DNA of 64,000 nucleotides from a virus, in IMG/VR virus record IMGVR_UViG_3300022187_000017, positions 41,778 to 105,777 of that record, one strand, 5' to 3'. Shown here one piece after another: positions 1-64,000 of the stretch (the stretch's first letter is position 1; every line of letters begins with the position of its first letter). The translations under genes were made by a program, and so were the position numbers. The notes below the pieces were generated by a model. That model saw only the letters and a program-made list of their open reading frames with translations. It was not told the origin of the DNA and did no database searches.

Positions 1-507
1 TGCCAATCCTACTGGAGGTGAATTAGACCACCTAACTAATCTCTTTTCAATAGTAGTTCCTTCACCCTTTCCCCAATCTACTACACCATTATCTGCTTCA
101 GCATTCTTTCTATGCTTCTTCTCCATTGAAGAAAATACTCCTCTGAGATCTCTTACCATGCAAATCATCTTAGGATCCTCTGAGTAACTTTTTACAAAGT
201 CATAATAATATCCCCAGCCTCTACATTTATCGACTACTCTAGGCTTATCTGTGAGAGCTCCATACCACCCTTGTAAACTTCCTTGGCAAAATCCCTTCCA
301 TGCCTTCTTCATTTCTTCAGCATCTTGTGCTCTGAATTCTTCTGCTGTGGAATATTGCTTCCTTGCTCCAAATAATAGCTCTGCTACTCCTGATGTTGGA
401 GATACATAAAACTCTGGGTTCTGTCCTATCACATTCTGCAATAAGGTGCTCCCACTTCTTGGTATTGATGACTGGTAGTAAATCTCTATTCTACTATTCT
501 TAGGCAT
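1..507 (-). CDS. PAPS-dependent sulfotransferase, 3' end cut by window edge
   Basis: 169 codons are visible from the ATG at 507; the C-terminus lies beyond the left edge. Residues 16-21 read PRSGST, the 5'-phosphosulfate-binding loop of sulfotransferases. VDKCRG (92-97) and VRDLRGVFSS (118-127) fit the second half of the cofactor pocket, with Arg and Ser contacting the 3'-phosphate. The family transfers a sulfuryl group from PAPS to a hydroxyl or amine of a sugar, lipid or protein; the acceptor cannot be read from the sequence. It begins seven bases after the stop of the fibre gene, so both are probably on one mRNA. A role in modifying virion or host surface glycans is inference. Confidence 0.85.
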   Translation of the reverse strand, partial: MPKNSRIEIYYQSSIPRSGSTLLQNVIGQNPEFYVSPTSGVAELLFGARKQYSTAEEFRAQDAEEMKKAWKGFCQGSLQGWYGALTDKPRVVDKCRGWGYYYDFVKSYSEDPKMICMVRDLRGVFSSMEKKHRKNAEADNGVVDWGKGEGTTIEKRLVRWSNSPPVGLA

Positions 508-514
508 ACTTTGA

Positions 515-1246
515 TTATGTTACAATTGTTAAAACTCCTGCATTACTCCATACAGCTCCTGATGGCAACCCTGCAGCCGAAGTAGGTATTGATGTAATTG
601 ATAAGTTGTTACAGAAAAAAGAATTAGTTCTATTAGTTGTAATGTAGGCTCCTGCAATAAAAGTAGTGGCATGGTTTACAATATTATATCTTCCACCCAT
701 GATCCCTGAATCGCTCATACTTGGATTTATGCTATTGCTATACCCACCACCAATAAATCCATATGCACCATTTATGGTATGGCTATATCCACCAGCTATG
801 ACAGATTTATTTCCAGCTGCATCGATAGTACTATTCTTCCCACCTCCTATGGTAGAGTTTAGTCCTGCAGCTGAATTATTATTTCCTAATGATACTGATT
901 CAATTCCTGTAGCATCATTATCTCCTCCTACTGCAAATGACCTAGCTCCAGTAGCTCCTGATGCTTCATCTGCAAAGGTTTGGGAAGTTAAATCTACTGC
1001 ATTAAGTCCTACAGGGCCAAAATTAGCTGCTGTTCTTCCTAGAATTACTAATCCCTCTCCATTGCCTTCATCAAGTAATTCTGTTCCACCACCACCTGAT
1101 ATTGATGTGTTTTCATCTGCTACTGCTCCTATTGAGCTTTCTAGTGCTGATGATATATCTTCTCTTATAACATCAGTCCCTTGGACATTTGATCCAATTT
1201 TCTCAATAACTCTTATTAGAAGTTCTGTGTTTGAATTTATAGCCAT
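515..1246 (-). CDS. Tail-fibre-like protein with YadA-type head repeats
   Basis: 243 aa. The N-terminal 50 residues are helical (LLIRVIEKIGSNV...) and are followed by a Gly/Ser linker. Residues about 85-185 carry degenerate 14-16-residue repeats of the type S-x-A-x-G-x-x-N-x-A-x-G, as in trimeric autotransporter (YadA/Hia) head domains, which fold as a trimeric left-handed beta-roll. The C-terminus (LPSGAVWSNAGVLTIV) is the short module that ends many phage fibre proteins. A trimeric receptor-binding or fibre-tip role is the best reading. The opposite strand is also open over most of this gene because of its low-complexity composition, but it has no coding features. Confidence 0.7.
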   Translation of the reverse strand: MAINSNTELLIRVIEKIGSNVQGTDVIREDISSALESSIGAVADENTSISGGGGTELLDEGNGEGLVILGRTAANFGPVGLNAVDLTSQTFADEASGATGARSFAVGGDNDATGIESVSLGNNNSAAGLNSTIGGGKNSTIDAAGNKSVIAGGYSHTINGAYGFIGGGYSNSINPSMSDSGIMGGRYNIVNHATTFIAGAYITTNRTNSFFCNNLSITSIPTSAAGLPSGAVWSNAGVLTIVT

Positions 1247-1294
1247 TATTTCTTGTATTAATTAATTATACTATCTAATATAATCAATTTTTAT

Positions 1295-2596
1295 TTATAT
1301 ATTCACATCCTCATGTCTTATCTTACCCCTGTGATCCTTGTACAAATGGCACATGCCAGCTGTAGATGAGAATCCCATACTTTCTGACCATAAGTTCCCT
1401 GTAAATAGTGGAGCAATTGTGATCTTCCTGTAGTCTAATGAGTCATGCTGCACCACTATGATATCTTCATAGACAGCAATCTTCTTCTTTAATGTTCTTT
1501 TAGTCTCTCTAGCATGATTGTGGCCTTGCATTACTATATGATACTCTGCCTCACTGAACCCATAATCCTGTACAATCTTCCCTGTATCCTTCTTAGATAG
1601 ACCTAAATGGCCATGCATCCCTAGGTACCCTATACCATCTAGCATCCTTTTAGATACTGATTGGAATACTTCAGACTCTATGCTCTTGTAATCCTTCTGG
1701 AATAAGTACTGGAGAGCATAGGCTACCTCTCCACTCATATCTTCTTTATTACTACTAGTTACTCTGTCATGATTACCCGGAACGAAATCCACCAGCTCCA
1801 GATTGTTGATCTTAGAATATAGGTGTTTACATAGCAGCTCATGTGTCATGATCAATCCATTGATGCCATAAGCATTCTTATCTAATCCCTTCCAGCTATT
1901 GATATGATTCAGGCCTGTAAATGACTCTATAAAGTCTCCTAAGAGGCATAAATACACCTTCTTATATTGCTTATCATTCACTTCATTAGCAATCTCCTCT
2001 AAATATCCTGCTAGGATCCCCAGATTGAAGTCCTGTGATTTTTGTAGATCTGCTGTGAATGCTCCTGCATGGAAGTCCCCTAATGGAATCACTCCCCAGC
2101 CTAACTTTGCATTACCCTTTTTACGTACAGATCTCTTCTTATATTTTATATTCTTCCACAATAGCTCTGGGCATGCCCTAAGCAGCTTGAGAGTGATACC
2201 ATAATTCTGGACAGTCACCACATCAAATCCCATGGCCTTACCCTCTCTCTTTACTTTCATGGAAGTTGACCATGACTTACACTCAAACTTATCTACAGTA
2301 TACTTATCTGTATCTATTTCAAAGTGTTTTATAGCATCCTCCTTACTCTTTAAAGGCTTACCTCCCAAGTAGGTTAATATAACTCCATTACTGGATTCTG
2401 TTATACTCTCCTTCTCTTCTGGCTCTGGTATTTTTGATGATATATTCTCCTTTACTACTACACCTAGTAATTCAGCCTCTTGTTCTGTTAATGCATACCT
2501 AGGTATTCTATTCTCTTCAAATGCATCTCCTCTCATTTCTGCAAGTGCAGATACTTGTTCAGCATCTAAGTGAACCCTTATTGTTTTACTATTCAT
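1295..2596 (-). CDS. Calcineurin-like metallophosphoesterase
   Basis: 433 aa. A conserved N-terminal part (1-165) is followed by a metallophosphoesterase core. All five motif blocks are present in order: D174-x-H176 (GDFHAG), GD at 220-221, GNHD at 274-277, H328-G-H330 and GHNH at 358-361. These residues bind the two metals in calcineurin-type phosphatases and nucleases. The N-terminal region, with a small helical segment and a YLGGKPLKSKEDAIK stretch, accompanies this core in other phage proteins and may bind DNA. The substrate is unknown; a DNA-end or nucleotide phosphodiesterase is plausible. It is distinct from the SbcD-like enzyme at 41761-42807. Confidence 0.8.
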   Translation of the reverse strand: MNSKTIRVHLDAEQVSALAEMRGDAFEENRIPRYALTEQEAELLGVVVKENISSKIPEPEEKESITESSNGVILTYLGGKPLKSKEDAIKHFEIDTDKYTVDKFECKSWSTSMKVKREGKAMGFDVVTVQNYGITLKLLRACPELLWKNIKYKKRSVRKKGNAKLGWGVIPLGDFHAGAFTADLQKSQDFNLGILAGYLEEIANEVNDKQYKKVYLCLLGDFIESFTGLNHINSWKGLDKNAYGINGLIMTHELLCKHLYSKINNLELVDFVPGNHDRVTSSNKEDMSGEVAYALQYLFQKDYKSIESEVFQSVSKRMLDGIGYLGMHGHLGLSKKDTGKIVQDYGFSEAEYHIVMQGHNHARETKRTLKKKIAVYEDIIVVQHDSLDYRKITIAPLFTGNLWSESMGFSSTAGMCHLYKDHRGKIRHEDVNI

Positions 2597-2657
2597 AAGT
2601 AAGTATTAAGTTATCAATTGTTACTTCAGTTCCTACCTAAAATAGGAAAATTCCCTA

Positions 2658-2894
2658 TCACAGGAATATGTAAACAAATGTAGCAATGAGGTATGTGTGA
2701 AAAGATACATTCCCTACTATGTAGATCCATTTCTCTAAAATTGGAATCTTTGCGAATATTTGCCTTTCATTGTGGTACTTATAGATCAGATTATCTAGCA
2801 CTCCCAATAGGAGTATTGCTAATGACAATATACCTGCCACCTGAGCTATAAGTTGTACAACTACAGCAAATGTAATTGATAATATTAAATCCAT
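2658..2894 (-). CDS. Small membrane protein, two segments
   Basis: 78 aa. A long hydrophobic stretch at about residues 3-36 and a second at 55-77 flank a charged loop (KYHNERQIFAK). The ATG at 2894 is preceded by the purine-rich leader AAAGAGAGAAAGA used by many internal genes here. It lies between a 42-aa membrane peptide and the metallophosphoesterase. A holin-like role is possible from size and topology, but nothing specific supports it. Confidence 0.55.
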   Translation of the reverse strand: MDLILSITFAVVVQLIAQVAGILSLAILLLGVLDNLIYKYHNERQIFAKIPILEKWIYIVGNVSFHTYLIATFVYIFL

Positions 2895-2912
2895 TCTTTC
2901 TCTCTTTACTGA

Positions 2913-3041
2913 CTACTTGTTATATGTATTCTCAACTAGGAAATCTGACTTTTCAATACTTCCAGTAGAATATGCTAATGCAGTCATTGTTACTATAAGG
3001 AAGAGAGCTATTGCAACTCCCCACTGTCCACGCTTTTTCAT
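2913..3041 (-). CDS. 42-aa single-pass membrane or exported peptide
   Basis: The reading frame runs from ATG 3041 to TAG 2913. It begins MKKRGQWG, followed by about 15 hydrophobic residues (VAIALFFLIVTMTALA) and an acidic/polar tail ending LVENTYNK. The lysine/arginine start followed by the hydrophobic run looks like an uncleaved signal anchor or a signal peptide. It sits in the operon between the terminator-like hairpin at 3111-3142 and the two-segment membrane protein. Function unknown. Confidence 0.5.
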   Translation of the reverse strand: MKKRGQWGVAIALFLIVTMTALAYSTGSIEKSDFLVENTYNK

Positions 3042-3110
3042 ATAATGTCCAATTAGTTATGCTTCATTTTTACTGGGTTTAGCTTACCCGACATCAGCCA
3101 ATATACAAAA

Positions 3111-3142
3111 TTATTGTCACTTTATTGACATTGTGACAATAA
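3111..3142 (-). terminator. Intrinsic terminator after the 3144-3491 gene
   Basis: Two perfect 10-nt arms (TTATTGTCAC at 3111-3120 and its complement at 3133-3142) enclose a 12-nt loop directly after the stop codon at 3144. On the minus strand the stem is followed by TTTTGTATATT, a plausible U-rich release tract. Confidence 0.6.
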
Positions 3143-3143
3143 A

Positions 3144-3491
3144 TTATCCTTTCTGCCATTTAGGAGGAAGAGCCTGCTTCTCTGGTTTGACTATATAAAC
3201 CTCAACATCAGCTGGAAGATCTTCTGCTACTCCAAATATTGATGTTGGGTATAGGTAGATCTTACCCGGGCCGACTATTCTCTCAAATCTAACTACAGCT
3301 CCAGCCTGAAGGATCACCCTGAATCCATTCAAGTAAAGAGTATCCCCTATGAACACTCCTCCATCATCAGCTACAAATGTAGTTGGAGTCTCCAATATTA
3401 ATGACTCTAGTTTAAAATTCTCCTGTGCTTGGACACTTGGACATAAAAACTGTCCAACTATGATCAATAGTACTACTAATAATTTCTTCAT
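3144..3491 (-). CDS. Secreted protein with Sec signal peptide
   Basis: 115 aa. Residues 1-22 (MKK, then LLVVLLIIVGQFL, then VQAQ) form a clear signal peptide with a likely cleavage after AQA. The mature part is short, beta-rich and acidic (FVADDGGVFIGDTLYLNGFRV) with no cysteines. Such small exported proteins are common in Bacteroidota phages. No family is recognised. The start overlaps the preceding gene by 4 nt, and a terminator-like hairpin follows. Confidence 0.6.
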   Translation of the reverse strand: MKKLLVVLLIIVGQFLCPSVQAQENFKLESLILETPTTFVADDGGVFIGDTLYLNGFRVILQAGAVVRFERIVGPGKIYLYPTSIFGVAEDLPADVEVYIVKPEKQALPPKWQKG

Positions 3492-3697
3492 AACTTGATT
3501 TTAAATTTATCTTCAATTTCCTTCTTAGTCCCAAATTCCACCTTATGCGTATCTATCTGGTATGCATTATCAGATACAACCATATATTTATCTTTAAATC
3601 CTGTCTTAATAACATGCATCACTTCTGGCTCATCTTCTAGCTTGAATGACTTAACTAATGTTATAGCATTGAACTTTACCCACTTATTCCAAGCCAT
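3488..3697 (-). CDS. Hypothetical 69-aa protein
   Basis: Short soluble protein, basic, beginning MAWNKWVKFNAITLVKSF. Its stop overlaps the start of the secreted-protein gene by 4 nt (ATGA) and it follows the 3702-4085 gene after four bases, so it is co-translated. No motif is recognised. Confidence 0.5.
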   Translation of the reverse strand: MAWNKWVKFNAITLVKSFKLEDEPEVMHVIKTGFKDKYMVVSDNAYQIDTHKVEFGTKKEIEDKFKIKL

Positions 3698-3701
3698 ATC
3701 T

Positions 3702-4085
3702 TTATCTTTGGCCTATGTCTCTTAGATACTCTCTGGTGTCATCTCTACCCATCATTCTAGCATAAGTCCCAGAAGGGAGCTCTATGATGATCTTACCTGC
3801 AGCTGTAGCATACTTTAGTTCCATAGCTATTCCACCCGGGATTCTTCCATCTGGGAGAGCCTTGAATGCGAATACCTCACACTCTCTCACCTTAGTACCA
3901 AACACCTTATCAAACTTAGCCTCATAGGATCCTGTTTTCTCTGCAGCAAACTCTGCTGATACCTCTGGTGTATTTGGATTCAATACCTCCAGACCTAATG
4001 CCTCCAAAGTTTTGACATCCCTCTCCTCTTGAGGAGTATTGTAAATTCCCATAAAATGGGCATAATAAACCTTTAATTTCTTCAT
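3702..4085 (-). CDS. Nucleoside 2-deoxyribosyltransferase-like protein
   Basis: 127 aa. The start KVYYAHFMGIYNTPQEERD, the central DKVFGTKVRECEVFAFKAL and the later PGGIAMELKYATAAGKIIIEL follow the layout of the nucleoside 2-deoxyribosyltransferase/Rossmann-like fold: a Y/H-containing first strand, an acidic middle, then G-x-x-x-E with A-x-x-x-GK. Family enzymes exchange or hydrolyse bases of deoxynucleosides or their monophosphates. Glu in AMELKYA would be the nucleophile candidate. Assignment is by motif layout only and is moderate. Confidence 0.45.
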   Translation of the reverse strand: MKKLKVYYAHFMGIYNTPQEERDVKTLEALGLEVLNPNTPEVSAEFAAEKTGSYEAKFDKVFGTKVRECEVFAFKALPDGRIPGGIAMELKYATAAGKIIIELPSGTYARMMGRDDTREYLRDIGQR

Positions 4086-4426
4086 AGTTTTTTTATTAAA
4101 TCGTATTTCTCAAACATTTCAAATTCTAACTCATCACTCCAGATATGGATCTCATGATCTGGTAGGCTTACTATTCCTTTAATGGATCCTGTATCTAGCT
4201 CAACTAAGGAACAGTTGTATACATTACTTTTACCATTCTTATATGTACCCTTCTCCCATCCATTACCTGAATCCCAGATGATCTTAGCTCCTATCTGAGG
4301 AACACTGGCTGCAACCTTCATAGCTGCCATGATCACATTGAAGAGACTTGGATATGTTTTCTTGAACTTATCAACATCCCAGTCCTTCATCAACTTTCTA
4401 GCCTCTCTATTGAGTATCTCTTCCAT
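4082..4426 (-). CDS. Hypothetical 114-aa protein
   Basis: The frame is open from a GTG at 4453, but ATG 4426 overlaps the stop of the upstream gene as TAATG, the usual coupling here, so the ATG is preferred. The N-terminal half is helical (MEEILNREARKLMKDWD); the rest is beta-rich (IIWDSGNGWEKGTYKNGKS). It ends 4 nt inside the deoxyribosyltransferase-like gene. It follows the nucleotidyltransferase-like gene directly, so the two may form a functional pair. No family is recognised. Confidence 0.5.
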   Translation of the reverse strand: MEEILNREARKLMKDWDVDKFKKTYPSLFNVIMAAMKVAASVPQIGAKIIWDSGNGWEKGTYKNGKSNVYNCSLVELDTGSIKGIVSLPDHEIHIWSDELEFEMFEKYDLIKKL

Positions 4427-4896
4427 TAGGTATTGAAGTTTAGATTCTTCCACTTGATCATGTCTAGATGATCCTTAGATCTTCCATAGCTGGCCTTAGC
4501 ATCGATAACTCCCTGCACTGACTGAACCTTACCTTTTACTCTGCCATCCTCACTCACATACTCTAATAATCCCTTTGGCAAACTAGCATGATCCTCCAGC
4601 AATATGTCCAGACAATACCCATTCTTCTTTAACTTCAGGGATCTCTTCCCTGCAGATCCAAGACAGTCTCCTTCTGATACTGATCTAAGGAGAGATAAGA
4701 TATGTCTCTGCTCTTTAGTTGGCTTATAGATGATAATATCTAGATCATCTGGAGTTTTGTCCAGATTGAGTCCATGAAGGTGTAGTGCATGTGTCCCTCC
4801 TATTACTAAATTACTAAATCTATTCAGCTGTGATAAAATTGTGTAGAATTGAATGATTGTCTCATTCATCTTCTCTGTTACGCTTAATTTTTTCAT
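4426..4896 (-). CDS. Nucleotidyltransferase-like protein
   Basis: 156 aa. Residues 31-55 read VIGGTHALHLHGLNLDKT, then PDDLDIIIY. This is the GG-(x)-AL-x-x-HG...D-x-D arrangement of minimal nucleotidyltransferases related to AbiEii/DUF6036 proteins. A later LDILLED supplies a possible third acidic residue. Such proteins transfer NMP to RNA or protein and often act as toxins or antitoxins. The ATG at 4896 has a strong purine leader (AAAAAGAGAAAGAG) and overlaps the preceding stop by 4 nt. Confidence 0.55.
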   Translation of the reverse strand: MKKLSVTEKMNETIIQFYTILSQLNRFSNLVIGGTHALHLHGLNLDKTPDDLDIIIYKPTKEQRHILSLLRSVSEGDCLGSAGKRSLKLKKNGYCLDILLEDHASLPKGLLEYVSEDGRVKGKVQSVQGVIDAKASYGRSKDHLDMIKWKNLNFNT

Positions 4897-5021
4897 CTCT
4901 TTCTCTTTTTACGTTTTCTCCTGTTCTTTGCTCTGGTGATCATACCCTTCTTTTTAGACTTCAGAGTTTTTCTATCCTCTGGAGTCATATAGACATAATC
5001 ACTTACTCCTGAATACCACAT
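4893..5021 (-). CDS. Very basic 42-aa protein
   Basis: The frame extends up to 5081, but the first 20 codons lie inside the previous gene. ATG 5021 overlaps that gene's stop as TAATG and is preceded by AAAAAAGAGAAAC, so it is the preferred start. The last 20 residues are nearly all Lys/Arg (TRAKNRRKRKKRKR), suggesting nucleic-acid or ribosome binding. No family is known. Confidence 0.45.
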   Translation of the reverse strand: MWYSGVSDYVYMTPEDRKTLKSKKKGMITRAKNRRKRKKRKR

Positions 5022-5404
5022 TAGAAATGTTTCTCTTTTTTTAACCAATCTTGCGGTGTTATGTAGCCTTCTCTTTGGCAATGTTCCATATAGTACTGCA
5101 TATTTTGAAACATATCTAACTTACCCTTCGGCTTCGCAACATCGTGTATAGCTAAATTTTTAACTTGGTCTAAGTAAAAATCAACCATCATATATTTTAA
5201 TCCATGTAGTGTAATATTTATTCCTCTGCCATATTCTGAGTTAGAGATGTAATCATTTGCTTTTTTGTTTAATTCACTTCTATTCATTTTTTTTACTTGC
5301 TTCTGTTCACATTCATTCCAAACTTGTTTTAATGCTAACATTACACTTACGCTATCAGGGTAAGCTGTTTCCGCTTGTATTTCTTTAATTCTATCACTTG
5401 TCAT
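5021..5404 (-). CDS. Hypothetical 127-aa helical protein
   Basis: Mostly alpha-helical and charged (MTSDRIKEIQAETAYPDS...). The C-terminal REGYITPQDWLKKEKHF ends at the start of the basic 42-aa gene. No catalytic motif is seen. The ATG at 5404 overlaps the stop of a possible 20-codon leader frame (5401-5463) by 4 nt. Its composition is lysine-rich like its neighbours. Confidence 0.5.
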   Translation of the reverse strand: MTSDRIKEIQAETAYPDSVSVMLALKQVWNECEQKQVKKMNRSELNKKANDYISNSEYGRGINITLHGLKYMMVDFYLDQVKNLAIHDVAKPKGKLDMFQNMQYYMEHCQREGYITPQDWLKKEKHF

Positions 5405-5463
5405 ATAATTAATTTTAGTGTTTCAAATTTTGCTAGGTCTATGCCCATTATTACTTCACTCAT
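5401..5463 (-). CDS. Possible 20-aa leader peptide
   Basis: ATG 5463 to TGA 5401 encodes MSEVIMGIDLAKFETLKLII. It starts one base after the stop of the beta-barrel gene, whose last codons supply a GGAAGAGG-type purine run, and it ends in an ATGA overlap with the 5021-5404 gene. The spacing suggests translational coupling, but the length makes it uncertain. Confidence 0.3.
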   Translation of the reverse strand: MSEVIMGIDLAKFETLKLII

Positions 5464-5464
5464 C

Positions 5465-6052
5465 TTAAAACCTCTTCCAGTTAGCTGGATCTGTATCCAG
5501 TATGTTGATCTCAAATCCTACCTGTACTGAGTGCTTAAATGAAGATTTAATGTTATATAGGATCTCAAAATCCTGCCTGTCTACAAATTGTAGTGTAGCT
5601 ATCCCCTTGAACCCATTAAAGAATTCATATCCTAATACAGCTCCAGCTCCAAATCCTCTCTTTGCTAGACCTCTATCAAGTATTCCATAGTCTATGTATA
5701 ATCCAGCCTCTAAGTGCTCTAAGAATAGCTGATTGAATGTGTAGCCTACCTCAACTGCATATCTCTTGTATGCTGGTAGTTCTGGATTAAGTGTAGCATA
5801 TTCAAATGAAGGTGCTACATGCATGTATCCCCACTCCTGTTGATTACCTTGCCATCTTGATTTAACTAGAATATTGGTTAACCCTGAAGGGATCCCATGT
5901 GCATCATCTCCTATTACAGTAATCTTTGGATCTACCTGTACTGATAATGATACTGCTGTCTGTGCTGATCCTACCTGATATATACCCACTAGGAGTACAG
6001 CATACAGTAAGATCTGTAATAATGTTCTGGTAATACTAATTTGTTTTTTCAT
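5465..6052 (-). CDS. Secreted outer-membrane beta-barrel-like protein
   Basis: 195 aa from ATG 6052; an upstream TTG at 6061 is in frame but unnecessary. A signal peptide (MKKQISITRTLLQILLYAVLLVGIYQVGSAQ) is followed by alternating beta-strands rich in aromatic residues and glycine (GYMHVAPSFEYATL, YAVEVGYTFNQL, GFGAGAVLGYEFF). The last residue is Phe, as in many outer-membrane barrels. A phage gene for an outer-membrane barrel could mask or replace a receptor (superinfection exclusion) or alter permeability; that is inference. A promoter-like site lies just upstream. Confidence 0.6.
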   Translation of the reverse strand: MKKQISITRTLLQILLYAVLLVGIYQVGSAQTAVSLSVQVDPKITVIGDDAHGIPSGLTNILVKSRWQGNQQEWGYMHVAPSFEYATLNPELPAYKRYAVEVGYTFNQLFLEHLEAGLYIDYGILDRGLAKRGFGAGAVLGYEFFNGFKGIATLQFVDRQDFEILYNIKSSFKHSVQVGFEINILDTDPANWKRF

Positions 6053-6086
6053 GATTTTCAATTTATGTTTATTGTTGTTTAAGTTG

Positions 6087-6118
6087 CGAATATATAACTA
6101 ATATATTTAATATCCTAA
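6087..6118 (-). promoter_or_regulatory. Promoter for the 5465-6052 gene
   Basis: Reads TTAG-20 nt-TATATTCG on the minus strand, a near match to the Bacteroidota sigma-A pattern TTTG-N19-21-TAnnTTTG. The spacer contains the phage-shared core TAAATATAT. It is followed by an AACAACAATAAA leader ending ATCATG. Confidence 0.5.
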
Positions 6119-6705
6119 TAAAATTTTATATTGTGCCTTACACTGAAGGCTGTTGGATCATTAGTGATCTGAGGAGTCTCCAGCTCCTGTACAAAGGTTA
6201 TTATCCTCAATCCATCCTCACTACCATCATCATAATAGTAAGTCTCACTGTGGCCTCCTATGATCTCTCTACGTATCTTTGGGAACCTCTTCTGGATCTC
6301 TTTACTTAGATCCATATTGATTCCTTTGGCATGTAAGGCTTTCACTAGATGATATTCCTTCTGCTCAGTTATATCCTTTGACATCTTATCAATGGCTGCC
6401 TGCATATGGATCTGGCCTTCATCAAAGTCTATTGAGAACTTATTTGCTGTTGCTATCCTTCTTGGCTCAAAATAAACCTCTTCCACTCTATACCCTTCAC
6501 ATAAACCCCAGATCATCTTGGTGTCCCTGCATTGAATATATCCTACAGCATGATCAAATAATGCACCACCATACATTGCCTGTATTGGTTTTATACTTGG
6601 CTTTTCTATACATAACCCAACTCTACCATTGGCTCCTTCTGCTCCTGCTCCTCCATTTAATACTTTATAGAGGTACCCTACTTCTAATTGTTTTGTCTCT
6701 CCCAT
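6115..6705 (-). CDS. Hypothetical 196-aa protein
   Basis: The protein opens with a glycine-rich stretch (VLNGGAGAEGANGRVGLCIEKP). It continues with mixed alpha/beta sequence, an amphipathic helix near residue 100 (AIDKMSKDITEQKEYHLVKAL) and a terminal NIKFY. No signal peptide or recognised motif. It overlaps the preceding small gene by 22 nt. Confidence 0.55.
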   Translation of the reverse strand: MGETKQLEVGYLYKVLNGGAGAEGANGRVGLCIEKPSIKPIQAMYGGALFDHAVGYIQCRDTKMIWGLCEGYRVEEVYFEPRRIATANKFSIDFDEGQIHMQAAIDKMSKDITEQKEYHLVKALHAKGINMDLSKEIQKRFPKIRREIIGGHSETYYYDDGSEDGLRIITFVQELETPQITNDPTAFSVRHNIKFY

Positions 6706-6920
6706 AACTTGCTATTCTTCCCATCTGCTGGGAATAGATTAAAATTCTGTTTTACTGTTCTAAATTCTAGATCTGCTGCTACATGATCCATTGCTGGAAT
6801 GAACTTCTGTGGTATTTTTATATTCTTCTCCCAGAGCCTTCTAAACTCATCCTTATCAATAGATAGCATTGGAGGTACTGTCCCTATTACTATCACCTTA
6901 CCTGTTGATCCTGTACTCAT
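6684..6920 (-). CDS. Hypothetical 78-aa protein starting MSTGST
   Basis: Soluble, with Leu/Phe-rich helices (KDEFRRLWEKNIKIPQKF). Its first six residues and the bases before them are the same as in the next gene upstream (6937-7107): a 21-bp identical segment covers both start regions (6903-6923, 7090-7110). It ends inside the 6115-6705 gene. Function unknown. Confidence 0.5.
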   Translation of the reverse strand: MSTGSTGKVIVIGTVPPMLSIDKDEFRRLWEKNIKIPQKFIPAMDHVAADLEFRTVKQNFNLFPADGKNSKLWERQNN

Positions 6921-6923
6921 ACT
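6903..6923. repeat. 21-bp direct repeat, copy 1 (gene-start duplication)
   Basis: Identical to 7090-7110. Each copy covers the ATG, the first six codons (MSTGST) and three bases upstream of a small minus-strand gene, so a translation start appears to have been copied. Confidence 0.6.
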
Positions 6924-6936
6924 ATAACTTGTTATT

Positions 6937-7107
6937 TTACCAACTACTACCCTTATAATTAGGTCTTTTTCTTGGCCTCATTCCTAATACTGATGGATGA
7001 ACTAACTCAGGATCTCCATTCTCATGTATGATCCATATTAGATCAAACCCTATCCAGTTTATCCTAACCTTCTCTCCAGTAGCTATAATTGTTGATCCTG
7101 TACTCAT
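6937..7107 (-). CDS. Hypothetical 56-aa protein starting MSTGST
   Basis: ATG 7107 to TAA 6937. It reads MSTGSTIIATGEKVRINWIG, then WIIHENGDPELVHPSVLGMR and ends GSSW. The ATG overlaps the stop of the 7104-7472 gene (ATGA). Beta-rich N-terminus; the sequence resembles a small SH3-like or KOW-type fold only in a general way. It shares its start region with the following gene. Confidence 0.5.
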   Translation of the reverse strand: MSTGSTIIATGEKVRINWIGFDLIWIIHENGDPELVHPSVLGMRPRKRPNYKGSSW

Positions 7108-7110
7108 ACT
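7090..7110. repeat. 21-bp direct repeat, copy 2 (gene-start duplication)
   Basis: Second copy of the segment at 6903-6923, at the start of the 56-aa gene. The two copies are 187 bp apart and the flanking sequence differs. Confidence 0.6.
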
Positions 7111-7472
7111 GCTGTCTTGTTTAAGTCAATATATCTTGGCTTATCTGAGATCTTATTGAAGGAAAGACCTTCCTCATACATATCCTCTTGGAAGTATACC
7201 AGTCCAGACTCTACATTCACCTTGATCAATGGAAAGAATCCACCTATTGCAGATGTCTTAGTCTCATATCTGAATAACTTCTCATTAGGCCTCATCTTGA
7301 AGTCTGCATATTGACCTACCTCAAACTCATCCAATGGATATAGGTAGAAGTCTTGACTCACATCTTTAAGTCCAAATGCTCCTACAGACTGTAGGCCATG
7401 GCTCTGTTGGCTCTCCCAGATCTTACACCCCTTGAATGTCTCTAGATCTGTAATTGTTAATCGATTATTCAT
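7104..7472 (-). CDS. Hypothetical 122-aa protein
   Basis: Begins MNNRLTITDLETFKGCKIWE; aromatic-rich and beta-strand-rich (DFYLYPLDEFEVGQYADFKMRP). It is the first gene behind a good promoter-like site and starts after an AATAACAATAAATC-type leader ending ATCATG. No domain is recognised. Confidence 0.55.
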   Translation of the reverse strand: MNNRLTITDLETFKGCKIWESQQSHGLQSVGAFGLKDVSQDFYLYPLDEFEVGQYADFKMRPNEKLFRYETKTSAIGGFFPLIKVNVESGLVYFQEDMYEEGLSFNKISDKPRYIDLNKTAV

Positions 7473-7500
7473 GATGAAATGATTTATTGTTATTAGACTG

Positions 7501-7532
7501 CTAATATAATCATTATATTTTTAATACGCAAA
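7501..7532 (-). promoter_or_regulatory. Promoter for the 7104-7472 operon
   Basis: TTTG-20 nt-TATATTAG on the minus strand; the spacer contains TTAAAAATATAATG, a variant of the shared core. It lies 29 bp upstream of the ATG at 7472. Confidence 0.65.
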
Positions 7533-7542
7533 TTTATCTTTA

Positions 7543-8331
7543 TTACATCACCCAATCCTCTACTATATCTGGCTCTACTCCTGCCTCCAGAGCTTCCTGT
7601 ACTGACTTGATAGATTCTCCATTCTTGAATGTATGGCCTATCTGCTCCTCTACAGCTACATACTCAGCTAATAACTCTGGGTTCTCTTTACCTGCTATTA
7701 GGAGTGCATTGAATGGACTGAAGATACAGAAACAACATGACAGCCTTGGCATCCCCAGATCATATGCTTTATGATACTCCAGATTGTTACCCTTGATCAC
7801 ATCCCAGACCTTCTTAGAGCTCCAGTCATGTACAGGTAGATAATCTATCACTGTCCTCTTCTTAGTGGTTAACTGCTTATTTAATGACTCCACCTTTCTC
7901 TTAGATCTGGCTGGAGACTCCTCTGCTCTGAATCCAAATACATACAGGATCTTACAAACTCCCATCTCTTTAGTTAGCTTAGTTACTACTCTAGCACCCG
8001 GGCCACGCTTGAAATCACTGGTACACCATCTCTGTTGGCTACTTGGCCACTTACCTCTCCTCACTGCATACTCCAGAAGATCCTCCTCATAGCCATCCTT
8101 ATCTCTTCTCTTGCTGTAATAGGTCTTTAGTCCCCAGTGATCAGATTGTCTCTTAACTAGCTCCTTTGTGCCTTTCCACTCAACCTTACCTAGATCCTGA
8201 TGTGACACTACTAACTGATCCAGAGGATAGCACTGTTCCAATGCCATCTGAACCATTTGCCAGACAGACACTAGAGAGTCCTTCCCTCCAGATGAATTGA
8301 TGATCACTAGATCATAGTCAGCTAAGATCAT
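7543..8331 (-). CDS. PP-loop ATPase, PAPS-reductase family (first paralogue)
   Basis: 262 aa. NSSGGKDSLVS (residues 12-22) is the SGGKDS PP-loop of the adenine-nucleotide alpha-hydrolase superfamily, here of the PAPS-reductase/DndC kind. It is followed by a central WCTSDFKRGPGARVV block and a C-terminal cysteine group (LSCCFCIFSPFNAL) that could hold a metal or cluster. These proteins adenylate a substrate, often before sulfur transfer. Whether the substrate is sulfate, a tRNA or DNA cannot be told. It overlaps the 8328-8687 gene by 4 nt. A second, divergent PP-loop gene lies at 9083-9979. Confidence 0.75.
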   Translation of the reverse strand: MILADYDLVIINSSGGKDSLVSVWQMVQMALEQCYPLDQLVVSHQDLGKVEWKGTKELVKRQSDHWGLKTYYSKRRDKDGYEEDLLEYAVRRGKWPSSQQRWCTSDFKRGPGARVVTKLTKEMGVCKILYVFGFRAEESPARSKRKVESLNKQLTTKKRTVIDYLPVHDWSSKKVWDVIKGNNLEYHKAYDLGMPRLSCCFCIFSPFNALLIAGKENPELLAEYVAVEEQIGHTFKNGESIKSVQEALEAGVEPDIVEDWVM

Positions 8332-8687
8332 AAGTAGACCATTTTAAGGATCTCCTCTTCCCACTCCTTGTAAGAAGGATCTAACTCAAACTTAAAAGTC
8401 TGAGGATTGTACTGTGAAGGATGAATAGCTGAATAATTCACCTCTCTCTTCACCTGATCAGAGGCTTTAAGATAATCAAGTATCTGCTCAATTCCCATCA
8501 TAAACAAAGATGCAGAGAAATACTTATCTACTGTCTCCATTTTAGATGTGTTCTTCTCCCCATTAAAGTAAGTCACTCTAATGATAGGCTTACCAGTATC
8601 AAGACACTTAAATGTGTCAACTGGGAAATCTAGACCTAGACTCTCTAGGCTCTTCTTAATTTCACTAATTGCTTTTTGTGATGTCAT
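8328..8687 (-). CDS. Hypothetical 119-aa protein (start moved to 8687)
   Basis: The frame is open to a GTG at 8780, but a strong promoter-like site (8711-8742) lies inside that extension. The ATG at 8687 (MTSQKAISEIKKSLESLG) follows an AACAACAATT leader and is chosen. The protein is alpha/beta with KAISEIKKSLESLG and a C-terminal YKEWEEEILKMVYL helix. It ends in an ATGA overlap with the PP-loop ATPase and is likely made with it. No family is recognised. Confidence 0.55.
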   Translation of the reverse strand: MTSQKAISEIKKSLESLGLDFPVDTFKCLDTGKPIIRVTYFNGEKNTSKMETVDKYFSASLFMMGIEQILDYLKASDQVKREVNYSAIHPSQYNPQTFKFELDPSYKEWEEEILKMVYL

Positions 8688-8710
8688 AATTGTTGTTTTT
8701 AATTCTGGTG

Positions 8711-8742
8711 TAAATATAGTTACTATATATTTACTGTGCAAA
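8711..8742 (-). promoter_or_regulatory. Promoter for the PP-loop ATPase operon
   Basis: TTTG-20 nt-TATATTTA. The 20-nt spacer (CACAGTAAATATATAGTAAC) is identical to that of the promoter at 36702-36733, 28 kb away. Confidence 0.75.
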
Positions 8743-8802
8743 TTTATTTTTAGTGAAATGCCAAAATACCTTGTTAGCACCTATAAACACTAAGAAACTT
8801 TT

Positions 8803-9078
8803 TTAATATTTTATTTTTACATGAATCTCATCAAATAGCATTATGCTTAATGTATCACCATCTGATGTTGACATATTATTGATGTTAATAGCATCTATCA
8901 TAGTCTGGCTGTAGCTGCAGTCTTTCATCTCTTCTCTGGCATTCTCTATCATCCATTCATACCACAGCTTGTGAATAGCATTATAATTTCTACCCCTTGG
9001 AGATAACTTCTTTCTAGGTATTGGAGTTAACTTCCTTCCTGATTTACTTCTGGGATCATCTGCTAACATTATCATCAT
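8803..9078 (-). CDS. Hypothetical 91-aa protein
   Basis: The basic, proline-containing N-terminus (DDPRSKSGRKLTPIPRKKLSPRGR) is followed by a helical Trp-rich middle (IHKLWYEWMIENAREEM). It follows the second PP-loop gene after four bases. Three near-adjacent Met codons (MMIM) make the exact start uncertain by up to three residues. Function unknown. Confidence 0.5.
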   Translation of the reverse strand: MMIMLADDPRSKSGRKLTPIPRKKLSPRGRNYNAIHKLWYEWMIENAREEMKDCSYSQTMIDAININNMSTSDGDTLSIMLFDEIHVKIKY

Positions 9079-9082
9079 ATCT

Positions 9083-9979
9083 CTAATATTTACTCATTAC
9101 ACAATGGCCATGGGACATCTTGTAGTCCACCAGCTCCTGCTCTGTCATATGCCCAAACTTCTCCAGAGCTGTTTTAAGGACTTCTGGGAGAGGATCTTTC
9201 TTACCCCACACACCAAGATTCTTTTCTTCCATGTGCTCATTAGCCTTCATCTTATTGGCCTCCAGCTTCACCCAGAGGTCATATGATGCTCTGTCATATC
9301 TATACAAGTACAATAACTCCTGCAGGCTCATGAATGGACATAAGATGCAATTGGAAGGATAAGGTACCTTCTCACCTACACTGGTGATGTAATCCTGACA
9401 TGCTTGCCGATCCATACCCTCTTCAATCAATGGATACTGCTTATTGATGCAAGTATTAAACCATTTCATCCCACTGGAGCCATTCTCAGAGGCTCTCTTC
9501 TCTTCTCCCTTAGCAATGCCTATAAGTACATTGATCTTCCCGTACTTCTCAGCAAACTCATAGAATGCTGCTTTCCTACCATACTTCTCAGTGTTGTAGT
9601 TGTGATGTACATACAGCTCTAGGAACTTGTAGATAGGCCTGATCTTCAGGTTATCTGTACAAGTCTTAGGGAATGCCTTAGATCCAACTGTATTTTTGCT
9701 CTGGTAGAATTTGATCAATCCACCCTTCCAGCTATTGGATGCCCATAGATCAGGCTCCAGATGAAAGAATGGGATCTTATGCTCATCACATAGCTCTTCT
9801 ACTCTCTCCAGATACTTATCAGTATGATCATGCTCATTTCTGGTATTAGCCATAACCACAATAAGATCACCCTTCACATATTTGGCCTTGAATACTGGAT
9901 CATGTAAACACTTAAAGAGGATGGCAGTTGAATCCTGCCCTCCTCCATAAGATAACATTGTAAGCTCTTTCTTCTCCAT
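9083..9979 (-). CDS. PP-loop ATPase, PAPS-reductase-like (second paralogue)
   Basis: 298 aa. YGGGQDSTA (11-19) is a PP-loop variant seen in phage PAPS-reductase-like proteins. Later blocks are VVMANTRNEHDHTDKY, a central KTCTDNLKIRPIYKFL and a C-terminal PSNCILCPFMSLQELL, where the cysteine pair resembles metal or cluster ligands. It probably activates a substrate by adenylation. Sequence similarity to the 7543-8331 protein is limited to the fold, so they are old paralogues rather than a recent duplication. It overlaps the 9979-10302 stop by one base (TAATG). Confidence 0.75.
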   Translation of the reverse strand: MEKKELTMLSYGGGQDSTAILFKCLHDPVFKAKYVKGDLIVVMANTRNEHDHTDKYLERVEELCDEHKIPFFHLEPDLWASNSWKGGLIKFYQSKNTVGSKAFPKTCTDNLKIRPIYKFLELYVHHNYNTEKYGRKAAFYEFAEKYGKINVLIGIAKGEEKRASENGSSGMKWFNTCINKQYPLIEEGMDRQACQDYITSVGEKVPYPSNCILCPFMSLQELLYLYRYDRASYDLWVKLEANKMKANEHMEEKNLGVWGKKDPLPEVLKTALEKFGHMTEQELVDYKMSHGHCVMSKY

Positions 9980-10302
9980 TACACTAAGCTATGTGCTGTT
10001 GCTTGAGAGATCACTGGAAGATCCTGTGCCTTCTTAACGATCAATTCTAGATCTGCTTCTGCTCTGTATAAAGATACTAGGTTCCCATCTTCTTTGGCCT
10101 CATCTGCATTCTCCTTGATAAAAGTATCACATAGCTCCATTAAATCATTGTATAAGAATCCATCCTGCAATCCATGAAGGCTATTGATGAAGTTATTAAA
10201 CCCATGCCCATACTGTGAAAAAGTTCTGATTGTGTTACTTAGGAATGATAATTCGATTCTGTTGAAGTTCTCTTGTCTGTTGAAATTTGTGTAATTTGCC
10301 AT
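9979..10302 (-). CDS. Hypothetical 107-aa helical protein
   Basis: Asn/Phe-rich N-terminus (MANYTNFNRQENFNRIEL) and predominantly helical remainder. It is the first gene of the operon behind the promoter at 10333-10364 and precedes the second PP-loop ATPase. No family is recognised. Confidence 0.55.
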   Translation of the reverse strand: MANYTNFNRQENFNRIELSFLSNTIRTFSQYGHGFNNFINSLHGLQDGFLYNDLMELCDTFIKENADEAKEDGNLVSLYRAEADLELIVKKAQDLPVISQATAHSLV

Positions 10303-10332
10303 GATTTGATGTTTTTGTTGTTATTAATGATG

Positions 10333-10364
10333 TAAATATAGTTACTATATCTCATTCCTGCAAG
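10333..10364 (-). promoter_or_regulatory. Promoter for the 9979-10302 / PP-loop operon
   Basis: CTTG-20 nt-TATATTTA. The promoter-proximal half of the spacer (GATATAGTAAC) matches the 8711 and 36702 promoters. The leader contains AACAACAAAAACATC. Confidence 0.65.
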
Positions 10365-10398
10365 ACTTTTTTTACTTAAAACATCAAATAATTTATAA

Positions 10399-10488
10399 CT
10401 CACTGATTACCAGTGAGAAAAATATGCATATTTTTTATGCATATCACCCATATATGTATAAAAAAGTGCATAAATGTATACATATATG
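10399..10488. repeat. Cluster of three perfect inverted repeats
   Basis: Three perfect inverted repeats follow each other. Arms at 10399-10405/10411-10417 are 7 bp with a 5-nt loop. Arms at 10422-10430/10436-10444 are 9 bp (ATATGCATA) with a T5 loop. Arms at 10449-10460/10477-10488 are 12 bp (CATATATGTATA) with a 16-nt loop. The block lies between the tmRNA terminator and the next promoter and holds no reading frame. It could be an insulating terminator series or a protein-binding site. Confidence 0.6.
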
Positions 10489-10516
10489 CTAACAATGCAT
10501 GATCTTTCATACCAAT

Positions 10517-10556
10517 AAAAAAGGGAGGATTTACGATCCATTACTGGATTCCTCCC
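10517..10556 (-). terminator. Intrinsic terminator of the tmRNA gene
   Basis: On the minus strand GGGAGGA (10550-10556) pairs with TCCTCCC (10523-10529), enclosing an inner ATCCA/TGGAT stem, and is followed by six T (10517-10522). It lies just after the tag stop codon and closes the tmRNA transcript. Confidence 0.75.
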
Positions 10557-10850
10557 ATACGTCTTATGCAGCCATTCTAAATGGTGCAGTAGATTGTTGT
10601 ATAACTTCTGGAGTTATAATTAAAATAGCCTCCTTTATCGCTTCTTTACGCTGTCAAAACCAGTCTACCCCATGTTCCCAGATATAGTGCTGGGATCACT
10701 TCCACTTTTTAAACAACCTCCTTCTGGAGATAGTGGAGTAGATGGGAGTCGAACCCATGTCCAAACATAATCCACAATAATATCAACGAACTACTTTGCT
10801 GTAAAGATAGTAAATCTATCGCTTTGTATATGATTTCGTTTTAATGAATT
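10557..10850 (-). ncRNA. ssrA: Circularly permuted (two-piece) tmRNA
   Basis: On the minus strand the acceptor piece comes first: GGAC (10759-10762), T-arm with 5-bp stem and TTCGACT loop (10742-10758), acceptor strand CTACTCC (10735-10741) and discriminator A. After a 63-nt spacer (10672-10734, including the discriminator) the coding piece begins with GGGGTAG (10665-10671), then ACTGGTTTTGACAG, matching the tmRNA 5' end. GGGGTAG pairs with CTACTCC over 7 bp and has a G3-U70 wobble, the alanine identity element. A tag frame ends A-P-F-R-M-A-A-stop (10564-10587). Positions 10643-10649 can pair with 10801-10807 (7 bp), a possible P2-type helix, though its placement is not standard. CCA is not encoded (ACTA). 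tmRNA with SmpB releases stalled ribosomes and tags the product. The outer limits, especially the 5' end, are estimates. Confidence 0.82.
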
Positions 10851-10872
10851 ATATACTTTGTTGTGTGTAGTT

Positions 10873-10894
10873 TTATACCCGATAAGGTATAATA
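10873..10894. repeat. 22-bp palindromic repeat, copy 1
   Basis: Identical to 10914-10935. Its core is an inverted repeat TTATACC-CGATAA-GGTATAA. It lies upstream of the tmRNA and may be an operator or an RNA hairpin in the tmRNA precursor. Confidence 0.65.
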
Positions 10895-10913
10895 TATGAT
10901 ACATTAACCTATA

Positions 10914-10935
10914 TTATACCCGATAAGGTATAATA
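10914..10935. repeat. 22-bp palindromic repeat, copy 2
   Basis: Second copy, 41 bp from the first, about four helical turns. It overlaps the -7 position (TATTATAC, 10928-10935) of a weak promoter candidate whose TTG is at 10956-10958. Confidence 0.65.
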
Positions 10936-10958
10936 ACTCACTCATAAATTACACACAA
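10928..10958 (-). promoter_or_regulatory. Possible tmRNA promoter
   Basis: TTG-20 nt-TATTATAC on the minus strand; the -7 box matches only partly. Overlap with the palindromic repeat would suit a regulated promoter. The rest of the 10303-10948 gap shows no reading frame. Confidence 0.3.
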
Positions 10959-11548
10959 CTCTTTATATGATTATCTAGAAGATAAAAACATACATCTGGC
11001 TTTCTGGCCTCATCATCATTATAGTCTATAGGCATCCCTACAGCCTCTTCTACAGTCTTAACCACTATTGTATGCTTCAATCCATATTCCTCTATTAAAT
11101 GATCATCCCTACCTCCATAACTAGCTGTTAGGACTAAATTGGAAGGGATCTCATCTATTCTGGCTACCCAATATCTCAGAGACTTTGTATATGCCCAGAA
11201 TTCAACCTCTGGATGATCTCTACATAACTGCAGCCACATGTCAAAGTATTTCTGGGAGAAGAAGTCTCCAGATGAATGGATCCTTACTGACTCACATTTA
11301 TTGGGAATCACTGGGATCCCTCCAGCTCTTGCAAAATCAAAGTTATCCCATCTATGATCTCTCACTGCTGGGAATCTCTCTGCACTGGCTGCATAACATC
11401 TATATGCATCACTGCTGTTCTCAAACTTACCTGTCTCCCTGTCTACCTTCACTAAGCATTCCTCAGCAAATGGACAGGTATGGCCTGTTGGCATGTTCCA
11501 TTCAAATACTACACCAGTGTAATATTTAGTCTTTCTTGTAAACTTCAT
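10949..11548 (-). CDS. Gp88-family phage protein
   Basis: 199 aa. GHTCPFAEECLVKVDRETG (22-40), RCYAASAERFPAVRDHRWDN (50-69) and VRIHSSGDFFSQKYFDMW (88-105), then FWAYTKSL, follow the blocks of the Gene product 88 family, widespread in actinobacterial and other phages. Conserved cysteines (C25, C31, C51, C85) suggest a metal or Fe-S centre. The family's biochemical role is not known to me. It lies just upstream of the tmRNA gene, separated by the palindromic repeats. Confidence 0.7.
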   Translation of the reverse strand: MKFTRKTKYYTGVVFEWNMPTGHTCPFAEECLVKVDRETGKFENSSDAYRCYAASAERFPAVRDHRWDNFDFARAGGIPVIPNKCESVRIHSSGDFFSQKYFDMWLQLCRDHPEVEFWAYTKSLRYWVARIDEIPSNLVLTASYGGRDDHLIEEYGLKHTIVVKTVEEAVGMPIDYNDDEARKPDVCFYLLDNHIKSCV

Positions 11549-11565
11549 AGTTCATTATTTATTAG

Positions 11566-11584
11566 TGTTCATGTTACATGAACA
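11566..11584. repeat. Perfect 8-bp inverted repeat
   Basis: TGTTCATG-TTA-CATGAACA lies in the short gap between the 11602-12018 stop and the Gp88 start. It would form a tight hairpin in the mRNA leader of the Gp88 gene, a possible processing or attenuation site; no T tract follows. Confidence 0.45.
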
Positions 11585-11601
11585 GTCCTCTAGACTGAAC
11601 A

Positions 11602-12018
11602 TTATGCTGGAATATACTCTCCAGACTCTTCTCTATCATTCCTGAAGAAGATCCCTCCAGCATAGTGCTCATAAGACCTCTTCACTTTAATGTCTTGCCA
11701 TCCCTTATAATCTGGGATCAATCTATACACTAGCTCTGCATAGCACTTCACATCTATACCATTGGGTACATAGATAGTCATCAACTTAGTTGACTGCTCT
11801 GGATCCTTCTTATCGATCAGCTTTTGAGTCCCCACCTTGAATGGAGCTTTAGTGTAATATAGGAATCCCTTCAATGCATCATACAGAAACATAGCATCCT
11901 GAACTGTCTTACCTTGGATAGAAAGTTTCCATCCATCAGATGTTTCTGAGTCTGTATTGACCATTAGGAAGTATCTGTTACTGTCCTTCAATTCGTTATA
12001 TAGTGCTGGTGTTGCCAT
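11602..12018 (-). CDS. Hypothetical 138-aa protein, weak TIYP-domain resemblance
   Basis: The order GWKLSIQ (29-35), APFKVGT, STKLMTIYVPNG and SYEHYAGGIFF resembles the W-K-L-H...F-K...K-x-x-T-I-Y-P...Y-R-Y-G layout of the N-terminal domain of class III/IV lanthionine synthetases. No kinase or cyclase domain follows, so this would be the isolated domain. The resemblance is from memory of motif order and is weak. It starts three bases after the stop of the preceding 74-aa gene. Confidence 0.5.
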   Translation of the reverse strand: MATPALYNELKDSNRYFLMVNTDSETSDGWKLSIQGKTVQDAMFLYDALKGFLYYTKAPFKVGTQKLIDKKDPEQSTKLMTIYVPNGIDVKCYAELVYRLIPDYKGWQDIKVKRSYEHYAGGIFFRNDREESGEYIPA

Positions 12019-12021
12019 AGT

Positions 12022-12246
12022 CTATCTCTCTTCTATTGTTACTGCAGTGTCATATACTGCCACTGGATACTTCTTCAGCCTACCACTGATATCTCTCTTC
12101 TCTTCAGATCCTGCAGATGTTACTGTCTGCTTCTGAGTCTGCTTCAGAAATGTCATTGCCTTCCCATGAGTTGGAAAATGAACCTCAGACCTCATTAATG
12201 TGAGGCCTGTGATCCTGTCTTTATGTGTTACTGTGATGTGTATCAT
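12022..12246 (-). CDS. Hypothetical 74-aa protein
   Basis: Small, basic, Thr-rich (MIHITVTHKDRITGLTLMRSEV), with beta-strands first and a polar C-terminus ending IEER. It lies three bases after the 43-aa gene at the head of the operon. No motif is recognised. Confidence 0.5.
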   Translation of the reverse strand: MIHITVTHKDRITGLTLMRSEVHFPTHGKAMTFLKQTQKQTVTSAGSEEKRDISGRLKKYPVAVYDTAVTIEER

Positions 12247-12249
12247 AGC

Positions 12250-12381
12250 TTAGTTGCTTAAAGTTTGTATTGCATCCTCATAAGATAGATCTTCTCCTCT
12301 TTCCTCTGCCTGCATCATGGCTAATCTAGCCAAGTGATGTAGATCTAATCCTATTAAAAACTCTCTTTTTTCTGTTGTCAT
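12250..12381 (-). CDS. Hypothetical 43-aa protein, first of operon
   Basis: ATG 12381 to TAA 12250: MTTEKREFLIGLDLHHLARL, then AMMQAEERGEDLSYEDAIQT and LSN. Amphipathic and helical. It is the first gene behind the promoter at 12410-12441, with a leader containing AACAGCAAAATAG and ending ATCATG, which supports its being translated. Confidence 0.55.
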   Translation of the reverse strand: MTTEKREFLIGLDLHHLARLAMMQAEERGEDLSYEDAIQTLSN

Positions 12382-12409
12382 GATATGCTATTTTGCTGTT
12401 ATTCTGGTG

Positions 12410-12441
12410 TAAATATATACTAACTATATTTAATACACAAC
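12410..12441 (-). promoter_or_regulatory. Promoter for the 12250-12381 operon
   Basis: GTTG-20 nt-TATATTTA; the spacer contains TTAAATATAG. It probably drives the 43-aa, 74-aa, 138-aa and Gp88-family genes. Confidence 0.65.
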
Positions 12442-12457
12442 AAAAAAGTGAAAAACT

Positions 12458-12688
12458 TTATGAACTTTGTCTATTCTTCTTATAGGAATGAGAGTCTATC
12501 TGGTGCTTATAGATCACCCTCAGCAGGCCTGTATATCCATATGGCTTATTCTCTGGACATAGGATCTTCTGTGCTTTCTTCACACTCCCTTTAGTCTTTT
12601 TGAGTGCTGCAATGATCATCCTCTTCTCTCCTGCAAAGAGGTTAAATTCCCCTTTGTACATATTTGGTGTATATAATTTATCAGCCAT
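12458..12688 (-). CDS. Fis-type helix-turn-helix protein
   Basis: 76 aa. Residues 24-60 (KRMIIAALKKTKGSVKKAQ, then YTGLLRVIYKHQI) have the spacing of the Fis/HTH_8 fold: I-x-x-A-L-x-x-T-x-G-x...A...L...L-x-x-x-I-x-K. Fis-type domains bind DNA and often regulate transcription. Its stop lies just before the class A promoter at 12410-12441, so it is a candidate local regulator. Confidence 0.55.
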   Translation of the reverse strand: MADKLYTPNMYKGEFNLFAGEKRMIIAALKKTKGSVKKAQKILCPENKPYGYTGLLRVIYKHQIDSHSYKKNRQSS

Positions 12689-12915
12689 TATCCTAGTATT
12701 TTTAATCTCTCAATATCCTTCTTTGTTGCCATATAAAACATCTCTCTGAGTTGCTTGAATGTTAGATCTCTCAATCTCTTAGTTCCATAATAACTCTGAA
12801 AATCTTCCATGTGCTTATCCTTATACTCCAGCAGGTAGTATTTAATTCTACTAGGTATTTGATCTAATGGATCTGTTTTTTTTGGAGTATTCTCCCCTTC
12901 CCATGTTCCACTCAT
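12688..12915 (-). CDS. Hypothetical 75-aa protein
   Basis: Lys/Asp/Tyr-rich helical protein (DQIPSRIKYYLLEYKDKHMEDF). The C-terminal RDLTFKQLREMFYMATKKDIERL has the look of a helix-turn-helix or small helical bundle. It overlaps the Fis-like gene by one base (TAATG), so the two are probably made together. Confidence 0.5.
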   Translation of the reverse strand: MSGTWEGENTPKKTDPLDQIPSRIKYYLLEYKDKHMEDFQSYYGTKRLRDLTFKQLREMFYMATKKDIERLKILG

Positions 12916-12934
12916 AACTTCTCTTTTAGTTCTC

Positions 12935-13117
12935 TCATGATTTCTGTTTATTTACCCATTTAATTGCATTCTTATGATCTTTAATCTCTTCTATGAGTCC
13001 TTTGTACTCTGGATCCAGTTCCTCTTCAGGGAGTATTCCATGTCCCATTCCTACCAGTTCTCTTTCATAGTGTTCCATAGTAGTCTTTAGTAACCTTAAT
13101 GCTAATGCTTTACTCAT
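12935..13117 (-). CDS. Hypothetical 60-aa helical protein
   Basis: Nearly all-helical, acidic in the middle (GILPEEELDPEYKGLIEEIK) and basic at both ends. No motif is recognised. It is two bases from the cysteine-rich gene upstream. Confidence 0.45.
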   Translation of the reverse strand: MSKALALRLLKTTMEHYERELVGMGHGILPEEELDPEYKGLIEEIKDHKNAIKWVNKQKS

Positions 13118-13119
13118 GA

Positions 13120-13302
13120 TTACTTATAATTACGATTAACTAAGTAGCTACTTAGCGTTAATGGCTTAGGGCATTCCTCTAATGGCTTTCTACTGTGTAT
13201 ATGCCCATTGAAACTTTGCTTAGTTACTTCAGTACTAAACCCCAAACTACACCCAAAAGATGTTAAGGCTCTACAGTTGTTACAATTTCTTTTCATTCCC
13301 AT
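13120..13302 (-). CDS. Small cysteine-rich protein
   Basis: 60 aa with Cys at 7, 10, 18 and 44 (NCNNC, GCSLGF, ECPKP), suitable for one zinc site. The pattern, with a final EECPKP-L-T, recurs in small phage proteins of unknown role. A second Met at residue 3 (13296) is an alternative start. Confidence 0.5.
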   Translation of the reverse strand: MGMKRNCNNCRALTSFGCSLGFSTEVTKQSFNGHIHSRKPLEECPKPLTLSSYLVNRNYK

Positions 13303-13304
13303 CT

Positions 13305-13550
13305 CTATCCTTCTTTTATTTTAAATACACTCCAGCCTTTAGGATTGCCATCTGGATCCACTGTTCTTAGTGTCCCTGCTGCACCCATTAGAAGATACTC
13401 AAATGTACCTCCCATCATGTCTATGAAGATCTGAGTAACTCTACTCCCACCTCTCATGTATGATATCCCTCTGGTATAATCAGAAGGCTCCAGAAAGACA
13501 TTTGGATGTCTCACTGGAGTCTCTTGGTTTAAGTATTGATCTAATGTCAT
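13305..13550 (-). CDS. Hypothetical 81-aa protein
   Basis: Mixed alpha/beta with a GGSRVTQIFIDMMGGTFEYLL core and a C-terminal DPDGNPKGWSVFKIKEG strand pair. The start overlaps the stop of the 218-aa gene by one base. No family is recognised. Confidence 0.5.
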   Translation of the reverse strand: MTLDQYLNQETPVRHPNVFLEPSDYTRGISYMRGGSRVTQIFIDMMGGTFEYLLMGAAGTLRTVDPDGNPKGWSVFKIKEG

Positions 13551-14206
13551 TACTTGATCTTTCTAGTGGTTACAATGAACCTGTGATGAGGAGCTACTAA
13601 ATGACCATCTACCCAGATGAATCTGCAATGGAACTCTTGAGTCTCCTGTTGGATAAGGATCTCTAATTCGCTCCCTCTAGCTCTTGCTGTTGATAATGTC
13701 ATCTTCTCAGTTGACTTGGCCTCAGATAATACTCTTAATACCAGCTTATCAAATCTCTGGATCCAACCTTTGTTGGCCTCAGTCATAAATTTGAACTTAG
13801 TCAATGACTCTCTTCCAATCATTATTCTAGTTGCATTCAGCTTATCCCACTCTCCCATTATAGTCCACTTGGATACTGGAGTATTTAACCACTCTTCTCT
13901 CTGTCTATCACTAAACTTCTGGTAAGAATTTCCATATCTACCATTGTCATAAGGAGCACTCTGACCTAGATCTCCTCTTGTGATAACATCTGTATACTTC
14001 TCAGCTGCTGCCTCTCTTGATTCAGCATCAACTATCATTAACTCCTCTTCAAGATCTTCTAACTGATCCCAATGGTAGTTAGTATACGCTGTCATAAATT
14101 TGTTCTCAAAGTCTCTTAGCATCTTGGCTAATTTCATCTCTAGATTAGACTTCTGAATTCTTCTTCTTTTTACTTCTGCTTGTGATAATTCCTTAATTAG
14201 TGTCAT
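13550..14206 (-). CDS. Hypothetical 218-aa coiled-coil protein
   Basis: Residues 1-75 are strongly helical and charged (SQAEVKRRRIQKSNLEMKLA, DQLEDLEEELMIVDAESREA), probably coiled coil. A Tyr/Asn-rich middle (PYDNGRYGNSYQKFSDRQRE) follows, and the end is beta-rich (FHCRFIWVDGHLVAPHHRF). It is the first gene behind the promoter at 14238-14269. Function unknown. Confidence 0.55.
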   Translation of the reverse strand: MTLIKELSQAEVKRRRIQKSNLEMKLAKMLRDFENKFMTAYTNYHWDQLEDLEEELMIVDAESREAAAEKYTDVITRGDLGQSAPYDNGRYGNSYQKFSDRQREEWLNTPVSKWTIMGEWDKLNATRIMIGRESLTKFKFMTEANKGWIQRFDKLVLRVLSEAKSTEKMTLSTARARGSELEILIQQETQEFHCRFIWVDGHLVAPHHRFIVTTRKIK

Positions 14207-14237
14207 AATATGATATTTATTTGTTGTTAATATGGTG

Positions 14238-14269
14238 CTAAAATATAGTTAATATATTTACTGTGCAAG
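14238..14269 (-). promoter_or_regulatory. Promoter for the 13550-14206 operon
   Basis: CTTG-20 nt-TATTTTAG with CACAGTAAATATATTAAC in the spacer; overlaps the 3' end of the 14258-14509 gene. The leader is AACAACAAATAAATATC. Confidence 0.65.
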
Positions 14270-14509
14270 AAAAAGATGATTTATTTTCACTTTAAATGAA
14301 TAACACCTCCTTAGAATACCATTATTCAACCTCATCACATAAGAATAGTGACATTTGTCATAGCCTTCATAGTGATCCTTAACATAGGCAATAGCATCAA
14401 AATAGTGATCTGCCATTACTGTCACATAAGTACTTCCAGAGGATCCATAGATCCCCTTATTGAATACTTCCTCGGTTCCTTGATATGGATATGTCCCAGC
14501 AAAATACAT
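14258..14509 (-). CDS. Hypothetical 83-aa protein
   Basis: Tyr/Gly-rich start (MYFAGTYPYQGTEEVFNKGI), then a short helix DHYFDAIAYVKDHYEGYDKC and a basic beta end. Its last codons overlap the next promoter. The start overlaps the preceding stop by one base (TAATG). Confidence 0.5.
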   Translation of the reverse strand: MYFAGTYPYQGTEEVFNKGIYGSSGSTYVTVMADHYFDAIAYVKDHYEGYDKCHYSYVMRLNNGILRRCYSFKVKINHLFLAQ

Positions 14510-14697
14510 TATCTACCTATTGATTTTAATACTGTGTTAACCTCTCCTAGGTCTTGAGCTTCTTCTTTAGTTGAAGAATATCCAGTATTGTAGTCTCTAT
14601 CACTACTGTCTATTAGATGAAACTTCTCTGATCTGGTTCCATAAATGATCTTCTCTTCTGGCTTACAATTTGCTAATGCTTTGATAAATGTATACAT
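14509..14697 (-). CDS. Hypothetical 62-aa protein (start moved to 14697)
   Basis: An in-frame TTG at 14730 lies within the promoter's -7/transcription-start zone. ATG 14697 (MYTFIKALANCKPEEKI) is preceded by an AACAACAAATT leader and is preferred. Acidic, with a C-terminal helix. Function unknown. Confidence 0.5.
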   Translation of the reverse strand: MYTFIKALANCKPEEKIIYGTRSEKFHLIDSSDRDYNTGYSSTKEEAQDLGEVNTVLKSIGR

Positions 14698-14716
14698 AAT
14701 TTGTTGTTTTAGGCTA

Positions 14717-14748
14717 CTAAAATATAACAAGTATATTTAATACGCAAA
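14717..14748 (-). promoter_or_regulatory. Promoter for the 14509-14697 gene
   Basis: TTTG-20 nt-TATTTTAG; the spacer has TTAAATATAC. It follows directly after the glycosyltransferase stop codon. Confidence 0.65.
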
Positions 14749-14755
14749 TAAAACA

Positions 14756-15589
14756 TCATTTATTTTTATCTACCAGTACCATCCCATAGTCATTTACTCC
14801 CTCTGGGATCTGTAGGCCCTGCTTCTTGATCATCTCATTATTCTTGAATCCACTATAATTCACCTGATGATGCCATCTCTCATACCTCCAGACTACCTTC
14901 ACAACATCAGGATGCTGCCTCTGGAGACTCTCAGCAAACTCTTTCCTGTTATTGGTGTCTTTATATACCTCATCAGTATTGCCTCCCTTCATCTTCATTG
15001 TTGTGGCCTTCTGCTGTATGAATGCATTGAATAGGACTGTTGGATGCCCATCCTTCAGGATCCTAAGACATAGATCTGTATCCTCATTGTACTTACCTCT
15101 CCACCTGTACTCCAGATCATTCTTGATCAATGTGCAGCTGTAGATCCTGTTATTCCTTGAGAATGCTGGCATGACTGTCTTGGCCTTGGCAAAGTGATCA
15201 TACTGGAATCCTGCTAGTGCTATGTTCTCATATCGATCTACAAAGATCTCTGCACACCTGAAGATAGTGCCATCTGTCACCTTCACCTGCAGGTTCCTGT
15301 TGAGTCTATTGAACTGCTCTATATTGTCATCTAATAACCAGTGCCTCTCATGGCCTTCTGCAATAGAATGCTCCCAGACATAGTTTCTAGCTGGAATGGA
15401 TCCCTGCCCTAAATTACTGAATGGGAGCTTTAATATCTTCTCTGGATCAATTACCTCAGCATAGCTATCATACTCCTGTGGCTCCACAACTATACGATAA
15501 GGGACTTTCATCCTCTCCAGAGTCTTAGATGTCATCCTTGACTTCCATCTGCCTTTAGAAATGATATAAACTGGATATTTAGGATTCAT
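14756..15589 (-). CDS. TET/JBP-associated-type glycosyltransferase
   Basis: 277 aa. YIISKGRW (8-15), YRIVVEPQEYDSY (31-43), GSIPARNYVWEHS (63-75), HWLLDDN (83-89), a K-Y-N-E-D-T-D block and a late YERWHHQ follow the TET/JBP-associated glycosyltransferase family seen in phages and basidiomycetes. The DDN is the likely metal/nucleotide-sugar site. Related phage enzymes are thought to glycosylate hydroxymethylated pyrimidines in DNA. The base-hydroxylating or hydroxymethyl-nucleotide-forming partner is not in this window. It overlaps the next gene by 11 nt. Confidence 0.7.
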   Translation of the reverse strand: MNPKYPVYIISKGRWKSRMTSKTLERMKVPYRIVVEPQEYDSYAEVIDPEKILKLPFSNLGQGSIPARNYVWEHSIAEGHERHWLLDDNIEQFNRLNRNLQVKVTDGTIFRCAEIFVDRYENIALAGFQYDHFAKAKTVMPAFSRNNRIYSCTLIKNDLEYRWRGKYNEDTDLCLRILKDGHPTVLFNAFIQQKATTMKMKGGNTDEVYKDTNNRKEFAESLQRQHPDVVKVVWRYERWHHQVNYSGFKNNEMIKKQGLQIPEGVNDYGMVLVDKNK

Positions 15590-15812
15590 CTCCTCTATAC
15601 TCTAGATGTGCATATCTCCTAGGTGCCATATATGGATACCATAGTGACTTCTGCTTTGGAGTGATCTTCTGCTTCATGAGCTCTTCAAACTCCTTCACAT
15701 CTTCATCATTCCTGAAGTGAACTACTATCTTTCTCTTGGAAGTGAGATCCTCTTGATGGAATTCTGGCATATCTTTCCAGTCCTCCTTCCATGACTCATC
15801 CTTCTTGGCCAT
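15579..15812 (-). CDS. Conserved phage protein with IT-P-K-Q-K-S-x-W-Y-P motif
   Basis: 77 aa. MPEFHQEDLTSKRKIVVHF, then FEELMKQKITPKQKSLWYP, is a pattern I associate with small phage proteins of the ED-x-x-EF...IT-x-K-T-K-S-I-W-Y-P type, often next to ParB-like or DNA-modification genes. Here it runs into the glycosyltransferase by 11 nt, which supports a shared modification role. The biochemical role is unknown. Confidence 0.55.
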   Translation of the reverse strand: MAKKDESWKEDWKDMPEFHQEDLTSKRKIVVHFRNDEDVKEFEELMKQKITPKQKSLWYPYMAPRRYAHLEYRGDES

Positions 15813-15813
15813 C

Positions 15814-16197
15814 CTATTGAGTCTTTCCTAGCTCCTCTACTACAGCCTTATTGGACTGCTTCTGGATCTCAGCCATACCCAATAGACCTCTTACATTGGT
15901 GAAGTCTGCATATATTGTGAACTTACCATTAGTTACCATTGGCTTGAGTACTCCTAACATTATATTATATACATCAGCTGGAACACCATGCACTGGCATG
16001 ACCAATCTCCATGGCTCTACATTCTTCTTCTCCTTCTTACAGTCATCAATATATCCCTTATTGATACTCATTAACTTCTCCTCCCAGTCTCTTACATTAG
16101 ACTTTAGGTAGGCATCCAGCATCTTATTAGCTCTATCTACTCTTCTGAGTGTACCCCTACTGTTCTGTTGTACAAATAATTTTAATTTTTTTGCCAT
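15814..16197 (-). CDS. Hypothetical 127-aa protein (start at 16197)
   Basis: The frame is open to a GTG at 16248 inside the preceding gene; ATG 16197 (MAKKLKLFVQQNSRGTL) is preferred. Basic helical N-terminal half; then MPVHGVPADVYNIMLGVLKP and FTIYADFTNVRGLLGMAEIQ. It immediately precedes the IWYP protein and glycosyltransferase genes. No family is recognised. Confidence 0.5.
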   Translation of the reverse strand: MAKKLKLFVQQNSRGTLRRVDRANKMLDAYLKSNVRDWEEKLMSINKGYIDDCKKEKKNVEPWRLVMPVHGVPADVYNIMLGVLKPMVTNGKFTIYADFTNVRGLLGMAEIQKQSNKAVVEELGKTQ

Positions 16198-16210
16198 TGT
16201 CTCTATTTTA

Positions 16211-16504
16211 TTATTTATGCTCCCATTTCTCTTTACCACAGTGAACACAATGAGTTAATGAAGTCCCTCCATAGTCTGGCCAGAAATTACATTTAGCAGT
16301 GTTCTCTACTGTTATATTTACGTTTATACTCTCTACTGGTGCATTTGGATAGAACTTAACTGTATACCCATCATCTCCCAGATCTCCTGTAGCTTTACCT
16401 ATCTCCTCTCCTTCATAATAGGCTATTCCATCTACTACCATATAGTTCTCTGCATTCTCTAGATCATCAAAGATTAATGCTATGAAGATACCACTAACTT
16501 GCAT
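16211..16504 (-). CDS. Hypothetical 97-aa protein with C-terminal zinc-ribbon half
   Basis: An acidic, beta-rich body (YMVVDGIAYYEGEEIGKATG) is followed by C-NFWPDYGGTSLTH-C-x-x-C-GKEKWEH, a Cys3His-type end that could bind zinc. The start lies inside the 40-aa membrane gene (about 11-nt overlap). Function unknown. Confidence 0.5.
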   Translation of the reverse strand: MQVSGIFIALIFDDLENAENYMVVDGIAYYEGEEIGKATGDLGDDGYTVKFYPNAPVESINVNITVENTAKCNFWPDYGGTSLTHCVHCGKEKWEHK

Positions 16505-16616
16505 GCTTGAAGTATATAGCGATTATTCCTCCAATGGCTGCCAGTGAGATCAATACCCAGAGAATACTCCATGTATGATACTCCTTCCAGCTGTTGAATC
16601 TCTTTATCCAGCTCAT
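16494..16616 (-). CDS. 40-aa single-pass membrane protein
   Basis: ATG 16616 to TAG 16494. Polar, Trp-rich start (MSWIKRFNSWKEYHTW), then SILWVLISLAAIGGIIAIYF as a membrane segment and a short KHAS tail. The ATGA overlap with the 76-aa gene upstream supports translation. Confidence 0.5.
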   Translation of the reverse strand: MSWIKRFNSWKEYHTWSILWVLISLAAIGGIIAIYFKHAS

Positions 16617-16843
16617 GATCTCTGCTTTGTCTGTTCTAGAATGATCTCTGAATTGATAATATCCCTCTTTGATTTATTGTAGGCTCTCATTGCCTGATCA
16701 CCTATCCTGATACCAAATGCTGCTATCTCTCCAGTGATTACTTTGCCTGCATGCTCATTACCATCCAATAGTAATGCTGTTGCTGTTAAAATAACTGATG
16801 CCCAGACTGCTGCCCAGAAATTTGAAATGATTTTATCGTTCAT
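16613..16843 (-). CDS. 76-aa membrane protein
   Basis: One hydrophobic segment near the N-terminus (FWAAVWASVILTATALLL) and a hydrophilic helical C-terminal domain (MRAYNKSKRDIINSEIILEQ). It overlaps both neighbours by 4 nt within a string of small membrane genes. The layout would fit a small holin or spanin component, without proof. Confidence 0.5.
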   Translation of the reverse strand: MNDKIISNFWAAVWASVILTATALLLDGNEHAGKVITGEIAAFGIRIGDQAMRAYNKSKRDIINSEIILEQTKQRS

Positions 16844-16944
16844 GCTATTATTATTATGATTATTATTACTGCAACCATTACAATGAATGGCCAGCTGCAG
16901 CCTATTTTCTTGATCTGTCCATTGGGATATCTCTCTATCTTCAT
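16840..16944 (-). CDS. 34-aa membrane peptide
   Basis: ATG 16944 to TGA 16840: a short basic start (MKIERYPNGQIKKIG), then one isoleucine/valine-rich membrane segment with six consecutive Ile. It overlaps the genes on both sides by 4 nt (ATGA on each), the main argument that it is real. Confidence 0.45.
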   Translation of the reverse strand: MKIERYPNGQIKKIGCSWPFIVMVAVIIIIIIIA

Positions 16945-17150
16945 GACTTCCCTAGTTTCTTCTCAACCCTATCCACAATAGTCTGTAGGTTCTGGATTGC
17001 TTTTGATTCCTCCATCTGATCCTCATAGACATCCATTGCCTTTGAGAGATCTTCATATGTCTCACACTCTTGTAGCTTTCCAACTAACTTAGAATGTGCA
17101 ACCACTGCCTGCTGGATCTGATTCTTCTCTGTCTTACTTAAATTAGTCAT
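16941..17150 (-). CDS. Hypothetical 69-aa coiled-coil protein
   Basis: Wholly helical, with heptad-like hydrophobic spacing (QIQQAVVAHSKLVGKLQECE, IQNLQTIVDRVEKKL). It overlaps the 79-aa gene upstream and the 34-aa membrane gene downstream by 4 nt. It may be a soluble partner of the adjacent membrane peptides. Confidence 0.5.
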   Translation of the reverse strand: MTNLSKTEKNQIQQAVVAHSKLVGKLQECETYEDLSKAMDVYEDQMEESKAIQNLQTIVDRVEKKLGKS

Positions 17151-17386
17151 GATCTTATCTGTTCTGAATTGTTTAGTAACATCTTAAATTGATTGGATCT
17201 CTGTAGCTTACCATCTTCAACACCTTGACTCACTCCAGTTGCAAATATATTCTCCACTACATCCTTTAAAGTCATATCTCTATGTATGATCATGTGCTCC
17301 TGAGTTATATTACACCAATATCTATGCTTGTGAACTGCAGTTTTATCTGGATATATGTCTATTTTAGCTAACTGATTATCTGTCAT
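17147..17386 (-). CDS. Hypothetical 79-aa protein
   Basis: Mixed sequence with a His/Cys patch (HKHRYWCNITQEHMIIHRD) and a helical C-terminus (QGVEDGKLQRSNQFKMLLNN). It is coupled to both neighbours by 4-nt overlaps. No family is recognised. Confidence 0.5.
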   Translation of the reverse strand: MTDNQLAKIDIYPDKTAVHKHRYWCNITQEHMIIHRDMTLKDVVENIFATGVSQGVEDGKLQRSNQFKMLLNNSEQIRS

Positions 17387-17523
17387 ATTACTTCCATTGA
17401 TGTTATGTCATCTATACTTGATAGAGTATTTTCTTCTATCCATCCTAGAGCTCCTATTAGTGTTTCAGCCTCTACTGAAGAGACTGTATTGCAATTATTG
17501 AATGTGAAATGATACTTCTTCAT
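17383..17523 (-). CDS. Hypothetical 46-aa protein
   Basis: ATG 17523 to TGA 17383 (MKKYHFTFNNCNTVSSVEAE...). Soluble and acidic. Its ATG overlaps the stop of the 70-aa membrane gene as TAATG, and its stop overlaps the next ATG, so it sits exactly in the coupled string. Confidence 0.5.
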   Translation of the reverse strand: MKKYHFTFNNCNTVSSVEAETLIGALGWIEENTLSSIDDITSMEVI

Positions 17524-17735
17524 TAGAATGTTATTTCTAGTACAGCCTCATAAATGACAGATACTATTGATGTCAATGCTATTGCTGGGATCCACCAGAC
17601 TGCATATGTAAATAGTAAATACCAGTTACCAGTAATGAATGCTACTATCACTGGCACTAACCAGATAGCAAATACTGACACTACTGCTATTAATGTGAAT
17701 AGGCCTAATAACCCAATTTGGAATGATTCTTTCAT
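17523..17735 (-). CDS. 70-aa membrane protein, two segments
   Basis: Hydrophobic stretches at 7-35 (IGLLGLFTLIAVVSVFAIWL) and 41-64 with a short GNW turn; a hairpin topology is likely. It is the first gene after the promoter at 17755-17786. It heads a string of at least seven overlapping small genes. Confidence 0.55.
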   Translation of the reverse strand: MKESFQIGLLGLFTLIAVVSVFAIWLVPVIVAFITGNWYLLFTYAVWWIPAIALTSIVSVIYEAVLEITF

Positions 17736-17754
17736 GATTCTCTATTTTAAGTTG

Positions 17755-17786
17755 CTAAAGTATAACAAATATATTTAACCTGCAAA
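17755..17786 (-). promoter_or_regulatory. Promoter for the 17735-to-14756 small-gene string
   Basis: TTTG-20 nt-TACTTTAG; the spacer is CAGGTTAAATATATTTGTTA. The -7 box is a good match to TAnnTTTG. Confidence 0.7.
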
Positions 17787-17909
17787 TTTATTATGATCAT
17801 TATCATCATAGTTACCTAATATGATCACCACCATCATAAGTACCAGTATGAACCCTGTTATTCCCTTTGCTGCTCCCTCTATTAGCATATTCATTGACTC
17901 TGTTTCCAT
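17775..17909 (-). CDS. 44-aa single-pass membrane protein
   Basis: ATG 17909 to TAA 17775: acidic start (METESMNMLIEGAAKG), membrane segment (ITGFILVLMMVVIILG), then an Asn/Asp-rich tail. It ends inside the promoter of the next operon. It is isolated by about 75 bp from the 17984 gene and has no clear promoter of its own. Confidence 0.45.
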   Translation of the reverse strand: METESMNMLIEGAAKGITGFILVLMMVVIILGNYDDNDHNKFAG

Positions 17910-17983
17910 GTGCTTTAATTTGTAAGTTATTGACTGCCAATACTCCTCCTACAGTCTTACTTAAAGTGATTGTTTAACTCTTT

Positions 17984-18361
17984 TTACTTCTCAATGTCTT
18001 TCTTTCCACTCCTGTTGATGGAGTTGATCTCTCTCTCAATAGACCTCAGCCTCTCTTGGCCTCCCTCTTTACCTCTGGTATGTTTGTTAGCTCTCTCCCT
18101 GAAATGCTTTAAGGCCTTATCTCTAGTACCCCTGCTCATATCAGTGGGAGCACTGCTTTTAGTGGCTATAATAGTCCAGTCCCCATCCTCTTGATCATCA
18201 AAAGGTATACTAACTAGATTTTTGCCTGTTTTAGGATCCACTATGATGTTCCCCAGTGCATCTGTATTGATAAACTCTTTCCCATTTTGAGAGTATCTAC
18301 CTGAATGTGATGTCACATGGAAGATCTCTCCTGTATCTGGATTCTTAAAGTTGCCCCTCAT
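17984..18361 (-). CDS. Hypothetical 125-aa protein
   Basis: The first 70 residues are beta-rich (GEIFHVTSHSGRYSQNGKEF). The C-terminal 50 are basic and helical (DKALKHFRERANKHTRGKEG), suggesting nucleic-acid contact. It overlaps the 43-aa membrane gene by 4 nt. Function unknown. Confidence 0.5.
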   Translation of the reverse strand: MRGNFKNPDTGEIFHVTSHSGRYSQNGKEFINTDALGNIIVDPKTGKNLVSIPFDDQEDGDWTIIATKSSAPTDMSRGTRDKALKHFRERANKHTRGKEGGQERLRSIEREINSINRSGKKDIEK

Positions 18362-18489
18362 CTGTTTATATAATTATAAATGTGTAATGCCATGACTATG
18401 ATTCCAACCCATGATATTAGTCCCATTACCCTGAACCCTGTATCCTTTGATTGAAATAACATGCATTGTACAAAATATGTCTTTCTCAT
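18358..18489 (-). CDS. 43-aa single-pass membrane protein
   Basis: ATG 18489 to TGA 18358: MRKTYFVQCMLFQSKDTGFR, then VMGLISWVGIIVMALHIY and a short NYINR tail. The ATGA overlap with the 17984-18361 gene and the single base after the upstream stop support it. Confidence 0.5.
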   Translation of the reverse strand: MRKTYFVQCMLFQSKDTGFRVMGLISWVGIIVMALHIYNYINR

Positions 18490-18490
18490 C

Positions 18491-18865
18491 TTAACAGTCC
18501 TGCCCTCCTTCAGCTCCTTTTACCACCTTATCAGCATCTCTCTTCTCTTGGTTATTGATCCTAGCTATTTGCTCTTGCATCCCTAAGAATTTTCTCTCAG
18601 ATAGGGCAGAAATCATCAGTACCCCTTTCTCGTCTTTGGCCTCTAGGTCAGTTATGAACCTTCCAATTTGAGATATTAGGTGTTCATCTGTATCATAGAA
18701 GAACTTTTCTTTATGCACATGGACTGAACCATTACCGATCTCCAGAATGGGATAGGATACTATGTACATGATTACTTCCTTTAACTTCTTTGGTACTCCT
18801 ACCAACTCTGGCATTGGTAATCCATCAAATTCTGGTACTTGTATGTATTCAAGTTTTTTGCTCAT
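18491..18865 (-). CDS. Hypothetical 124-aa protein
   Basis: Proline-containing N-terminus (VPEFDGLPMPELVGVPKKLK), then alpha/beta sequence and a helical charged C-terminus (GMQEQIARINNQEKRDADKV). It lies three bases after the SLOG gene. No recognised domain. Confidence 0.5.
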   Translation of the reverse strand: MSKKLEYIQVPEFDGLPMPELVGVPKKLKEVIMYIVSYPILEIGNGSVHVHKEKFFYDTDEHLISQIGRFITDLEAKDEKGVLMISALSERKFLGMQEQIARINNQEKRDADKVVKGAEGGQDC

Positions 18866-18868
18866 TGC

Positions 18869-19270
18869 TTAATATTTTATGATTCTTACTTCTTTACTGT
18901 ATTCCTTCATTGTCTCTATCATATTCTTAGTGCCATTAGATCCATTCCAGAATGCCACCAGATAATCTGCATATTCTGCCATATCTCTATTCCTTGCATG
19001 TCCTGCTCCTTTGAAGTATTTGGATCCATCTGGCCTCTCTCCTATCATAAATGGCATCTTACCCTCTATGTTATCCCAGTCTGCAGGCATTCTGGTGAGC
19101 TTGTATGCTCTTCTCTTGGCATATTGCTCCCCTAACCTATCTGCACCTGCTGCAGTCCCTGAAACGATCTCTAATGTCTCCTTATTGAGTTTTGAGAATA
19201 ATATATCACATACCTGTTCTAACTTTCTCTGATCTTTGAAGTCTCTACCTCCTGCAATTATTACTTTCAT
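18869..19270 (-). CDS. SLOG-domain protein, YspA/DUF2493 family
   Basis: 133 aa, a normal length for the family. KVIIAGGRDF (2-11), IVSGTAAGADRLGEQYA (35-51), RMPADW, ARNRDMAEYADYLVAFWNGS and GTKNMIE are the family blocks of a Rossmann-like nucleotide-binding fold. SLOG proteins bind or cleave nucleotides such as NAD-derived signals and sometimes act in conflict systems. In phages the substrate is unknown. It overlaps the 58-aa membrane gene by 4 nt. Confidence 0.75.
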   Translation of the reverse strand: MKVIIAGGRDFKDQRKLEQVCDILFSKLNKETLEIVSGTAAGADRLGEQYAKRRAYKLTRMPADWDNIEGKMPFMIGERPDGSKYFKGAGHARNRDMAEYADYLVAFWNGSNGTKNMIETMKEYSKEVRIIKY

Positions 19271-19443
19271 CCCTTATTTCTCATCCATCTAAAGGGAATT
19301 ATACCATCCCATATATCTAATTTCAAATCCTCCTCATCCATCCATCTTCCCTCAGTAATCCACCATGCATGCATCATAATTAGATCCACTAGATATAATA
19401 TTGCTACAAATATCACTATTACTAATATTATTAACTCTTTCAT
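19267..19443 (-). CDS. 58-aa membrane protein
   Basis: ATG 19443 to TGA 19267: an N-terminal membrane segment (LIILVIVIFVAILYLVDLIM) and a Trp-rich polar part (HAWWITEGRWMDEEDLKLDI). It begins 12 bp after the terminator hairpin and overlaps the SLOG gene by 4 nt. No promoter is evident, so it may depend on read-through. Confidence 0.5.
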   Translation of the reverse strand: MKELIILVIVIFVAILYLVDLIMMHAWWITEGRWMDEEDLKLDIWDGIIPFRWMRNKG

Positions 19444-19454
19444 GATTTTAATCT

Positions 19455-19488
19455 TTAAAAAAAGAGGCTAGGCAACCCCAGCCTCTTT
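19455..19488 (-). terminator. Intrinsic terminator after the 19519-19848 gene
   Basis: Perfect 9-bp stem AAAGAGGCT/AGCCTCTTT (19480-19488 and 19461-19469), a 10-nt loop and a T tract continuing to 19455 on the minus strand. The clearest terminator of the window together with that of the tmRNA. Confidence 0.8.
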
Positions 19489-19518
19489 CATCTTCTTAGT
19501 GGCCATTGGCCTTTTTAT

Positions 19519-19848
19519 TTATGTAGTATATTCAAGTCTAATGTCAGGCAATGGATCTGGAGTTCTCAGTGATTTACCATTGAATACATTTTCGCTTAAA
19601 GTATTAGTAGTTATTAGCTTATGATCTCCTATATCTGGAGGTGCATTCACATGCGAATAACTGGTTTCTAGAATAACCATGCTTGGTGACTCCACTGTGC
19701 TAAGAGTGTAGCTGTCTACTGATACTTGATCAATGGACATGGTTAGTTCATCTTGTACTGGATCATTGGCCAGCTCCTCTGACTGGAATCCAATGAGTGT
19801 GACTGCAAATAGTGCTAGACACATAAATAGTCTGAATACATTCTTCAT
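19519..19848 (-). CDS. Secreted 109-aa protein
   Basis: A signal peptide (MKNVFRLFMCLALFAVTLIG) with Cys10 inside a possible lipobox-like stretch (LFMCLA) is followed by an acidic, Ser/Thr-rich mature part without further cysteines. No family is recognised. A strong terminator follows the gene. Confidence 0.55.
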   Translation of the reverse strand: MKNVFRLFMCLALFAVTLIGFQSEELANDPVQDELTMSIDQVSVDSYTLSTVESPSMVILETSYSHVNAPPDIGDHKLITTNTLSENVFNGKSLRTPDPLPDIRLEYTT

Positions 19849-19884
19849 ACTGTTCTATTTTAATGGTGCTTCATTTCTCAGGTT

Positions 19885-20820
19885 TCAGCTTGCCTGTTTT
19901 GTCTTTGTGAAGATCTCTCCCTTGTGTAAAGATAGGCCTAATAATTTAATATTGGCTATCATATCCTGCTTATTCCAGTATCCTTGACTGGATGCTCCAA
20001 TGATTTTACCATTGGATGCTGTTACTCTCCATCTCCACTTCCATAGCTTTCTATAGATCTCTACTGGATAAGGATGTTGTACTGGCACTTCTGTTTTCAT
20101 TGTTCTATTGTTATTTGTGTTACTATTATACTCAAACCATCTTGATTTGAACAGGAATCTCTTTCTATCTGTTCCTATCATCAGGTTAAAATAGTTTCTC
20201 TTTTTATTGAATATTCTCAATACTCTTCTTAACCAAACTCTATCAAGGGGAAGTGTAAATGAATATCTAAAGTGCTTTGTTCCTCTTAATCGAAATGTAA
20301 TCTTTTGTATCCCGAATATGGTTTTATTTCTCCAGATAAGAGGGTGACCAATTCCTTCTACTTTAAGAACATTGAGATGTTCATTTATCTCTGCACTTGT
20401 GTAGTTAGGAGTGATTAATCTTCCTAATGCTACTTTTGTATTCCATGTCCAGTTACGAAATGCTCCCCATGCATATGAAAGGAAGAATCTCTTGATAGCT
20501 CCATAATCCTCTTCAAATATCTGGTACTTGTCTCGGATGATATTTCCATACGGATCTACCTCATCATCTATCATCTCGTATACCCCATACCAATTATCAA
20601 TATGAGCTCTCTCTGGGTCTCCTCCTCCTTGTTCATCTGAATTAGAAACCCACCATAACAATAGCCACTTCCAAAGTGTTGGGTTCTTGTCAATGGATCT
20701 CCTGAAGATGTATGCTAGCCAATATAATACAAATCCTACTGGCCATAAGATTAATACTTCAACAATAAACTTGAAGAAGAAGAATTTGAAGTACATCCAT
20801 ATGTTTTCTAAATGTCTCAT
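19885..20820 (-). CDS. Membrane-anchored protein with C-terminal DUF1508-like segment
   Basis: 311 aa. One or two hydrophobic segments lie at 8-40 (FKFFFFKFIVEVLILWPVGF). A soluble conserved part (HIDNWYGVYEMIDDEVDPYG, YGAIKRFFLSYAWGAFRNW) recurs in phage membrane proteins. The C-terminal 45 residues (WRWRVTASNGKIIGASSQGY, then NIKLLGL) match the YegP/DUF1508 pattern W-x-x-x-A-x-NG-x-I-x-x-S-x-x-Y. The middle is Arg/Lys- and aromatic-rich. Function unknown. Confidence 0.55.
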   Translation of the reverse strand: MRHLENIWMYFKFFFFKFIVEVLILWPVGFVLYWLAYIFRRSIDKNPTLWKWLLLWWVSNSDEQGGGDPERAHIDNWYGVYEMIDDEVDPYGNIIRDKYQIFEEDYGAIKRFFLSYAWGAFRNWTWNTKVALGRLITPNYTSAEINEHLNVLKVEGIGHPLIWRNKTIFGIQKITFRLRGTKHFRYSFTLPLDRVWLRRVLRIFNKKRNYFNLMIGTDRKRFLFKSRWFEYNSNTNNNRTMKTEVPVQHPYPVEIYRKLWKWRWRVTASNGKIIGASSQGYWNKQDMIANIKLLGLSLHKGEIFTKTKQAS

Positions 20821-20821
20821 A

Positions 20822-21202
20822 TTACCAATGCTTTTTTAGGTTATACTTGAAGTCTAATACCTCCTGTGATACAGATCCTAACACATTGATGTAGATCACA
20901 TATCTCTCCTCTGGTGTTATCTTAACACATGCAGTTACATACAGTCCTCCTGTAGATATTGGAAGGATGTCCTTATCATCTACCATCAACTTGATCTTAG
21001 ATACTAAATCATCTACAGCTCTCTCTATGATAGGCTCATCATTCTGTGAGTTATCACTTCCATTGACATACTCTACTATCTCCAGATTATATGGATAGTC
21101 TTTCTTTTCAATTGTGCATCCTCTTAATGGGACATCAACTGATACCCAATTCAGTGCCTTACCTATAGGATGATCTTCTAAAAGTATTGTTTTATGTTTC
21201 AT
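20822..21202 (-). CDS. Hypothetical 126-aa protein
   Basis: Soluble alpha/beta protein (IGKALNWVSVDVPLRGCTIE, AVDDLVSKIKLMVDDKDILP). It starts 4 nt inside the 59-aa membrane gene and ends one base before the membrane-anchored DUF1508-like gene. No motif is recognised. Confidence 0.5.
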   Translation of the reverse strand: MKHKTILLEDHPIGKALNWVSVDVPLRGCTIEKKDYPYNLEIVEYVNGSDNSQNDEPIIERAVDDLVSKIKLMVDDKDILPISTGGLYVTACVKITPEERYVIYINVLGSVSQEVLDFKYNLKKHW

Positions 21203-21378
21203 CTTCCAGCTTTTACATTGTTATAAGCTAACCTCATCACTATAGCATTGAATAACATCACTACTACTAACAATGGACTATCTATAAAGATACCTACTGC
21301 TATCCCTATGCCATTTAATATCCCTGCTGCTATCAGAGATCTCAGCATCCACTTGATCATTTTCTTTGTTGGTTTCAT
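21199..21378 (-). CDS. 59-aa membrane protein, two segments
   Basis: ATG 21378 to TGA 21199: a basic start (MKPTKKMIKWMLRS), then hydrophobic runs IAAGILNGIGIAVGIF and SPLLVVVMLFNAIVM separated by IDS, and a basic tail. It overlaps both neighbours by 4 nt. Confidence 0.5.
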   Translation of the reverse strand: MKPTKKMIKWMLRSLIAAGILNGIGIAVGIFIDSPLLVVVMLFNAIVMRLAYNNVKAGR

Positions 21379-21572
21379 TCTATTGATTTAAGATTAAATG
21401 ATATTTCAAATCCTGTCTTAGCAATAGATTTAGTTTTTCCAAAAAAATCACCTTCGACAGTATCATCTTTTTTTACTTCAATTAATTCAGGGATTTTCAT
21501 AATCCTCATCATTTCAACCATTATAGCAAGAGATGTTACTTCCTGTCCTTTTTTAACGACTAATGTTTTCAT
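21375..21572 (-). CDS. Hypothetical 65-aa protein
   Basis: Lys/Glu/Ile-rich (MKTLVVKKGQEVTSLAIMVE, KIPELIEVKKDDTVEGDFFG) with mixed structure. It overlaps the 162-aa gene by 20 nt upstream and the 59-aa gene by 4 nt downstream. Function unknown. Confidence 0.5.
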   Translation of the reverse strand: MKTLVVKKGQEVTSLAIMVEMMRIMKIPELIEVKKDDTVEGDFFGKTKSIAKTGFEISFNLKSIE

Positions 21573-22041
21573 AATTCTCTATTGATTTATTGATCTCCTT
21601 CATCATCTGATCATAATTCCCTTTGAACTGCATAGCCTCCATTCTGATCTTCATAGCTATCTTTCTAGCATATCCCTCTGGGATCTCATGTCCCTGTCTT
21701 ATACTCACTCCATTTACAATTGAATACTTCCCCATTATTGAAGAGATTCTGTTGTGAAGTAAGTAGTGCATATCATATGTATCATCTCCTAGTATATTAC
21801 TATGAGCCTGCTTCAGGCTTTTTGGAAGGATGAACATAATTGAATAGAAGTGAGATCCTTTCCTTGGAGGAGTTGCTATTGTGGATACATCGATCCCAAA
21901 ACACTTCTCCTTATCTCTCTTCAATTGATAGTGAGGAAATGGTGTTACCACCTTATCAAATCTTCCAGAGCTCTCTAGCTCCTTCTCTATTGCAAATCCC
22001 ACCATTCTAGTTTTTTGTGTATCAACTGGCCTTTCTAGCAT
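21553..22041 (-). CDS. Hypothetical 162-aa protein
   Basis: Alpha/beta sequence with KCFGIDVSTIATPPRKGSHF in the centre and two C-terminal helices (GYARKIAMKIRMEAMQFKGN, MMKEINKSIENYENI). It overlaps the membrane protein gene by 20 nt. No family is recognised. Confidence 0.5.
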   Translation of the reverse strand: MLERPVDTQKTRMVGFAIEKELESSGRFDKVVTPFPHYQLKRDKEKCFGIDVSTIATPPRKGSHFYSIMFILPKSLKQAHSNILGDDTYDMHYLLHNRISSIMGKYSIVNGVSIRQGHEIPEGYARKIAMKIRMEAMQFKGNYDQMMKEINKSIENYENISR

Positions 22042-22330
22042 CTTTTCTTTTTTTACTTCTTATTAATCCTATGTAGCATCCTAATAGGGATCCTATTAAT
22101 GAGAATATTATCACTGGGATATATCTCATGTCATGTTCTACCATCACCATCAGTACTCCTTTGGCTCCTATAGCTATTGCAATCAACCATAGAACATGAA
22201 TGAGTCCTCCAGATATAAGAGTCCTCTTGATGTCACCTTCAGCTATAAAATGAATATTCACAGTCCTAGCATATAAAAATGCCAATTGACTGAGGAATAC
22301 CACTGCTGATTCAAATATTATATCACTCAT
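22022..22330 (-). CDS. 102-aa membrane protein, three segments
   Basis: Hydrophobic segments at about 5-23, 40-62 and 70-92 (LIHVLWLIAIAIGAKGVLMV; YIPVIIFSLIGSLLGCYIGL), then a basic SKKRKDARKAS tail. The sequence LSQLAFLYARTVNIHFIAEG resembles small phage membrane proteins of unknown role. It is the first gene after the structured leader RNA at 22364-22492. Confidence 0.55.
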   Translation of the reverse strand: MSDIIFESAVVFLSQLAFLYARTVNIHFIAEGDIKRTLISGGLIHVLWLIAIAIGAKGVLMVMVEHDMRYIPVIIFSLIGSLLGCYIGLIRSKKRKDARKAS

Positions 22331-22363
22331 AAATTTCTTATTGGATGTCTCCTGCTGCTTTTA

Positions 22364-22492
22364 ATAAAGGGAAGGCCATCACACCTTCCCTTCTACTAAA
22401 TAAACAACAAATATAGGCCATCACACCTAATTTGTGATGGGAGGAGACTTGATTCTCCTTAGTAGCTCCCAAATTACTAACCTTTAAAAACT
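22364..22492 (-). ncRNA. Structured leader or small RNA of unknown class
   Basis: A promoter-like site (22499-22530) predicts a start near 22492; a GC-rich hairpin (22369-22390) ends the element. Between them an interrupted helix forms on the minus strand: AATTT/AAATT, GGG/CCC and AGGAGA/TCTCCT with loop ATCAAG. The octamer CCATCACA (22433-22440) can pair with either of two TGTGATGG copies (22418-22425 and 22376-22383). The second copy is the loop of the terminal hairpin. This gives mutually exclusive folds, as in attenuators. No known RNA family is recognised. A TATATTTG box (22408-22415) lies inside. Confidence 0.5.
22369..22390 (-). terminator. Terminator or attenuator hairpin before the 22022-22330 gene
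   Basis: GGGAAGG (minus, 22384-22390) pairs with CCTTCCC (22369-22375) around the loop TGTGATGG, then TTTATTAA. The T tract is imperfect, suiting conditional termination. Confidence 0.5.
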
Positions 22493-22498
22493 AACTAT

Positions 22499-22530
22499 GA
22501 AACTTAGCTACTAATATTGCCCTTGGCAAA
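22499..22530 (-). promoter_or_regulatory. Promoter for the structured RNA and downstream operon
   Basis: TTTG-20 nt-TAAGTTTC. The spacer lacks the TAAATATA core. It sits in a hairpin-rich stretch that also holds an 8-bp perfect inverted repeat at 22538-22557 with a C4 loop. Confidence 0.5.
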
Positions 22531-22575
22531 TCCCACCTATCAGAACCCCTTCTGATATACTTTCAATGAACTCTA

Positions 22576-22839
22576 TTATCCCTGCATAGGGATCAATCTT
22601 TTTACTACTTCTCTTGTTAAGTGATCCACTTGAACTATGAATATCCTTCCTGCTCTGATATCCTCTGCCTCTCTTATCACTCTATGGATCCTGCAGTACA
22701 TATGTCTAAACTCTGTATCTGTTTCTCCCTTTAATCTTAACCTATCCAGTAATGTAACCTGAAATAATCCTCTCCCTGTTACTCCTCTGACAGTGTGCTT
22801 CTCACCTATCATCTCACTATAAGGCTTTGTTCTATCCAT
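22576..22839 (-). CDS. Hypothetical 87-aa protein
   Basis: Strongly basic, Arg-rich (RGVTGRGLFQVTLLDRLRLK; YCRIHRVIREAEDIRAGRIF), consistent with nucleic-acid binding. It starts two bases after the stop of the 214-aa gene. No named domain is recognised. Confidence 0.5.
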   Translation of the reverse strand: MDRTKPYSEMIGEKHTVRGVTGRGLFQVTLLDRLRLKGETDTEFRHMYCRIHRVIREAEDIRAGRIFIVQVDHLTREVVKRLIPMQG

Positions 22840-22841
22840 TC

Positions 22842-23486
22842 CTACAACTGTCTCTCTCTGGTTAATAGTCCGTATGGCTGTGCTATCTTCATCACTTCTA
22901 CTGCAAAGTTACTACCTAGCTCCTGTACTGATCCACTCCATAAAATCCATCCCCAGTAATAGTCTTTCTTAGCTCCTGCTTTCTTAGCCTCTCTCCATTT
23001 CTTTGTAGGAAACTTAACACATACCCAGTTAGCATCTAATCGATTCTGACCATCCCAATTCTTCTTCAGGTCATCTAACTTAGCTATTAACTCTTGATAG
23101 TCTGTAGATGGCTCTGGAGTAGGTTCTGGAGCTGCCTCTATAAGTGCTAGATGTGACTCTCCTATGATTGTATTCATTTTCTCATTTCTGACTACATATC
23201 CATAATGTGAGAAGTTTATTACTTCTTCTTTCCCTCCATAGTCACCATCATTAGCTTGCCATGCATGGATAGTCAATACAGCATCTCCACCTTCTACATC
23301 TTCAATATCCCATTTGATCTCTTCTCTCATTGAAGGAAGATCACTCTCTCTATAGGCAAGATTGCCATCATGGTTATAGAATACTCTCTCTGCTCCCTTT
23401 TCTGAAACTACTGATTCAGTCATTCCATAAAGATCTGCTGGATGTGTCACTTTGTCTCCTGATTTGAATTTTGGTAATGTGTTCAT
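22842..23486 (-). CDS. Hypothetical 214-aa protein
   Basis: The N-terminal 45 residues (KFKSGDKVTHPADLYGMTES) look like an SH3/KOW-type beta barrel. A Pro/Glu-rich linker (APEPTPEPSTD, about 114-124) separates this region from a C-terminal helical and Trp-rich part (WREAKKAGAKKDYYWGWILW). It is first behind the promoter at 23516-23547. Function unknown. Confidence 0.5.
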   Translation of the reverse strand: MNTLPKFKSGDKVTHPADLYGMTESVVSEKGAERVFYNHDGNLAYRESDLPSMREEIKWDIEDVEGGDAVLTIHAWQANDGDYGGKEEVINFSHYGYVVRNEKMNTIIGESHLALIEAAPEPTPEPSTDYQELIAKLDDLKKNWDGQNRLDANWVCVKFPTKKWREAKKAGAKKDYYWGWILWSGSVQELGSNFAVEVMKIAQPYGLLTRERQL

Positions 23487-23515
23487 GATGTACGATTTTT
23501 GTTGTTATCTGGGTG

Positions 23516-23547
23516 TAAATATATAACCAATATATTTATTGTGCAAC
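23516..23547 (-). promoter_or_regulatory. Promoter for the 22842-23486 operon
   Basis: GTTG-20 nt-TATATTTA; spacer CACAATAAATATATTGGTTA. The leader contains AACAACAAAAATC before ATCATG. Confidence 0.7.
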
Positions 23548-23549
23548 TT

Positions 23550-25643
23550 TTACTTAAAAAACTTTCTTATTTTCTTTGTAATCTTCACCTCAAACTCATG
23601 AGGCCCTACATTATTAGTGGTGTTACAGTCATTACACATATACAAATAGAAATTTAATCCTAGGTGATTTCTTCTAGAACATGGATCCTCTACATCTATA
23701 AATGGATGCTGGCCTGCCTCTGGAGTTCTCTCTGGAATCCTATGGCTTACTCTATAATTCTGGTAATATACTGGTAGTTCCTCTCTGGATACATTAAGTA
23801 CCCACATGAGCTCTCTGTAGTGAGTAATGATCAACTTCTTAACTGATGTTGCTGTATTGGATCCACAGCACATGCATTCCTGATCCCTCTCTATTGTCTT
23901 TCCTATACCTACTCCAGCAGTTTGACTTCTAGCCTTACTGATTGTTACCACTCCTCCAAATGGATAGTATTGGCCACTTACTGCTGGAGCTAAGTCCCCT
24001 AATACTTTGTAAGAATCAACATTATCCATGAATGAGATATTCTTTCCTTCCATTAACCTTGGCATGATCTCATCATATCGACTATTAAACATCTGGTTTA
24101 ACTTATATGTATCAACTTCATACCTATTACCTAGTTCATTAATCTTAGGTAAGATGGATCTAACTACCATATCACCCAATAACCTCTCTGAGAGGAGCTC
24201 ATATTCATCCTGAGAGGCTATTTTGTCTGCCTCATACTCCCTAGACTTGGTTACTAAGCTATATGGATTCAATGTAAATACTCCAGTAAACCCATAAACT
24301 GACTCTATAGATCCTATGATCCCATTGAATATATCCTTCCTGACCTCATCCCATCCATTGAGATGGTTAGTACTCATCAAATTGATAGTTTCCTTCTTGA
24401 CCATCTTATCATGTATGAAGTCTACTCCTGAGACTATCTCCTTCACATCATTCTTCTTAGATTGGATCAATCTCATCAGACTATCTGCCATCAATATCAT
24501 CAATAATCTAGCCTGACCTGATGTATTTCTTGCCAGATCTAAACTCAAAATATTATTGTGATTCTCAGATACTGATAATGTCTTAAACTCTGCATCCCAT
24601 CTGGCCACTATATAACCATCCTTCTTGAACTCTACAGCTATTAGAGATGGATTAGCTCCTCCAGATGTAACATAGTAACATATGTCAAAATCAACATCCA
24701 TATCAGTTACATCCTTCCTAACCAAATCAGTTACATGATTAAAAAACCTCTTAGAGCTTTCAGATGTCCAGCTAGATGAATGACTACTAGAATTAGCCTT
24801 ATTAGCATAATCCATTCCTGTTATAGCATCTATTCTATCTACCATATTATCAAGTAACTGATATGGGAACTCAACTATCCCATCTAATGCAGATAGGTGA
24901 TCTATGAATTCAAACCTCTTGATACTTGTACCATTAAATGACCTCTGATCAGTTACTATCCAAACACTATCTAATTTGTGTAATGCTATGATAAAATTGG
25001 AGTTAGAGATGTCTACTGGATCTAGATTCAAGAATAGTGATACCCAAACCTGTCCATCTATTGCTGGTAATGTCTTATATACCTCAGCTATCCAACTATT
25101 AAGACTCCTACCTAACCCCATCACTGGATGTACTGTCCATCTATCTGCACTCTGGATGTTGGCCACTCCTGACTTGTATTTATATACCTCAAAAGTATTA
25201 TCCTCCACAACCAATTTATTGACCATATCTATGATCTCTGGAGTAACTTCAGGATTTGAATGTGCCATTATTGGATTGTCATAGATAGATTCTATTATTG
25301 GCTGATATGTTGCCTTCTTCCATTGCTCATATATGATTATTAATCTGGATAGAATGTCTATATATTCCTTCAAGAACTTAGTCCTCTTTGGGTTTAGATC
25401 CTTATGACCATATACCTGTACGAAGTTACAGAATCCCCTCTCATAGATCCCTGAAGTAAATGGAATAGCATCATACAATTGATTAATTGCTAATGCATAG
25501 TTTGTATTTAGTAAGTTTTTTGATTGAAATACTTTGATTTTTAGGTGATGCTCTTGATGATCTTGTGCTACCTCATCAGGCTTCCAGCCAAAGTATGCAA
25601 TTAGATCATCACATACTGCATTCAGTTCTTTTATAAAAGACAT
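23550..25643 (-). CDS. Large unknown protein with C-terminal cysteine pairs
   Basis: 697 aa, no recognised domain. The N-terminal 250 residues are largely helical. The centre is alpha/beta with a Ser-rich stretch (SSSHSSSWTSESS). Near the C-terminus ECMCCGS (about 591-597) and MCNDC (about 675-679), some 80 residues apart, form a likely zinc-binding site. It is monocistronic by spacing and stands behind the only promoter in the window that exactly fits the host consensus. It could be an early, abundantly made protein; an enzymatic role cannot be stated. Confidence 0.6.
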   Translation of the reverse strand: MSFIKELNAVCDDLIAYFGWKPDEVAQDHQEHHLKIKVFQSKNLLNTNYALAINQLYDAIPFTSGIYERGFCNFVQVYGHKDLNPKRTKFLKEYIDILSRLIIIYEQWKKATYQPIIESIYDNPIMAHSNPEVTPEIIDMVNKLVVEDNTFEVYKYKSGVANIQSADRWTVHPVMGLGRSLNSWIAEVYKTLPAIDGQVWVSLFLNLDPVDISNSNFIIALHKLDSVWIVTDQRSFNGTSIKRFEFIDHLSALDGIVEFPYQLLDNMVDRIDAITGMDYANKANSSSHSSSWTSESSKRFFNHVTDLVRKDVTDMDVDFDICYYVTSGGANPSLIAVEFKKDGYIVARWDAEFKTLSVSENHNNILSLDLARNTSGQARLLMILMADSLMRLIQSKKNDVKEIVSGVDFIHDKMVKKETINLMSTNHLNGWDEVRKDIFNGIIGSIESVYGFTGVFTLNPYSLVTKSREYEADKIASQDEYELLSERLLGDMVVRSILPKINELGNRYEVDTYKLNQMFNSRYDEIMPRLMEGKNISFMDNVDSYKVLGDLAPAVSGQYYPFGGVVTISKARSQTAGVGIGKTIERDQECMCCGSNTATSVKKLIITHYRELMWVLNVSREELPVYYQNYRVSHRIPERTPEAGQHPFIDVEDPCSRRNHLGLNFYLYMCNDCNTTNNVGPHEFEVKITKKIRKFFK

Positions 25644-25685
25644 ATATTTTGCGAAATTAATTCAACTCTATTCAAATCCTACCTG

Positions 25686-25717
25686 CAAAAGTAGTGTAGA
25701 TATATGGTAAATACAAA
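25686..25717 (-). promoter_or_regulatory. Exact-consensus Bacteroidota promoter
   Basis: TTTG-20 nt-TACTTTTG, a full match to TTTG-N19-21-TAnnTTTG. The spacer (TATTTACCATATATCTACAC) lacks the phage core, so this promoter should be read by the unmodified host polymerase. Confidence 0.8.
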
Positions 25718-26824
25718 TTATTTAGTCTTTTTATCTACTTTATCCTTCACTTTATCTATAACTACCTTTCTTTCAGCTGCTTTCCTTTTCAATTCTTCTC
25801 TTATCTTATTGATATTTGGGATCTCTTTCTCTGGAATATCTTCAAATTCTGCATATTCACCCTCACCTTCCTTATCCTGATGCTTCTTAGCTATAGCTCT
25901 CCAGTCATACACCATTGTAGAAGGATATTTAACCTCTTCTGACATGAAATCTTGACTAGATGAATTGAACCCTGAAAACTTGGAATAGATAGAATTGTGC
26001 AGCCTATTGATCAATAGTGCAGGATTCACTCCCATTCTAAATGCTGCTCTGGCTATGATGATATCATTAATGGCCAAGGATCCCATGATCTCCCTCTCAA
26101 TATGCTCTGCTACAGTATGCTGGATCTTATGAGTAACCTCACCTTTTATATTGAGTGTATTGATGTGCATCTCATCCTTAACCTGCTTCAGGATCTTCAA
26201 CATCATATCAGCCTCAGCTCTGGATCTTGATACCTCATACTTCTCCCTTCTATCTCCATATAGAAATGAGAGCTCTTCCAACCTCCCTCTCTTATGAGAT
26301 AGCCTCACATTATTTGTGTCCTTCCTGAATGTCTCCTGTAGAGCTGTGATCTTCTCCTTATGATCATCATGGAAGATCTTCAGCTGCCTCTTACTGACAT
26401 CAACACCCCACTCTACATAGAGTATCTTTAAAACATCATCTATGGATAGGTATCTACCAAAGTACTCCAATACCTCTGAAGATCTCTCATCTAAAAACAT
26501 CATCCCAGACTCACCATCTGTTACAGATAGTGCAGGAGATGCCTGCTTACCAAATGCCTCACTCTTATACTTGAATTTCTTCTTATTAAGGATCTTAACA
26601 ACATTTACCCTCTCCAGTATAGCAATTTGCTCATCAGCTGGTAGGTGTTTTATGTAGCTCTTTATGATATCAAGTAGGAATAGAGGATCTATCACCAGTG
26701 AGATATCTGAAGTATATATCATCCTAGTGTCTTGCTTGAGTGCTTTTGAATCCCTTATCTTCAGGTATTTCAAATAAGCCTCTTCATTTATCACATCATC
26801 TGGTATGTTAATTTCCTTAGCCAT
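25718..26824 (-). CDS. Hypothetical DNA-binding protein, possible terminase small subunit
   Basis: 368 aa. Residues about 124-152 (LSIDDVLKILYVEWGVDVSK, then RQLKIF) fit a helix-turn-helix. A following helical block (HKRGRLEELSFLYGDRREKY, EADMMLKILKQVKDEM) has the R-x-x-E-L-x-x-L-Y and I-K-x-E-M pattern of phage small-terminase-like proteins. The C-terminus is highly charged (KIREELKRKAAERKVVIDKV). The terminase large subunit is far away (52764), which weakens the pairing. It overlaps the 65-aa gene by 8 nt. Confidence 0.4.
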   Translation of the reverse strand: MAKEINIPDDVINEEAYLKYLKIRDSKALKQDTRMIYTSDISLVIDPLFLLDIIKSYIKHLPADEQIAILERVNVVKILNKKKFKYKSEAFGKQASPALSVTDGESGMMFLDERSSEVLEYFGRYLSIDDVLKILYVEWGVDVSKRQLKIFHDDHKEKITALQETFRKDTNNVRLSHKRGRLEELSFLYGDRREKYEVSRSRAEADMMLKILKQVKDEMHINTLNIKGEVTHKIQHTVAEHIEREIMGSLAINDIIIARAAFRMGVNPALLINRLHNSIYSKFSGFNSSSQDFMSEEVKYPSTMVYDWRAIAKKHQDKEGEGEYAEFEDIPEKEIPNINKIREELKRKAAERKVVIDKVKDKVDKKTK

Positions 26825-27014
26825 TTAACTTGTACTTTTCTATACTCTTATCCTCTAAATATAGAGTTAATACCCTAGACTTAATCTCTTTTTGAATACT
26901 ATGTTTACATAACTGAATGAGAGTGAGTACATCTGTGGATACTTCTTCTGTAACGAGCTTTCCACTTTGATAATAGATACTCCCTTTCAGTCTATATCTG
27001 AAATGTAATTCCAT
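26817..27014 (-). CDS. Hypothetical 65-aa protein
   Basis: Beta-hairpin-like start (MELHFRYRLKGSIYYQSGKL) and a helical Lys-rich end. It starts five bases after the MazG-like stop and overlaps the downstream gene by 8 nt. Function unknown. Confidence 0.45.
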   Translation of the reverse strand: MELHFRYRLKGSIYYQSGKLVTEEVSTDVLTLIQLCKHSIQKEIKSRVLTLYLEDKSIEKYKLNG

Positions 27015-27019
27015 TTAAT

Positions 27020-27370
27020 TTATACATCATCTTCCCTGTTATCTCCTGATCCTTTCAGTGTTCCATTACTTTTACGCTTTACCAACTTCTTGAAATTCAT
27101 CTCCATGATCTCATTTAAAGATAGTCCCAACTCATTTGCTAATGCTGTAATATACCAAAGTACATCTCCTAGCTCCTTAGCGATCTCCTGCTTATCTTCC
27201 TCATGAACTATGCCAGTGATATGAAGATCTTTGTCCCTGAATAGCTTCTTGATCTTACCAGCCACTTCTCCAGCCTCATCTGTAAGTCCCAATGTACAAT
27301 AAGCTATACCCATCTCCTTTGGATAGATTGCTGTATGATTAATTATTAATTGATAGTAATCTGTAGTCAT
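27020..27370 (-). CDS. MazG-like nucleotide pyrophosphohydrolase
   Basis: 116 aa from ATG 27370; an upstream in-frame GTG at 27400 is not needed. LTDEAGEVAGKIKKLF (29-44) and EIAKELGDVLWYITALANEL (62-81) are the metal-binding helices of the MazG family (E-x-x-E...E-x-x-D). The final NFKKLVKRKSNGTLKGSGDN is typical of phage forms. The enzyme hydrolyses (d)NTPs or alarmones to monophosphates. It lies beside ribonucleotide reductase, so it belongs to the nucleotide-pool set. Confidence 0.8.
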   Translation of the reverse strand: MTTDYYQLIINHTAIYPKEMGIAYCTLGLTDEAGEVAGKIKKLFRDKDLHITGIVHEEDKQEIAKELGDVLWYITALANELGLSLNEIMEMNFKKLVKRKSNGTLKGSGDNREDDV

Positions 27371-27422
27371 CTTTATTCTGTTTTTATTGGAGGATTCCAC
27401 TCCTCATTAAAGTATATAAATG

Positions 27423-29651
27423 TTATATTTCGCATGATCCACCTGCACATGCCAATGCTCCAAGAGTATTAGCATCTATGTAATTTGGTTTTGTCAATAT
27501 CTCTGTAAAATCAACTGGCTTGAAATTCTTCTGAATCACATTCCATTTATGCCAGAGATGAACATCCTTCATACAATATACAGTATTTTTTATGTTATTC
27601 TTGAAATAATTCCTAGAAAATTTCTTAGCTCTCCTAATCCAATCCTTCCTTAGAAGTACCTGATCTCTGGTACCATCTATAGGTATATTTCTATCCAAGA
27701 CATGATCTAGTGCCTTCCAGAGATCTCCACCAAAGTAGTGAAGTCCATCAACTATGAGTCCTGATGCAAATATAGCAGCATCTCCATATGTATCCACCAA
27801 CTCCTGAGTTGTTAGTACTGATGTGAATGGTGCCTGATTATAATCCTTATCCCCATATTCCCCTAAAAAGGATACAGCAGTGAAATTATCCTGATGCTCA
27901 AAGATGTAATCTATGATCTCCTCTTTATTGTCTACAATAACTGTATTGGATACATTATGCTCAGTATCATACTTGTACCCTAGATCTCTATTGGTGCCTT
28001 CCCTAACCCAATAATTCTGAACTAATTCAATCAATTTTAGATGCTTGATACCCTTCATATCATCTTTATAGATGGTACCTTCTGGATTCTCACATGGAGA
28101 GAATACTACATAGTCTGTATTGGATGCAGAATATACTGACTCCTCCAAGATCTCTGGCCTGTTCTTTAATAACCACTGTGCTGTCTCACTCTCCTTATTG
28201 AGCTGCATTACTCTGAAATACTTCTCAGAATGCTCTGGGTGTATCCCTGATGATGTCTGTAGAATAACAGATGCATTACCTGATGGCTTCACTGTGGTAG
28301 TTCTGGCTGCCTGATTGATCCCAAGAATTGCAGCTACTTCCTTGTTAGTTTCTTTTACTATTCTAGCTCCCTCCTTCAGGATCTCTGGATTGAATAGCTC
28401 TGGCCTTGACATCCAGCCTGTAATCGATATGCCTAATAAGGCCTCTCCTGCCACTATCTCTTCAGTCTGCTTCCCAAGATAAGGGAATGAAGTATATCCA
28501 GCCTGTAGTGTACCTAATATGGATGCTCTCTTGCATAACTGATAGAACTTCTTCTCTGAGAAATTCCCTTTAGAGTCTACACATGCTGATGCTGAGATCT
28601 CATTTAGATTACAGAATTGAAATACTGACTCCTCTCTATTCTTGATCTGCTCCCAGAAGTTGAACCCAATCTCAAAACATGGATTGAACATATCAGCAAA
28701 ATGTGACATGAATACAAATCCTAGATCATTATCTCCCTCATTCTTACTCACCAGCTCATTGAATTGCTTCTTAGTGAATCCATCTCTTATCAGTCCTACT
28801 GAGTTATTTGATCTAGCTCTCCATGGATGTGTCTGTCTCCAGTTTCCTGTCTTGGCATTGATCAGATCATAATCATCCTCATCCATGATGATATTCATAG
28901 CTGATCTTCTTACTCCTCCAGATAATACTGCATCTGATAGATGCATGAATATGTCATATGCTATGATCCCTGTTATTGGAGCTGATCTCTTACCCTCTCC
29001 CATTGAGTTTATGTGATCATTGAGTAGCTTTTCTATTCTCTCCATGGCCAGCTTCAGACCATCTGGCCCGGGTGCTTTGAACCCTCCAGTAATAAATGCT
29101 CCCTTCTCTCTGACTAATGAATAGTCAAACTTGATCTCATATCCATAATACTCTTCCAATAGTGAAGAGTGCTTTATGTAAGAGCTCATAAGAACCTTAC
29201 CAGCATCTGCCCAGCCATCAATGGAATCCTGTACTACAAATATCTTTGCTCCCTTTGTTCTCCTGTGAACAGCTGGAAGGAATTTTGTGAACTCCCTCTT
29301 TAATGATACTCCTAATCCTGTACCTGATAGAAGTACATGAAATCCTCTATGGAATACATCTGGAGAATATGCATAAGTAGTACAACAATTGTACAGCTTT
29401 GCATTGTTTTTAAGGATACGATCTCCCCTGAATTGTAAGTTTCTTTGTGATGCTAGTAATTCTAGGTTCAGGTATGATGGCCTTACCTCATTAATGAGAG
29501 GCCTAGCTACCTCTCCATACCTCATAATATGTGTATCTAATACCTCATCCACAGCCTCTTCCCACTTCTCAAATCTTCCCAGATCATCTTTGAATTTTAA
29601 GTAATCTGTATATAATTTTAGATCTGAAATGAATTGCTTGCCTTTGCCCAT
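27423..29651 (-). CDS. nrdJ: B12-dependent (class II) ribonucleoside-triphosphate reductase
   Basis: 742 aa, the length of monomeric class II reductases of the Lactobacillus leichmannii type. Visible landmarks are NPCFE (323-327) with the thiyl-radical Cys325 and Glu327; a first redox cysteine in LYNCC (Cys89/90) and its likely partner Cys347 (FQFCNLNE); SGTGLGVS and SGGVRRSA substrate-site loops; TVKPSGN; and the C-terminal dithiol CAGGSC (735-740) that reloads electrons. It reduces NTPs to dNTPs with adenosylcobalamin and needs no second subunit or oxygen, but depends on host cobalamin. Confidence 0.92.
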   Translation of the reverse strand: MGKGKQFISDLKLYTDYLKFKDDLGRFEKWEEAVDEVLDTHIMRYGEVARPLINEVRPSYLNLELLASQRNLQFRGDRILKNNAKLYNCCTTYAYSPDVFHRGFHVLLSGTGLGVSLKREFTKFLPAVHRRTKGAKIFVVQDSIDGWADAGKVLMSSYIKHSSLLEEYYGYEIKFDYSLVREKGAFITGGFKAPGPDGLKLAMERIEKLLNDHINSMGEGKRSAPITGIIAYDIFMHLSDAVLSGGVRRSAMNIIMDEDDYDLINAKTGNWRQTHPWRARSNNSVGLIRDGFTKKQFNELVSKNEGDNDLGFVFMSHFADMFNPCFEIGFNFWEQIKNREESVFQFCNLNEISASACVDSKGNFSEKKFYQLCKRASILGTLQAGYTSFPYLGKQTEEIVAGEALLGISITGWMSRPELFNPEILKEGARIVKETNKEVAAILGINQAARTTTVKPSGNASVILQTSSGIHPEHSEKYFRVMQLNKESETAQWLLKNRPEILEESVYSASNTDYVVFSPCENPEGTIYKDDMKGIKHLKLIELVQNYWVREGTNRDLGYKYDTEHNVSNTVIVDNKEEIIDYIFEHQDNFTAVSFLGEYGDKDYNQAPFTSVLTTQELVDTYGDAAIFASGLIVDGLHYFGGDLWKALDHVLDRNIPIDGTRDQVLLRKDWIRRAKKFSRNYFKNNIKNTVYCMKDVHLWHKWNVIQKNFKPVDFTEILTKPNYIDANTLGALACAGGSCEI

Positions 29652-29684
29652 TGTTTATTGAATGTTTTTATTATTGATATAGAA

Positions 29685-29717
29685 ATGAACTACTAAATTT
29701 AGCATTTTTATACCAAA
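29685..29717 (-). promoter_or_regulatory. Weak promoter candidate upstream of the reductase
   Basis: TTTG-21 nt-TAGTTCAT; the -7 box fits only in TA and T. It is followed by an AT-rich leader (ATAATAAAAACATTC) to ATG 29651. Confidence 0.3.
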
Positions 29718-29770
29718 TTATTATCATCTACTATTGTTAATTTTTTACTATTACTTAGTGTTAGCTACAA

Positions 29771-29944
29771 TTATTTTAAAACCCATTCTAAAGTCTTAAT
29801 GTCATCTTTTATATCTCGCACAGTTTGTAGCATAACATCTTTATTTTTATCAGTAAACTGATTAGTATTTAATAAGTGTTGAGTTTTCTTAACACCTTCT
29901 TCCAACTGTGCTATTTTATCTAATATTTCTTTTTGTGTTTTCAT
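29771..29944 (-). CDS. 57-aa coiled-coil protein
   Basis: ATG 29944 to TAA 29771: MKTQKEILDKIAQLEEGVKK, a long amphipathic helix, then TDKNKDVMLQTVRDIKDDIK and a final TLEWVLK helix. It begins six bases after the RNase H stop. Probably oligomeric; function unknown. Confidence 0.5.
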   Translation of the reverse strand: MKTQKEILDKIAQLEEGVKKTQHLLNTNQFTDKNKDVMLQTVRDIKDDIKTLEWVLK

Positions 29945-29950
29945 ATTGTT

Positions 29951-30454
29951 TTAAATTAATGGATCACCATCTGGTATCATATCCACTCTCTTCTTCCTAG
30001 CATTATTGGCTAATAAGTCAGCTCTCTCATTATCAGGATGTCCATCATGACCTTTGATCCAATTTAGCTTCAATTCAATGCCATTTTCATGCATCTCCCT
30101 GAAGTGAATTAGGAACCTCTTCCAGAGATCATGATTCTCTCTCATCTTACCCTTCTTCTTCCACTCAGTTCTCTCCCAATTGAATACCCATCCTTCACTG
30201 AATGCACTGGTGACATATTTGTTATCAGAGAATATTGTTATTGGGATACCTTTGCCTTTATAGATACCCAGAACAGCTATAACTGCCCTGAGCTCCATTC
30301 TAGCAGATGAAGTATTGTAGTATGTACCTATAGATAGCTCTCTCTTGGAGTTATCTGGTAGATTTATAACTGCTCCCCAGCCTCCTTCTCTTGCTCCTAC
30401 TCTGGTTTTATTCAGTGAGTTATCACAAGATCCATCAGTATAAATTTTGATCAT
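29951..30454 (-). CDS. rnhA: Ribonuclease HI
   Basis: 167 aa. All four catalytic acids are seen: D7 (IYTDGSC), E54 (ARMELRAV), D77 (FSDNKYV) and D145 (NERADLLA), with the conserved loop His136 (KGHDGHP). It degrades RNA in RNA-DNA hybrids, here probably primers. The start overlaps the dNMP kinase stop by 4 nt. Confidence 0.92.
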   Translation of the reverse strand: MIKIYTDGSCDNSLNKTRVGAREGGWGAVINLPDNSKRELSIGTYYNTSSARMELRAVIAVLGIYKGKGIPITIFSDNKYVTSAFSEGWVFNWERTEWKKKGKMRENHDLWKRFLIHFREMHENGIELKLNWIKGHDGHPDNERADLLANNARKKRVDMIPDGDPLI

Positions 30455-31128
30455 TTAATCTTCTTTACAAATTGAGCACATGCCTCAGCTAATTCTAATA
30501 GGGATCCATTGTTATCTATTTCATGAGCAGAATTCATCTCATAACTTTCAGACTCATGCATCATATCTCTACCAGTATTACCCCCTGTCCAAATTGGATC
30601 TTCATCAGGTGCATTTCTAAACACCTCAACTAGATGTACCTCCCAATCTCCAATGAGATAATCTGAGAGTTTTTCTTCATTTGGGAATCTCCAGTCAGAT
30701 ATGATCACAGTAATATCCTCATATCCTTCTGCATACTCATCAACTAGATTATTGATCCTGATGGCCTCTGCTTTCACATGGATATCCTTATCAAAGTTAT
30801 TCCTCATACCTTCAGTAGCTAATAGCTGTAGCATTCTACCAAGAGTCATACCCCAAAGTGTTAGGTATGTTTCTTTTTGCACTTGACTAAAATCTGGTGT
30901 AGGGTTCCTGAATGGATGTCTTAGGTAGTGTTCTTTCTCTGGAGTATTCAGATCTATCATCTTCATTCCAGTTAGGCTCTCAGCTAACTTCTTAACAGTG
31001 TAGGCAAACATTCCCTTCAGGATCAATCTAGGCCTTCCTATATGTAGCTTATTTGCAATAAAAGCAGCAGCTGTGTCCTTACCAGACTTGTAGCCACTGC
31101 CTTTAATTAAAACTATTCTCCTTTTCAT
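30451..31128 (-). CDS. Deoxynucleoside monophosphate kinase
   Basis: 225 aa. IKGSGYKSGKDTAAAF (8-23) is a P-loop variant with GKDT as in T4 gp1-like dNMP kinases. GRMLQLLATEGMR, VIISDWRFPNEE and ESYEMNSAHEIDNNGSL are further blocks of that family. It phosphorylates dNMPs (including, in related phages, modified dNMPs) for dNTP synthesis. It lies between the 189-aa gene and RNase H with a purine leader (TTAAAGAGAG) before ATG. Confidence 0.8.
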   Translation of the reverse strand: MKRRIVLIKGSGYKSGKDTAAAFIANKLHIGRPRLILKGMFAYTVKKLAESLTGMKMIDLNTPEKEHYLRHPFRNPTPDFSQVQKETYLTLWGMTLGRMLQLLATEGMRNNFDKDIHVKAEAIRINNLVDEYAEGYEDITVIISDWRFPNEEKLSDYLIGDWEVHLVEVFRNAPDEDPIWTGGNTGRDMMHESESYEMNSAHEIDNNGSLLELAEACAQFVKKIK

Positions 31129-31134
31129 CTCTCT

Positions 31135-31704
31135 TTAACAGATAAAATCATCAAATTCATAATTGAGTCCAATGGCCAGATCTCTAGCCAATTCCCATCT
31201 GGATGAGAATAGAACTCCTAGCTTGGTAGCTCTGATTCCCTTGCCAGTAGCTGCTCTGTAGTGAGCTGCCATGTCCCATCTGGAGAGCTCTGTTAGATCA
31301 AGTACGTTCAATGGATCTGCTGCATGTAGAGCTGGCTCTAGGAGCTCCTCTATATGCTCATCATACTGCTCTGGAGTTAATCCTAGAGCCTTAGCCTCAT
31401 GATCTGCTACAGTAACTGGATCACAGCATACATTATCAGGTAAATCTCTATGACCTATATATTGAGGCATTTTTGGCTCCTCATCAGTTTTACCACAACA
31501 AACTGCTTGATGTTCATCATAACTAACTAATGCCTGTAGTGCCTTTGTAGCAATACGTTTTCTAGATTTCAGATCAGTAAATTCTAAATCTTCACCAGTT
31601 TCTTTTTTGACATATGCAGCTATCTCTCTAGCTGTCATAGATCCACCCTTTCTTTTTGTCCCTCCAGTATTAAATACCTTCAGATGTTTACTCTGTGTGC
31701 TCAT
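31135..31704 (-). CDS. Hypothetical 189-aa protein
   Basis: Basic start (GGTKRKGGSMTAREIAAYVK), two Cys-Cys pairs (AVCCGK, NVCCDP) that could bind metal, and an acidic helical middle (QYDEHIEELLEPALHAADPL). ATG 31704 carries the AAAAAAGAGAGAAA leader. No family is recognised. Confidence 0.5.
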   Translation of the reverse strand: MSTQSKHLKVFNTGGTKRKGGSMTAREIAAYVKKETGEDLEFTDLKSRKRIATKALQALVSYDEHQAVCCGKTDEEPKMPQYIGHRDLPDNVCCDPVTVADHEAKALGLTPEQYDEHIEELLEPALHAADPLNVLDLTELSRWDMAAHYRAATGKGIRATKLGVLFSSRWELARDLAIGLNYEFDDFIC

Positions 31705-31966
31705 TTTCTCTCTTTTTTATTAATGAAAAGTTTAATAGTTCTTCAGGAAGAAATTCCTCTAAATACTCAATGATGTCCTCCTGTTTCATCTTTGAGTCTG
31801 TATAATCTTTTGTCAGTTTGGCCTTGTGCAGCTCATCATCATTAACTAATACAATCATGATCCCATACCTGTAGATTACATGCACATCAAACTCCTCATC
31901 TGTTGAGAGGAGGAGTTGTGTTGGCTTTTCAGCTGATACTAATTTTATTGCGTTTACTGTATACAT
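31688..31966 (-). CDS. Hypothetical 92-aa protein
   Basis: Beta-strand-rich first half (YTVNAIKLVSAEKPTQLLLS), then acidic helices (KMKQEDIIEYLEEFLPEELL). The 17-nt overlap with the next gene suggests coupling. Function unknown. Confidence 0.5.
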   Translation of the reverse strand: MYTVNAIKLVSAEKPTQLLLSTDEEFDVHVIYRYGIMIVLVNDDELHKAKLTKDYTDSKMKQEDIIEYLEEFLPEELLNFSLIKKRENEHTE

Positions 31967-31967
31967 C

Positions 31968-32198
31968 TTAATACATTACGAATCCCCAAGGATTATTCTT
32001 CCCTTCCTTAGAGATGTTATGACCTCTAACCTTTCTCTCTGCCTTGACATAGAGAGCATCTGTTACCTCTTCTGGGATGTCATCATCCTGATCCTCTTGG
32101 AATGGATTTAGATACCTTAGATGAGCCTCTCCTGCCTCATTGACTGTTAATACTCCTACAAATCCTTCTTTCTGTACTGTTAAAACTGTGTTTTTCAT
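31968..32198 (-). CDS. Hypothetical 76-aa protein (start at 32198)
   Basis: An in-frame TTG at 32207 exists, but ATG 32198 follows the ATC-ATG leader used by many genes here. Acidic middle (NPFQEDQDDDIPEEVTDALY), basic end. No motif is recognised. Confidence 0.5.
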   Translation of the reverse strand: MKNTVLTVQKEGFVGVLTVNEAGEAHLRYLNPFQEDQDDDIPEEVTDALYVKAERKVRGHNISKEGKNNPWGFVMY

Positions 32199-32224
32199 GA
32201 TGTTCAATTTATTGTTTATATTAA

Positions 32225-32959
32225 TTATGCTTTCTCGAATTTAGTAATTGTATAATGATCATCTCCATAATAATCTTTTACCTTTTCAATAGTTACTACA
32301 GCATCACCCTTCATAGATCTCATTCCTGCTAATACTCTGTAATTATAACCATTGTAATATCTCTCAGAAGTTGCCATATAGATATCTTTTGATACCATTA
32401 CTTCAAATCCCCAAGGATAATTACCTAATGCATCTAGTGCCTCTGTAATTATCTTAATCCCTCCATTGTCATTTACATTACTCATAACCTTCACTTGGAT
32501 TCCTTCTCCTATCAATGCCTCTTTTGCATTTTTTATCAACTGTATTGAATCATAATCCTCTTGTGTCATTAAGAACCCATCCATATCAACATACCCATTA
32601 GCTAATAGTTGAGCAGTTGCTGGAGGACAATGGTAATTATTAGAATACCACTCTAGATATTTAAAATCTGTACACTCAGAGATCAATTCTCCTTTATACT
32701 TCCCACACTGGAATTCTGGTAATGAATGATCTCTAGGCTCAAATTTTTGTCCAGAGCTCATAACCCATGAATCTCCTTTTAACCCACTAAAATGAGCTTT
32801 TGGATATAGCTTTTTAGCCTCTTCAAGATCCCTACTGATGTTCTTCCAAAATGATGCTTGCTGCTCTCCCTCTCCATCTGGTGATCCTACTGACCATAAT
32901 GTATAAAATTCTCCTCCGAATCCTATGTGTAATCCTACTTTTGCGTTCTGTACTTTCAT
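32225..32959 (-). CDS. DUF3820-like protein with FYTLW N-terminus
   Basis: 244 aa. Residues 84-116 (FQCGKYKGELISECTDFKYL, then EWYSNNY) fit the F-G-K-Y-K-G-x-x-I-x-E...YL-x-W pattern of DUF3820, a small domain near nucleases and helicases. The start GFGGEFYTLWSV resembles SEFYTLWRT in the 35893-36426 protein, so the two share an N-terminal module. It is first behind the promoter at 32991-33022. Function unknown. Confidence 0.5.
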   Translation of the reverse strand: MKVQNAKVGLHIGFGGEFYTLWSVGSPDGEGEQQASFWKNISRDLEEAKKLYPKAHFSGLKGDSWVMSSGQKFEPRDHSLPEFQCGKYKGELISECTDFKYLEWYSNNYHCPPATAQLLANGYVDMDGFLMTQEDYDSIQLIKNAKEALIGEGIQVKVMSNVNDNGGIKIITEALDALGNYPWGFEVMVSKDIYMATSERYYNGYNYRVLAGMRSMKGDAVVTIEKVKDYYGDDHYTITKFEKA

Positions 32960-32990
32960 GATGTGATGTATTTTAGTTGTTATTATGCAG

Positions 32991-33022
32991 CTAAAGTATA
33001 ATAAATATATTTACCCTGCAAA
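32991..33022 (-). promoter_or_regulatory. Promoter for the 32225-32959 operon
   Basis: TTTG-20 nt-TACTTTAG; spacer CAGGGTAAATATATTTATTA. The leader has AACAACTAAAATAC and ends ATCATG. Confidence 0.75.
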
Positions 33023-33042
33023 TATAATACAACCTTTTTTCA

Positions 33043-33471
33043 TCAATTCTTGTTAAGTTCCTGAATACCAGTGAATCTAGTCACAAAAAAGTCTACCCTT
33101 CCTAGCCTACCTGTTGCAGGAACTATCTTAACCATCTTCATAAGCTCTGGCTTAATATGATCAATGAACTTTTCTGCATATCTCTCCTGTAGCTTATTAA
33201 CTGTGAGGCTATTCATGTCTACTATTGAATTGTAATATACAGATGTTTCTGGAGCTAATACTGTTAGTCCCATGGGAAGATCTGAATGTAGATTTAATAG
33301 GAATGCTGACTCTGAATCTTTCAGAGGATACCTCATAGCAAATCTGCCTACTTTATATTCTCCAGATTTTAGGTGCTGAGAAAGATCTTGATCTACTTTT
33401 AGGATCTTCACACTCCAGTTGTACATTCTCTTGGCAATACTTGCTCTTAGGCTTTTTAATAATTTTTTCAT
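33043..33471 (-). CDS. Hypothetical 142-aa protein
   Basis: Basic amphipathic N-terminus (MKKLLKSLRASIAKRMYNWS), then alpha/beta sequence (VGRFAMRYPLKDSESAFLLN). ATG 33471 has a strong purine leader (AAAAAGAGAGAGATATC). This leader and the first 40 codons lie inside the C-terminal frame of the transglycosylase gene (119-nt overlap), unusually long for this genome. Confidence 0.5.
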   Translation of the reverse strand: MKKLLKSLRASIAKRMYNWSVKILKVDQDLSQHLKSGEYKVGRFAMRYPLKDSESAFLLNLHSDLPMGLTVLAPETSVYYNSIVDMNSLTVNKLQERYAEKFIDHIKPELMKMVKIVPATGRLGRVDFFVTRFTGIQELNKN

Positions 33472-33892
33472 GATATCTCTCTCTTTTTGTTTTTAAATAT
33501 TTACTCCAATACACTATTGTTGATCTCTTCTTGTATCCTTTTGGCCCACCATTCCAGATCCTTGCATATATCTCCTCTGTAGGATATTGGCCTGTATTCT
33601 TCTGGTACTGCTTACCCCAGAAACTGAGATACTTTATGAACATCTCCTCTGACTTCTGGACTGAGTTACGATCTTGATAAGTGTAGGATGTTTTGTAGAT
33701 CCTATTCACATCATCTACTGTGATCTTCCAGATCTGGAGATGGCCTATTGCCTTCCCTCCATCACCATTGGTTAATAAACCACTCAAACTCTCAACCTCA
33801 GCTATGCCATCTAGCATATTTTGAATGATCTTCTCATCTGCATGCACTAACATGGAAATGAATAATAACGCTGTTAAAAGTACTTTCTGCAT
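33353..33892 (-). CDS. Secreted lytic transglycosylase (lysozyme-like)
   Basis: 179 aa. A signal peptide (MQKVLLTALLFISMLVHA) precedes a lysozyme-like domain: IAEVES with probable catalytic Glu34, GGKAIGHLQIWKITVDD, then YLSFWGKQY and YARIWNGGPKGYKKRST. The fold cleaves the glycan strands of peptidoglycan. The recognisable domain ends near residue 133. The last 40 residues (Lys/Ser-rich, SRSRSFSAPKIWRI) overlap the next gene and look like shadow sequence, so the stop may have been displaced. Export suggests action from the periplasm, either in lysis or in superinfection control. Confidence 0.75.
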   Translation of the reverse strand: MQKVLLTALLFISMLVHADEKIIQNMLDGIAEVESLSGLLTNGDGGKAIGHLQIWKITVDDVNRIYKTSYTYQDRNSVQKSEEMFIKYLSFWGKQYQKNTGQYPTEEIYARIWNGGPKGYKKRSTIVYWSKYLKTKRERYHEKIIKKPKSKYCQENVQLECEDPKSRSRSFSAPKIWRI

Positions 33893-33897
33893 GATTT

Positions 33898-34560
33898 CTA
33901 TCTATTTCTGACTCCAGTATACTCAGTGGCTTTCACCTTCTCTACTGCAAACGCAAATCTCCAAACACTCTTGAGATCTAATGAGTCAATTAATTCTACT
34001 TTTCTCCAGTGACATAATCCCCAGAGAGCTATCCTTTCTATGATAGTCTCCATGGAAGGATTCTGCTCACCATAATAACTTGTTAAATGAACCTTAGTGA
34101 TCCCATTGAGGATGTTGACATATGGCTTAGGCATAGTCACAAACATGAATCCCTTCTCAATAAGTAGGAATACATCTGGGAAGAATCTATTAGGGAACCC
34201 ATATGGATCCAGATCAATCACATCAAATGTCTGTTTTTCAGCTATCCTCTTGTGAAAGTCTAGGAATGAATTAGTTCTATTGATGAAGATATTTGGATAT
34301 TCTCTGATCTGCTCCCTCAATTCAGTAAAGACCTTCCCTTTGAATTCATTAGCCTGAACAAATCCATAATCTGTATAGATCTTAGAGCAATTACCTCTCC
34401 CAGCAAATAGATCTAAGGTACTCAGATCACTCTGGCCTTCCAGAACTTGCTTGATCTGGTTAATCTTCTCATCTGGATGATGCAATGTATCACAATAACC
34501 TCTCTGTTTCTTCCTTACAATCTCATGATCAATCACTCTCAATTTTGGCTTATCTCCCAT
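33898..34560 (-). CDS. SAM-dependent methyltransferase, Trm1-like
   Basis: 220 aa. STLDLFAGRGNCSKIYTDYG (47-66) is the SAM-binding motif I. DVIDLDPYGFPNRFF (113-127) is the D-x-DPYG motif of tRNA (guanine-26) dimethyltransferases and their phage relatives, followed by KGFMFVTMPKP. The Trm1 C-terminal domain is absent. The substrate could be tRNA, rRNA or DNA; the motif favours an exocyclic amine. It overlaps the next gene upstream by one base. Confidence 0.65.
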   Translation of the reverse strand: MGDKPKLRVIDHEIVRKKQRGYCDTLHHPDEKINQIKQVLEGQSDLSTLDLFAGRGNCSKIYTDYGFVQANEFKGKVFTELREQIREYPNIFINRTNSFLDFHKRIAEKQTFDVIDLDPYGFPNRFFPDVFLLIEKGFMFVTMPKPYVNILNGITKVHLTSYYGEQNPSMETIIERIALWGLCHWRKVELIDSLDLKSVWRFAFAVEKVKATEYTGVRNR

Positions 34561-35462
34561 TACTTTTTGTTTTTCGTTCTCTCTTTATAGTATTCCAGTA
34601 CTCCATCAATATGATCTACAATCCCAGATATAATTGGATCTGGTTCTAGTTCCTGATTTATTAATGCATTTGAATAAGATGATAATCTAACTGATATCGA
34701 TCTTATCTCTGCAGCTGATGTGTTATTAAACATACCAGAATCCATACGATTCCTCAGCTCTGCAGTTATCTCTTGCTGGATAGTCTCCAGATTATCTCCA
34801 GAATACCATTCTGTAAGTTCCCTCCCAATCAATACTAGATCTCCATTTGTAAGCCTAGGAAGAGTCTCATTAAGATCTCCCTTAGTCAACCTATCTATTC
34901 CAAGATCCTTGTAGATCACAAATTGAATTGCTACAGTAAGATCTGATTTGAATAACTTTGGATACATCAGAGATAGGTAAGTAATCACCTCACCAGATGC
35001 AATATTGTATGATCTAGATATGCTCATGATAGCCTCACCAACATCATTCAGAGATTTTCTTACCTCTGGTAGATTACTCAGTGCATCCTTCATAGCATCC
35101 CTATAAGGAGTATCTACTTGAAGAGTCACTGGCATTTGTCTCTGGATAAGAAGAGAGATTGTATACATCAATCCTTCCCAGTTGGTAAAGAACTGTCTTA
35201 CACTAGAGTCAAAGCCATTCCCATACACAATTTCATAGGTATCTCTTAACTCCACCTGCATTGGACTTAAAACAATTCCTGTTGGAGGAGCTGGCTCTGG
35301 TTCTTGATTATTACTATCCAGAACACTTTGTCTGAACTGCTCTTCTAGGATTGCTGATTCTTCATCCTTCTTAGCAAAGTACCTGATCTCTAGGATCCTC
35401 TTTACTGATTCAAAGACACAATAGATAATAACTGCTGAAATAATTGTTGCTTGTATAGTCAT
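34560..35462 (-). CDS. Hypothetical 300-aa protein with N-terminal anchor
   Basis: A hydrophobic segment at 3-18 (IQATIISAVIIYCVFESV) is followed by a charged coil and a Pro/Glu linker (NNQEPEPAPPTG). The soluble helical domain is rich in Leu and Ser. No catalytic motif is seen. It is probably membrane-tethered with the bulk in the cytoplasm. Confidence 0.5.
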   Translation of the reverse strand: MTIQATIISAVIIYCVFESVKRILEIRYFAKKDEESAILEEQFRQSVLDSNNQEPEPAPPTGIVLSPMQVELRDTYEIVYGNGFDSSVRQFFTNWEGLMYTISLLIQRQMPVTLQVDTPYRDAMKDALSNLPEVRKSLNDVGEAIMSISRSYNIASGEVITYLSLMYPKLFKSDLTVAIQFVIYKDLGIDRLTKGDLNETLPRLTNGDLVLIGRELTEWYSGDNLETIQQEITAELRNRMDSGMFNNTSAAEIRSISVRLSSYSNALINQELEPDPIISGIVDHIDGVLEYYKERTKNKK

Positions 35463-35510
35463 ATCTAAATTTACGAATTATTTGTGGGATATTCCCATGA
35501 TATTTGCTGT

Positions 35511-35888
35511 TTATGTTGTTAGTGCTATAATTTGACCATTCACCCACTGGCTGAATGTCTTAGGATTCTCCTTCCCTTTGATGAATTTGCAGTATGCAAC
35601 CTTAGTAAGATCACACCACTCTCCAAATGTTCTATTGCCATAGGCATTTCTGGTATGTACAAATAGTGCTTTTAAGTCTCCTAGATCAATTTCTAGACCT
35701 ACCACATAACACTCTGTAGGACTTGGAACCTTCATTCTGAACTTATCATTGAATAGGAATACAAGTGTATGATCTCCATCCTGCTTAGTGATCTTTACTG
35801 GATTGTATACTGTCTTTCCTGAAGTAGTTAATCCCTCCAGTAATACGATTTCATTTACTTTGTGATTTGATAATTTTGATGCTTCCAT
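35511..35888 (-). CDS. Hypothetical 125-aa protein
   Basis: Beta-rich (NEIVLLEGLTTSGKTVYNPV; HTLVFLFNDKFRMKVPSPTE) with a helical end (TFSQWVNGQIIALTT). The TSGKT is not in a P-loop context. Four bases separate it from the 177-aa gene. Function unknown. Confidence 0.5.
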   Translation of the reverse strand: MEASKLSNHKVNEIVLLEGLTTSGKTVYNPVKITKQDGDHTLVFLFNDKFRMKVPSPTECYVVGLEIDLGDLKALFVHTRNAYGNRTFGEWCDLTKVAYCKFIKGKENPKTFSQWVNGQIIALTT

Positions 35889-35892
35889 GATG

Positions 35893-36426
35893 TTATTTAT
35901 TGTCTAATTTAGTTGATAAATCTGGTATGTTTAAGAACATATACCATGCTCCCTTTGGACTCTTCCATAATGCCCATCCCATTTCCTTCAAAGTATCCTT
36001 ATCCTCTCTCCATACTTCCCAGAAGGTAGGTGTAGCCTTTGCACTCCATACATCCACTGTGCATTCTAGTCTCCTATCCCATTTTCTCTTATGCTTCATC
36101 TTGGCACCAAATGCTGTAGTAGATGGCTTAGAGTAATTCTTCAAGTTAAATGAAAAGTCCTCCTCAGTTACATCAGCTCCTAATTCCAATGCTTTCTCTA
36201 ATGCTTCTTTAGGATCCTTAGATAGATTCTGGATGAATTTCTGATGTGTATGAAGATACAAATGACCTCCAATTGAGTTAATTACCTCACTTCTCTCCAT
36301 CTTCTTGATAGATCCATCTGCATTTCTAGGTCTTAGATCTACATCTATAGTTCTCCATAGTGTATAAAATTCTGACTTATCCCCTGTTGAGATGTCCCAT
36401 TCTACTTTTGTTGTTTTGTGTTCCAT
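35893..36426 (-). CDS. Hypothetical 177-aa protein with FYTLW N-terminus
   Basis: The start KVEWDISTGDKSEFYTLWRT resembles the 32225-32959 protein. The middle is charged and helical, and the end Trp-rich (TFWEVWREDKDTLKEMGWAL). The leader ACATCACATCATG resembles that of promoter-proximal genes, yet no promoter is visible within the upstream gene. Confidence 0.5.
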   Translation of the reverse strand: MEHKTTKVEWDISTGDKSEFYTLWRTIDVDLRPRNADGSIKKMERSEVINSIGGHLYLHTHQKFIQNLSKDPKEALEKALELGADVTEEDFSFNLKNYSKPSTTAFGAKMKHKRKWDRRLECTVDVWSAKATPTFWEVWREDKDTLKEMGWALWKSPKGAWYMFLNIPDLSTKLDNK

Positions 36427-36437
36427 GATGTGATGTT

Positions 36438-36671
36438 TTATTTTATTGTTATTGAAATTTCTCTCTGACTATTGATTGCAGATCCAAATAATGTATCCCA
36501 TTTGAAGTTATGGTTTTGCTCATTCATGTAAATGTTGATTTCATTTTTGAATTGCTTTAGCTCTGCTATAGGTACATACATACGAAATGTTTTCTTTGCA
36601 CCCCATGCCACCAAAGTTGGTAGGCCTTTCTCTATTGATTTTTTAAACTCTATTGCACTTGAATTTACCAT
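36438..36671 (-). CDS. Hypothetical 77-aa protein
   Basis: Alpha/beta, Lys-rich (MVNSSAIEFKKSIEKGLPTL, then MYVPIAELKQFKNEINIYMN). It is first behind the promoter at 36702-36733. No family is recognised. Confidence 0.5.
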   Translation of the reverse strand: MVNSSAIEFKKSIEKGLPTLVAWGAKKTFRMYVPIAELKQFKNEINIYMNEQNHNFKWDTLFGSAINSQREISITIK

Positions 36672-36701
36672 TGTGATGTTTTAATTAGATGTTTATAGGA
36701 G

Positions 36702-36733
36702 CAAATATAGTTACTATATATTTACTGTGCAAC
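36702..36733 (-). promoter_or_regulatory. Promoter for the 36438-36671 operon
   Basis: GTTG-20 nt-TATATTT-G, full match at -7. The spacer is identical to that of the 8711-8742 promoter. Confidence 0.8.
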
Positions 36734-36777
36734 TTTTTTAGAACTTTTCTTCTCTTTTTCTTGTTTTTCTCTGTTTA

Positions 36778-36794
36778 AGCTACTGTAAGTAGCT
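36778..36794 (-). terminator. Possible terminator hairpin after the winged-helix gene
   Basis: Perfect 7-bp stem AGCTACT/AGTAGCT with a 3-nt loop in the gap between the 36843 stop and the next promoter. No T tract follows, so it may be only a stabilising hairpin. Confidence 0.35.
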
Positions 36795-36842
36795 ATTATT
36801 AATAGTTAGCCTGTGAGAAAGAGTATGTTCTTTTATTAAGAG

Positions 36843-37730
36843 TTAAATAATCCCATAGGCATAGTCATATACTTCTTCATTCTTAGTATTAAATCTTCTT
36901 AGATCCAGAAACTCTGGAGACACATCCAGCTTATTAGGTAACTTCCTAAATGCATACCCCTGAATGAAATCATACTTCTCAAAACCAAATTTAATAAGGA
37001 ACTCATGGTATTCAATTTTGTCCCCTACTCTAACCCTCTTATTTCTCCCCACAAGCAAAAATCCTGCTGCTTCCAGCCTCTTTACTAGCTCATGGGTACC
37101 AGAAGTCGATCTGATACCTAAAAGTCTCTGTAAGCCTCTATTTGAGAGTGTAATATTTGGGTTGCAAATCTTGGAAGGTTTCTCACCATCCTCAGCATTT
37201 CTAATCAATTCTATATTCTCCAGACTCCTTTCCACCATATACGCTGTATGAGTAGATGCAAGAGAGTCTAAAAACTCTCTCTTTGTTGCACCTCTGCGAT
37301 TCCTGTAGTTACGTTGGTAGACTCTATCCTTCAAAACAGTCTGACTAGCTGCCTTTCCTTGCTTAATTAAATTCCTTCTTACTTCATGAAATGCTGAGAG
37401 ATCTGTAGCTCTCATATTCTCATCCAGCTTACCTTGATCCCAATGCTTATATCTTAGCTTGAGTTTAGCAAATAAACGATCATATGAGCATAACCTATAT
37501 CCATTCCCTACCTTCTTGATCCATTCTAGGTCAATTAGGGCAGAGATCTTTCTATAGATGGATGCTTCAGATAGGCCTATCCATTTAGTCTGCTCCAGAA
37601 GAGCATTCTTATGAATAAACCCAGTAGAATTGATAGACTTCAATTGATAGTAAAAGTCAACACTATGCCTTATCTTAGGACATTGTATTGACTGATATAA
37701 ACCAATTGGAATTTTTATTTTCTCTCTCAA
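36843..37730 (-). CDS. Two-domain winged-helix protein (initiator or regulator), non-ATG start
   Basis: 295 aa. Two winged-helix units are visible: 45-85 (NALLEQTKWIGLSEASIYRK...) and 195-235 (NITLSNRGLQRLLGIRSTSG, then RLEAAGFLLV). They are separated by a very basic stretch (VYQRNYRNRRGATKREF). The layout fits a replication initiator or transcription regulator. The frame has no ATG before residue 103 and an in-frame TAA lies 15 bases upstream of TTG 37730, so translation must begin at the TTG or another near-cognate codon. A purine leader (AGAGAGAAGAGAG) precedes the TTG. Confidence 0.6.
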   Translation of the reverse strand: MREKIKIPIGLYQSIQCPKIRHSVDFYYQLKSINSTGFIHKNALLEQTKWIGLSEASIYRKISALIDLEWIKKVGNGYRLCSYDRLFAKLKLRYKHWDQGKLDENMRATDLSAFHEVRRNLIKQGKAASQTVLKDRVYQRNYRNRRGATKREFLDSLASTHTAYMVERSLENIELIRNAEDGEKPSKICNPNITLSNRGLQRLLGIRSTSGTHELVKRLEAAGFLLVGRNKRVRVGDKIEYHEFLIKFGFEKYDFIQGYAFRKLPNKLDVSPEFLDLRRFNTKNEEVYDYAYGII

Positions 37731-37745
37731 CTCTCTTCTCTCTGT

Positions 37746-38069
37746 TTAGTGCTTCATGAACTGTACAAAATTAGTATATTTGTTATATCTATAAATTCTC
37801 CTAATAGCTGCATCTAAAAATGTCTGAAATTGCTCCTGCATCTTCCCAGTTACTAAGTAGTTTTTATGATCAATTATGAATGTTGTTACATCCTTAGCTC
37901 CTATATCATGTTGATCAGTAGAATCCATTGCATTAGCGAATGAATACTCTCCATCTATTACCAATATTCTTCCACCTATTACGATCACACTATGACTCCA
38001 ATCTACTATAGCATAAATTGATTCTAGTATATCCTGTGGAATACTGTCTGCTGTTAACTTTATCTCCAT
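37746..38069 (-). CDS. Hypothetical 107-aa protein
   Basis: Alpha/beta: SHSVIVIGGRILVIDGEYSF in the first half and a helical end (QEQFQTFLDAAIRRIYRYNK). It lies three bases after the resolvase stop. No family is recognised; the position suggests a role in replication or recombination. Confidence 0.5.
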   Translation of the reverse strand: MEIKLTADSIPQDILESIYAIVDWSHSVIVIGGRILVIDGEYSFANAMDSTDQHDIGAKDVTTFIIDHKNYLVTGKMQEQFQTFLDAAIRRIYRYNKYTNFVQFMKH

Positions 38070-38072
38070 ATC

Positions 38073-38597
38073 TTAAAATTTTCTTCTTCCATACTCTGCT
38101 AATAATAATGCATCCACTGCACCATCATGTATCTTCATAGCCTTCTCTGTTTTCCTATTTGGATCCCTTAGATCTACATCAGGAAATAACCTCTTAGCAG
38201 CTATTAAACTCATTGCTTTAGTATCAGTCTTTTTTCTACCAGATGCTGTCTTAGTTGGCTTATATTGCATAGGTACTCCCTGCCACATCTCCTTCTGCCA
38301 TGTCTTGGAATGCACCAGTGTATATGGTATGTCAAAACATGATGCCATCACCTCCAGAATTGTTTTACCTCTGGAGAGACTCCAATTCCCAGCCTTCATT
38401 GCTCCCTGTAGAGCTTTAACATCCTCAATAATTATATGATGATTAAACCTCATTCTCATGAAGATCTTTTTAAACTCCTGCAGATCATATTCCTTCCCTA
38501 TTATAGGGAATCCTAATATCTTTATATTACCATCAGGATACATTATTGTCATGGCTCCTAACTTACCCGGATCCATTCCTACATATACTTTATTCAT
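38073..38597 (-). CDS. RuvC-like Holliday junction resolvase
   Basis: 174 aa, an RNase H-fold nuclease. D9 (VGMDPGKLGA), E58-D59 (IIIEDVKA) and D158/D162 (HDGAVDALLLAEY) are the catalytic acids in RuvC order. The basic TASGRKKTDTKAM region before the last motif is a likely DNA contact. It resolves four-way junctions before packaging. It lies with RecA and gp46/gp47 in the recombination block. Confidence 0.85.
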   Translation of the reverse strand: MNKVYVGMDPGKLGAMTIMYPDGNIKILGFPIIGKEYDLQEFKKIFMRMRFNHHIIIEDVKALQGAMKAGNWSLSRGKTILEVMASCFDIPYTLVHSKTWQKEMWQGVPMQYKPTKTASGRKKTDTKAMSLIAAKRLFPDVDLRDPNRKTEKAMKIHDGAVDALLLAEYGRRKF

Positions 38598-38606
38598 ACT
38601 TTCCTT

Positions 38607-38900
38607 TTAAACTCCCAATTCTAGATCATCTTCATCTAGATCTAAAAGATCTATATCTTTTTTCTCCTCCTTCACCTCATAGAATTTCTTGTGAGTATTC
38701 TTAAATCGATCTATAGACTCTGAAATACCTACCCAGTTCCATAATGACTTCAGAGAATTCATCTCTACAATCTCTCCTGCAGCTCTTCCACCTAATGTAG
38801 ACACATCTGTTATGTGTATGCATTCTGATTCAGGATTCTCCTTCTGGTATTGAAGGAAGTCCATATAATCACTGGCTATGTATACTACAGGCTTTCCCAT
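38607..38900 (-). CDS. Hypothetical 97-aa protein with acidic tail
   Basis: Compact alpha/beta start (KPVVYIASDYMDFLQYQKEN) and an acidic C-terminus (KKDIDLLDLDEDDLELGV) like those used for protein-protein contacts in replication factors. It overlaps the gp46-like gene by 16 nt. Function unknown. Confidence 0.5.
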   Translation of the reverse strand: MGKPVVYIASDYMDFLQYQKENPESECIHITDVSTLGGRAAGEIVEMNSLKSLWNWVGISESIDRFKNTHKKFYEVKEEKKDIDLLDLDEDDLELGV

Positions 38901-40774
38901 ACTGATACTCCTTTATCTTCTTTTGTTACTCTTACAACCTTATCATGGTTCCCATTGTATACTGAATGGGTAATGATATAAATACACTTCCCTAGGTCAT
39001 CTAATGACTTGAGAATGTTTGTTATTCCTTCCTCATCAATACTCTCTACAATCTCATCTAAGAATAGGAGATTTAACCCTCCAGCTGTAGACTTTGAATT
39101 GATCTGAGACTGTAGTGCTAAGATCCCTGCAATATCTATCCTCCCTCTTTCTCCTTGAGAGAATGGCCCTATTGATCCAATCTCTACACCATTACGATTA
39201 ACTATAGTTGAGATCTTCTCACTGATGCTACCACTTTTAGTTTCCTTATATCCTGAAATAGTTACAGATATTGAAGATTTCATGGCATCTAGGTACTTAT
39301 TTGTGTAGAATTCTATCACACCTACAGTCTTATTGACTAATTGTGTCTTAAATCTATTAAAATGAGTTAGCATGTCATCATTTTTAGTGATATCCTTCTC
39401 AATTGCCTCTATATGTTTATCTATCTCAATGATATTAGCCTCATGCCGCTTGATGACCTTCTGGATCTCTGCTGTTTTGTTGGTTATCTTAGTTTCTTCA
39501 AGATCCTTTATGGATTGAATAGATATCTTTATAGTCTCCTTACTTGTTTTTATGGACTGATCTGCTGCAGGAATTGTTCTCTGGAATCTACTCAATTCAC
39601 TCTCCAGAGTATTTAGATCCTGATTCAAAGTCCTCTTTAGATTAGTTAGAGTAGTCTCCTTCTCATTCAATACTTTAATGTCCTCCTGATCTTCAGCTAA
39701 ATATATATTCTGCTCTTCCAGTGCCTCCTTCAGCATTGGTATTGCATTCTTTACCTTTGTTAGATCCTTAGATGGATCTGATGCATTGAATTCATGCTTA
39801 CATTCTGGACATTCAACCTTACCAATTAGAAGTCTATCTGCCTGAGCTGTCTTATCCTTGATCTGCTTGATCATCTCATTTACCTCATTGATACTCTCTG
39901 TGATCTCCAGCTTAGAGCTACCTACTTGATCAATCAATCCCTGACCTGTGGCAATTCTACTCTTTAGAGTTGTGATCTTCCACCCATACTCCTTAATCTG
40001 ACCTTCTGCCTGAACTTTACTGGCTGTCTGAGTAGTGATATTGAGCTCATGTTCAGCTATTGTAGCCTTTACTCTAGCAATAGCACTTTGTCTCTCTGCA
40101 TTCTGATCCCTATTTTTCTCCTGCTCTAATGTATTAGTGTAGGCATTAATAGATCCTTCCTCTCTAGCTCTACTCTGATCCTCTATAGCTATCAATTTAC
40201 TGAGCTCTGTACTCTTATCCTTCACCTGCTGGACTGCTGGATCTAATAGCTCTATATTTGAGAATCTCCCTATCACTTTCTTTTTGGCTGCATCACCTCC
40301 AGAAAAGAATGACTGGAACCTCATTTTGTCAATAAGGTAGTAGTTCATCAGATCTTCTTTTGGGATGTCTAGGAAGTCTAAGATGACCTGATTTGCATGA
40401 TTAGCATCAGTTACATCTACAGGCTTTGTTCCTTCTGTAATAGTTACCTCTTGAGATTTACTTGATTTTAAGTGGAATACTCTATGAATTATCAATTGGG
40501 TATTAAGCATTGTATTTGAGAGATGTAAAGTTACCTCCATAACCTCTTCTTCCCTTCTGATAAGATCTCTTGGTGTAGTGTCTGGCCTCATTGGTCTACC
40601 AGTGAATGAAAGTACTAATGCTTCCATGATCACTGACTTTCCTGAACCATTCCCATTCTGACCTTCATCAAATTGATTTACTCCATATATTAGAGTAGCT
40701 CCTGTTTGCAAGTCCACCTCAAGATCTTGATAGCTCATGAGGTTTTTAATTTTCAATTTTGTTGGTGTATACAT
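38885..40774 (-). CDS. sbcC: SbcC/Rad50-like ATPase (T4 gp46 type)
   Basis: 629 aa. Walker A GNGSGKS (41-47), long coiled coil (about 180-500), zinc hook CPEC (322-325), ABC signature FSQGERGR (538-545) and Walker B LLFLDE (569-574). With the SbcD/gp47-like subunit it forms a nuclease complex that resects DNA ends for recombination-dependent replication. Shorter than bacterial SbcC, as in phages. ATG 40774 has an AAAAAGAGAATCG leader. Confidence 0.92.
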   Translation of the reverse strand: MYTPTKLKIKNLMSYQDLEVDLQTGATLIYGVNQFDEGQNGNGSGKSVIMEALVLSFTGRPMRPDTTPRDLIRREEEVMEVTLHLSNTMLNTQLIIHRVFHLKSSKSQEVTITEGTKPVDVTDANHANQVILDFLDIPKEDLMNYYLIDKMRFQSFFSGGDAAKKKVIGRFSNIELLDPAVQQVKDKSTELSKLIAIEDQSRAREEGSINAYTNTLEQEKNRDQNAERQSAIARVKATIAEHELNITTQTASKVQAEGQIKEYGWKITTLKSRIATGQGLIDQVGSSKLEITESINEVNEMIKQIKDKTAQADRLLIGKVECPECKHEFNASDPSKDLTKVKNAIPMLKEALEEQNIYLAEDQEDIKVLNEKETTLTNLKRTLNQDLNTLESELSRFQRTIPAADQSIKTSKETIKISIQSIKDLEETKITNKTAEIQKVIKRHEANIIEIDKHIEAIEKDITKNDDMLTHFNRFKTQLVNKTVGVIEFYTNKYLDAMKSSISVTISGYKETKSGSISEKISTIVNRNGVEIGSIGPFSQGERGRIDIAGILALQSQINSKSTAGGLNLLFLDEIVESIDEEGITNILKSLDDLGKCIYIITHSVYNGNHDKVVRVTKEDKGVSVWESL

Positions 40775-40792
40775 TCGATTCTCTTTTTCGGC

Positions 40793-41764
40793 CTATAAAT
40801 TTACTACTTTATTTTTAATTTCTTCTAACAATTCTGGATTATCTCTTAACAATGTCAAAACTGCATCCTGTCCCTGACCTAATTTAGTCTCATCATAACT
40901 GAACCAAGATCCTGCTCTCTTAATAATACCAGCCTCTACCCCTAATTGAAGTACCTCCCAGACAGTATCTATACCTAGTCCATAAGTGATCACAGTCTCA
41001 GACTCTAAGAATGGAGCTGACACTTTGTTCTTAACACATTTTAGAGCTACTATATTGGATAGCTTCTCACCATCTTTATCCTTCTTAGGATTCTTCTTTC
41101 TTACTTCCAGTCTCTGAGATGCAAAGAATTTCAATGCATTTCCTCCTGTAGTAGTTTCTGGATTCCCAAACATCACTCCTATCTTCATTCTCATTTGATT
41201 GATAAAGATGACAGTTGTACCTGTTTTCTGTGCAGAATTTGGGATCTTTCTCATAGCTTGACTCATTAATCTAGCATGCTTACCTACATTTGCATCACCC
41301 ATCTCTCCCTCTAACTCACTCTTTGGTACTAATGCAGCAACTGAGTCTATTACAATAATATCCACCTCTCCAGATAATGCCATTTGATTAACTGTCTCTA
41401 GAGCCTGCTCACCATTATCTGGCTGCATAAACACTAGATTGTCAACATCTACTCCAATAGTGCCTGCCCACTCTGGATCCAATGAATGCTCCATGTCTAT
41501 GAATGCTGCTACTCCTCCTGTTTTCTGAACCTCAGCAATGGTATGAAGAGTTAGTGTAGTTTTACCACTGGACTCCCATCCAAAAATCTCCACTACTCTT
41601 CCTTTTGCCCATCCACCACCTAGAACATAATCTGCCTCTAGGGATCCTGTAGGGATTCTCTCTACATTCCTATCAGCATCTCCTAGCTTTACAATAGCCT
41701 TCTCACCAATGGATTTATTCAAGTTATCCATTAATGTATTTAATCCCTTCTCTGATTTGCTCAT
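40793..41764 (-). CDS. recA: RecA recombinase, bacterial type
   Basis: 323 aa, slightly shorter than bacterial RecA (about 350). Walker A GWESSGKTT (62-70), Walker B VDIIVIDSVAALVP (134-147), the L1 region with EGEMGD, FINQMRMKIGVMFGNPETTT (187-206, L2 and its flank) and the usual core to LEVRKK. Closer to cellular RecA than to T4 UvsX. It forms filaments for strand exchange. It overlaps the gp47-like gene by 4 nt. The C-terminal domain is short. Confidence 0.95.
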   Translation of the reverse strand: MSKSEKGLNTLMDNLNKSIGEKAIVKLGDADRNVERIPTGSLEADYVLGGGWAKGRVVEIFGWESSGKTTLTLHTIAEVQKTGGVAAFIDMEHSLDPEWAGTIGVDVDNLVFMQPDNGEQALETVNQMALSGEVDIIVIDSVAALVPKSELEGEMGDANVGKHARLMSQAMRKIPNSAQKTGTTVIFINQMRMKIGVMFGNPETTTGGNALKFFASQRLEVRKKNPKKDKDGEKLSNIVALKCVKNKVSAPFLESETVITYGLGIDTVWEVLQLGVEAGIIKRAGSWFSYDETKLGQGQDAVLTLLRDNPELLEEIKNKVVNL

Positions 41765-42807
41765 AATGTTTCCTCTAGTATTTTTTTACCTTCTTTATGA
41801 AATCCCTTTCTCTCCTCATCCTTCTCACAGTATCCATCCCACTCTTCCAGAATGGATGTCTTGGTGAATGCAGCAAAGCTATCTGCTACCTCAGCATCTA
41901 CAGCTACAGTCTCAACCTTCTCTTCTTTGAAAGTAACCTTGATCCCCTTTGATTCTATTAGAGACTTAGGTACATTCTTGAATTTATCCTTAGATCCTTC
42001 AAATCTAAACCTGATCTTATCCTTCACATCTGCATAGTCCTTAACCAGTTTATTGATCTTGGCCTTGGTAGTATCATTTAGATCTACATCTACAGTCAAA
42101 AATAGGCTCTCTCCCAGACTTTCCTGCTCCATTGACTCATCAGTATAGAAGTAAGTAATACCCTTATTAGTATCCTCTCCAAAGTTGTTCTGGAGTAGAG
42201 ATCCTATATAGGTAATATTACCAAATTCCTGCTTATCATGGTAATGACCAACTAAAACTTTACCAAATTTCTTGAAGGTATCTCTAGGTAGTGTCTCACT
42301 TACCTCAGATCCATCATTATTTCTAACCCCATCAATAGATAAGTGAGTTAATAATACACTCTTCCTTGGAATTCCTATTTTATTTAATTCCTCCAAATAT
42401 GGAAGGAGTGCATCCTTCTCCCTGAAGTATGGTAGTTGGAATACTGTCCATCCTGTATCCAATGTAATCTGACCTATACCTGTCTCTAGATCCATAGCTG
42501 GATGCCATCTGTATATATCTAGGTATGAATTCTTGGATGTGTAATCGATCTTATCATGATTACCCGGGATGCACATCAGAGTAACACTCTTATTATGTGC
42601 ATAGTCCAAGATCCTAGTAAAGGCCTGCATTGTATTGAATGACTGAGTTTTCCTATCTGTAAAGATATCACCTATAACAAATAGTAGAGTAGATCCCTTC
42701 TCAACTGTCTTATCGATACTCAGCCTCATAGCAGCCTCTACCTCAGAGATATTTTTATCTGAGAGGTGAGGATCTGCTACTACTGAGAATGCTAGTTTCT
42801 TCTCCAT
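41761..42807 (-). CDS. sbcD: SbcD/Mre11-like nuclease (T4 gp47 type)
   Basis: 348 aa. Metallophosphoesterase motifs are D12-x-H14 (VADPHLS), GD at 46-47, GNHD at 82-85, H155 and GHYH at 187-190, which together hold two manganese ions. It is the nuclease subunit partnering the gp46-like ATPase, here with recA between them. It overlaps the ssDNA-binding protein gene by one base and recA by 4 nt. Confidence 0.9.
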   Translation of the reverse strand: MEKKLAFSVVADPHLSDKNISEVEAAMRLSIDKTVEKGSTLLFVIGDIFTDRKTQSFNTMQAFTRILDYAHNKSVTLMCIPGNHDKIDYTSKNSYLDIYRWHPAMDLETGIGQITLDTGWTVFQLPYFREKDALLPYLEELNKIGIPRKSVLLTHLSIDGVRNNDGSEVSETLPRDTFKKFGKVLVGHYHDKQEFGNITYIGSLLQNNFGEDTNKGITYFYTDESMEQESLGESLFLTVDVDLNDTTKAKINKLVKDYADVKDKIRFRFEGSKDKFKNVPKSLIESKGIKVTFKEEKVETVAVDAEVADSFAAFTKTSILEEWDGYCEKDEERKGFHKEGKKILEETL

Positions 42808-44204
42808 TAGAATGCATCTGATATTTTATTCTGTACTCCTCTTCTGGATCTTCTGCTTACTGCAGGAGTCTCATCTACTGGCTGCTCTGCTGCAGGAGTT
42901 TCCTGATCAGGCACTTCCTCAAATGGAGTGTAATCCTCTCCTTTAGCCTCTGCCTTTAATAGATCCTCCTCATTTCTGATGAAGGCTCTGATCATATCAT
43001 CTGTATGATCTGCTGTCACCAATATATTCAAAGAATTAGCCTGAGAATAGGCAAGTAGCTCACTTCTATCCATGAGACTCAGCTTGTCATTATCATCATC
43101 AAAGATAGCTGGATCTACCATAGGTCTTGTTACTTTCTTCTCTTCCACAATTGGAGCTGTAGTAGTTGCAGCAGCTCTTCTTCTTCTATTTGCTGCTGGA
43201 TCTTCTTCTTTAGTCTCTACACCTGCAAATGGATCTGCTGCCTCTACTTTGGCCTTCTCTGCCTTAGATCCTGCTCTTACGATCATTGGCTCATTTACAT
43301 CTGCTGGATAGTATCCAGAAATCTCCTTAACAATTGTCTGGAAGGTAGGATCTGCCATGATACCAAAATTATGCTTTGCATCAAATCTGGTTAATCCTTC
43401 AATGGCCATATTGAAGTCTAATCTTCTGTAGGATCCAACATATCTCTCAGCCAATGGACTCTGATCTTCTAACCATTGAAGATCTTCCTCTGACCATGGG
43501 ATACTAACCTCATTATCCAATGATACTGCATACTTATCATTTGGATCCTTCTTACTATCATACTCCAGAACTAATACAGCTCCTGTATCAATATCTGTAA
43601 AAGGATTAGTAACTGTCACCTTACTTCTACGATCCTGAGCTGCTGCCAGTGAATCCATTTTCTTCCCTACTGAATAAGGGAACTCAAATACTCCCTTCTC
43701 AATACTAGCAGGTGCATCTCCTGCATCATTCCATGTAATAATACCTCCATACCCAGTCCATTTGAACTCTCCAGAGATACCAGTCTTAAAATATCTGATA
43801 GGCTTCATTACTTCCTTCACCTTCTTACCAAAATCCTGCTTAGAGATATCCATCTTCTTGATCTTATCTATCTCTCTTCTCTCATAGAATGCTATATACT
43901 CATCAATTACATCCTTTGGAGTTCCTCCATGAGTTCTTGAGTTGAAAATAGGCTTTCTTTCCTTGATGACCAAATTGCCATCTCTATCCTCTTCCTCAAT
44001 TGGTAGCCTGTGGGTGTGTTTCAATTGGATGAAATTTGATTCTTCATCAATTGAAGGGAATAATCTGAAGTCATTGAATCCCTCTTGGATCTTTAACCAG
44101 TTAATTCCTCCATTTCCATGGCTCATTTTTTCTTCTGCATCTTTTATCTGGCTAGATAGAGGAGATGCTTCCACTCTTTGCGAATACTTGTCTCTTAGAC
44201 TCAT
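42807..44204 (-). CDS. Probable ssDNA-binding protein (gp32-like)
   Basis: 465 aa. NWLKIQEGFNDFRLFPSIDE (35-54), followed by IQLKHTHRLP, resembles the G-x-N-x-x-R-x-L-P...H start of phage ssDNA-binding OB folds; the zinc ligands of T4 gp32 are not obvious. The C-terminal third is low-complexity and acidic with Pro/Ala/Glu repeats, interrupted by a basic NRRRRAAAT stretch, and ends SDAF, like protein-binding SSB tails. Position between gp47 and a UvsY-like gene supports the call. The leader AAAAAGAGAGAAAA precedes ATG. Confidence 0.55.
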   Translation of the reverse strand: MSLRDKYSQRVEASPLSSQIKDAEEKMSHGNGGINWLKIQEGFNDFRLFPSIDEESNFIQLKHTHRLPIEEEDRDGNLVIKERKPIFNSRTHGGTPKDVIDEYIAFYERREIDKIKKMDISKQDFGKKVKEVMKPIRYFKTGISGEFKWTGYGGIITWNDAGDAPASIEKGVFEFPYSVGKKMDSLAAAQDRRSKVTVTNPFTDIDTGAVLVLEYDSKKDPNDKYAVSLDNEVSIPWSEEDLQWLEDQSPLAERYVGSYRRLDFNMAIEGLTRFDAKHNFGIMADPTFQTIVKEISGYYPADVNEPMIVRAGSKAEKAKVEAADPFAGVETKEEDPAANRRRRAAATTTAPIVEEKKVTRPMVDPAIFDDDNDKLSLMDRSELLAYSQANSLNILVTADHTDDMIRAFIRNEEDLLKAEAKGEDYTPFEEVPDQETPAAEQPVDETPAVSRRSRRGVQNKISDAF

Positions 44205-44216
44205 TTTTCTCTCTTT

Positions 44217-44792
44217 TTAATTGTTACTTAATATACTTTTACGATTCTCAAACTTTATATAATATCCATTTACTTTACCTTCCATTATATTACTTTCAAA
44301 GTCTACTGGTTTAAGGCTTAAATTTTCGGATAATGCGTTTAGTTTAGTACTTTTATTCTGGACTCCCCAATAGAAGGCATCCAATACAGCATGATATTTC
44401 TTCAATCTGTACATCTTACCCTTGAGAAGTATAGATGTCTTATCAGTGAATGCTGCATTATTCACCTGATCATTTGAAGGATACTTAGTTCTATCATTTA
44501 CTTCAGTTATTAGAGTCTTTCTTAAACTCTCACTAATCTCAGCTAAATGCCTCTGGTAGTTTAGTCTGGCCATGTCATACTGATACTCAGCTTCTGCCTT
44601 CCAGATCCCTACTCTATTGATCAAAGTAGCAATAGTCAGCAACTCTCCATAAATATTGTTATAATCGATTGTAGTATACTCTTCTACATTCAATTCTATG
44701 TCAAACCCTGCAAAGGCTAACCTTACATTCTTGTCTTTAAATGGCACATCAATATGTTCATGCTCACCATCAAACCCTAAATTATATATCAT
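44217..44792 (-). CDS. UvsY-like recombination mediator candidate
   Basis: 191 aa, helical centre (RVGIWKAEAEYQYDMARLNY...LLKGKMYRLKKYHAVLDAF, then YWGVQNKSTKLNAL). The spacing and the aromatic WK...Y...YW positions resemble T4 UvsY, which loads recombinase onto SSB-coated DNA. It sits next to the SSB candidate and in the recA operon. An extra N-terminal beta part is not in UvsY. Assignment by pattern and context only. Confidence 0.4.
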   Translation of the reverse strand: MIYNLGFDGEHEHIDVPFKDKNVRLAFAGFDIELNVEEYTTIDYNNIYGELLTIATLINRVGIWKAEAEYQYDMARLNYQRHLAEISESLRKTLITEVNDRTKYPSNDQVNNAAFTDKTSILLKGKMYRLKKYHAVLDAFYWGVQNKSTKLNALSENLSLKPVDFESNIMEGKVNGYYIKFENRKSILSNN

Positions 44793-45448
44793 TAGTTATT
44801 TTTATCTCTATTTTTTCTCCTAGTAATGACTCCATAGACATATCCATCTGATACTGTATCATTATGAAGTCTAGAGTAGGCATCCATGATCATCTTTGGT
44901 TTAATCTCAGTGAATAGATCTAATCCATTCTCATCAATTAGAGTATCTATGATCTTATTGATCCTTGGTTCTTTTACCTTTGTAACACCAGAGACCTTAA
45001 CATTAGGCTTCTTTAAGAATGTACTCTTCATTCCTGAAGGAATAACATCTCTGGATTTCTCTCTCTTTGGCAAATTGGAAGGTTTTAATACCTTCACTGA
45101 ATTAGAGATGATAATATCCCTAACTTGGAAATAAACTTCCTTCCTCTTTTCTAGTGAAGGAATTGCTTTAGTCTTAACATGCTTACTCACAAATGTAGTT
45201 ACAGAAGTGTATAGTGCATTTGTAAGCATTTTCTCTGTAAGGTCTACATACTCCGATAAATGCTGAAATAGCAAAAATCTATTAGTATCCTCACTTATTT
45301 TATGTGTATATAATTGATTTGCTATTGCTATCAATCCATCCTTTGAAGTTGGATTCTGGACTCTATAACCAAAGTGGATCTCTAAATAAAGTACAATTTC
45401 TGGAATTTCCTTCTCTGATAATATTGGAGTTAGATCTTTTTTACTCAT
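44792..45448 (-). CDS. Hypothetical 218-aa protein (start at 45448)
   Basis: The frame opens at TTG 45475, which lies in the promoter's -7 box; ATG 45448 (MSKKDLTPILSEKEIPE) with AAAAAGAGAATCT before it is the start. The body is helical with a basic middle (LKPSNLPKREKSRD). It heads the recombination operon and overlaps the UvsY-like gene by one base. No family is recognised. Confidence 0.55.
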   Translation of the reverse strand: MSKKDLTPILSEKEIPEIVLYLEIHFGYRVQNPTSKDGLIAIANQLYTHKISEDTNRFLLFQHLSEYVDLTEKMLTNALYTSVTTFVSKHVKTKAIPSLEKRKEVYFQVRDIIISNSVKVLKPSNLPKREKSRDVIPSGMKSTFLKKPNVKVSGVTKVKEPRINKIIDTLIDENGLDLFTEIKPKMIMDAYSRLHNDTVSDGYVYGVITRRKNRDKNN

Positions 45449-45472
45449 AGATTCTCTTTTTATTTCTGGAGT

Positions 45473-45503
45473 CAAATATAGTGCTTATATCTGATTCCAC
45501 AAA
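45473..45503 (-). promoter_or_regulatory. Promoter for the recombination operon
   Basis: TTTG-19 nt-TATATTTG, exact at both boxes. The spacer (TGGAATCAGATATAAGCAC) lacks the TAAATATA core of the accessory-region promoters. Confidence 0.75.
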
Positions 45504-45509
45504 ATTAAT

Positions 45510-48500
45510 TTATAAAAACTTTACTAATAACCCTTTCATTCTTGATGAGATCATCAACTCATTGTGTGACTTCCACTGATCAGGCATCTGGACATTACCT
45601 CTCATGATAACCATCCTGCCACTATGCCTCTCAAGCATAGTTTTCATGTCACACTCAATATCCACCCATTCCATCTTATCCTTCTCCTCATTATGAATAT
45701 TCTTCTTGTATGAATATTTGAACCTACTATCTCCTTTCTCATTTACCAGCTCTCCACTCCAGATCCTCACATGAATGATATCTGTATTGTGTAGTAGCTC
45801 CAGCATAGCATATGGATCTCCCTTCTTAGTTGTTCTGATCAGCACATTATTAACAAGGCCTATAACTACAACTGGCCTAGTTTTACTGAGTGTATTGAAC
45901 TGATCACCATCTACATAATCATCCAGATAGGAGTAGAACTGATCATCCTCACTGACTATAGTTTTATAGTTCAAATTGGATAGCTTACATACCTCATACT
46001 GCTTAACTCCCCAGTATGGATTGAATGTACTATTGCTGTGGTATTCCTCTAAGATATCCTCCTTAAATATCTTCTCATAGATATCCTGCATTACTACAGC
46101 TCTCCTACATATAGTATCCTTGATTATGCCATACATCTCATCAAATGCTCCTGCTAATGTTAGCTGAATCATTGTCCTTTTATTTACTGCAGTCACCTTA
46201 CTGCCTACCCTCTCTTTATTGAACTCCTTCATTCTGTCCCAGAATTCCTTTATTGAGAAGAATTGGCCATTCTCATCTCTATCCAGCACAATTGCCTCAA
46301 CTGACATATCTCCAATGAATTTAATCTTACTGAGATCCCAGTATATGGTATTTTTGTCTAGATCATAGGTGAAATGACTGGTAGACTTATTTATGTTTGG
46401 AGGAGATAGTGTGATTTTAGTGCTCTTGGTTAATTCTGATATGAAATTAGCTATCTTCTCATCATCTGAGTACTCAAATGCTGTGATCCAGAATTCTAAT
46501 GGATAATGCACCTTAAACCAGTTGCAGAAATATCCAATTACTGAATATGCTGCAGAGTGACTCTTGTTAAATCCATACCCTGAGAATACCTGTAGTTTCT
46601 CCCAGATGGCTTTGGCCTCATCAGGATCACATCCATTTCTTTCAGCTCCCTTGATGAATTTGGATCCATACTCATCCATCTTCTTCTTGATCTTCTTACC
46701 CATTGCCTTCCTGACACCATTAGCCTCAGCTAAGGTGAATCCTCCTAGTACCTGTACAGCCTTCATAATCTGCTCTTGATACACATAGAGTCCATAAGTC
46801 TCTTCTGTTACCTCCTTGAGTCTATAATCATATTTTGGCTGCTTTTCACCATTTTTGAGTAAGATATACTCAGTATGAGACTTGGAGGCCATGGCACCCG
46901 GTCTGTAAAGTGCAGTAGCTGCAATTAGATCTGACATCTGCTTTGGCTGCATGCTTACTAAATATGCAGTTAATCCTGAAGATCCAAACTGGAATACATC
47001 CTGAGTCAGTCCCCTGCAGAAGGTATTATATACCTCTGGATCATTTAATGGGATCTCTTCAGTCTTAATCTTGATACCATGATTCTTCTCAACCAAATTG
47101 ATCATATTCCCAATCTTGGCCATCTGAATAGTAGATAAGATATCCTCCTTTAGATATCCTGCATCATCTAGCTCCCCACCTTCCCATTCTGACACCAATG
47201 TTCCATCTTCTCCAACCCTTAATGGTATCTGTCTCTTGATTCCCTTCCCTATCTTAGGTGCAATAATAGTAGCACATGCATGTACAGATCTATTCTTTAG
47301 GGATCCTATTAGACTGGATATGTCATTTATTGCTGGATAGTACTTCTTAGTGAATTGAATGAGTCTCTTATCACTGGAGCTCCCTATCTTCTTGAAGATG
47401 TCTATAAAATCTGACTCTGAATCATCAAATATCTTTGTTAAGAAATTGATATGCTCATTAGTTCCTAATCCATAGAATCTAGATAGTTCCTTCAGAGCTG
47501 ACTTTAACTTCAATGTTCCATAGGTACCCACTTGACATACAAATCCTTCTCCATATCTATCTTTGATGTAGTCTATAACTGCCTCTCTTCCATCACTGGC
47601 AAAATCCACATCGATATCAGGAAGGGATGTTGTTACCCTACTCTCATCCAGAAATCTCTCAAATAGCAGCTCATACTCCAATGGATTCACTTTAGTAATC
47701 CCTAGACAGTATGATATTAATGATCCAGCTGCAGATCCCCTACCCGGGCCAACCTGTATCCTATTATCCTCTGCCCATTTGATGATATCCCACAGTATTA
47801 AGAAGTAGTCAATTACTTCACCTTTCTTGATAAGAGCTCCCTCCTTCTTGATCCTTTCAATGACTTCCTCCATAGGATATATATCAAAGTCAATAAGTCT
47901 CTCCAGTCCTGCAGATATTAAATCCTTGAATAGTGCCTCATTGTCTGGGTATGACTCTTTCTCTATCTCTGTCATCTCATACTTTGGGAGGAATCTCTTA
48001 CCTTCCTCTATCTGAAAATCAACTGCCTCATTTATGCTCTTGAATGCAGCTATTGAATTATGCATCACCTCCCTTAATTTTGGCTTCTTATCCTCATCAA
48101 AATACTGAGAGAATTGATGTACTATATCATCATAAGGTAGTAGGCTATGATTCTTAGTCATTGTGCCTCTGCTCCCTCCATGAGTTACCAATATCTCCTG
48201 TAGATGCTCCTGATCCTCCTCTAAACAATAAGAGTCATTCATCAGCACTCCCTTAACCTCTCCATGATAATTATTCATAAACCACTTCATATTCTGCTGC
48301 TCCTTCTCATGATCACCCTTTATGTAATTCTCAGTGGTAGTATATTGATAGTATGCCTGATCTGCCTCTTCATTAATGGAGTTTAATATTACATCATCCA
48401 CTACATGAGATGGCTGTATAAGTGCAATGGTTCCAGCTAATCCTTTTAGTATATCTTCATGCCTCAGCATCTCTGATGATAGGCTAGTATTATGTAGTAG

Positions 48501-49091
48501 TAGATTCTCCCATCCCTCCTGATTTACAGCGAATAATTTTAGATTGTAGTAACCTCCTATTGCCTTAATTGGGAACTGGACTCCTAATATTGGCTTTATT
48601 CCAACATCATTACATGCATGAGAGAACTGGATCACTCCAGCTAATGTCTCCTTCTCACATATCCCTAGAGATGTATATCCTAAGAATTTGGCCTTCTTTG
48701 CCCATTCCTTATACTCATGCATACCACACATGATCTCATGCTTACCATGGATACCTAAATATATTCTAGATTCTTCTGGAATTGGTGACATCCATTGGTA
48801 CTCTCCAAAGTACCTCAATAGAGTCAGCTCTTTGAGTTTAGTCTTATTTACTGGAGTATAGTAATACCATCCTCCAAACTCAAATACGAAGTAGTCAATT
48901 TTATCTTCATCTCTCAGCTTCTTACCATAAGGATCTAAAATAAGTTGAATCTTCCCTCCTTTAAGATCTAGGATCTTATCATTAGTTGGAGGTACCAGAT
49001 AGAATATCTTATCATTTACCCTTAGCCTTCCTGCTGCTAGGTTTTGGTGAACTAATAAGTTGGAGTCCAGCCATTTTTTCAGTCTTTGCAT
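45510..49091 (-). CDS. dnaE: DNA polymerase III alpha subunit (DnaE type)
   Basis: 1193 aa, C-family polymerase. An N-terminal extension (1-105) precedes a PHP domain (110-190) whose first metal histidine is Tyr111 (YLGIHGK) and whose ITD is ICE, so it is probably inactive. The palm holds GPGRGSAAGSLISYCLG (448-464) and PDIDVDF (491-497) with the catalytic Asp pair; a third Asp is likely in YLKEDIL. Fingers (YVYQEQIMKAVQVLGGFTLA), a FNKSHSAAYS block and a C-terminal OB fold (RPVVVIGLVNNVLIRTTKKG) follow. Replicative polymerase; proofreading probably comes from the DnaQ-like gene. It overlaps the preceding gene by 80 nt. Confidence 0.93.
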   Translation of the reverse strand: MQRLKKWLDSNLLVHQNLAAGRLRVNDKIFYLVPPTNDKILDLKGGKIQLILDPYGKKLRDEDKIDYFVFEFGGWYYYTPVNKTKLKELTLLRYFGEYQWMSPIPEESRIYLGIHGKHEIMCGMHEYKEWAKKAKFLGYTSLGICEKETLAGVIQFSHACNDVGIKPILGVQFPIKAIGGYYNLKLFAVNQEGWENLLLHNTSLSSEMLRHEDILKGLAGTIALIQPSHVVDDVILNSINEEADQAYYQYTTTENYIKGDHEKEQQNMKWFMNNYHGEVKGVLMNDSYCLEEDQEHLQEILVTHGGSRGTMTKNHSLLPYDDIVHQFSQYFDEDKKPKLREVMHNSIAAFKSINEAVDFQIEEGKRFLPKYEMTEIEKESYPDNEALFKDLISAGLERLIDFDIYPMEEVIERIKKEGALIKKGEVIDYFLILWDIIKWAEDNRIQVGPGRGSAAGSLISYCLGITKVNPLEYELLFERFLDESRVTTSLPDIDVDFASDGREAVIDYIKDRYGEGFVCQVGTYGTLKLKSALKELSRFYGLGTNEHINFLTKIFDDSESDFIDIFKKIGSSSDKRLIQFTKKYYPAINDISSLIGSLKNRSVHACATIIAPKIGKGIKRQIPLRVGEDGTLVSEWEGGELDDAGYLKEDILSTIQMAKIGNMINLVEKNHGIKIKTEEIPLNDPEVYNTFCRGLTQDVFQFGSSGLTAYLVSMQPKQMSDLIAATALYRPGAMASKSHTEYILLKNGEKQPKYDYRLKEVTEETYGLYVYQEQIMKAVQVLGGFTLAEANGVRKAMGKKIKKKMDEYGSKFIKGAERNGCDPDEAKAIWEKLQVFSGYGFNKSHSAAYSVIGYFCNWFKVHYPLEFWITAFEYSDDEKIANFISELTKSTKITLSPPNINKSTSHFTYDLDKNTIYWDLSKIKFIGDMSVEAIVLDRDENGQFFSIKEFWDRMKEFNKERVGSKVTAVNKRTMIQLTLAGAFDEMYGIIKDTICRRAVVMQDIYEKIFKEDILEEYHSNSTFNPYWGVKQYEVCKLSNLNYKTIVSEDDQFYSYLDDYVDGDQFNTLSKTRPVVVIGLVNNVLIRTTKKGDPYAMLELLHNTDIIHVRIWSGELVNEKGDSRFKYSYKKNIHNEEKDKMEWVDIECDMKTMLERHSGRMVIMRGNVQMPDQWKSHNELMISSRMKGLLVKFL

Positions 49092-49686
49092 TGTTCTTTA
49101 TTCTCTCAGTTATGTTATCTATAAACTTGTAGACATCTTCAAAGAAGAAGTACCTACCCAATATCTCTTTATGGTTAGTTACACCTCCAGCTCTTGCATG
49201 CCACTCCTTAATCCTATATTCATTTAATCCTAGTAGATCTAAGTGCTCAACTAAATCTTCAAAGGTAGATTCTCTAATTACTATTCTTAGAGACAGCTTC
49301 CCTGAAACTGTATTTCTGAGTCCAGCTATCTTTAAACAAACTTTACCTCCCCTTATTAATGAGTACCATAATTTTCTCTCTTGAAGTATCCATCCTAACT
49401 CTTTACATTTTTTCCCTAGTGCAATTATCTCTGGAAGAAATTGGTATTGATCCACATCAATTAGAAGTCCTGTTCTAAAACTTGGATCTGGAGCAGTGAA
49501 TATACTCTTACCTTCTAATATTGATGTTGTGTCAATAAGAGAAGAAAGGTCATCTAAGTCACTTACCCAGTCATTACCATTATCAATAAGCCTTTGTTGT
49601 AGTTCAAATATAGCCTCCTCTTCTGTCTTTGGAACCTCACCTAATAACTCTCCAGCCTTGATTAATAAATTATCAATGTCACTCAT
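49012..49686 (-). CDS. Hypothetical 224-aa protein (start at 49686)
   Basis: ATG 49686 (MSDIDNLLIKAGELLGEVPK) is preferred over TTG 49698, which is too close to the -7 box. An acidic N-terminus is followed by a mixed domain (GGKVCLKIAGLRNTVSGKLS) and a Lys/Ser-rich end that overlaps dnaE by 80 nt. It is the first gene of the polymerase operon. A polymerase accessory role is plausible from position only. Confidence 0.5.
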   Translation of the reverse strand: MSDIDNLLIKAGELLGEVPKTEEEAIFELQQRLIDNGNDWVSDLDDLSSLIDTTSILEGKSIFTAPDPSFRTGLLIDVDQYQFLPEIIALGKKCKELGWILQERKLWYSLIRGGKVCLKIAGLRNTVSGKLSLRIVIRESTFEDLVEHLDLLGLNEYRIKEWHARAGGVTNHKEILGRYFFFEDVYKFIDNITERIKNNAKTEKMAGLQLISSPKPSSRKAKGK

Positions 49687-49702
49687 ATTATGTTTCAATT
49701 TT

Positions 49703-49734
49703 CAAATATAGTAATTATACCTAACCCTCACAAC
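49703..49734 (-). promoter_or_regulatory. Promoter for the polymerase operon
   Basis: GTTG-20 nt-TATATTTG; spacer TGAGGGTTAGGTATAATTAC. Exact -7 box. Confidence 0.75.
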
Positions 49735-49737
49735 TAA

Positions 49738-50241
49738 TTATAGGATTCTTTTCAAATTTTCTATACCAACCTCTATTTCATGGTCTGTGTCTCTTATGAT
49801 AACATAAACCTTTCCTTCCATTATAACAGCATTATTATTTGAGATCTTACATATTGCAATACACCCATTTTCAAGAAGTAAGGCAAATTCTGAATTGACT
49901 GAGTAATAATTTAATTTATCAGACTTAGAGATCCATTTCTTTGACTCCTCATCTCTATAAGTGAATCTAGGAATACCCCAGTCTGGGTGTACCTCCTTAT
50001 AGAATTCCTCATATTTATCTTTAGAGTTGAATATACTTGGCAGATGATTCCTTTCAGATATCTGAAGTATTGATTCTCTCTTCCCTAACATCACTCTATT
50101 TTTGTAATATTTTTTATCTTTAGCTTTAGGGTATATTTTACTTCTTAATTCAGCTACAATATACTCTATTTGTAGTGACTTATAAAAGTCCAATAATGAT
50201 TGATCTCTATTCTTATACTTTTGAGATTTAGTCTCTTCCAT
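49738..50241 (-). CDS. Hypothetical 167-aa protein
   Basis: Very Lys/Glu/Tyr-rich start (MEETKSQKYKNRDQSLLDFY), helical first half, beta-rich end (MEGKVYVIIRDTDHEIEVGI). It begins one base after the primase stop, so it is in the primase-helicase operon. No family is recognised. Confidence 0.5.
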   Translation of the reverse strand: MEETKSQKYKNRDQSLLDFYKSLQIEYIVAELRSKIYPKAKDKKYYKNRVMLGKRESILQISERNHLPSIFNSKDKYEEFYKEVHPDWGIPRFTYRDEESKKWISKSDKLNYYSVNSEFALLLENGCIAICKISNNNAVIMEGKVYVIIRDTDHEIEVGIENLKRIL

Positions 50242-50242
50242 T

Positions 50243-51361
50243 TTAACCTTTAAATTTATATTTTTTTCTATCTAATTTATTGCCTACTAATCCTGTGTAG
50301 AATTGAATAAATGACCTCATTGAACTTAGAACTGATTTGAATTCTTGTTGTGACATATCTCCCGGATCCTTGCCCTCCACTGGCATAGCTAACTTCACAT
50401 CACTAAAATTCTTCACTAATTCTGATCCATAATACTTACTGTCCTCTATTGCTTCTGGATCATACATTAAAATAATACTTTTCATCGAATTATTTTGTAT
50501 TTCATCGGTTTTTTCGATTAACTTCATCATTTGGCTATATGAAATTTTCTTACCAAAAGTGCATACACATTTAACCTTTTCGCTCTTATTTAGCTGTAAC
50601 TGTTTGTCTGTGTTTGTTTTATCAAATGGCCCTTCTACAATTATGATAGTTTCAGTATTGCTGGTGACATCATCTATACCCCACAGCATTTTCTCAAAAA
50701 ATACTCCTCCCTGATTTTTGTACTTTGGATGAGTCATCTTTCTATCACCCTTCTCTGCTGTCTTGTTAAATTCTTTAACATGCTCATTATAAGCATTCAT
50801 CCTATCATTATCCCATGTAGATCTTCCTACATACCCCTTGTTCTCACCATCCTGCTCTATTAAGATCACAACATAATCCTTCAATGGATAGTAGATCTCT
50901 GTTATCCCTACTTGATAATGCTGAAATTGCCATGGATCCCATCCTCTGGCCACCAGATATGGATGGTATTCTAACCTACTCCAACCTAGAGGAGGAGGCA
51001 TATTGGCCAACTCATCCTCATTTACTCCCTCACTTACACCTTCATTTAATCCCTCATCTAATTTCTCTCTAGTGGATTTTATGAATTCCCTATTGCCTAC
51101 TAGGTGCTCCTTACCAAATAACTCCAGCAGCTTATACTCTGATCCATGCTCTGCACAAGATCCTGAAAAGCAATTGAATGATACCTGATTGTGATACTTA
51201 CCATCTTTCTGATCATTAAATTTGACACCAAACTTATCCTCCTTCCCACAGAATGGACAATCAGTAATATGCCAGCCTCTAGGAGTTTTCTTTCTTACAT
51301 TCAACCCTAGTGACTCTATGACAGCATTCTGGATATTAGTCCATTTCTTCTTCTGATCCAT
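50243..51361 (-). CDS. DNA primase with zinc ribbon and TOPRIM domain
   Basis: 372 aa. Zinc-ribbon cysteines at 35, 38, 64 and 69 (CPFC, CFSGSC), an acidic Gly/Glu linker (about 100-115), then a TOPRIM domain with VEGPFDK (242-248), MYDPEA (299-304) and KDPGD (331-335) for metal binding. It synthesises RNA primers with the DnaB-like helicase, whose gene it overlaps by 26 nt. Short compared with DnaG, as T4 gp61. Confidence 0.88.
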   Translation of the reverse strand: MDQKKKWTNIQNAVIESLGLNVRKKTPRGWHITDCPFCGKEDKFGVKFNDQKDGKYHNQVSFNCFSGSCAEHGSEYKLLELFGKEHLVGNREFIKSTREKLDEGLNEGVSEGVNEDELANMPPPLGWSRLEYHPYLVARGWDPWQFQHYQVGITEIYYPLKDYVVILIEQDGENKGYVGRSTWDNDRMNAYNEHVKEFNKTAEKGDRKMTHPKYKNQGGVFFEKMLWGIDDVTSNTETIIIVEGPFDKTNTDKQLQLNKSEKVKCVCTFGKKISYSQMMKLIEKTDEIQNNSMKSIILMYDPEAIEDSKYYGSELVKNFSDVKLAMPVEGKDPGDMSQQEFKSVLSSMRSFIQFYTGLVGNKLDRKKYKFKG

Positions 51362-52724
51362 ACTGTCTGATTTTGACTGTTCTTAGGTGATCATAGAATC
51401 TCTCATTCTCCATGTTTGTAGCTATAGGAAATGTAGGTACTGGAGCATTATACTTTCTGAACTTATCCCAGTGTAGCCTCCTCCTATTCTCATCCTTCTC
51501 AGCATCTGTACCATTGATGGTAATAAAGTAGGAGAATGGCTTAATCATCCCTTTGAATTCTGATATATGCTCTCTCCTGTATACAAATGTTGGATCATTC
51601 TGATCATCATGAGATACAGTTGATGATTGAGTAGCTGTGAACCCTGCACAATCAAATTCCATACATAGATTCTTGAATCCCTGTCCTAGCTTTTCTCTTC
51701 TCTTCCTCTCCTGATCATTGCTGGTGCCATAGGTCTTACCATCACCCGGATGTAATAGCTCCAAGTAATCCAATACCAGTGCATCAATAGGCCCATAAAG
51801 ATCTACTATCTCCCTCATATAATTCCTCACATCCAGTAGACTTCCCTCATCAAATGTCTCAAATGCCTTCAGATGGATCTCTCCACCTTTCCTCTGAATA
51901 TCCTTCAGAGCTGCAGAGAGCTCTTCTATGGTATCTTCATCTAACATACCTGTCTCAGCAACTGCAATGCTTATTCCTGCATAAGCAGCATCATAACACT
52001 GCTCTGCTTCATCTCTGGAGCCTTCTGCTTGGACATGAACTATCCTATGTCCTAATTTTGAGTTATAGTAACCTATGAACTTTAGCATCTTAGATTTACC
52101 AGATCCACTAGGCCCCATTAACATCAATGTATCCTTTCTATCAACTCCTCCCTTGAGCTGATCATCACATCCTAATATTATTCCTGTTGGTATTTTTCTG
52201 GCTCTAAACTTTGAAGGATCCACTGAAGTAAACTCATCCTTCCTGTCATCCATCCTATCCTCCATACCTTCTATGATATTGTGATAGTATGTCTCATCCT
52301 TTATCTTGAAGTTAGATAACTTCTCTGCCACTTCTGTCATGAGCTGGAATGCTCCAGCATCATCATTCTTATTATACAGCTCTGCTAGTTCCTTGTGAGC
52401 ACTTATGAAGATCATTTGCTTGATGAATATCTCCAGCTGCTCCAATAGATCCTCTATATTGGGTTCATCAGAATTGGCTATATCACCAATAACTTTCATC
52501 ACATCCTTATCAGCCTCATACTGCTGGCCTAATATCCCAATCGATATAAGCCTGCCTGTAACCTCATAATGATTTACCATGGATCTCCAGATCAGCTTGT
52601 GATCTTCTGAAGGTAGGAAGTGATATTCAATGTGCTCTCTTGCTAATTCAAATACATCAGATTGTCTTAGACATACCTTATACAATTCTGTAATGAAGAA
52701 TTCATTCAGTTGCTTCTTTGCCAT
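51336..52724 (-). CDS. Replicative DnaB-like helicase
   Basis: 462 aa. N-terminal helical domain (1-150), then a RecA-like ATPase with Walker A GPSGSGKS (204-211), Walker B ALVLDYLELL (315-324), AGFTATQSS (motif H3 region) and a C-terminal arginine-rich DENRRRLHWDKFRKYN. Hexameric 5'-3' helicase at the fork, partner of the primase. It overlaps the primase gene by 26 nt. Confidence 0.88.
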   Translation of the reverse strand: MAKKQLNEFFITELYKVCLRQSDVFELAREHIEYHFLPSEDHKLIWRSMVNHYEVTGRLISIGILGQQYEADKDVMKVIGDIANSDEPNIEDLLEQLEIFIKQMIFISAHKELAELYNKNDDAGAFQLMTEVAEKLSNFKIKDETYYHNIIEGMEDRMDDRKDEFTSVDPSKFRARKIPTGIILGCDDQLKGGVDRKDTLMLMGPSGSGKSKMLKFIGYYNSKLGHRIVHVQAEGSRDEAEQCYDAAYAGISIAVAETGMLDEDTIEELSAALKDIQRKGGEIHLKAFETFDEGSLLDVRNYMREIVDLYGPIDALVLDYLELLHPGDGKTYGTSNDQERKRREKLGQGFKNLCMEFDCAGFTATQSSTVSHDDQNDPTFVYRREHISEFKGMIKPFSYFITINGTDAEKDENRRRLHWDKFRKYNAPVPTFPIATNMENERFYDHLRTVKIRQYGSEEEMD

Positions 52725-52748
52725 TTAGTTTTACAATTTTAATAGTTA

Positions 52749-52780
52749 CAAATATAGTGATAATTATCCTAGGAAATTGA
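52749..52780 (-). promoter_or_regulatory. Possible promoter for helicase-primase genes
   Basis: Exact -7 box TATATTTG (52749-52756), but the -33 position reads TCAA. It overlaps the end of the terminase gene. Confidence 0.4.
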
Positions 52781-54515
52781 AATCAAATGATTTTAATGAC
52801 CTTTTAAATCCTTTCATCATGATATACAGTGACATACTAGTATCATCATGCTGCCCAACTGACTCCAATTTCCCTTTATCTTGGATAAAAGTCATTGAAT
52901 TCAACTCTGAAAAGTATAGATCTGTTAGATCCTTAGCCTTCTGAGTCCCATATGGGAACTTAATTCCTCCCTGTTCAAATAGGACTGCCAGTGCAGGCAC
53001 TCCCTTGTACATATCTTTCTTCTCTGCTCCAGTGAAATCTCCAACTGCAGGAAGTCCAGCCTCCTCAACTAATTGAAGGAATATCTCCTGCATGCCATTT
53101 GTCTCTAAAACAAAGACATCTGGCCTGAATCTTCTATTGATCATCTTCAGAGCTGCAATCTGGCCTCCATATTTCACACCTCTCTTCCTCCATGTATTGA
53201 GTACATGGATCTTACCTCTGGAATCTACACCTCCAATAGTGAATACTGAGTAATCAGATCCAATACCAGATGATATTGCAAAGTCACACCCTACAACTAT
53301 CATCTCATACTTCTCTTTACATGAATCAATGTTCTCTACTACATCAACCTCATCCTGTCCTATAATCGATTTTCTTAGAATGTCATAAGGGAATAGAGTT
53401 GCTCCATCAGCTAATGGCTGCACCATGATCTCTCTTGAGAATACTATCTCTCCTAGAAGAGCTTTTTTCTCCATGATAGAGTCATATGAGTGCCTTGTTT
53501 CAAATAACAATGTACCATCAGGGAATATTGCTGGATATTCAAATATACCAAACCTCTGAGCTTCTCCCTTTGCTATTGAATCTGCATTGGCTTTCTTCAG
53601 TGTTCCATATAGATCCAATTCAAAGAATGGAGTTCCAATGATGACCATCTGGCCACCCGGAGTCAGTGCTGGGTATATCACCCCAGAGAAGATATTCCAA
53701 TACCTATCTCTCTGCTCTTGGCTGTATAATGAACTATCATTCAGGAAGTCATCTAATACTACCCATTTAGGGTGAAGTCCTCTAATTTTCGAGTTTGCAG
53801 ACCTTACATAGAACTTAGCTCCATTCTTACAGACAATCTTCTCTCTACCCCAGCCATCTCTTTTACTATCTGGCATCAATCTAGCTCTTAATACATCATT
53901 GCTCTCAATCTCATCCCTCACTTTACCCATGAACTCTGTAGATAGCTTATATTCATTTGTCACTAGCATACCTTCACCAGCCATAAACAGCTCTTTAGAT
54001 GCTGCTGGATCCTGTGGAGAGAATTTTCTGTATCTATACAGCTGCCATAGTGGATATGCAAATGACATCTGGTGTGACTTACCATGATCCCTTGCAGCCA
54101 ATATAAGTAGTAACCTATACATCTGGGTGAGATTACCCCACTCAGCATTATGCCATCCCATTATGAAATCTGGGAGTACTGATAGCATGAAGTAATTGAA
54201 TGATCTACATCTTAATGTTTCCTCTACTGACTGGGTAAAATTCTCTAGATATCCTAGAGGAGCTGAATTGATCAGCTTGTTACTAGATGAAATCACAGCT
54301 GCAGTTTCCTGCTGTAGAATGTCAAATATGGTATCCAGATCCTTAGTGGTACCTCCCATCAGCTCCCTTATAGCATGATCATCTAAATTGGTGATGATAT
54401 CATCCATAATGCTATACACATTATCATGCTGCTCTGCTGTTAGGTGCCTCACCCTATCATCCAAAGGAGTTCCTAGCCTTACTAGCTCCTTGTTTCCCAA
54501 TAATGGATCTGTCAT
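52764..54515 (-). CDS. terL: Terminase large subunit
   Basis: 583 aa. Walker A-like ARDHGKSH (141-148), Walker B WVVLDDF (251-257), the coupling motif IIGTPF (292-297) and a C-terminal RNase H-fold nuclease with CDFAISSG (410-417), VLETNG and QHDDTSMSL acids. It translocates and cuts DNA during headful or unit-length packaging. It lies within the replication block rather than beside capsid genes, and the small subunit is not adjacent. One base separates it from the exonuclease. Confidence 0.92.
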   Translation of the reverse strand: MTDPLLGNKELVRLGTPLDDRVRHLTAEQHDNVYSIMDDIITNLDDHAIRELMGGTTKDLDTIFDILQQETAAVISSSNKLINSAPLGYLENFTQSVEETLRCRSFNYFMLSVLPDFIMGWHNAEWGNLTQMYRLLLILAARDHGKSHQMSFAYPLWQLYRYRKFSPQDPAASKELFMAGEGMLVTNEYKLSTEFMGKVRDEIESNDVLRARLMPDSKRDGWGREKIVCKNGAKFYVRSANSKIRGLHPKWVVLDDFLNDSSLYSQEQRDRYWNIFSGVIYPALTPGGQMVIIGTPFFELDLYGTLKKANADSIAKGEAQRFGIFEYPAIFPDGTLLFETRHSYDSIMEKKALLGEIVFSREIMVQPLADGATLFPYDILRKSIIGQDEVDVVENIDSCKEKYEMIVVGCDFAISSGIGSDYSVFTIGGVDSRGKIHVLNTWRKRGVKYGGQIAALKMINRRFRPDVFVLETNGMQEIFLQLVEEAGLPAVGDFTGAEKKDMYKGVPALAVLFEQGGIKFPYGTQKAKDLTDLYFSELNSMTFIQDKGKLESVGQHDDTSMSLYIMMKGFKRSLKSFDFNFLG

Positions 54516-54516
54516 A

Positions 54517-55215
54517 TTAAAACTTAAATGGTAGTGAATCTGTTTTGTTTACCATACCTCCTGATACAGTGCTTCCCTCTCCCCTGATTCCTTTTATGAA
54601 TTCAATGAACATCTCAGCATTAGCCTCAGTATCTGCTGCTGCCCTGTGAGCTCCTGTTAAGGATATTCCCATTGCTTTACATATAGATCCTAGCTTATGA
54701 TTGTTATTCTGAGCTAATTCATCTCCCTTATCTTTACTTGAAGGGAATTTGAACATAGAGAGATATAGTGTATCCATCACCTGATCATTTATCTTCTTGA
54801 TAAATGCATCTCTTAGCTTCACCTGATCAAATGACAGTGTTAGGAATGGAAGGTCAAATTTTTTGATGTTATGCCCAACTAATATAGGCTTACCAAATAC
54901 ACCCTTTACACTCCATATCTTGAGTTTTTCTATGATCTCAACTGCTACCTGTTTCAAAGGAATTCCATCCTCTTCCAACTCAGCTATTGTAATCCTATGA
55001 GTATTCATGGCTGCAGAAGTATATTCTAGAGGCTCTCCAGTGATCTCATTTTTATAATATGGCTTCACCAGTGCCTCATACCTATCTATCTCTTTCAAAG
55101 TCTCTCCATCATAACAGATGAAACATACCTCTACTAATGGATTTTTTGCTCCATTAAACCCTCCAGTTTCAATATCGAATACCACAAAGTTAGGAGCTGC
55201 TCTTCCTTCCTTCAT
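54517..55215 (-). CDS. DnaQ-type 3'-5' exonuclease (DEDDh)
   Basis: 232 aa. FDIETGG (13-19: D14, E16), GHNIKKFDLPFL (114-125: D121) and GAHRAAADTEA (188-198: H190, D195) form the DEDDh active site. The C-terminal tail (TVSGGMVNKTDSLPFKF) could be a clamp- or polymerase-binding peptide. Probably the proofreading partner of the DnaE-type polymerase. Confidence 0.88.
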   Translation of the reverse strand: MKEGRAAPNFVVFDIETGGFNGAKNPLVEVCFICYDGETLKEIDRYEALVKPYYKNEITGEPLEYTSAAMNTHRITIAELEEDGIPLKQVAVEIIEKLKIWSVKGVFGKPILVGHNIKKFDLPFLTLSFDQVKLRDAFIKKINDQVMDTLYLSMFKFPSSKDKGDELAQNNNHKLGSICKAMGISLTGAHRAAADTEANAEMFIEFIKGIRGEGSTVSGGMVNKTDSLPFKF

Positions 55216-55217
55216 AG

Positions 55218-55469
55218 TTAGTCTCTAAAAACTGTTAATGTCTTACCTAACACTGTAGTATTTAATTTGATCTTATGGCCACCATATGCCTTTGGTAATG
55301 ATCCTCTCAAATAGTACTGCTGTATATCTTGAAACTTAAATACCTTACCACCTTTCTTATGGCCATATTTATGATTCAACACCTTCACTAAGATAGCTGC
55401 TGTCATCACCTCATCTCTTTTACCTAAACCCTCTGCAAAAGTTTCTAATTGATTTTCTGTTAATTCCAT
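55218..55469 (-). CDS. Hypothetical 83-aa protein
   Basis: Helical N-terminal half (ENQLETFAEGLGKRDEVMTA), basic His/Lys middle (HKYGHKKGGKVFKF) and beta end. It is two bases from the exonuclease gene. No family is recognised. Confidence 0.5.
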   Translation of the reverse strand: MELTENQLETFAEGLGKRDEVMTAAILVKVLNHKYGHKKGGKVFKFQDIQQYYLRGSLPKAYGGHKIKLNTTVLGKTLTVFRD

Positions 55470-55475
55470 TTTTCT

Positions 55476-56012
55476 TTACTTTACGAATTTTGTTAATGTA
55501 TTCTTACTTATTAATTTCTTTATTCTTTTCACTTCAGCATCCCTAGATTCTTCTGAATGGAACCTGAACTCCTTATTTATATACCACTCATAACTAGCTG
55601 GAGCATTCTCCTCCTGATTGAGCACTATTGTCCAATAAGGCCTTGTATCATATCCAAATCCATTCTTAATTGAGTAAATATGCTTGATAATTATAGATTC
55701 TCCTTGAATCTCTATAAATGCCATCTTCATTTTATCCAGTAATTTCTTCCAGAAGTTCCCTCCACGCTTATCCATTTCAGCCTCCATCTCATCTGAATTG
55801 AAGTATAACTCCAGATCCTCCAGAACCTGCTCATCATGTGAGAGTTTCCACTGGAATAATATCTTGGTTAATACTTCAAATCCCATCTTCTCAATAATGG
55901 CTCCAAGATTCTCTATAATTGCTGCATCTGTCCCTGATATAGGTTTTATAGGCATCTTATTCTCTGGATCTAGGAAATAATATGTTGATATGTCATCTAA
56001 ATGCTCACTCAT
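55476..56012 (-). CDS. Hypothetical 178-aa protein (start at 56012)
   Basis: The frame opens at TTG 56066, but ATG 56012 (MSEHLDDISTYYFLDPENKM) overlaps the stop of a 43-aa membrane gene (56005-56136) and is chosen; ATG 56030 is an alternative. Acidic, helical body with VLEDLELYFNSDEMEAEM and a basic end. Function unknown. Confidence 0.5.
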   Translation of the reverse strand: MSEHLDDISTYYFLDPENKMPIKPISGTDAAIIENLGAIIEKMGFEVLTKILFQWKLSHDEQVLEDLELYFNSDEMEAEMDKRGGNFWKKLLDKMKMAFIEIQGESIIIKHIYSIKNGFGYDTRPYWTIVLNQEENAPASYEWYINKEFRFHSEESRDAEVKRIKKLISKNTLTKFVK

Positions 56013-56136
56013 TATCAATTCTTTTACCATTACACCCAACCATCCACCCAAATACAATTGGTGCAAAGATCCCTAGTGGAGGAATAATCCCTGTCTCAGA
56101 CAGATTCCATATAAATTTACCTATTGCTCTTTTCAT
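56005..56136 (-). CDS. 43-aa membrane protein
   Basis: ATG 56136 to TGA 56005: MKRAIGKFIWNLSETG, then IIPPLGIFAPIVFGWMVGC as the membrane segment and GKRIDNE. It starts within the end of the HNH gene and overlaps the next ATG, so all three are coupled. Confidence 0.5.
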   Translation of the reverse strand: MKRAIGKFIWNLSETGIIPPLGIFAPIVFGWMVGCNGKRIDNE

Positions 56137-56614
56137 CTATTAACTCTTTTACTATTGCTGTTAATTTATCGAATGTTCTCATTGTCTTATCTCCTGCCTC
56201 CCATCTTTCATGGCACCCGATATCACCATCAAATGTCATACAATGGAGTACTATATTTCTTTTGTCTGCTATCAGATCTGGCCTCTTACTTCTAGCAATC
56301 AAATGACTGAATGATAACCTATCTGGCCTACCACATTCATCACATACATTAGGCCTTTCATCCCAGATCTGCTCCTGTACTTTCTTATAGTCCACCTCAA
56401 TCCTCTGCCTCTTCTTAGTGAATTTCTTCAAACCTCCCTTCCCAGCCTTTATAGCTGATCTAGTTTGCAATCCCTTCCTGATCTTCTTCTCTCCTGTATT
56501 CTGATCATCTAACCTCTTCCTGTTACATGAGTTACATAGCCACCTAGTTCTATTGACAATGATATCTACATTATCACATTTACTGCAAATCCCTTTATCC
56601 TGTTTAAAACTCAT
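56117..56614 (-). CDS. HNH-type endonuclease-like zinc protein
   Basis: 165 aa. An N-terminal zinc knuckle (C10-x2-C13 ... C27-x2-C30), a long basic linker (KKFTKKRQRIEVDYKK), then CDECGRPDRLSFSHLIARSK with the HNH-type His, DKRNIVLHCM and CHERWE. The order C-x2-C...H...N...H/C fits an HNH nuclease fold. It could be a homing enzyme or a recombination nuclease; position in the replication operon favours the latter. Confidence 0.65.
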   Translation of the reverse strand: MSFKQDKGICSKCDNVDIIVNRTRWLCNSCNRKRLDDQNTGEKKIRKGLQTRSAIKAGKGGLKKFTKKRQRIEVDYKKVQEQIWDERPNVCDECGRPDRLSFSHLIARSKRPDLIADKRNIVLHCMTFDGDIGCHERWEAGDKTMRTFDKLTAIVKELIDEKSNR

Positions 56615-57201
56615 AAATATCCTCTATCAAATGCTGCTCCAGCATTTATTTGACTTAATAACTTCTTACATACATCCTTCTTCACACATATCTGGCAGTA
56701 TTTGCTCTTATGATTGAATAAGGTAGTAGACTCCAGACATATTGCTAATGCTCCTGCTGTATTCACTACTCTCCTCTTAATGGCCTCCTCAGACTCACTG
56801 AGCTCCTCTATGCTTATTAAAGGGATATTAGCAGGTATTACATCCAATCTACTGATTCCCTTCTCCTGAAGAGCTCTACTGACATAATACTGCCTCCCTT
56901 TAGACCTCTCCTGCCATCTCTTATATGCTGATGGAGAGAATATCTGATTGAATGGTATCCTCCTACTCTGGAGATTAGGCCTCTTGATCAAAATATACTC
57001 AAATGTGAAAGCTATGTAGTTGAATAGATAGTTATCATCTACTGCATGTAACCCTAGATCCTTGTGAACCTCAACTAAGAAATTCACCAAAGACCTCTTA
57101 TGAGGTTCAGTGACTTTTAACTGGAAATATTCATACCCATCCTTATATAAAGACTTGATGAAATACTCATAGAAATTAACTAATGTCAATTTTACACTCA
57201 T
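56611..57201 (-). CDS. Hypothetical 196-aa protein with C-terminal cysteines
   Basis: ATG 57201 is used; an in-frame TTG at 57207 adds two residues. The body is basic and aromatic (YKRWQERSKGRQYYVSRALQ). A C-terminal KYCQICVKKDVCKKLL contains three closely spaced Cys. It is the first gene behind the promoter at 57223-57253 and overlaps the HNH gene by 4 nt. No family is recognised. Confidence 0.5.
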   Translation of the reverse strand: MSVKLTLVNFYEYFIKSLYKDGYEYFQLKVTEPHKRSLVNFLVEVHKDLGLHAVDDNYLFNYIAFTFEYILIKRPNLQSRRIPFNQIFSPSAYKRWQERSKGRQYYVSRALQEKGISRLDVIPANIPLISIEELSESEEAIKRRVVNTAGALAICLESTTLFNHKSKYCQICVKKDVCKKLLSQINAGAAFDRGYL

Positions 57202-57222
57202 ATTCAACTCTCTTTCAAGTTG

Positions 57223-57253
57223 TAAATATAGGCATTATATTTTAACTGACAAT
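57223..57253 (-). promoter_or_regulatory. Promoter at the structural/replication boundary
   Basis: ATTG-19 nt-TATATTTA; spacer TCAGTTAAAATATAATGCC. It separates the virion genes upstream from the HNH-exonuclease-terminase genes. Confidence 0.6.
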
Positions 57254-57276
57254 AAGAAAAGTGTAAAACTTTCGTA

Positions 57277-58089
57277 TTATGATAAAACTACTGTATTTAC
57301 TGCATCCCATGTAAAGGTTAGATTAGCTGCAGTTGGAGCACCAAGACCTAATGGAGTTACCACATACTCTTGACTATTTGGATTATTAATGAAATGGAAG
57401 TAGTCTAATTGAGATCCTGTTGCCTCTCCATTAACAAATACTATTGGAGTTTGTATTCCTATTCCTCCTACTTGAGTGAAGTTCATAGTACCTGACCAAT
57501 TAGCATCTATTCCTCCTGTAATTAAGGTAGACGTATAATAGTATATCTTTACATCAAATGGAAATTCTCTTTTAGCTGCAGGATCTTGGTCATCTTCATG
57601 AGCTAAATATAGATTAGCACATGATAAATATGCATCTGCTGCATCTGGATTGATTGTCCTTTTGATCCATACTCCTATATGCTCATCTGCTGCAAGAGTT
57701 GGTATGGAAATAGCTAGCCCTGTTCCTTTAGCATCTGTAAATGTCACCTCTAGAGGCTCTGCTCTATTATTGGACTCTAGCTCATATATAGAGTCTCCAC
57801 AACTATTCAATGCAGGAGATATTAATCCCATCTCTATGAGATATAGAGCATCATCTGCTTGTTCATAGTATATTTTAACTCCAACTAAATTTACTCCAGT
57901 GGTATTCTTCAATGAAAGTAATATATAATTAACACCACCACTCCTTATCTCAGATTGAGATGGATTTGCAAATATAGAGCCTTCTAATCCTGAAGGAACC
58001 TTAGATCCAGATACAAATCCTCCAATAGATTTTATTGGCTCTGTTTGTGTTGCACCATCTTCTGATGCACCTGTATAAAATAATCTCAT
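57277..58089 (-). CDS. Probable virion (tail) protein
   Basis: 270 aa, beta-rich, Thr/Gly/Asn-rich, with no signal peptide or catalytic motif (YILLSLKNTTGVNLVGVKIY; PFDVKIYYYTSTLITGG). It is last of a run of similar genes after the baseplate J-like gene, four bases from its neighbour. A fibre or baseplate-periphery role is inferred. Confidence 0.55.
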   Translation of the reverse strand: MRLFYTGASEDGATQTEPIKSIGGFVSGSKVPSGLEGSIFANPSQSEIRSGGVNYILLSLKNTTGVNLVGVKIYYEQADDALYLIEMGLISPALNSCGDSIYELESNNRAEPLEVTFTDAKGTGLAISIPTLAADEHIGVWIKRTINPDAADAYLSCANLYLAHEDDQDPAAKREFPFDVKIYYYTSTLITGGIDANWSGTMNFTQVGGIGIQTPIVFVNGEATGSQLDYFHFINNPNSQEYVVTPLGLGAPTAANLTFTWDAVNTVVLS

Positions 58090-58092
58090 AGT

Positions 58093-58953
58093 TTATGGTA
58101 TTTGGACAAATGGGTAAGGTGATTTCTTGTAAAGATTTAATAATCTCTTATCAACAATAGACAAAACACCTTCATTGTATGTTACTACAGCTAGGAAGAT
58201 TATACCCGGATAATTAACCGATAAATCCTGATTTGTTGATAGTGCGTAATTAGTAGATGATAATGTTATCTTAGCCTGACCTTCTCTAAATGGAAATTTA
58301 CTAGTCTCAGGAATAACTGCTGATGGTGTAAATGTACCAACTATCTGCCATTCCTGATTTGTGTCTGCTTGCAGAACTCCCTCAGCTACGTTCAAAATCA
58401 ATTGAGTATCTGTGACGATTGCCTGCACTAAATACTCCCCAGTGTTCACTGTTGAATTAGGGAACTTTATTACAGAAGGGAATTGGTTTATACCTCTCAA
58501 CCTATCATTAAATGAGGATGCTACTGATTCTGATACCATAGTAACAACACCATCTGACTGAACATTTACTAACTCATCCTCAGTATAGTCCTCCTCATAT
58601 TCAAGAATTACAGTATATGCTGTTGCACTCTCTGTCAAAGTAAATAGATTATTTTGATCAGATGAGTTGATTATCACATTCCCATATTGATCTATAGCTG
58701 TCCCTGCCTTCACAGTTATTGCTGCTCCATTTCCTTGGACTACTTTAAATGCTGTAAATAAGTCATCTGTAGTAGGATTTGTATCTTGCGACTCAAACCC
58801 TGATCCTGTTCCAGATCCATTCATTTGCACTACACCATAAGATTTCATATCTGCTAGTATAAAATTCTTACGATTCTCTTCTATTGAATCAGTTAAGAAT
58901 TTCAATTCTGGATATCCTAATGCTAACTCTGGTGATAAATGTAACTTGCTCAT
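58093..58953 (-). CDS. Probable tail-fibre/baseplate connector protein
   Basis: 286 aa. A helical start (SPELALGYPELKFLTDSIEE) is followed by beta-rich modules (ITVKAGTAIDQYGNVIINSS) and an end with VVTYNEGVLSIVDKRLLNLY, of the kind found where fibres join baseplates. It lies between the 657-aa structural gene and the 270-aa gene. No enzyme motif. Confidence 0.55.
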   Translation of the reverse strand: MSKLHLSPELALGYPELKFLTDSIEENRKNFILADMKSYGVVQMNGSGTGSGFESQDTNPTTDDLFTAFKVVQGNGAAITVKAGTAIDQYGNVIINSSDQNNLFTLTESATAYTVILEYEEDYTEDELVNVQSDGVVTMVSESVASSFNDRLRGINQFPSVIKFPNSTVNTGEYLVQAIVTDTQLILNVAEGVLQADTNQEWQIVGTFTPSAVIPETSKFPFREGQAKITLSSTNYALSTNQDLSVNYPGIIFLAVVTYNEGVLSIVDKRLLNLYKKSPYPFVQIP

Positions 58954-58957
58954 ATCT

Positions 58958-60931
58958 CTAAGATAAGTAATTATTTTTTAATTTCACGTTATATGGCAGC
59001 AATGATTGCTTCATTGTAGACTCAATTTCATCTGAAGTCTTACCACTATTATTTTTTAAATATGCCTCAACTATATTAACTCCATTTGTTATACCTATAT
59101 CATATGGCCTAACTGCCAATTTGAATGTTATATCCTTGATGTATAGAACTTCATCTCCTGTAGCTGTCTGAGGCTGATTATCTAGTATTGTATAATCTAG
59201 CTCAATATCTTGAGGAGTTGTTCCTACTGCATCTGTATATGTTAATAATCCATTGGCTATATCTGCTGCTGGTATAGTTTGAGGAAGTGTTGCTGTAATA
59301 TCTGTTACATCCCACATTAATGTACCTACTGAACCTCCTCCAGCTGATACTGCTATGGCATCTAATTGAATTGATCCTACTGGATCCCCTTCTGCATCAT
59401 TATAATCTTCTAGAAAGTCTATTAAAGTAAATACATGCACATCTTCATCATTTATATCCACTTGACTATTACTAGCTGTAGGCTCATTATTTGCAGGAGC
59501 TGTTCTATCTATTGCTATCCCAAATCCAAATTTACATGCTACAGCTGGCATCCTTAGATTATACCCTAGGCCTATTGATGTTCTTAAATTCTGATCACTA
59601 CCTTCATTTGGAACACTAGCTGGCAGCAATAATACTCTAACCATATACCACTCAGTTGACTTAGCTAATCTTTGCCTACTTATAGCCTCCCTAGTTTGAG
59701 TTACTGGATTTATAGTATCCAATGCTGCTTCTGTAAAAGATGAAGTGAATCCATACCCTGATACTGTAAATGATGCATCTCCCTTAGCTAGGAAGTTGAT
59801 CTCATATACTAAATTTGGATTTATGCTGGTTAAAAATGCCTTCTCTGCTTCTGTTGGTGCTGTGGGATCTACAAATCCTATCCCCACTAACTCACCTACA
59901 CCTGCTCCACTTAATTTAATAACATTAAGTGCAGCATCTGGAGGATCTGTTGTTCCTAGATTTACTACCTCTGTAGTCCCGTCTGGTAAAACAGGATAGT
60001 CAGTTATAAGTAAGTCTGCATTAAGATCATTCTGATAAGACTTCCTGAAATGATTTATATCAATCCCTCTATATAATGGAGAATGATCATTTAATCTCCA
60101 GATTAATTTAGAGTAATCGAATAGAAACTCATCACATACCTCATCAAATTGTACTAGATTAGGTAGCTCCCCATTAACTGTAGCTCCTCTGCTCTTTAGA
60201 TTGCCTATTGAAGGAGTTCCTCTATGTCTGGCATATGAGTATAGATTAGCCATGATATATTGCATATCATCTATCTCATTAGTCCTATTGACTATAATTG
60301 CCTGATTGGTTAAGTATGCTGCTATCAACCTTTCATCTTCATCGAAGTTTTCAAATCCTCTGGCATATGTAACATGCATTGCAAAGAAACAAGATACTGA
60401 CTTCCAGAATGATATATAATCCTCATCCTCAAAGTTTAGATTCCTTCCCTCTCCTCTGGTTAGGGACTTGGAAACTATACCCGGCTTATACATCTTATTC
60501 AGTACATTTATACACCACTTCTTCACATCCTCATCACAGCAACCATCAAAGAAATAAGAGAATATAGATCCTTGGAAGTATGATCCTCCTGCTACACAAT
60601 CTGAAGTTGTAGTATAGTTTAATTTTAGCCATTGAAATTCTAGATTGCCAGTATCATCAGATCCAGCTCTAGTATACCTGAACTGAGCTTGGAAGTCATG
60701 TGTTGCAGCTATTGGTATGGCTGCTAATGCCACATCAGATAGATCTTCCCAAACTGTCCAATTTATAGCATCCAGAGTGTACCTAAATTCCTTATCAAAA
60801 AATCTAGTTCCAGTTTCACCTACAAGTCCATCATTGAATGTTGAAATAGCAGTTATCCCATTGAGAGGATAATCCATGGTGAAAATGACATTATCATTTA
60901 TCTCTGTTAGTATGTTACCTGTTACTGCCAT
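58958..60931 (-). CDS. Large baseplate/tail protein with C-terminal cadherin-like domain
   Basis: 657 aa. The first 300 residues contain Cys/Trp-rich helical parts (FFDGCCDEDVKKWCINVLNK). Residues about 485-610 form a beta-sandwich (NEPTASNSQVDINDEDVHVF...DYNDAEGDPVGSIQLDAI...LLTYTDAVG...ELDYTILDN) closely matching the second domain of the 62555-63334 protein. A C-terminal helix-rich segment follows. One base separates it from the PKD protein. A baseplate or neck role is inferred from position. Confidence 0.6.
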   Translation of the reverse strand: MAVTGNILTEINDNVIFTMDYPLNGITAISTFNDGLVGETGTRFFDKEFRYTLDAINWTVWEDLSDVALAAIPIAATHDFQAQFRYTRAGSDDTGNLEFQWLKLNYTTTSDCVAGGSYFQGSIFSYFFDGCCDEDVKKWCINVLNKMYKPGIVSKSLTRGEGRNLNFEDEDYISFWKSVSCFFAMHVTYARGFENFDEDERLIAAYLTNQAIIVNRTNEIDDMQYIMANLYSYARHRGTPSIGNLKSRGATVNGELPNLVQFDEVCDEFLFDYSKLIWRLNDHSPLYRGIDINHFRKSYQNDLNADLLITDYPVLPDGTTEVVNLGTTDPPDAALNVIKLSGAGVGELVGIGFVDPTAPTEAEKAFLTSINPNLVYEINFLAKGDASFTVSGYGFTSSFTEAALDTINPVTQTREAISRQRLAKSTEWYMVRVLLLPASVPNEGSDQNLRTSIGLGYNLRMPAVACKFGFGIAIDRTAPANNEPTASNSQVDINDEDVHVFTLIDFLEDYNDAEGDPVGSIQLDAIAVSAGGGSVGTLMWDVTDITATLPQTIPAADIANGLLTYTDAVGTTPQDIELDYTILDNQPQTATGDEVLYIKDITFKLAVRPYDIGITNGVNIVEAYLKNNSGKTSDEIESTMKQSLLPYNVKLKNNYLS

Positions 60932-60932
60932 A

Positions 60933-62552
60933 TTATGGTGTTGTTATACTATGCTTTGTAGTTATTACAGAAGGATCAATTATTGTTGATGATGCTGCTA
61001 CTGCTATTGATGTCGATAGATAGAAATCATAGGTACTCCCTGATGGAGGTACTGTCCCAAATACTTCATTTTGAAATGTAAATTCACCTGATCCATCTAG
61101 TGTTACTTGTATTGTTGTAGTTGAAATACCGGGAGATAATAATGTCTCCACACTAGCATGTCCATTTAATACATCTGCTGATGCTTTAGCAACCCCTCCT
61201 CCTTTTGATAGATTAAACTGCAGATCTACTAATTCACCTGCTAATCCACCTCTAACTGCTAGATTATATAGCATATCATCTCCTGATGCCACTTCACTAA
61301 CTGTTTCTAAATATACTCCTGTACTAGAGACTGTAATTGTAGTGGAATCAGATGAACTAACCCCATCAGTAATTACAATAAGTTCAAATACATAGTCCCC
61401 ATCAGTAGCTCCTGCTGGGAACTCTATTGTTGGAGTTAATGTACTACCATTTATTATTGTTGGAAATACTATTGCTCCTGATGGTGATGCTGTTAAATGC
61501 CAAAAATATTCTATATCAACCACACCTGCTGCTGGAGTAGCTGTGCCTGTAAGTCCTACTGAGACTCCTGTTGTAGAGTTCACTGTTCCAGATCCTGTAA
61601 GTCCTGCATCTACAGTAGGTGCATCTACTGGAGCTTCAGAGCTAGTCACTGTTATTGTAGTTCCTTGAGTATCTATTAATCCATCATTATCTGTTACCTT
61701 TAATTGAACTGGGAATATTCCTATTTGATTTATATTTCTTACTTCACAAGTTGCTGCTGTTGGTGTAGATAATGATAATAATCCAACTCCTGCAGGGAAT
61801 GACCAAAGGTACGCTGTAATGGATCCATCTGAATCAGTAGATCCTGATCCTGATAATAGAACTCCTGTTCTTTTGGCCCACATACTGAAAGTAGTTCCTG
61901 CTGCTAGTGTTGGTTCCCACCCTCCTCCAAATGTCAATATCAACTTATTTGTGCCAGTATCCCAGCTAACAATAGTTCCTACTTTTGCAGGATCTCCAGT
62001 GTTATTATCTTGAACCCACACTTTTGTTAAATCACTATCATATGTATCAAAATATGTTGCATCTAGTGAATAAATTAATGCATCAGACAATGTTTCTGTT
62101 ATAACAAAAGTAAACTGATCTGTAATTGTTTCCACTACTACATCTGCATCTAACTGAACTCTATTTGCTAGTATTTTACCAATATTTATAGTACCACCAC
62201 CAGTTATATTTGCTACTGGAGGAACTAATGCAGCTGCATTGACTGTCACTGTTACTGTATCTGTGGCTGTCTGCCCATCATCATCCATTACAGTTGCTTT
62301 AAATACATATACTGTATTCTCTGATAAATTTTCTACTACTGTGGATGCTGCATTTGGACTTACTATGTTTATCCCAGTATCAACTCCTACTAACTGCCAA
62401 TTGTGAGATACTATAACTCCATCAGCATCTGATGCAATCATTGTCAACACTATTGAATCTTGTGGAGGATCCACTGTTACATTTGGCCCTGCATCCACTA
62501 CTGGACTAACTAAGGTCTTTGCTGTTATCTGTATTGTTAATGTATTGCTCAT
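60933..62552 (-). CDS. Structural protein with PKD/Ig-like domains
   Basis: 539 aa. At least three PKD-like units are seen: about 15-105 (VDAGPNVTVDP...FKATVMDDDGQTATDTVTVT), about 205-305 (GSGSTDSDGSITAYLWSFPA...LKVTDNDGLIDTQGTTITVT) and about 315-410 (VDAGLTGSGTV...FELIVITDGVSSSDSTTITV). Such domains decorate phage virions and bind surface carbohydrate weakly. The composition is Thr/Val/Ser-rich. Confidence 0.7.
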   Translation of the reverse strand: MSNTLTIQITAKTLVSPVVDAGPNVTVDPPQDSIVLTMIASDADGVIVSHNWQLVGVDTGINIVSPNAASTVVENLSENTVYVFKATVMDDDGQTATDTVTVTVNAAALVPPVANITGGGTINIGKILANRVQLDADVVVETITDQFTFVITETLSDALIYSLDATYFDTYDSDLTKVWVQDNNTGDPAKVGTIVSWDTGTNKLILTFGGGWEPTLAAGTTFSMWAKRTGVLLSGSGSTDSDGSITAYLWSFPAGVGLLSLSTPTAATCEVRNINQIGIFPVQLKVTDNDGLIDTQGTTITVTSSEAPVDAPTVDAGLTGSGTVNSTTGVSVGLTGTATPAAGVVDIEYFWHLTASPSGAIVFPTIINGSTLTPTIEFPAGATDGDYVFELIVITDGVSSSDSTTITVSSTGVYLETVSEVASGDDMLYNLAVRGGLAGELVDLQFNLSKGGGVAKASADVLNGHASVETLLSPGISTTTIQVTLDGSGEFTFQNEVFGTVPPSGSTYDFYLSTSIAVAASSTIIDPSVITTKHSITTP

Positions 62553-62554
62553 AA

Positions 62555-63334
62555 TTATGGTACGTTATCGTAAACTGTAAAATCTAAATCAAATTCCCTT
62601 GCTGTTACAAAGTTACCTGAATCTTGGAATTCTAAATCTCCATTCAATAGCTCTGCTGCAGTTACTGTCTTTGGTATATCTGCCCATGTTAATGCCACTG
62701 ATGAAAATAGTATCTGTCCAATATTTCCTGAAGGTAAACTGTCTATGGTTATATATCCTAGAGGATCTAACTCTGGATCATAGTAATTTTGAGTGAAATA
62801 TTCTGTTGTTAATGTTGTTAATGATCCATGTGCTACTTCAATTGTATGATCACTCACTGTTGGCTCCATATTATCTCCTAATACATGGAATATGATCACT
62901 ACATCATCACTCCAGCATTTAGGATTCTCTCCATCATCTCTGAATTGGAGAGTTAATTTTGTGTAATTATAACCTGACTGCCCTGCAATTGGTGTAAACT
63001 TCAGCAAGTTGTAATTTGCCCAACTTAGAACATCATTATTGATCACATTGGCTAGTACAGGAACTCCATATGTAAGAGATCCTTTACTAATAGTTTCTAT
63101 AACCTTAACCTTATTCAAAAGATCTCCCTCAGTATCTGTCATAGCAGCTGTGATCACTGCTGGATCAAATGTGTAAGTTGTATCAGCATTTACTATTATT
63201 TCAATAGGTGATGTGAATGTAGGAGCATTATTTACAATTACTCCATCATATATACACATCACATGAAATGCAGTAGTTGAGTCATTATCAACTAAGGTAT
63301 TTACTTCACTATCTATAACTATACTTTCTGGCAT
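62555..63334 (-). CDS. Structural protein with two cadherin-like domains
   Basis: 259 aa. Domain 1 (about 35-150: NNAPTFTSPIEIIVNADTTY...LTLQFRDDGENPKCW) and domain 2 (about 153-258: EPTVSDHTIEVAHGSL...LLNGDLEFQDSGN...FDLDFTVYDN) are cadherin/VCBS-type sandwiches. Domain 2 is repeated in the 58958-60931 protein. It starts at the J-like gene's stop. Probably a tail adhesion module. Confidence 0.6.
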   Translation of the reverse strand: MPESIVIDSEVNTLVDNDSTTAFHVMCIYDGVIVNNAPTFTSPIEIIVNADTTYTFDPAVITAAMTDTEGDLLNKVKVIETISKGSLTYGVPVLANVINNDVLSWANYNLLKFTPIAGQSGYNYTKLTLQFRDDGENPKCWSDDVVIIFHVLGDNMEPTVSDHTIEVAHGSLTTLTTEYFTQNYYDPELDPLGYITIDSLPSGNIGQILFSSVALTWADIPKTVTAAELLNGDLEFQDSGNFVTAREFDLDFTVYDNVP

Positions 63335-64000
63335 TATAAGTCACTTAAAACGGTTTGTTGAAATGAAAAGTCTGCTACTGAAGGATAGAATATAGGATTG
63401 ATATTCCCTGCATTATCCTCCAATATATTTCCATCGAGATCCATTAAAATGAATCCTCTTATCCTTGGTAATTTCCCTATAGGGATTATGATATCCTCAT
63501 TAGGGAAGAATGTTGTATCTGATACATACTTTATGCTCTCATTATCCTTCACTATTTGAAGAATATCATCCCATTCAATTCTGTCTCCTTGCTGCCACAA
63601 CCTCCAGTCTAAATACTTAGCAATGGCTATCTGGATCTCCTGTCTTATTTCATCAATAGGCTTATTCAGATCTACATCAGCTCTGAATGATAAATCTATG
63701 TACTCATAAGTTATATTCTCCAAGATAACATTTGTCACATTACCTGTGATTGAGTTGTAATCTGAGATATTGAAGTAAGATGCAGCATCTACAATGAGAT
63801 CATCTAGCTCTGCAGCTGTCAATGCTATCCCATTCTGAGTTGAAACTGCTAATTTTATCCTTCCTTGAGCATCTGATCCATAAGAATACACATTTAGAAT
63901 ATCACTATTAACCTTCTGGAAGGCCTGAGTGATATAATCCAATGTTCCTCTAGCTGCTAAATTTACCCCTTCCATAATTCTAATCCTGAAGGTATCATCT
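63334..64000 (-). CDS. Baseplate J-like wedge protein, 5' end beyond window
   Basis: The frame stays open to the right edge. Upstream of Met 63975 it reads DDTFRIRI, and then GTLDYITQAFQKVNSDILNV. Together these match the (E/D)-x-x-x-R-x-R-I...GT-x-x-Y...V...V-x-V block in the middle of Mu gp47/T4 gp6-like baseplate J proteins, so the Met is internal and the gene is partial. The rest (YEYIDLSFRADVDLNKPIDE, ILQIVKDNESIKYVSDTTFF) matches the J C-terminal half. It forms the baseplate wedge of a contractile tail. At least 222 codons are visible. Confidence 0.7.
   Translation of the reverse strand, partial: DDTFRIRIMEGVNLAARGTLDYITQAFQKVNSDILNVYSYGSDAQGRIKLAVSTQNGIALTAAELDDLIVDAASYFNISDYNSITGNVTNVILENITYEYIDLSFRADVDLNKPIDEIRQEIQIAIAKYLDWRLWQQGDRIEWDDILQIVKDNESIKYVSDTTFFPNEDIIIPIGKLPRIRGFILMDLDGNILEDNAGNINPIFYPSVADFSFQQTVLSDL

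Follow-up and report, generated by a model that had tools for sequence, protein, structure and literature searches.

The phage DNA analysed here, a window of 64,000 nucleotides (positions 41,778 to 105,777 of IMG/VR record IMGVR_UViG_3300022187_000017), very probably carries a phage-encoded, circularly permuted tmRNA gene, whose product would be processed into two pieces, charged with alanine and used in ribosome rescue; its sequence details suggest an origin within a Bacteroidota-type tmRNA. tmRNA frees stalled ribosomes. The two halves of the gene lie in permuted order, they pair with each other and covary among relatives, the tag frame is conserved, and the phage is kin to Bacteroidota phages.

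Gene order and structure of the tmRNA locus

Inspection of the minus strand finds the acceptor-piece half (T-arm and acceptor 3′ strand) read first and the coding half (acceptor 5′ strand, D-region, P2 and tag) read second (Table 1). A cmscan search of the window against all Rfam models returned a single above-threshold match, RF04321 (tmRNA_permuted) at 10779-10564 on the minus strand, with a score of 56.1 bits against a gathering score of 47 (E = 3.2e-8). Both the sequence and this match confirm what a sequence-only reading had proposed, that the 3′ elements of a tmRNA stand ahead of its 5′ elements on this strand. The locus has an acceptor piece 5′ of the coding piece, complementary acceptor strands with a G3-U70 pair, a T-arm and P2 with covariation support, and a short tag frame with a stop codon, as in RF04321. 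The one-piece order is absent, with only one copy of each half in the window, and the two sequence elements that mark the halves are hardly expected in shuffled sequences. The one-piece model RF00023 reached at most 24.4 bits against a threshold of 47 across the whole record, which places the gene outside that class. None of the alphaproteobacterial, betaproteobacterial and cyanobacterial models (RF01849, RF01850 and RF01851) exceeded its gathering score, the best class-specific model being beta_tmRNA at 31.5 bits, far under its gathering score of 84. The Infernal search suggested in the sequence-only reading succeeded for RF04321 and fell short for the three class models, and the tmRNA finder ARAGORN did not call the gene in the window. 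The identification as a permuted tmRNA is backed by the Rfam match together with base-pair covariation across relatives.

Table 1. Features of the permuted tmRNA locus, in window coordinates.
Feature	Position	Strand	Basis
-7-like promoter element TATCTTTAC	10801..10809	-	upstream of the tmRNA, without a clear -33 element; putative function
P2 helix, 3′ side, TTATGTTT with a single bulged U	10763..10770	-	opposite 10652-10646 in the helix, with compensatory changes among relatives
Acceptor piece core (GGAC, T-arm, CTACTCC, discriminator A)	10734..10762	-	RF04321 alignment, sequence
GGAC	10762-10759	-	sequence
T-arm, loop TTCGACT	10758-10742	-	RF04321 alignment, sequence
Acceptor 3′ strand CTACTCC	10741-10735	-	RF04321 alignment, sequence
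Discriminator A	10734	-	sequence; CCA not encoded
Spacer, 62 nt, two hairpins in fold	10672..10733	-	sequence, fold; presumably removed
Acceptor 5′ strand GGGGTAG	10665..10671	-	pairs 7/7 with 10741-10735, G3-U70
D-region ACTGGTTTTGAC and P2 5′ strand (C)AGCGTAA	10646..10664	-	RF04321 alignment, motif count, covariation
Hairpin TATAACT-CCAGA-AGTTATA, predicted resume codon in loop	10600..10618	-	in nine compared sequences; two compensating pairs
Tag frame PEVIQQSTAPFRMAA ending in TAA; CCA start codon by homology	10564..10611	-	alignment with tags of 16 relatives
3′ hairpin and U6, terminator	10517..10556	-	fold -17.1 kcal/mol, z -2.33

After the spacer, the coding half runs from GGGGTAG (from 10671) through ACTGGTTTTGACAG to a frame ending ATG GCT GCA TAA at 10564; GGGGTAG is followed by AC and then by TGGTTTTGAC at 10662-10653 on the minus strand. 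The Met-Ala-Ala-stop ending had been read correctly from the sequence, as had the 7-bp acceptor pairing with its G3-U70 wobble, but the spacer had been given as 63 nt, a figure that includes the discriminator, and is 62 nt long (10733-10672). When the whole stretch is folded, the two acceptor strands pair and two hairpins form in the spacer. The terminator previously noted 3′ of the gene is seen in the fold as a hairpin with its stem at 10556-10523 and a U6 tail, and is absent from the output of a simple terminator scan. Between the tmRNA and a GP88-like gene, a palindromic element, TTATACCCGATAAGGTATAA, occurs in two copies 41 nt apart (10873-10948).

Covariation was scored on 17 gap-free sequences, which were chosen for a common one-base bulge in P2. 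Among these, the fraction of paired cells was 100% for the acceptor stem, 98.8% for the T-stem and 90.4% for P2, and 10 of 20 pairs had changed on both sides (three in the acceptor, five in P2). The covariation score was 0.487, compared with 0.119 +/- 0.021 in shuffles (0/500) and at most 0.136 for slid structures. The search patterns fixed letters in the acceptor (GGGG, CTCC), T-arm and D-region; the three variable acceptor pairs and P2 are free of this fixing and bear most of the signal. In members outside the 17, P2 appears by eye to be mostly paired without the bulge.

The predicted tag of the window, PEVIQQSTAPFRMAA, was read by homology, aligning codon for codon with the tags of sixteen relatives, which are of the type GKVVQMYNPSLRAVA or SKVINFFPAPLRAVA. 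In the last seven tag codons, single-base codon differences were synonymous in 168 of 322 comparisons, against an expected fraction of 0.295, these comparisons being pairwise among 17 members and mutually non-independent. The putative resume codon, CCA (Pro), is unusual and is assigned solely by homology. A shorter tag beginning at GCA or at a later CAA was ruled out, as the relatives align from CCA/GGC with the same upstream context. The predicted resume codon lies in a hairpin loop with two compensating pairs, among nine sequences picked for having the hairpin, whose stem is partly coding. A hairpin of the form AACU nnnnn AGUU around this codon is found in many of these phage tmRNAs.

Relatives and host of the phage

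The gene is a member of a family with about 30 distinct relatives, comprising IMG/VR contigs, human-gut crAss-like phages and the isolate MA9V-3; several of the phages concerned have links to Bacteroidota hosts. A pattern scan for the identical acceptor yielded three viral contigs in which the halves stand in this order, and a looser pattern found 29 contigs, which with some crAss-like phages gave 27 distinct sequences, the window included. By a separate route, blastn reached an isolate, the Chryseobacterium phage MA9V-3, and crAss-like phages of the gut. RF04321 scored above threshold in every pattern-found contig scored (more than 20 viral contigs), in MA9V-3 (64.7 bits) and in the crAss-like phages cr50_1, cr114_1, cr53_1 and cr10_1, and below threshold in cr125_1, cr52_1, cr60_1 and cr115_1. 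ARAGORN calls the tmRNAs of MA9V-3 and of those crAss-like phages it detects permuted (tmRNA*). The GenBank tmRNA features of NC_055900 (1451-1900) and other crAss-like phages coincide with the ARAGORN permuted call and are longer than the RF04321 match. At 510-1091 (minus strand) in crAss-like phage cr113_1, an annotated endonuclease gene, HNH-like by eye, lies between the acceptor and coding pieces of a permuted tmRNA and overlaps the acceptor piece; the T-loop of cr113_1 looks altered, and the blastn match of cr56_1 is laid out in the same way.

The Cellulophaga phages phi38:1 and Calle_1 have one-piece tmRNAs, and the Bacteroides phages SJC03 and DAC19 gave no RF04321 match. The ARAGORN-predicted tag of the two Cellulophaga phage genes is an odd one, AQIEANMEAVNAILNLEVAVGV, and the gene is unannotated in the phi38:1 record. 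A permuted tmRNA with the GGGGTAG acceptor was found in none of 84,980 bacterial and archaeal genomes searched for that acceptor. The control cell Bacteroides ihuae matched RF00023 and not RF04321, and we know of no Bacteroidota cell with the permuted arrangement.

It is highly improbable that the locus is a functionless product of decay or misassembly. The window does come from a single metagenomic assembly in which ARAGORN makes no call, and no second assembly confirms the locus because two contigs from this virus or a very close one, which gave no match, appear not to cover it. However, the locus has kept an intact T-arm, P2, tag frame and terminator along with all seven acceptor pairs, and its order recurs in about 30 distinct records, one of them an isolate.

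The nearest isolate to the phage is MA9V-3, by its DNA polymerase (36.6%), DnaB helicase (34.7%) and a 657-aa structural protein (27.5%), with further matches for these three in phages of Cellulophaga, Tenacibaculum and Bacteroides; a fourth phage protein searched had no match. Among terminases whose host is known, the nearest come from Bacteroides phages, at about 35%. Several genes are preceded by TTGCACAnTAAATATATnGnnnnTATATTTRC, which we take to fit the Bacteroidota -33/-7 promoter pattern, and the -7 element of the tmRNA also stands about 30-40 nt ahead of several other gene starts. Shine-Dalgarno-like sites precede only 6 of 86 starts. The hosts of its relatives, the Bacteroidota-like promoter and the scarce Shine-Dalgarno sites support the earlier assignment to the Bacteroidota phages and suggest that the phage infects Bacteroidota.

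Elsewhere in the window, the long promoter-like motif TTGCACAnTAAATATAT...TATATTTRC is repeated at 8710-8741, 14237-14268, 23515-23546 and 36701-36732 (minus strand). The phage-encoded DNA polymerase (45510-49091, minus strand) resembles DNA polymerase III alpha and is matched best in Bacteroidota phages. Two phosphoadenosine-phosphosulfate-reductase-like genes and a TET-associated glycosyltransferase (TAGT) gene (7543-8331, 9083-9979 and 14756-15589, minus strand) hint at modified phage DNA.

The literature places permuted tmRNA in three main bacterial clades, whose alpha, beta and cyano models were merged into RF04321 (PMC11915505). Two-piece tmRNA has also been published in phages, where it accounts for 53 of the 133 unique tmRNA structures; 50 of the 53 come from marine or aquatic samples (PMC9004378). 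The paper on MA9V-3 (PMC13120357) and that on Calle mention a tmRNA, its form not given, and the GenBank records of the crAss-like phages and MA9V-3 list one with no form stated. A search of the openly readable literature brought up no account of permuted tmRNA in Bacteroidota phages. The novelty claimed in the sequence-only reading holds to the extent that no published case from a Bacteroidota phage was found; it is lessened by the two-piece tmRNAs of other phages (PMC9004378), by ARAGORN itself calling the crAss-like and MA9V-3 tmRNAs permuted, and by records that already list a tmRNA.

Proposed processing and function

The gene may be transcribed from its own putative promoter into a precursor in which the two acceptor strands pair. 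Removal of the 62-nt spacer would fall to host RNase P and other tRNA-processing enzymes, and the 3′ end at 10734 would be finished by a CCA-adding enzyme. The two RNAs would then be held together by the acceptor and P2 helices, and alanine could be loaded via G3-U70. Host SmpB would be needed, because none was found in the phage record, which may be incomplete. With it, the RNA may release ribosomes stalled during infection, for example on cleaved messages, and the stalled proteins would receive PEVIQQSTAPFRMAA rather than the host-type GENNYALAA; what becomes of proteins so tagged is a matter of inference.

The RNA might instead be a decoy that binds SmpB or the ribosome and blocks host trans-translation, like the tag-less DS6A-like RNA. 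There is a precedent in the phage DS6A, where host tmRNA can be inhibited by a tmRNA-like molecule of the phage (work cited in PMC4131195 and PMC11915505), and a phage SmpB was not found, but the conserved tag frame and stop, with their excess of synonymous change, would be needless for a decoy, and this reading is improbable.

The 3′ ends of ssrA are a frequent target of integrases. Retention of a host ssrA 3′ end as attP beside an unrelated 5′ fragment would fit this habit, and a 29-nt T-arm/acceptor stretch of the locus recurs unchanged in one-piece tmRNAs of Lachnospiraceae and Oenococcus. Nevertheless, a search for tyrosine integrases found none in the 105,777-base record, and the halves pair and covary across relatives, which is not expected of an attP. 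Such an attachment site is largely refuted and has only a very slight chance of being correct.

Origin of the permutation and comparison with known systems

The permuted phage genes were compared with one-piece tmRNAs from viral contigs with the tags GENNYALAA or GETNYALAA, which by their tags we take to be of the Bacteroidota type. In common with the phage forms they have the Gly resume context, GTTTGGAC and GACAGC, as well as the D-region, GUUUGGAC and a missing CCA. Two sequence sets were collected with patterns that fix part of the compared letters; GTTT, AGC and the Gly resume context are outside those constraints. GTTT before GGAC is present in 17 of 30 phage sequences, 5 of 5 Bacteroidota one-piece sequences and none of 35 classic permuted ones. 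The corresponding counts are 15/30, 5/5 and 2/35 for AGC after the D-region, and 23/30, 5/5 (chosen by tag) and 2/35 for the Gly resume context. The 29-nt stretch was rejected as a Bacteroidota marker, given its exact copies in Lachnospiraceae and Oenococcus.

By GUUUGGAC, the AGC after the D-region, the lack of an encoded CCA and the Gly resume context, the phage forms appear to resemble one-piece Bacteroidota tmRNA more closely than the known permuted classes. Because of these details, a permutation event separate from the alphaproteobacterial, betaproteobacterial and cyanobacterial ones is favoured. It is modestly probable that a host-type one-piece gene was permuted independently in Bacteroidota phages, that the permuted form spread through crAss-like, MA9V-3-like and other families, and that the host ALAA-ending degradation tag was thereby replaced by a tag family of the phages' own (-KVI...APLRAVA).

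That the phages took over a working permuted tmRNA from one of the known permuted lineages, for instance via pelagiphages, is possible but rather unlikely. The gene order is that of the known permuted classes, and beta_tmRNA is the best class model, but far under its gathering score. The pelagiphage form has an encoded CCA and an Ala resume codon, and the counts for GTTT and the Gly resume context also argue against acquisition. A 41-column tree is compatible with one permuted clade (p 0.197), whereas a 61-column tree, which includes compensating stem columns, rejects one clade of all permuted forms (p 0.006); both are mostly without resolution. With too few columns, the tree was dropped as proof of separate origin, and searches of plasmids and phages with the pelagiphage tmRNA found no further outgroup.

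If the phage class does resemble Bacteroidota one-piece tmRNA, permutation may be easier than thought, and permuted tmRNA could persist in viruses even where their hosts retain one-piece tmRNA. MA9V-3 is an isolate in which two-piece processing could be tested directly, its host being thought to make only one-piece tmRNA. The phage's reason for swapping the host degradation tag is a question that this raises.

The window gene is like the permuted tmRNAs of RF01849, RF01850 and RF01851 in gene order, in its acceptor, T-arm and P2 pairing, in G3-U70 and in the tag in the second piece. Unlike them, it has two bases, not three, between the acceptor and TGG, and UUUUGAC in place of UUUCGAC; CCA is not encoded, the resume codon and tag family differ, and no class threshold is reached. 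The two-piece tmRNAs of Melnitz and the pelagiphages are likewise phage-borne and permuted (PMC9004378), but are of the alphaproteobacterial kind, and that of HTVC008M has the tag ANFNEYALAA and an encoded CCA. With the one-piece Bacteroidota type the gene shares D-region TGGTTTTGACAGC, GTTTGGACGAGGG, an unencoded CCA and the Gly resume context, whereas that type has the one-piece order, a middle part of about 345 nt and an ALAA-ending tag. The tmRNAs of the crAss-like phages and MA9V-3, which ARAGORN calls permuted, are of the same gene order and family as the window gene, with longer spacers in the crAss-like phages (93-214 nt in those measured, compared with 62 nt).
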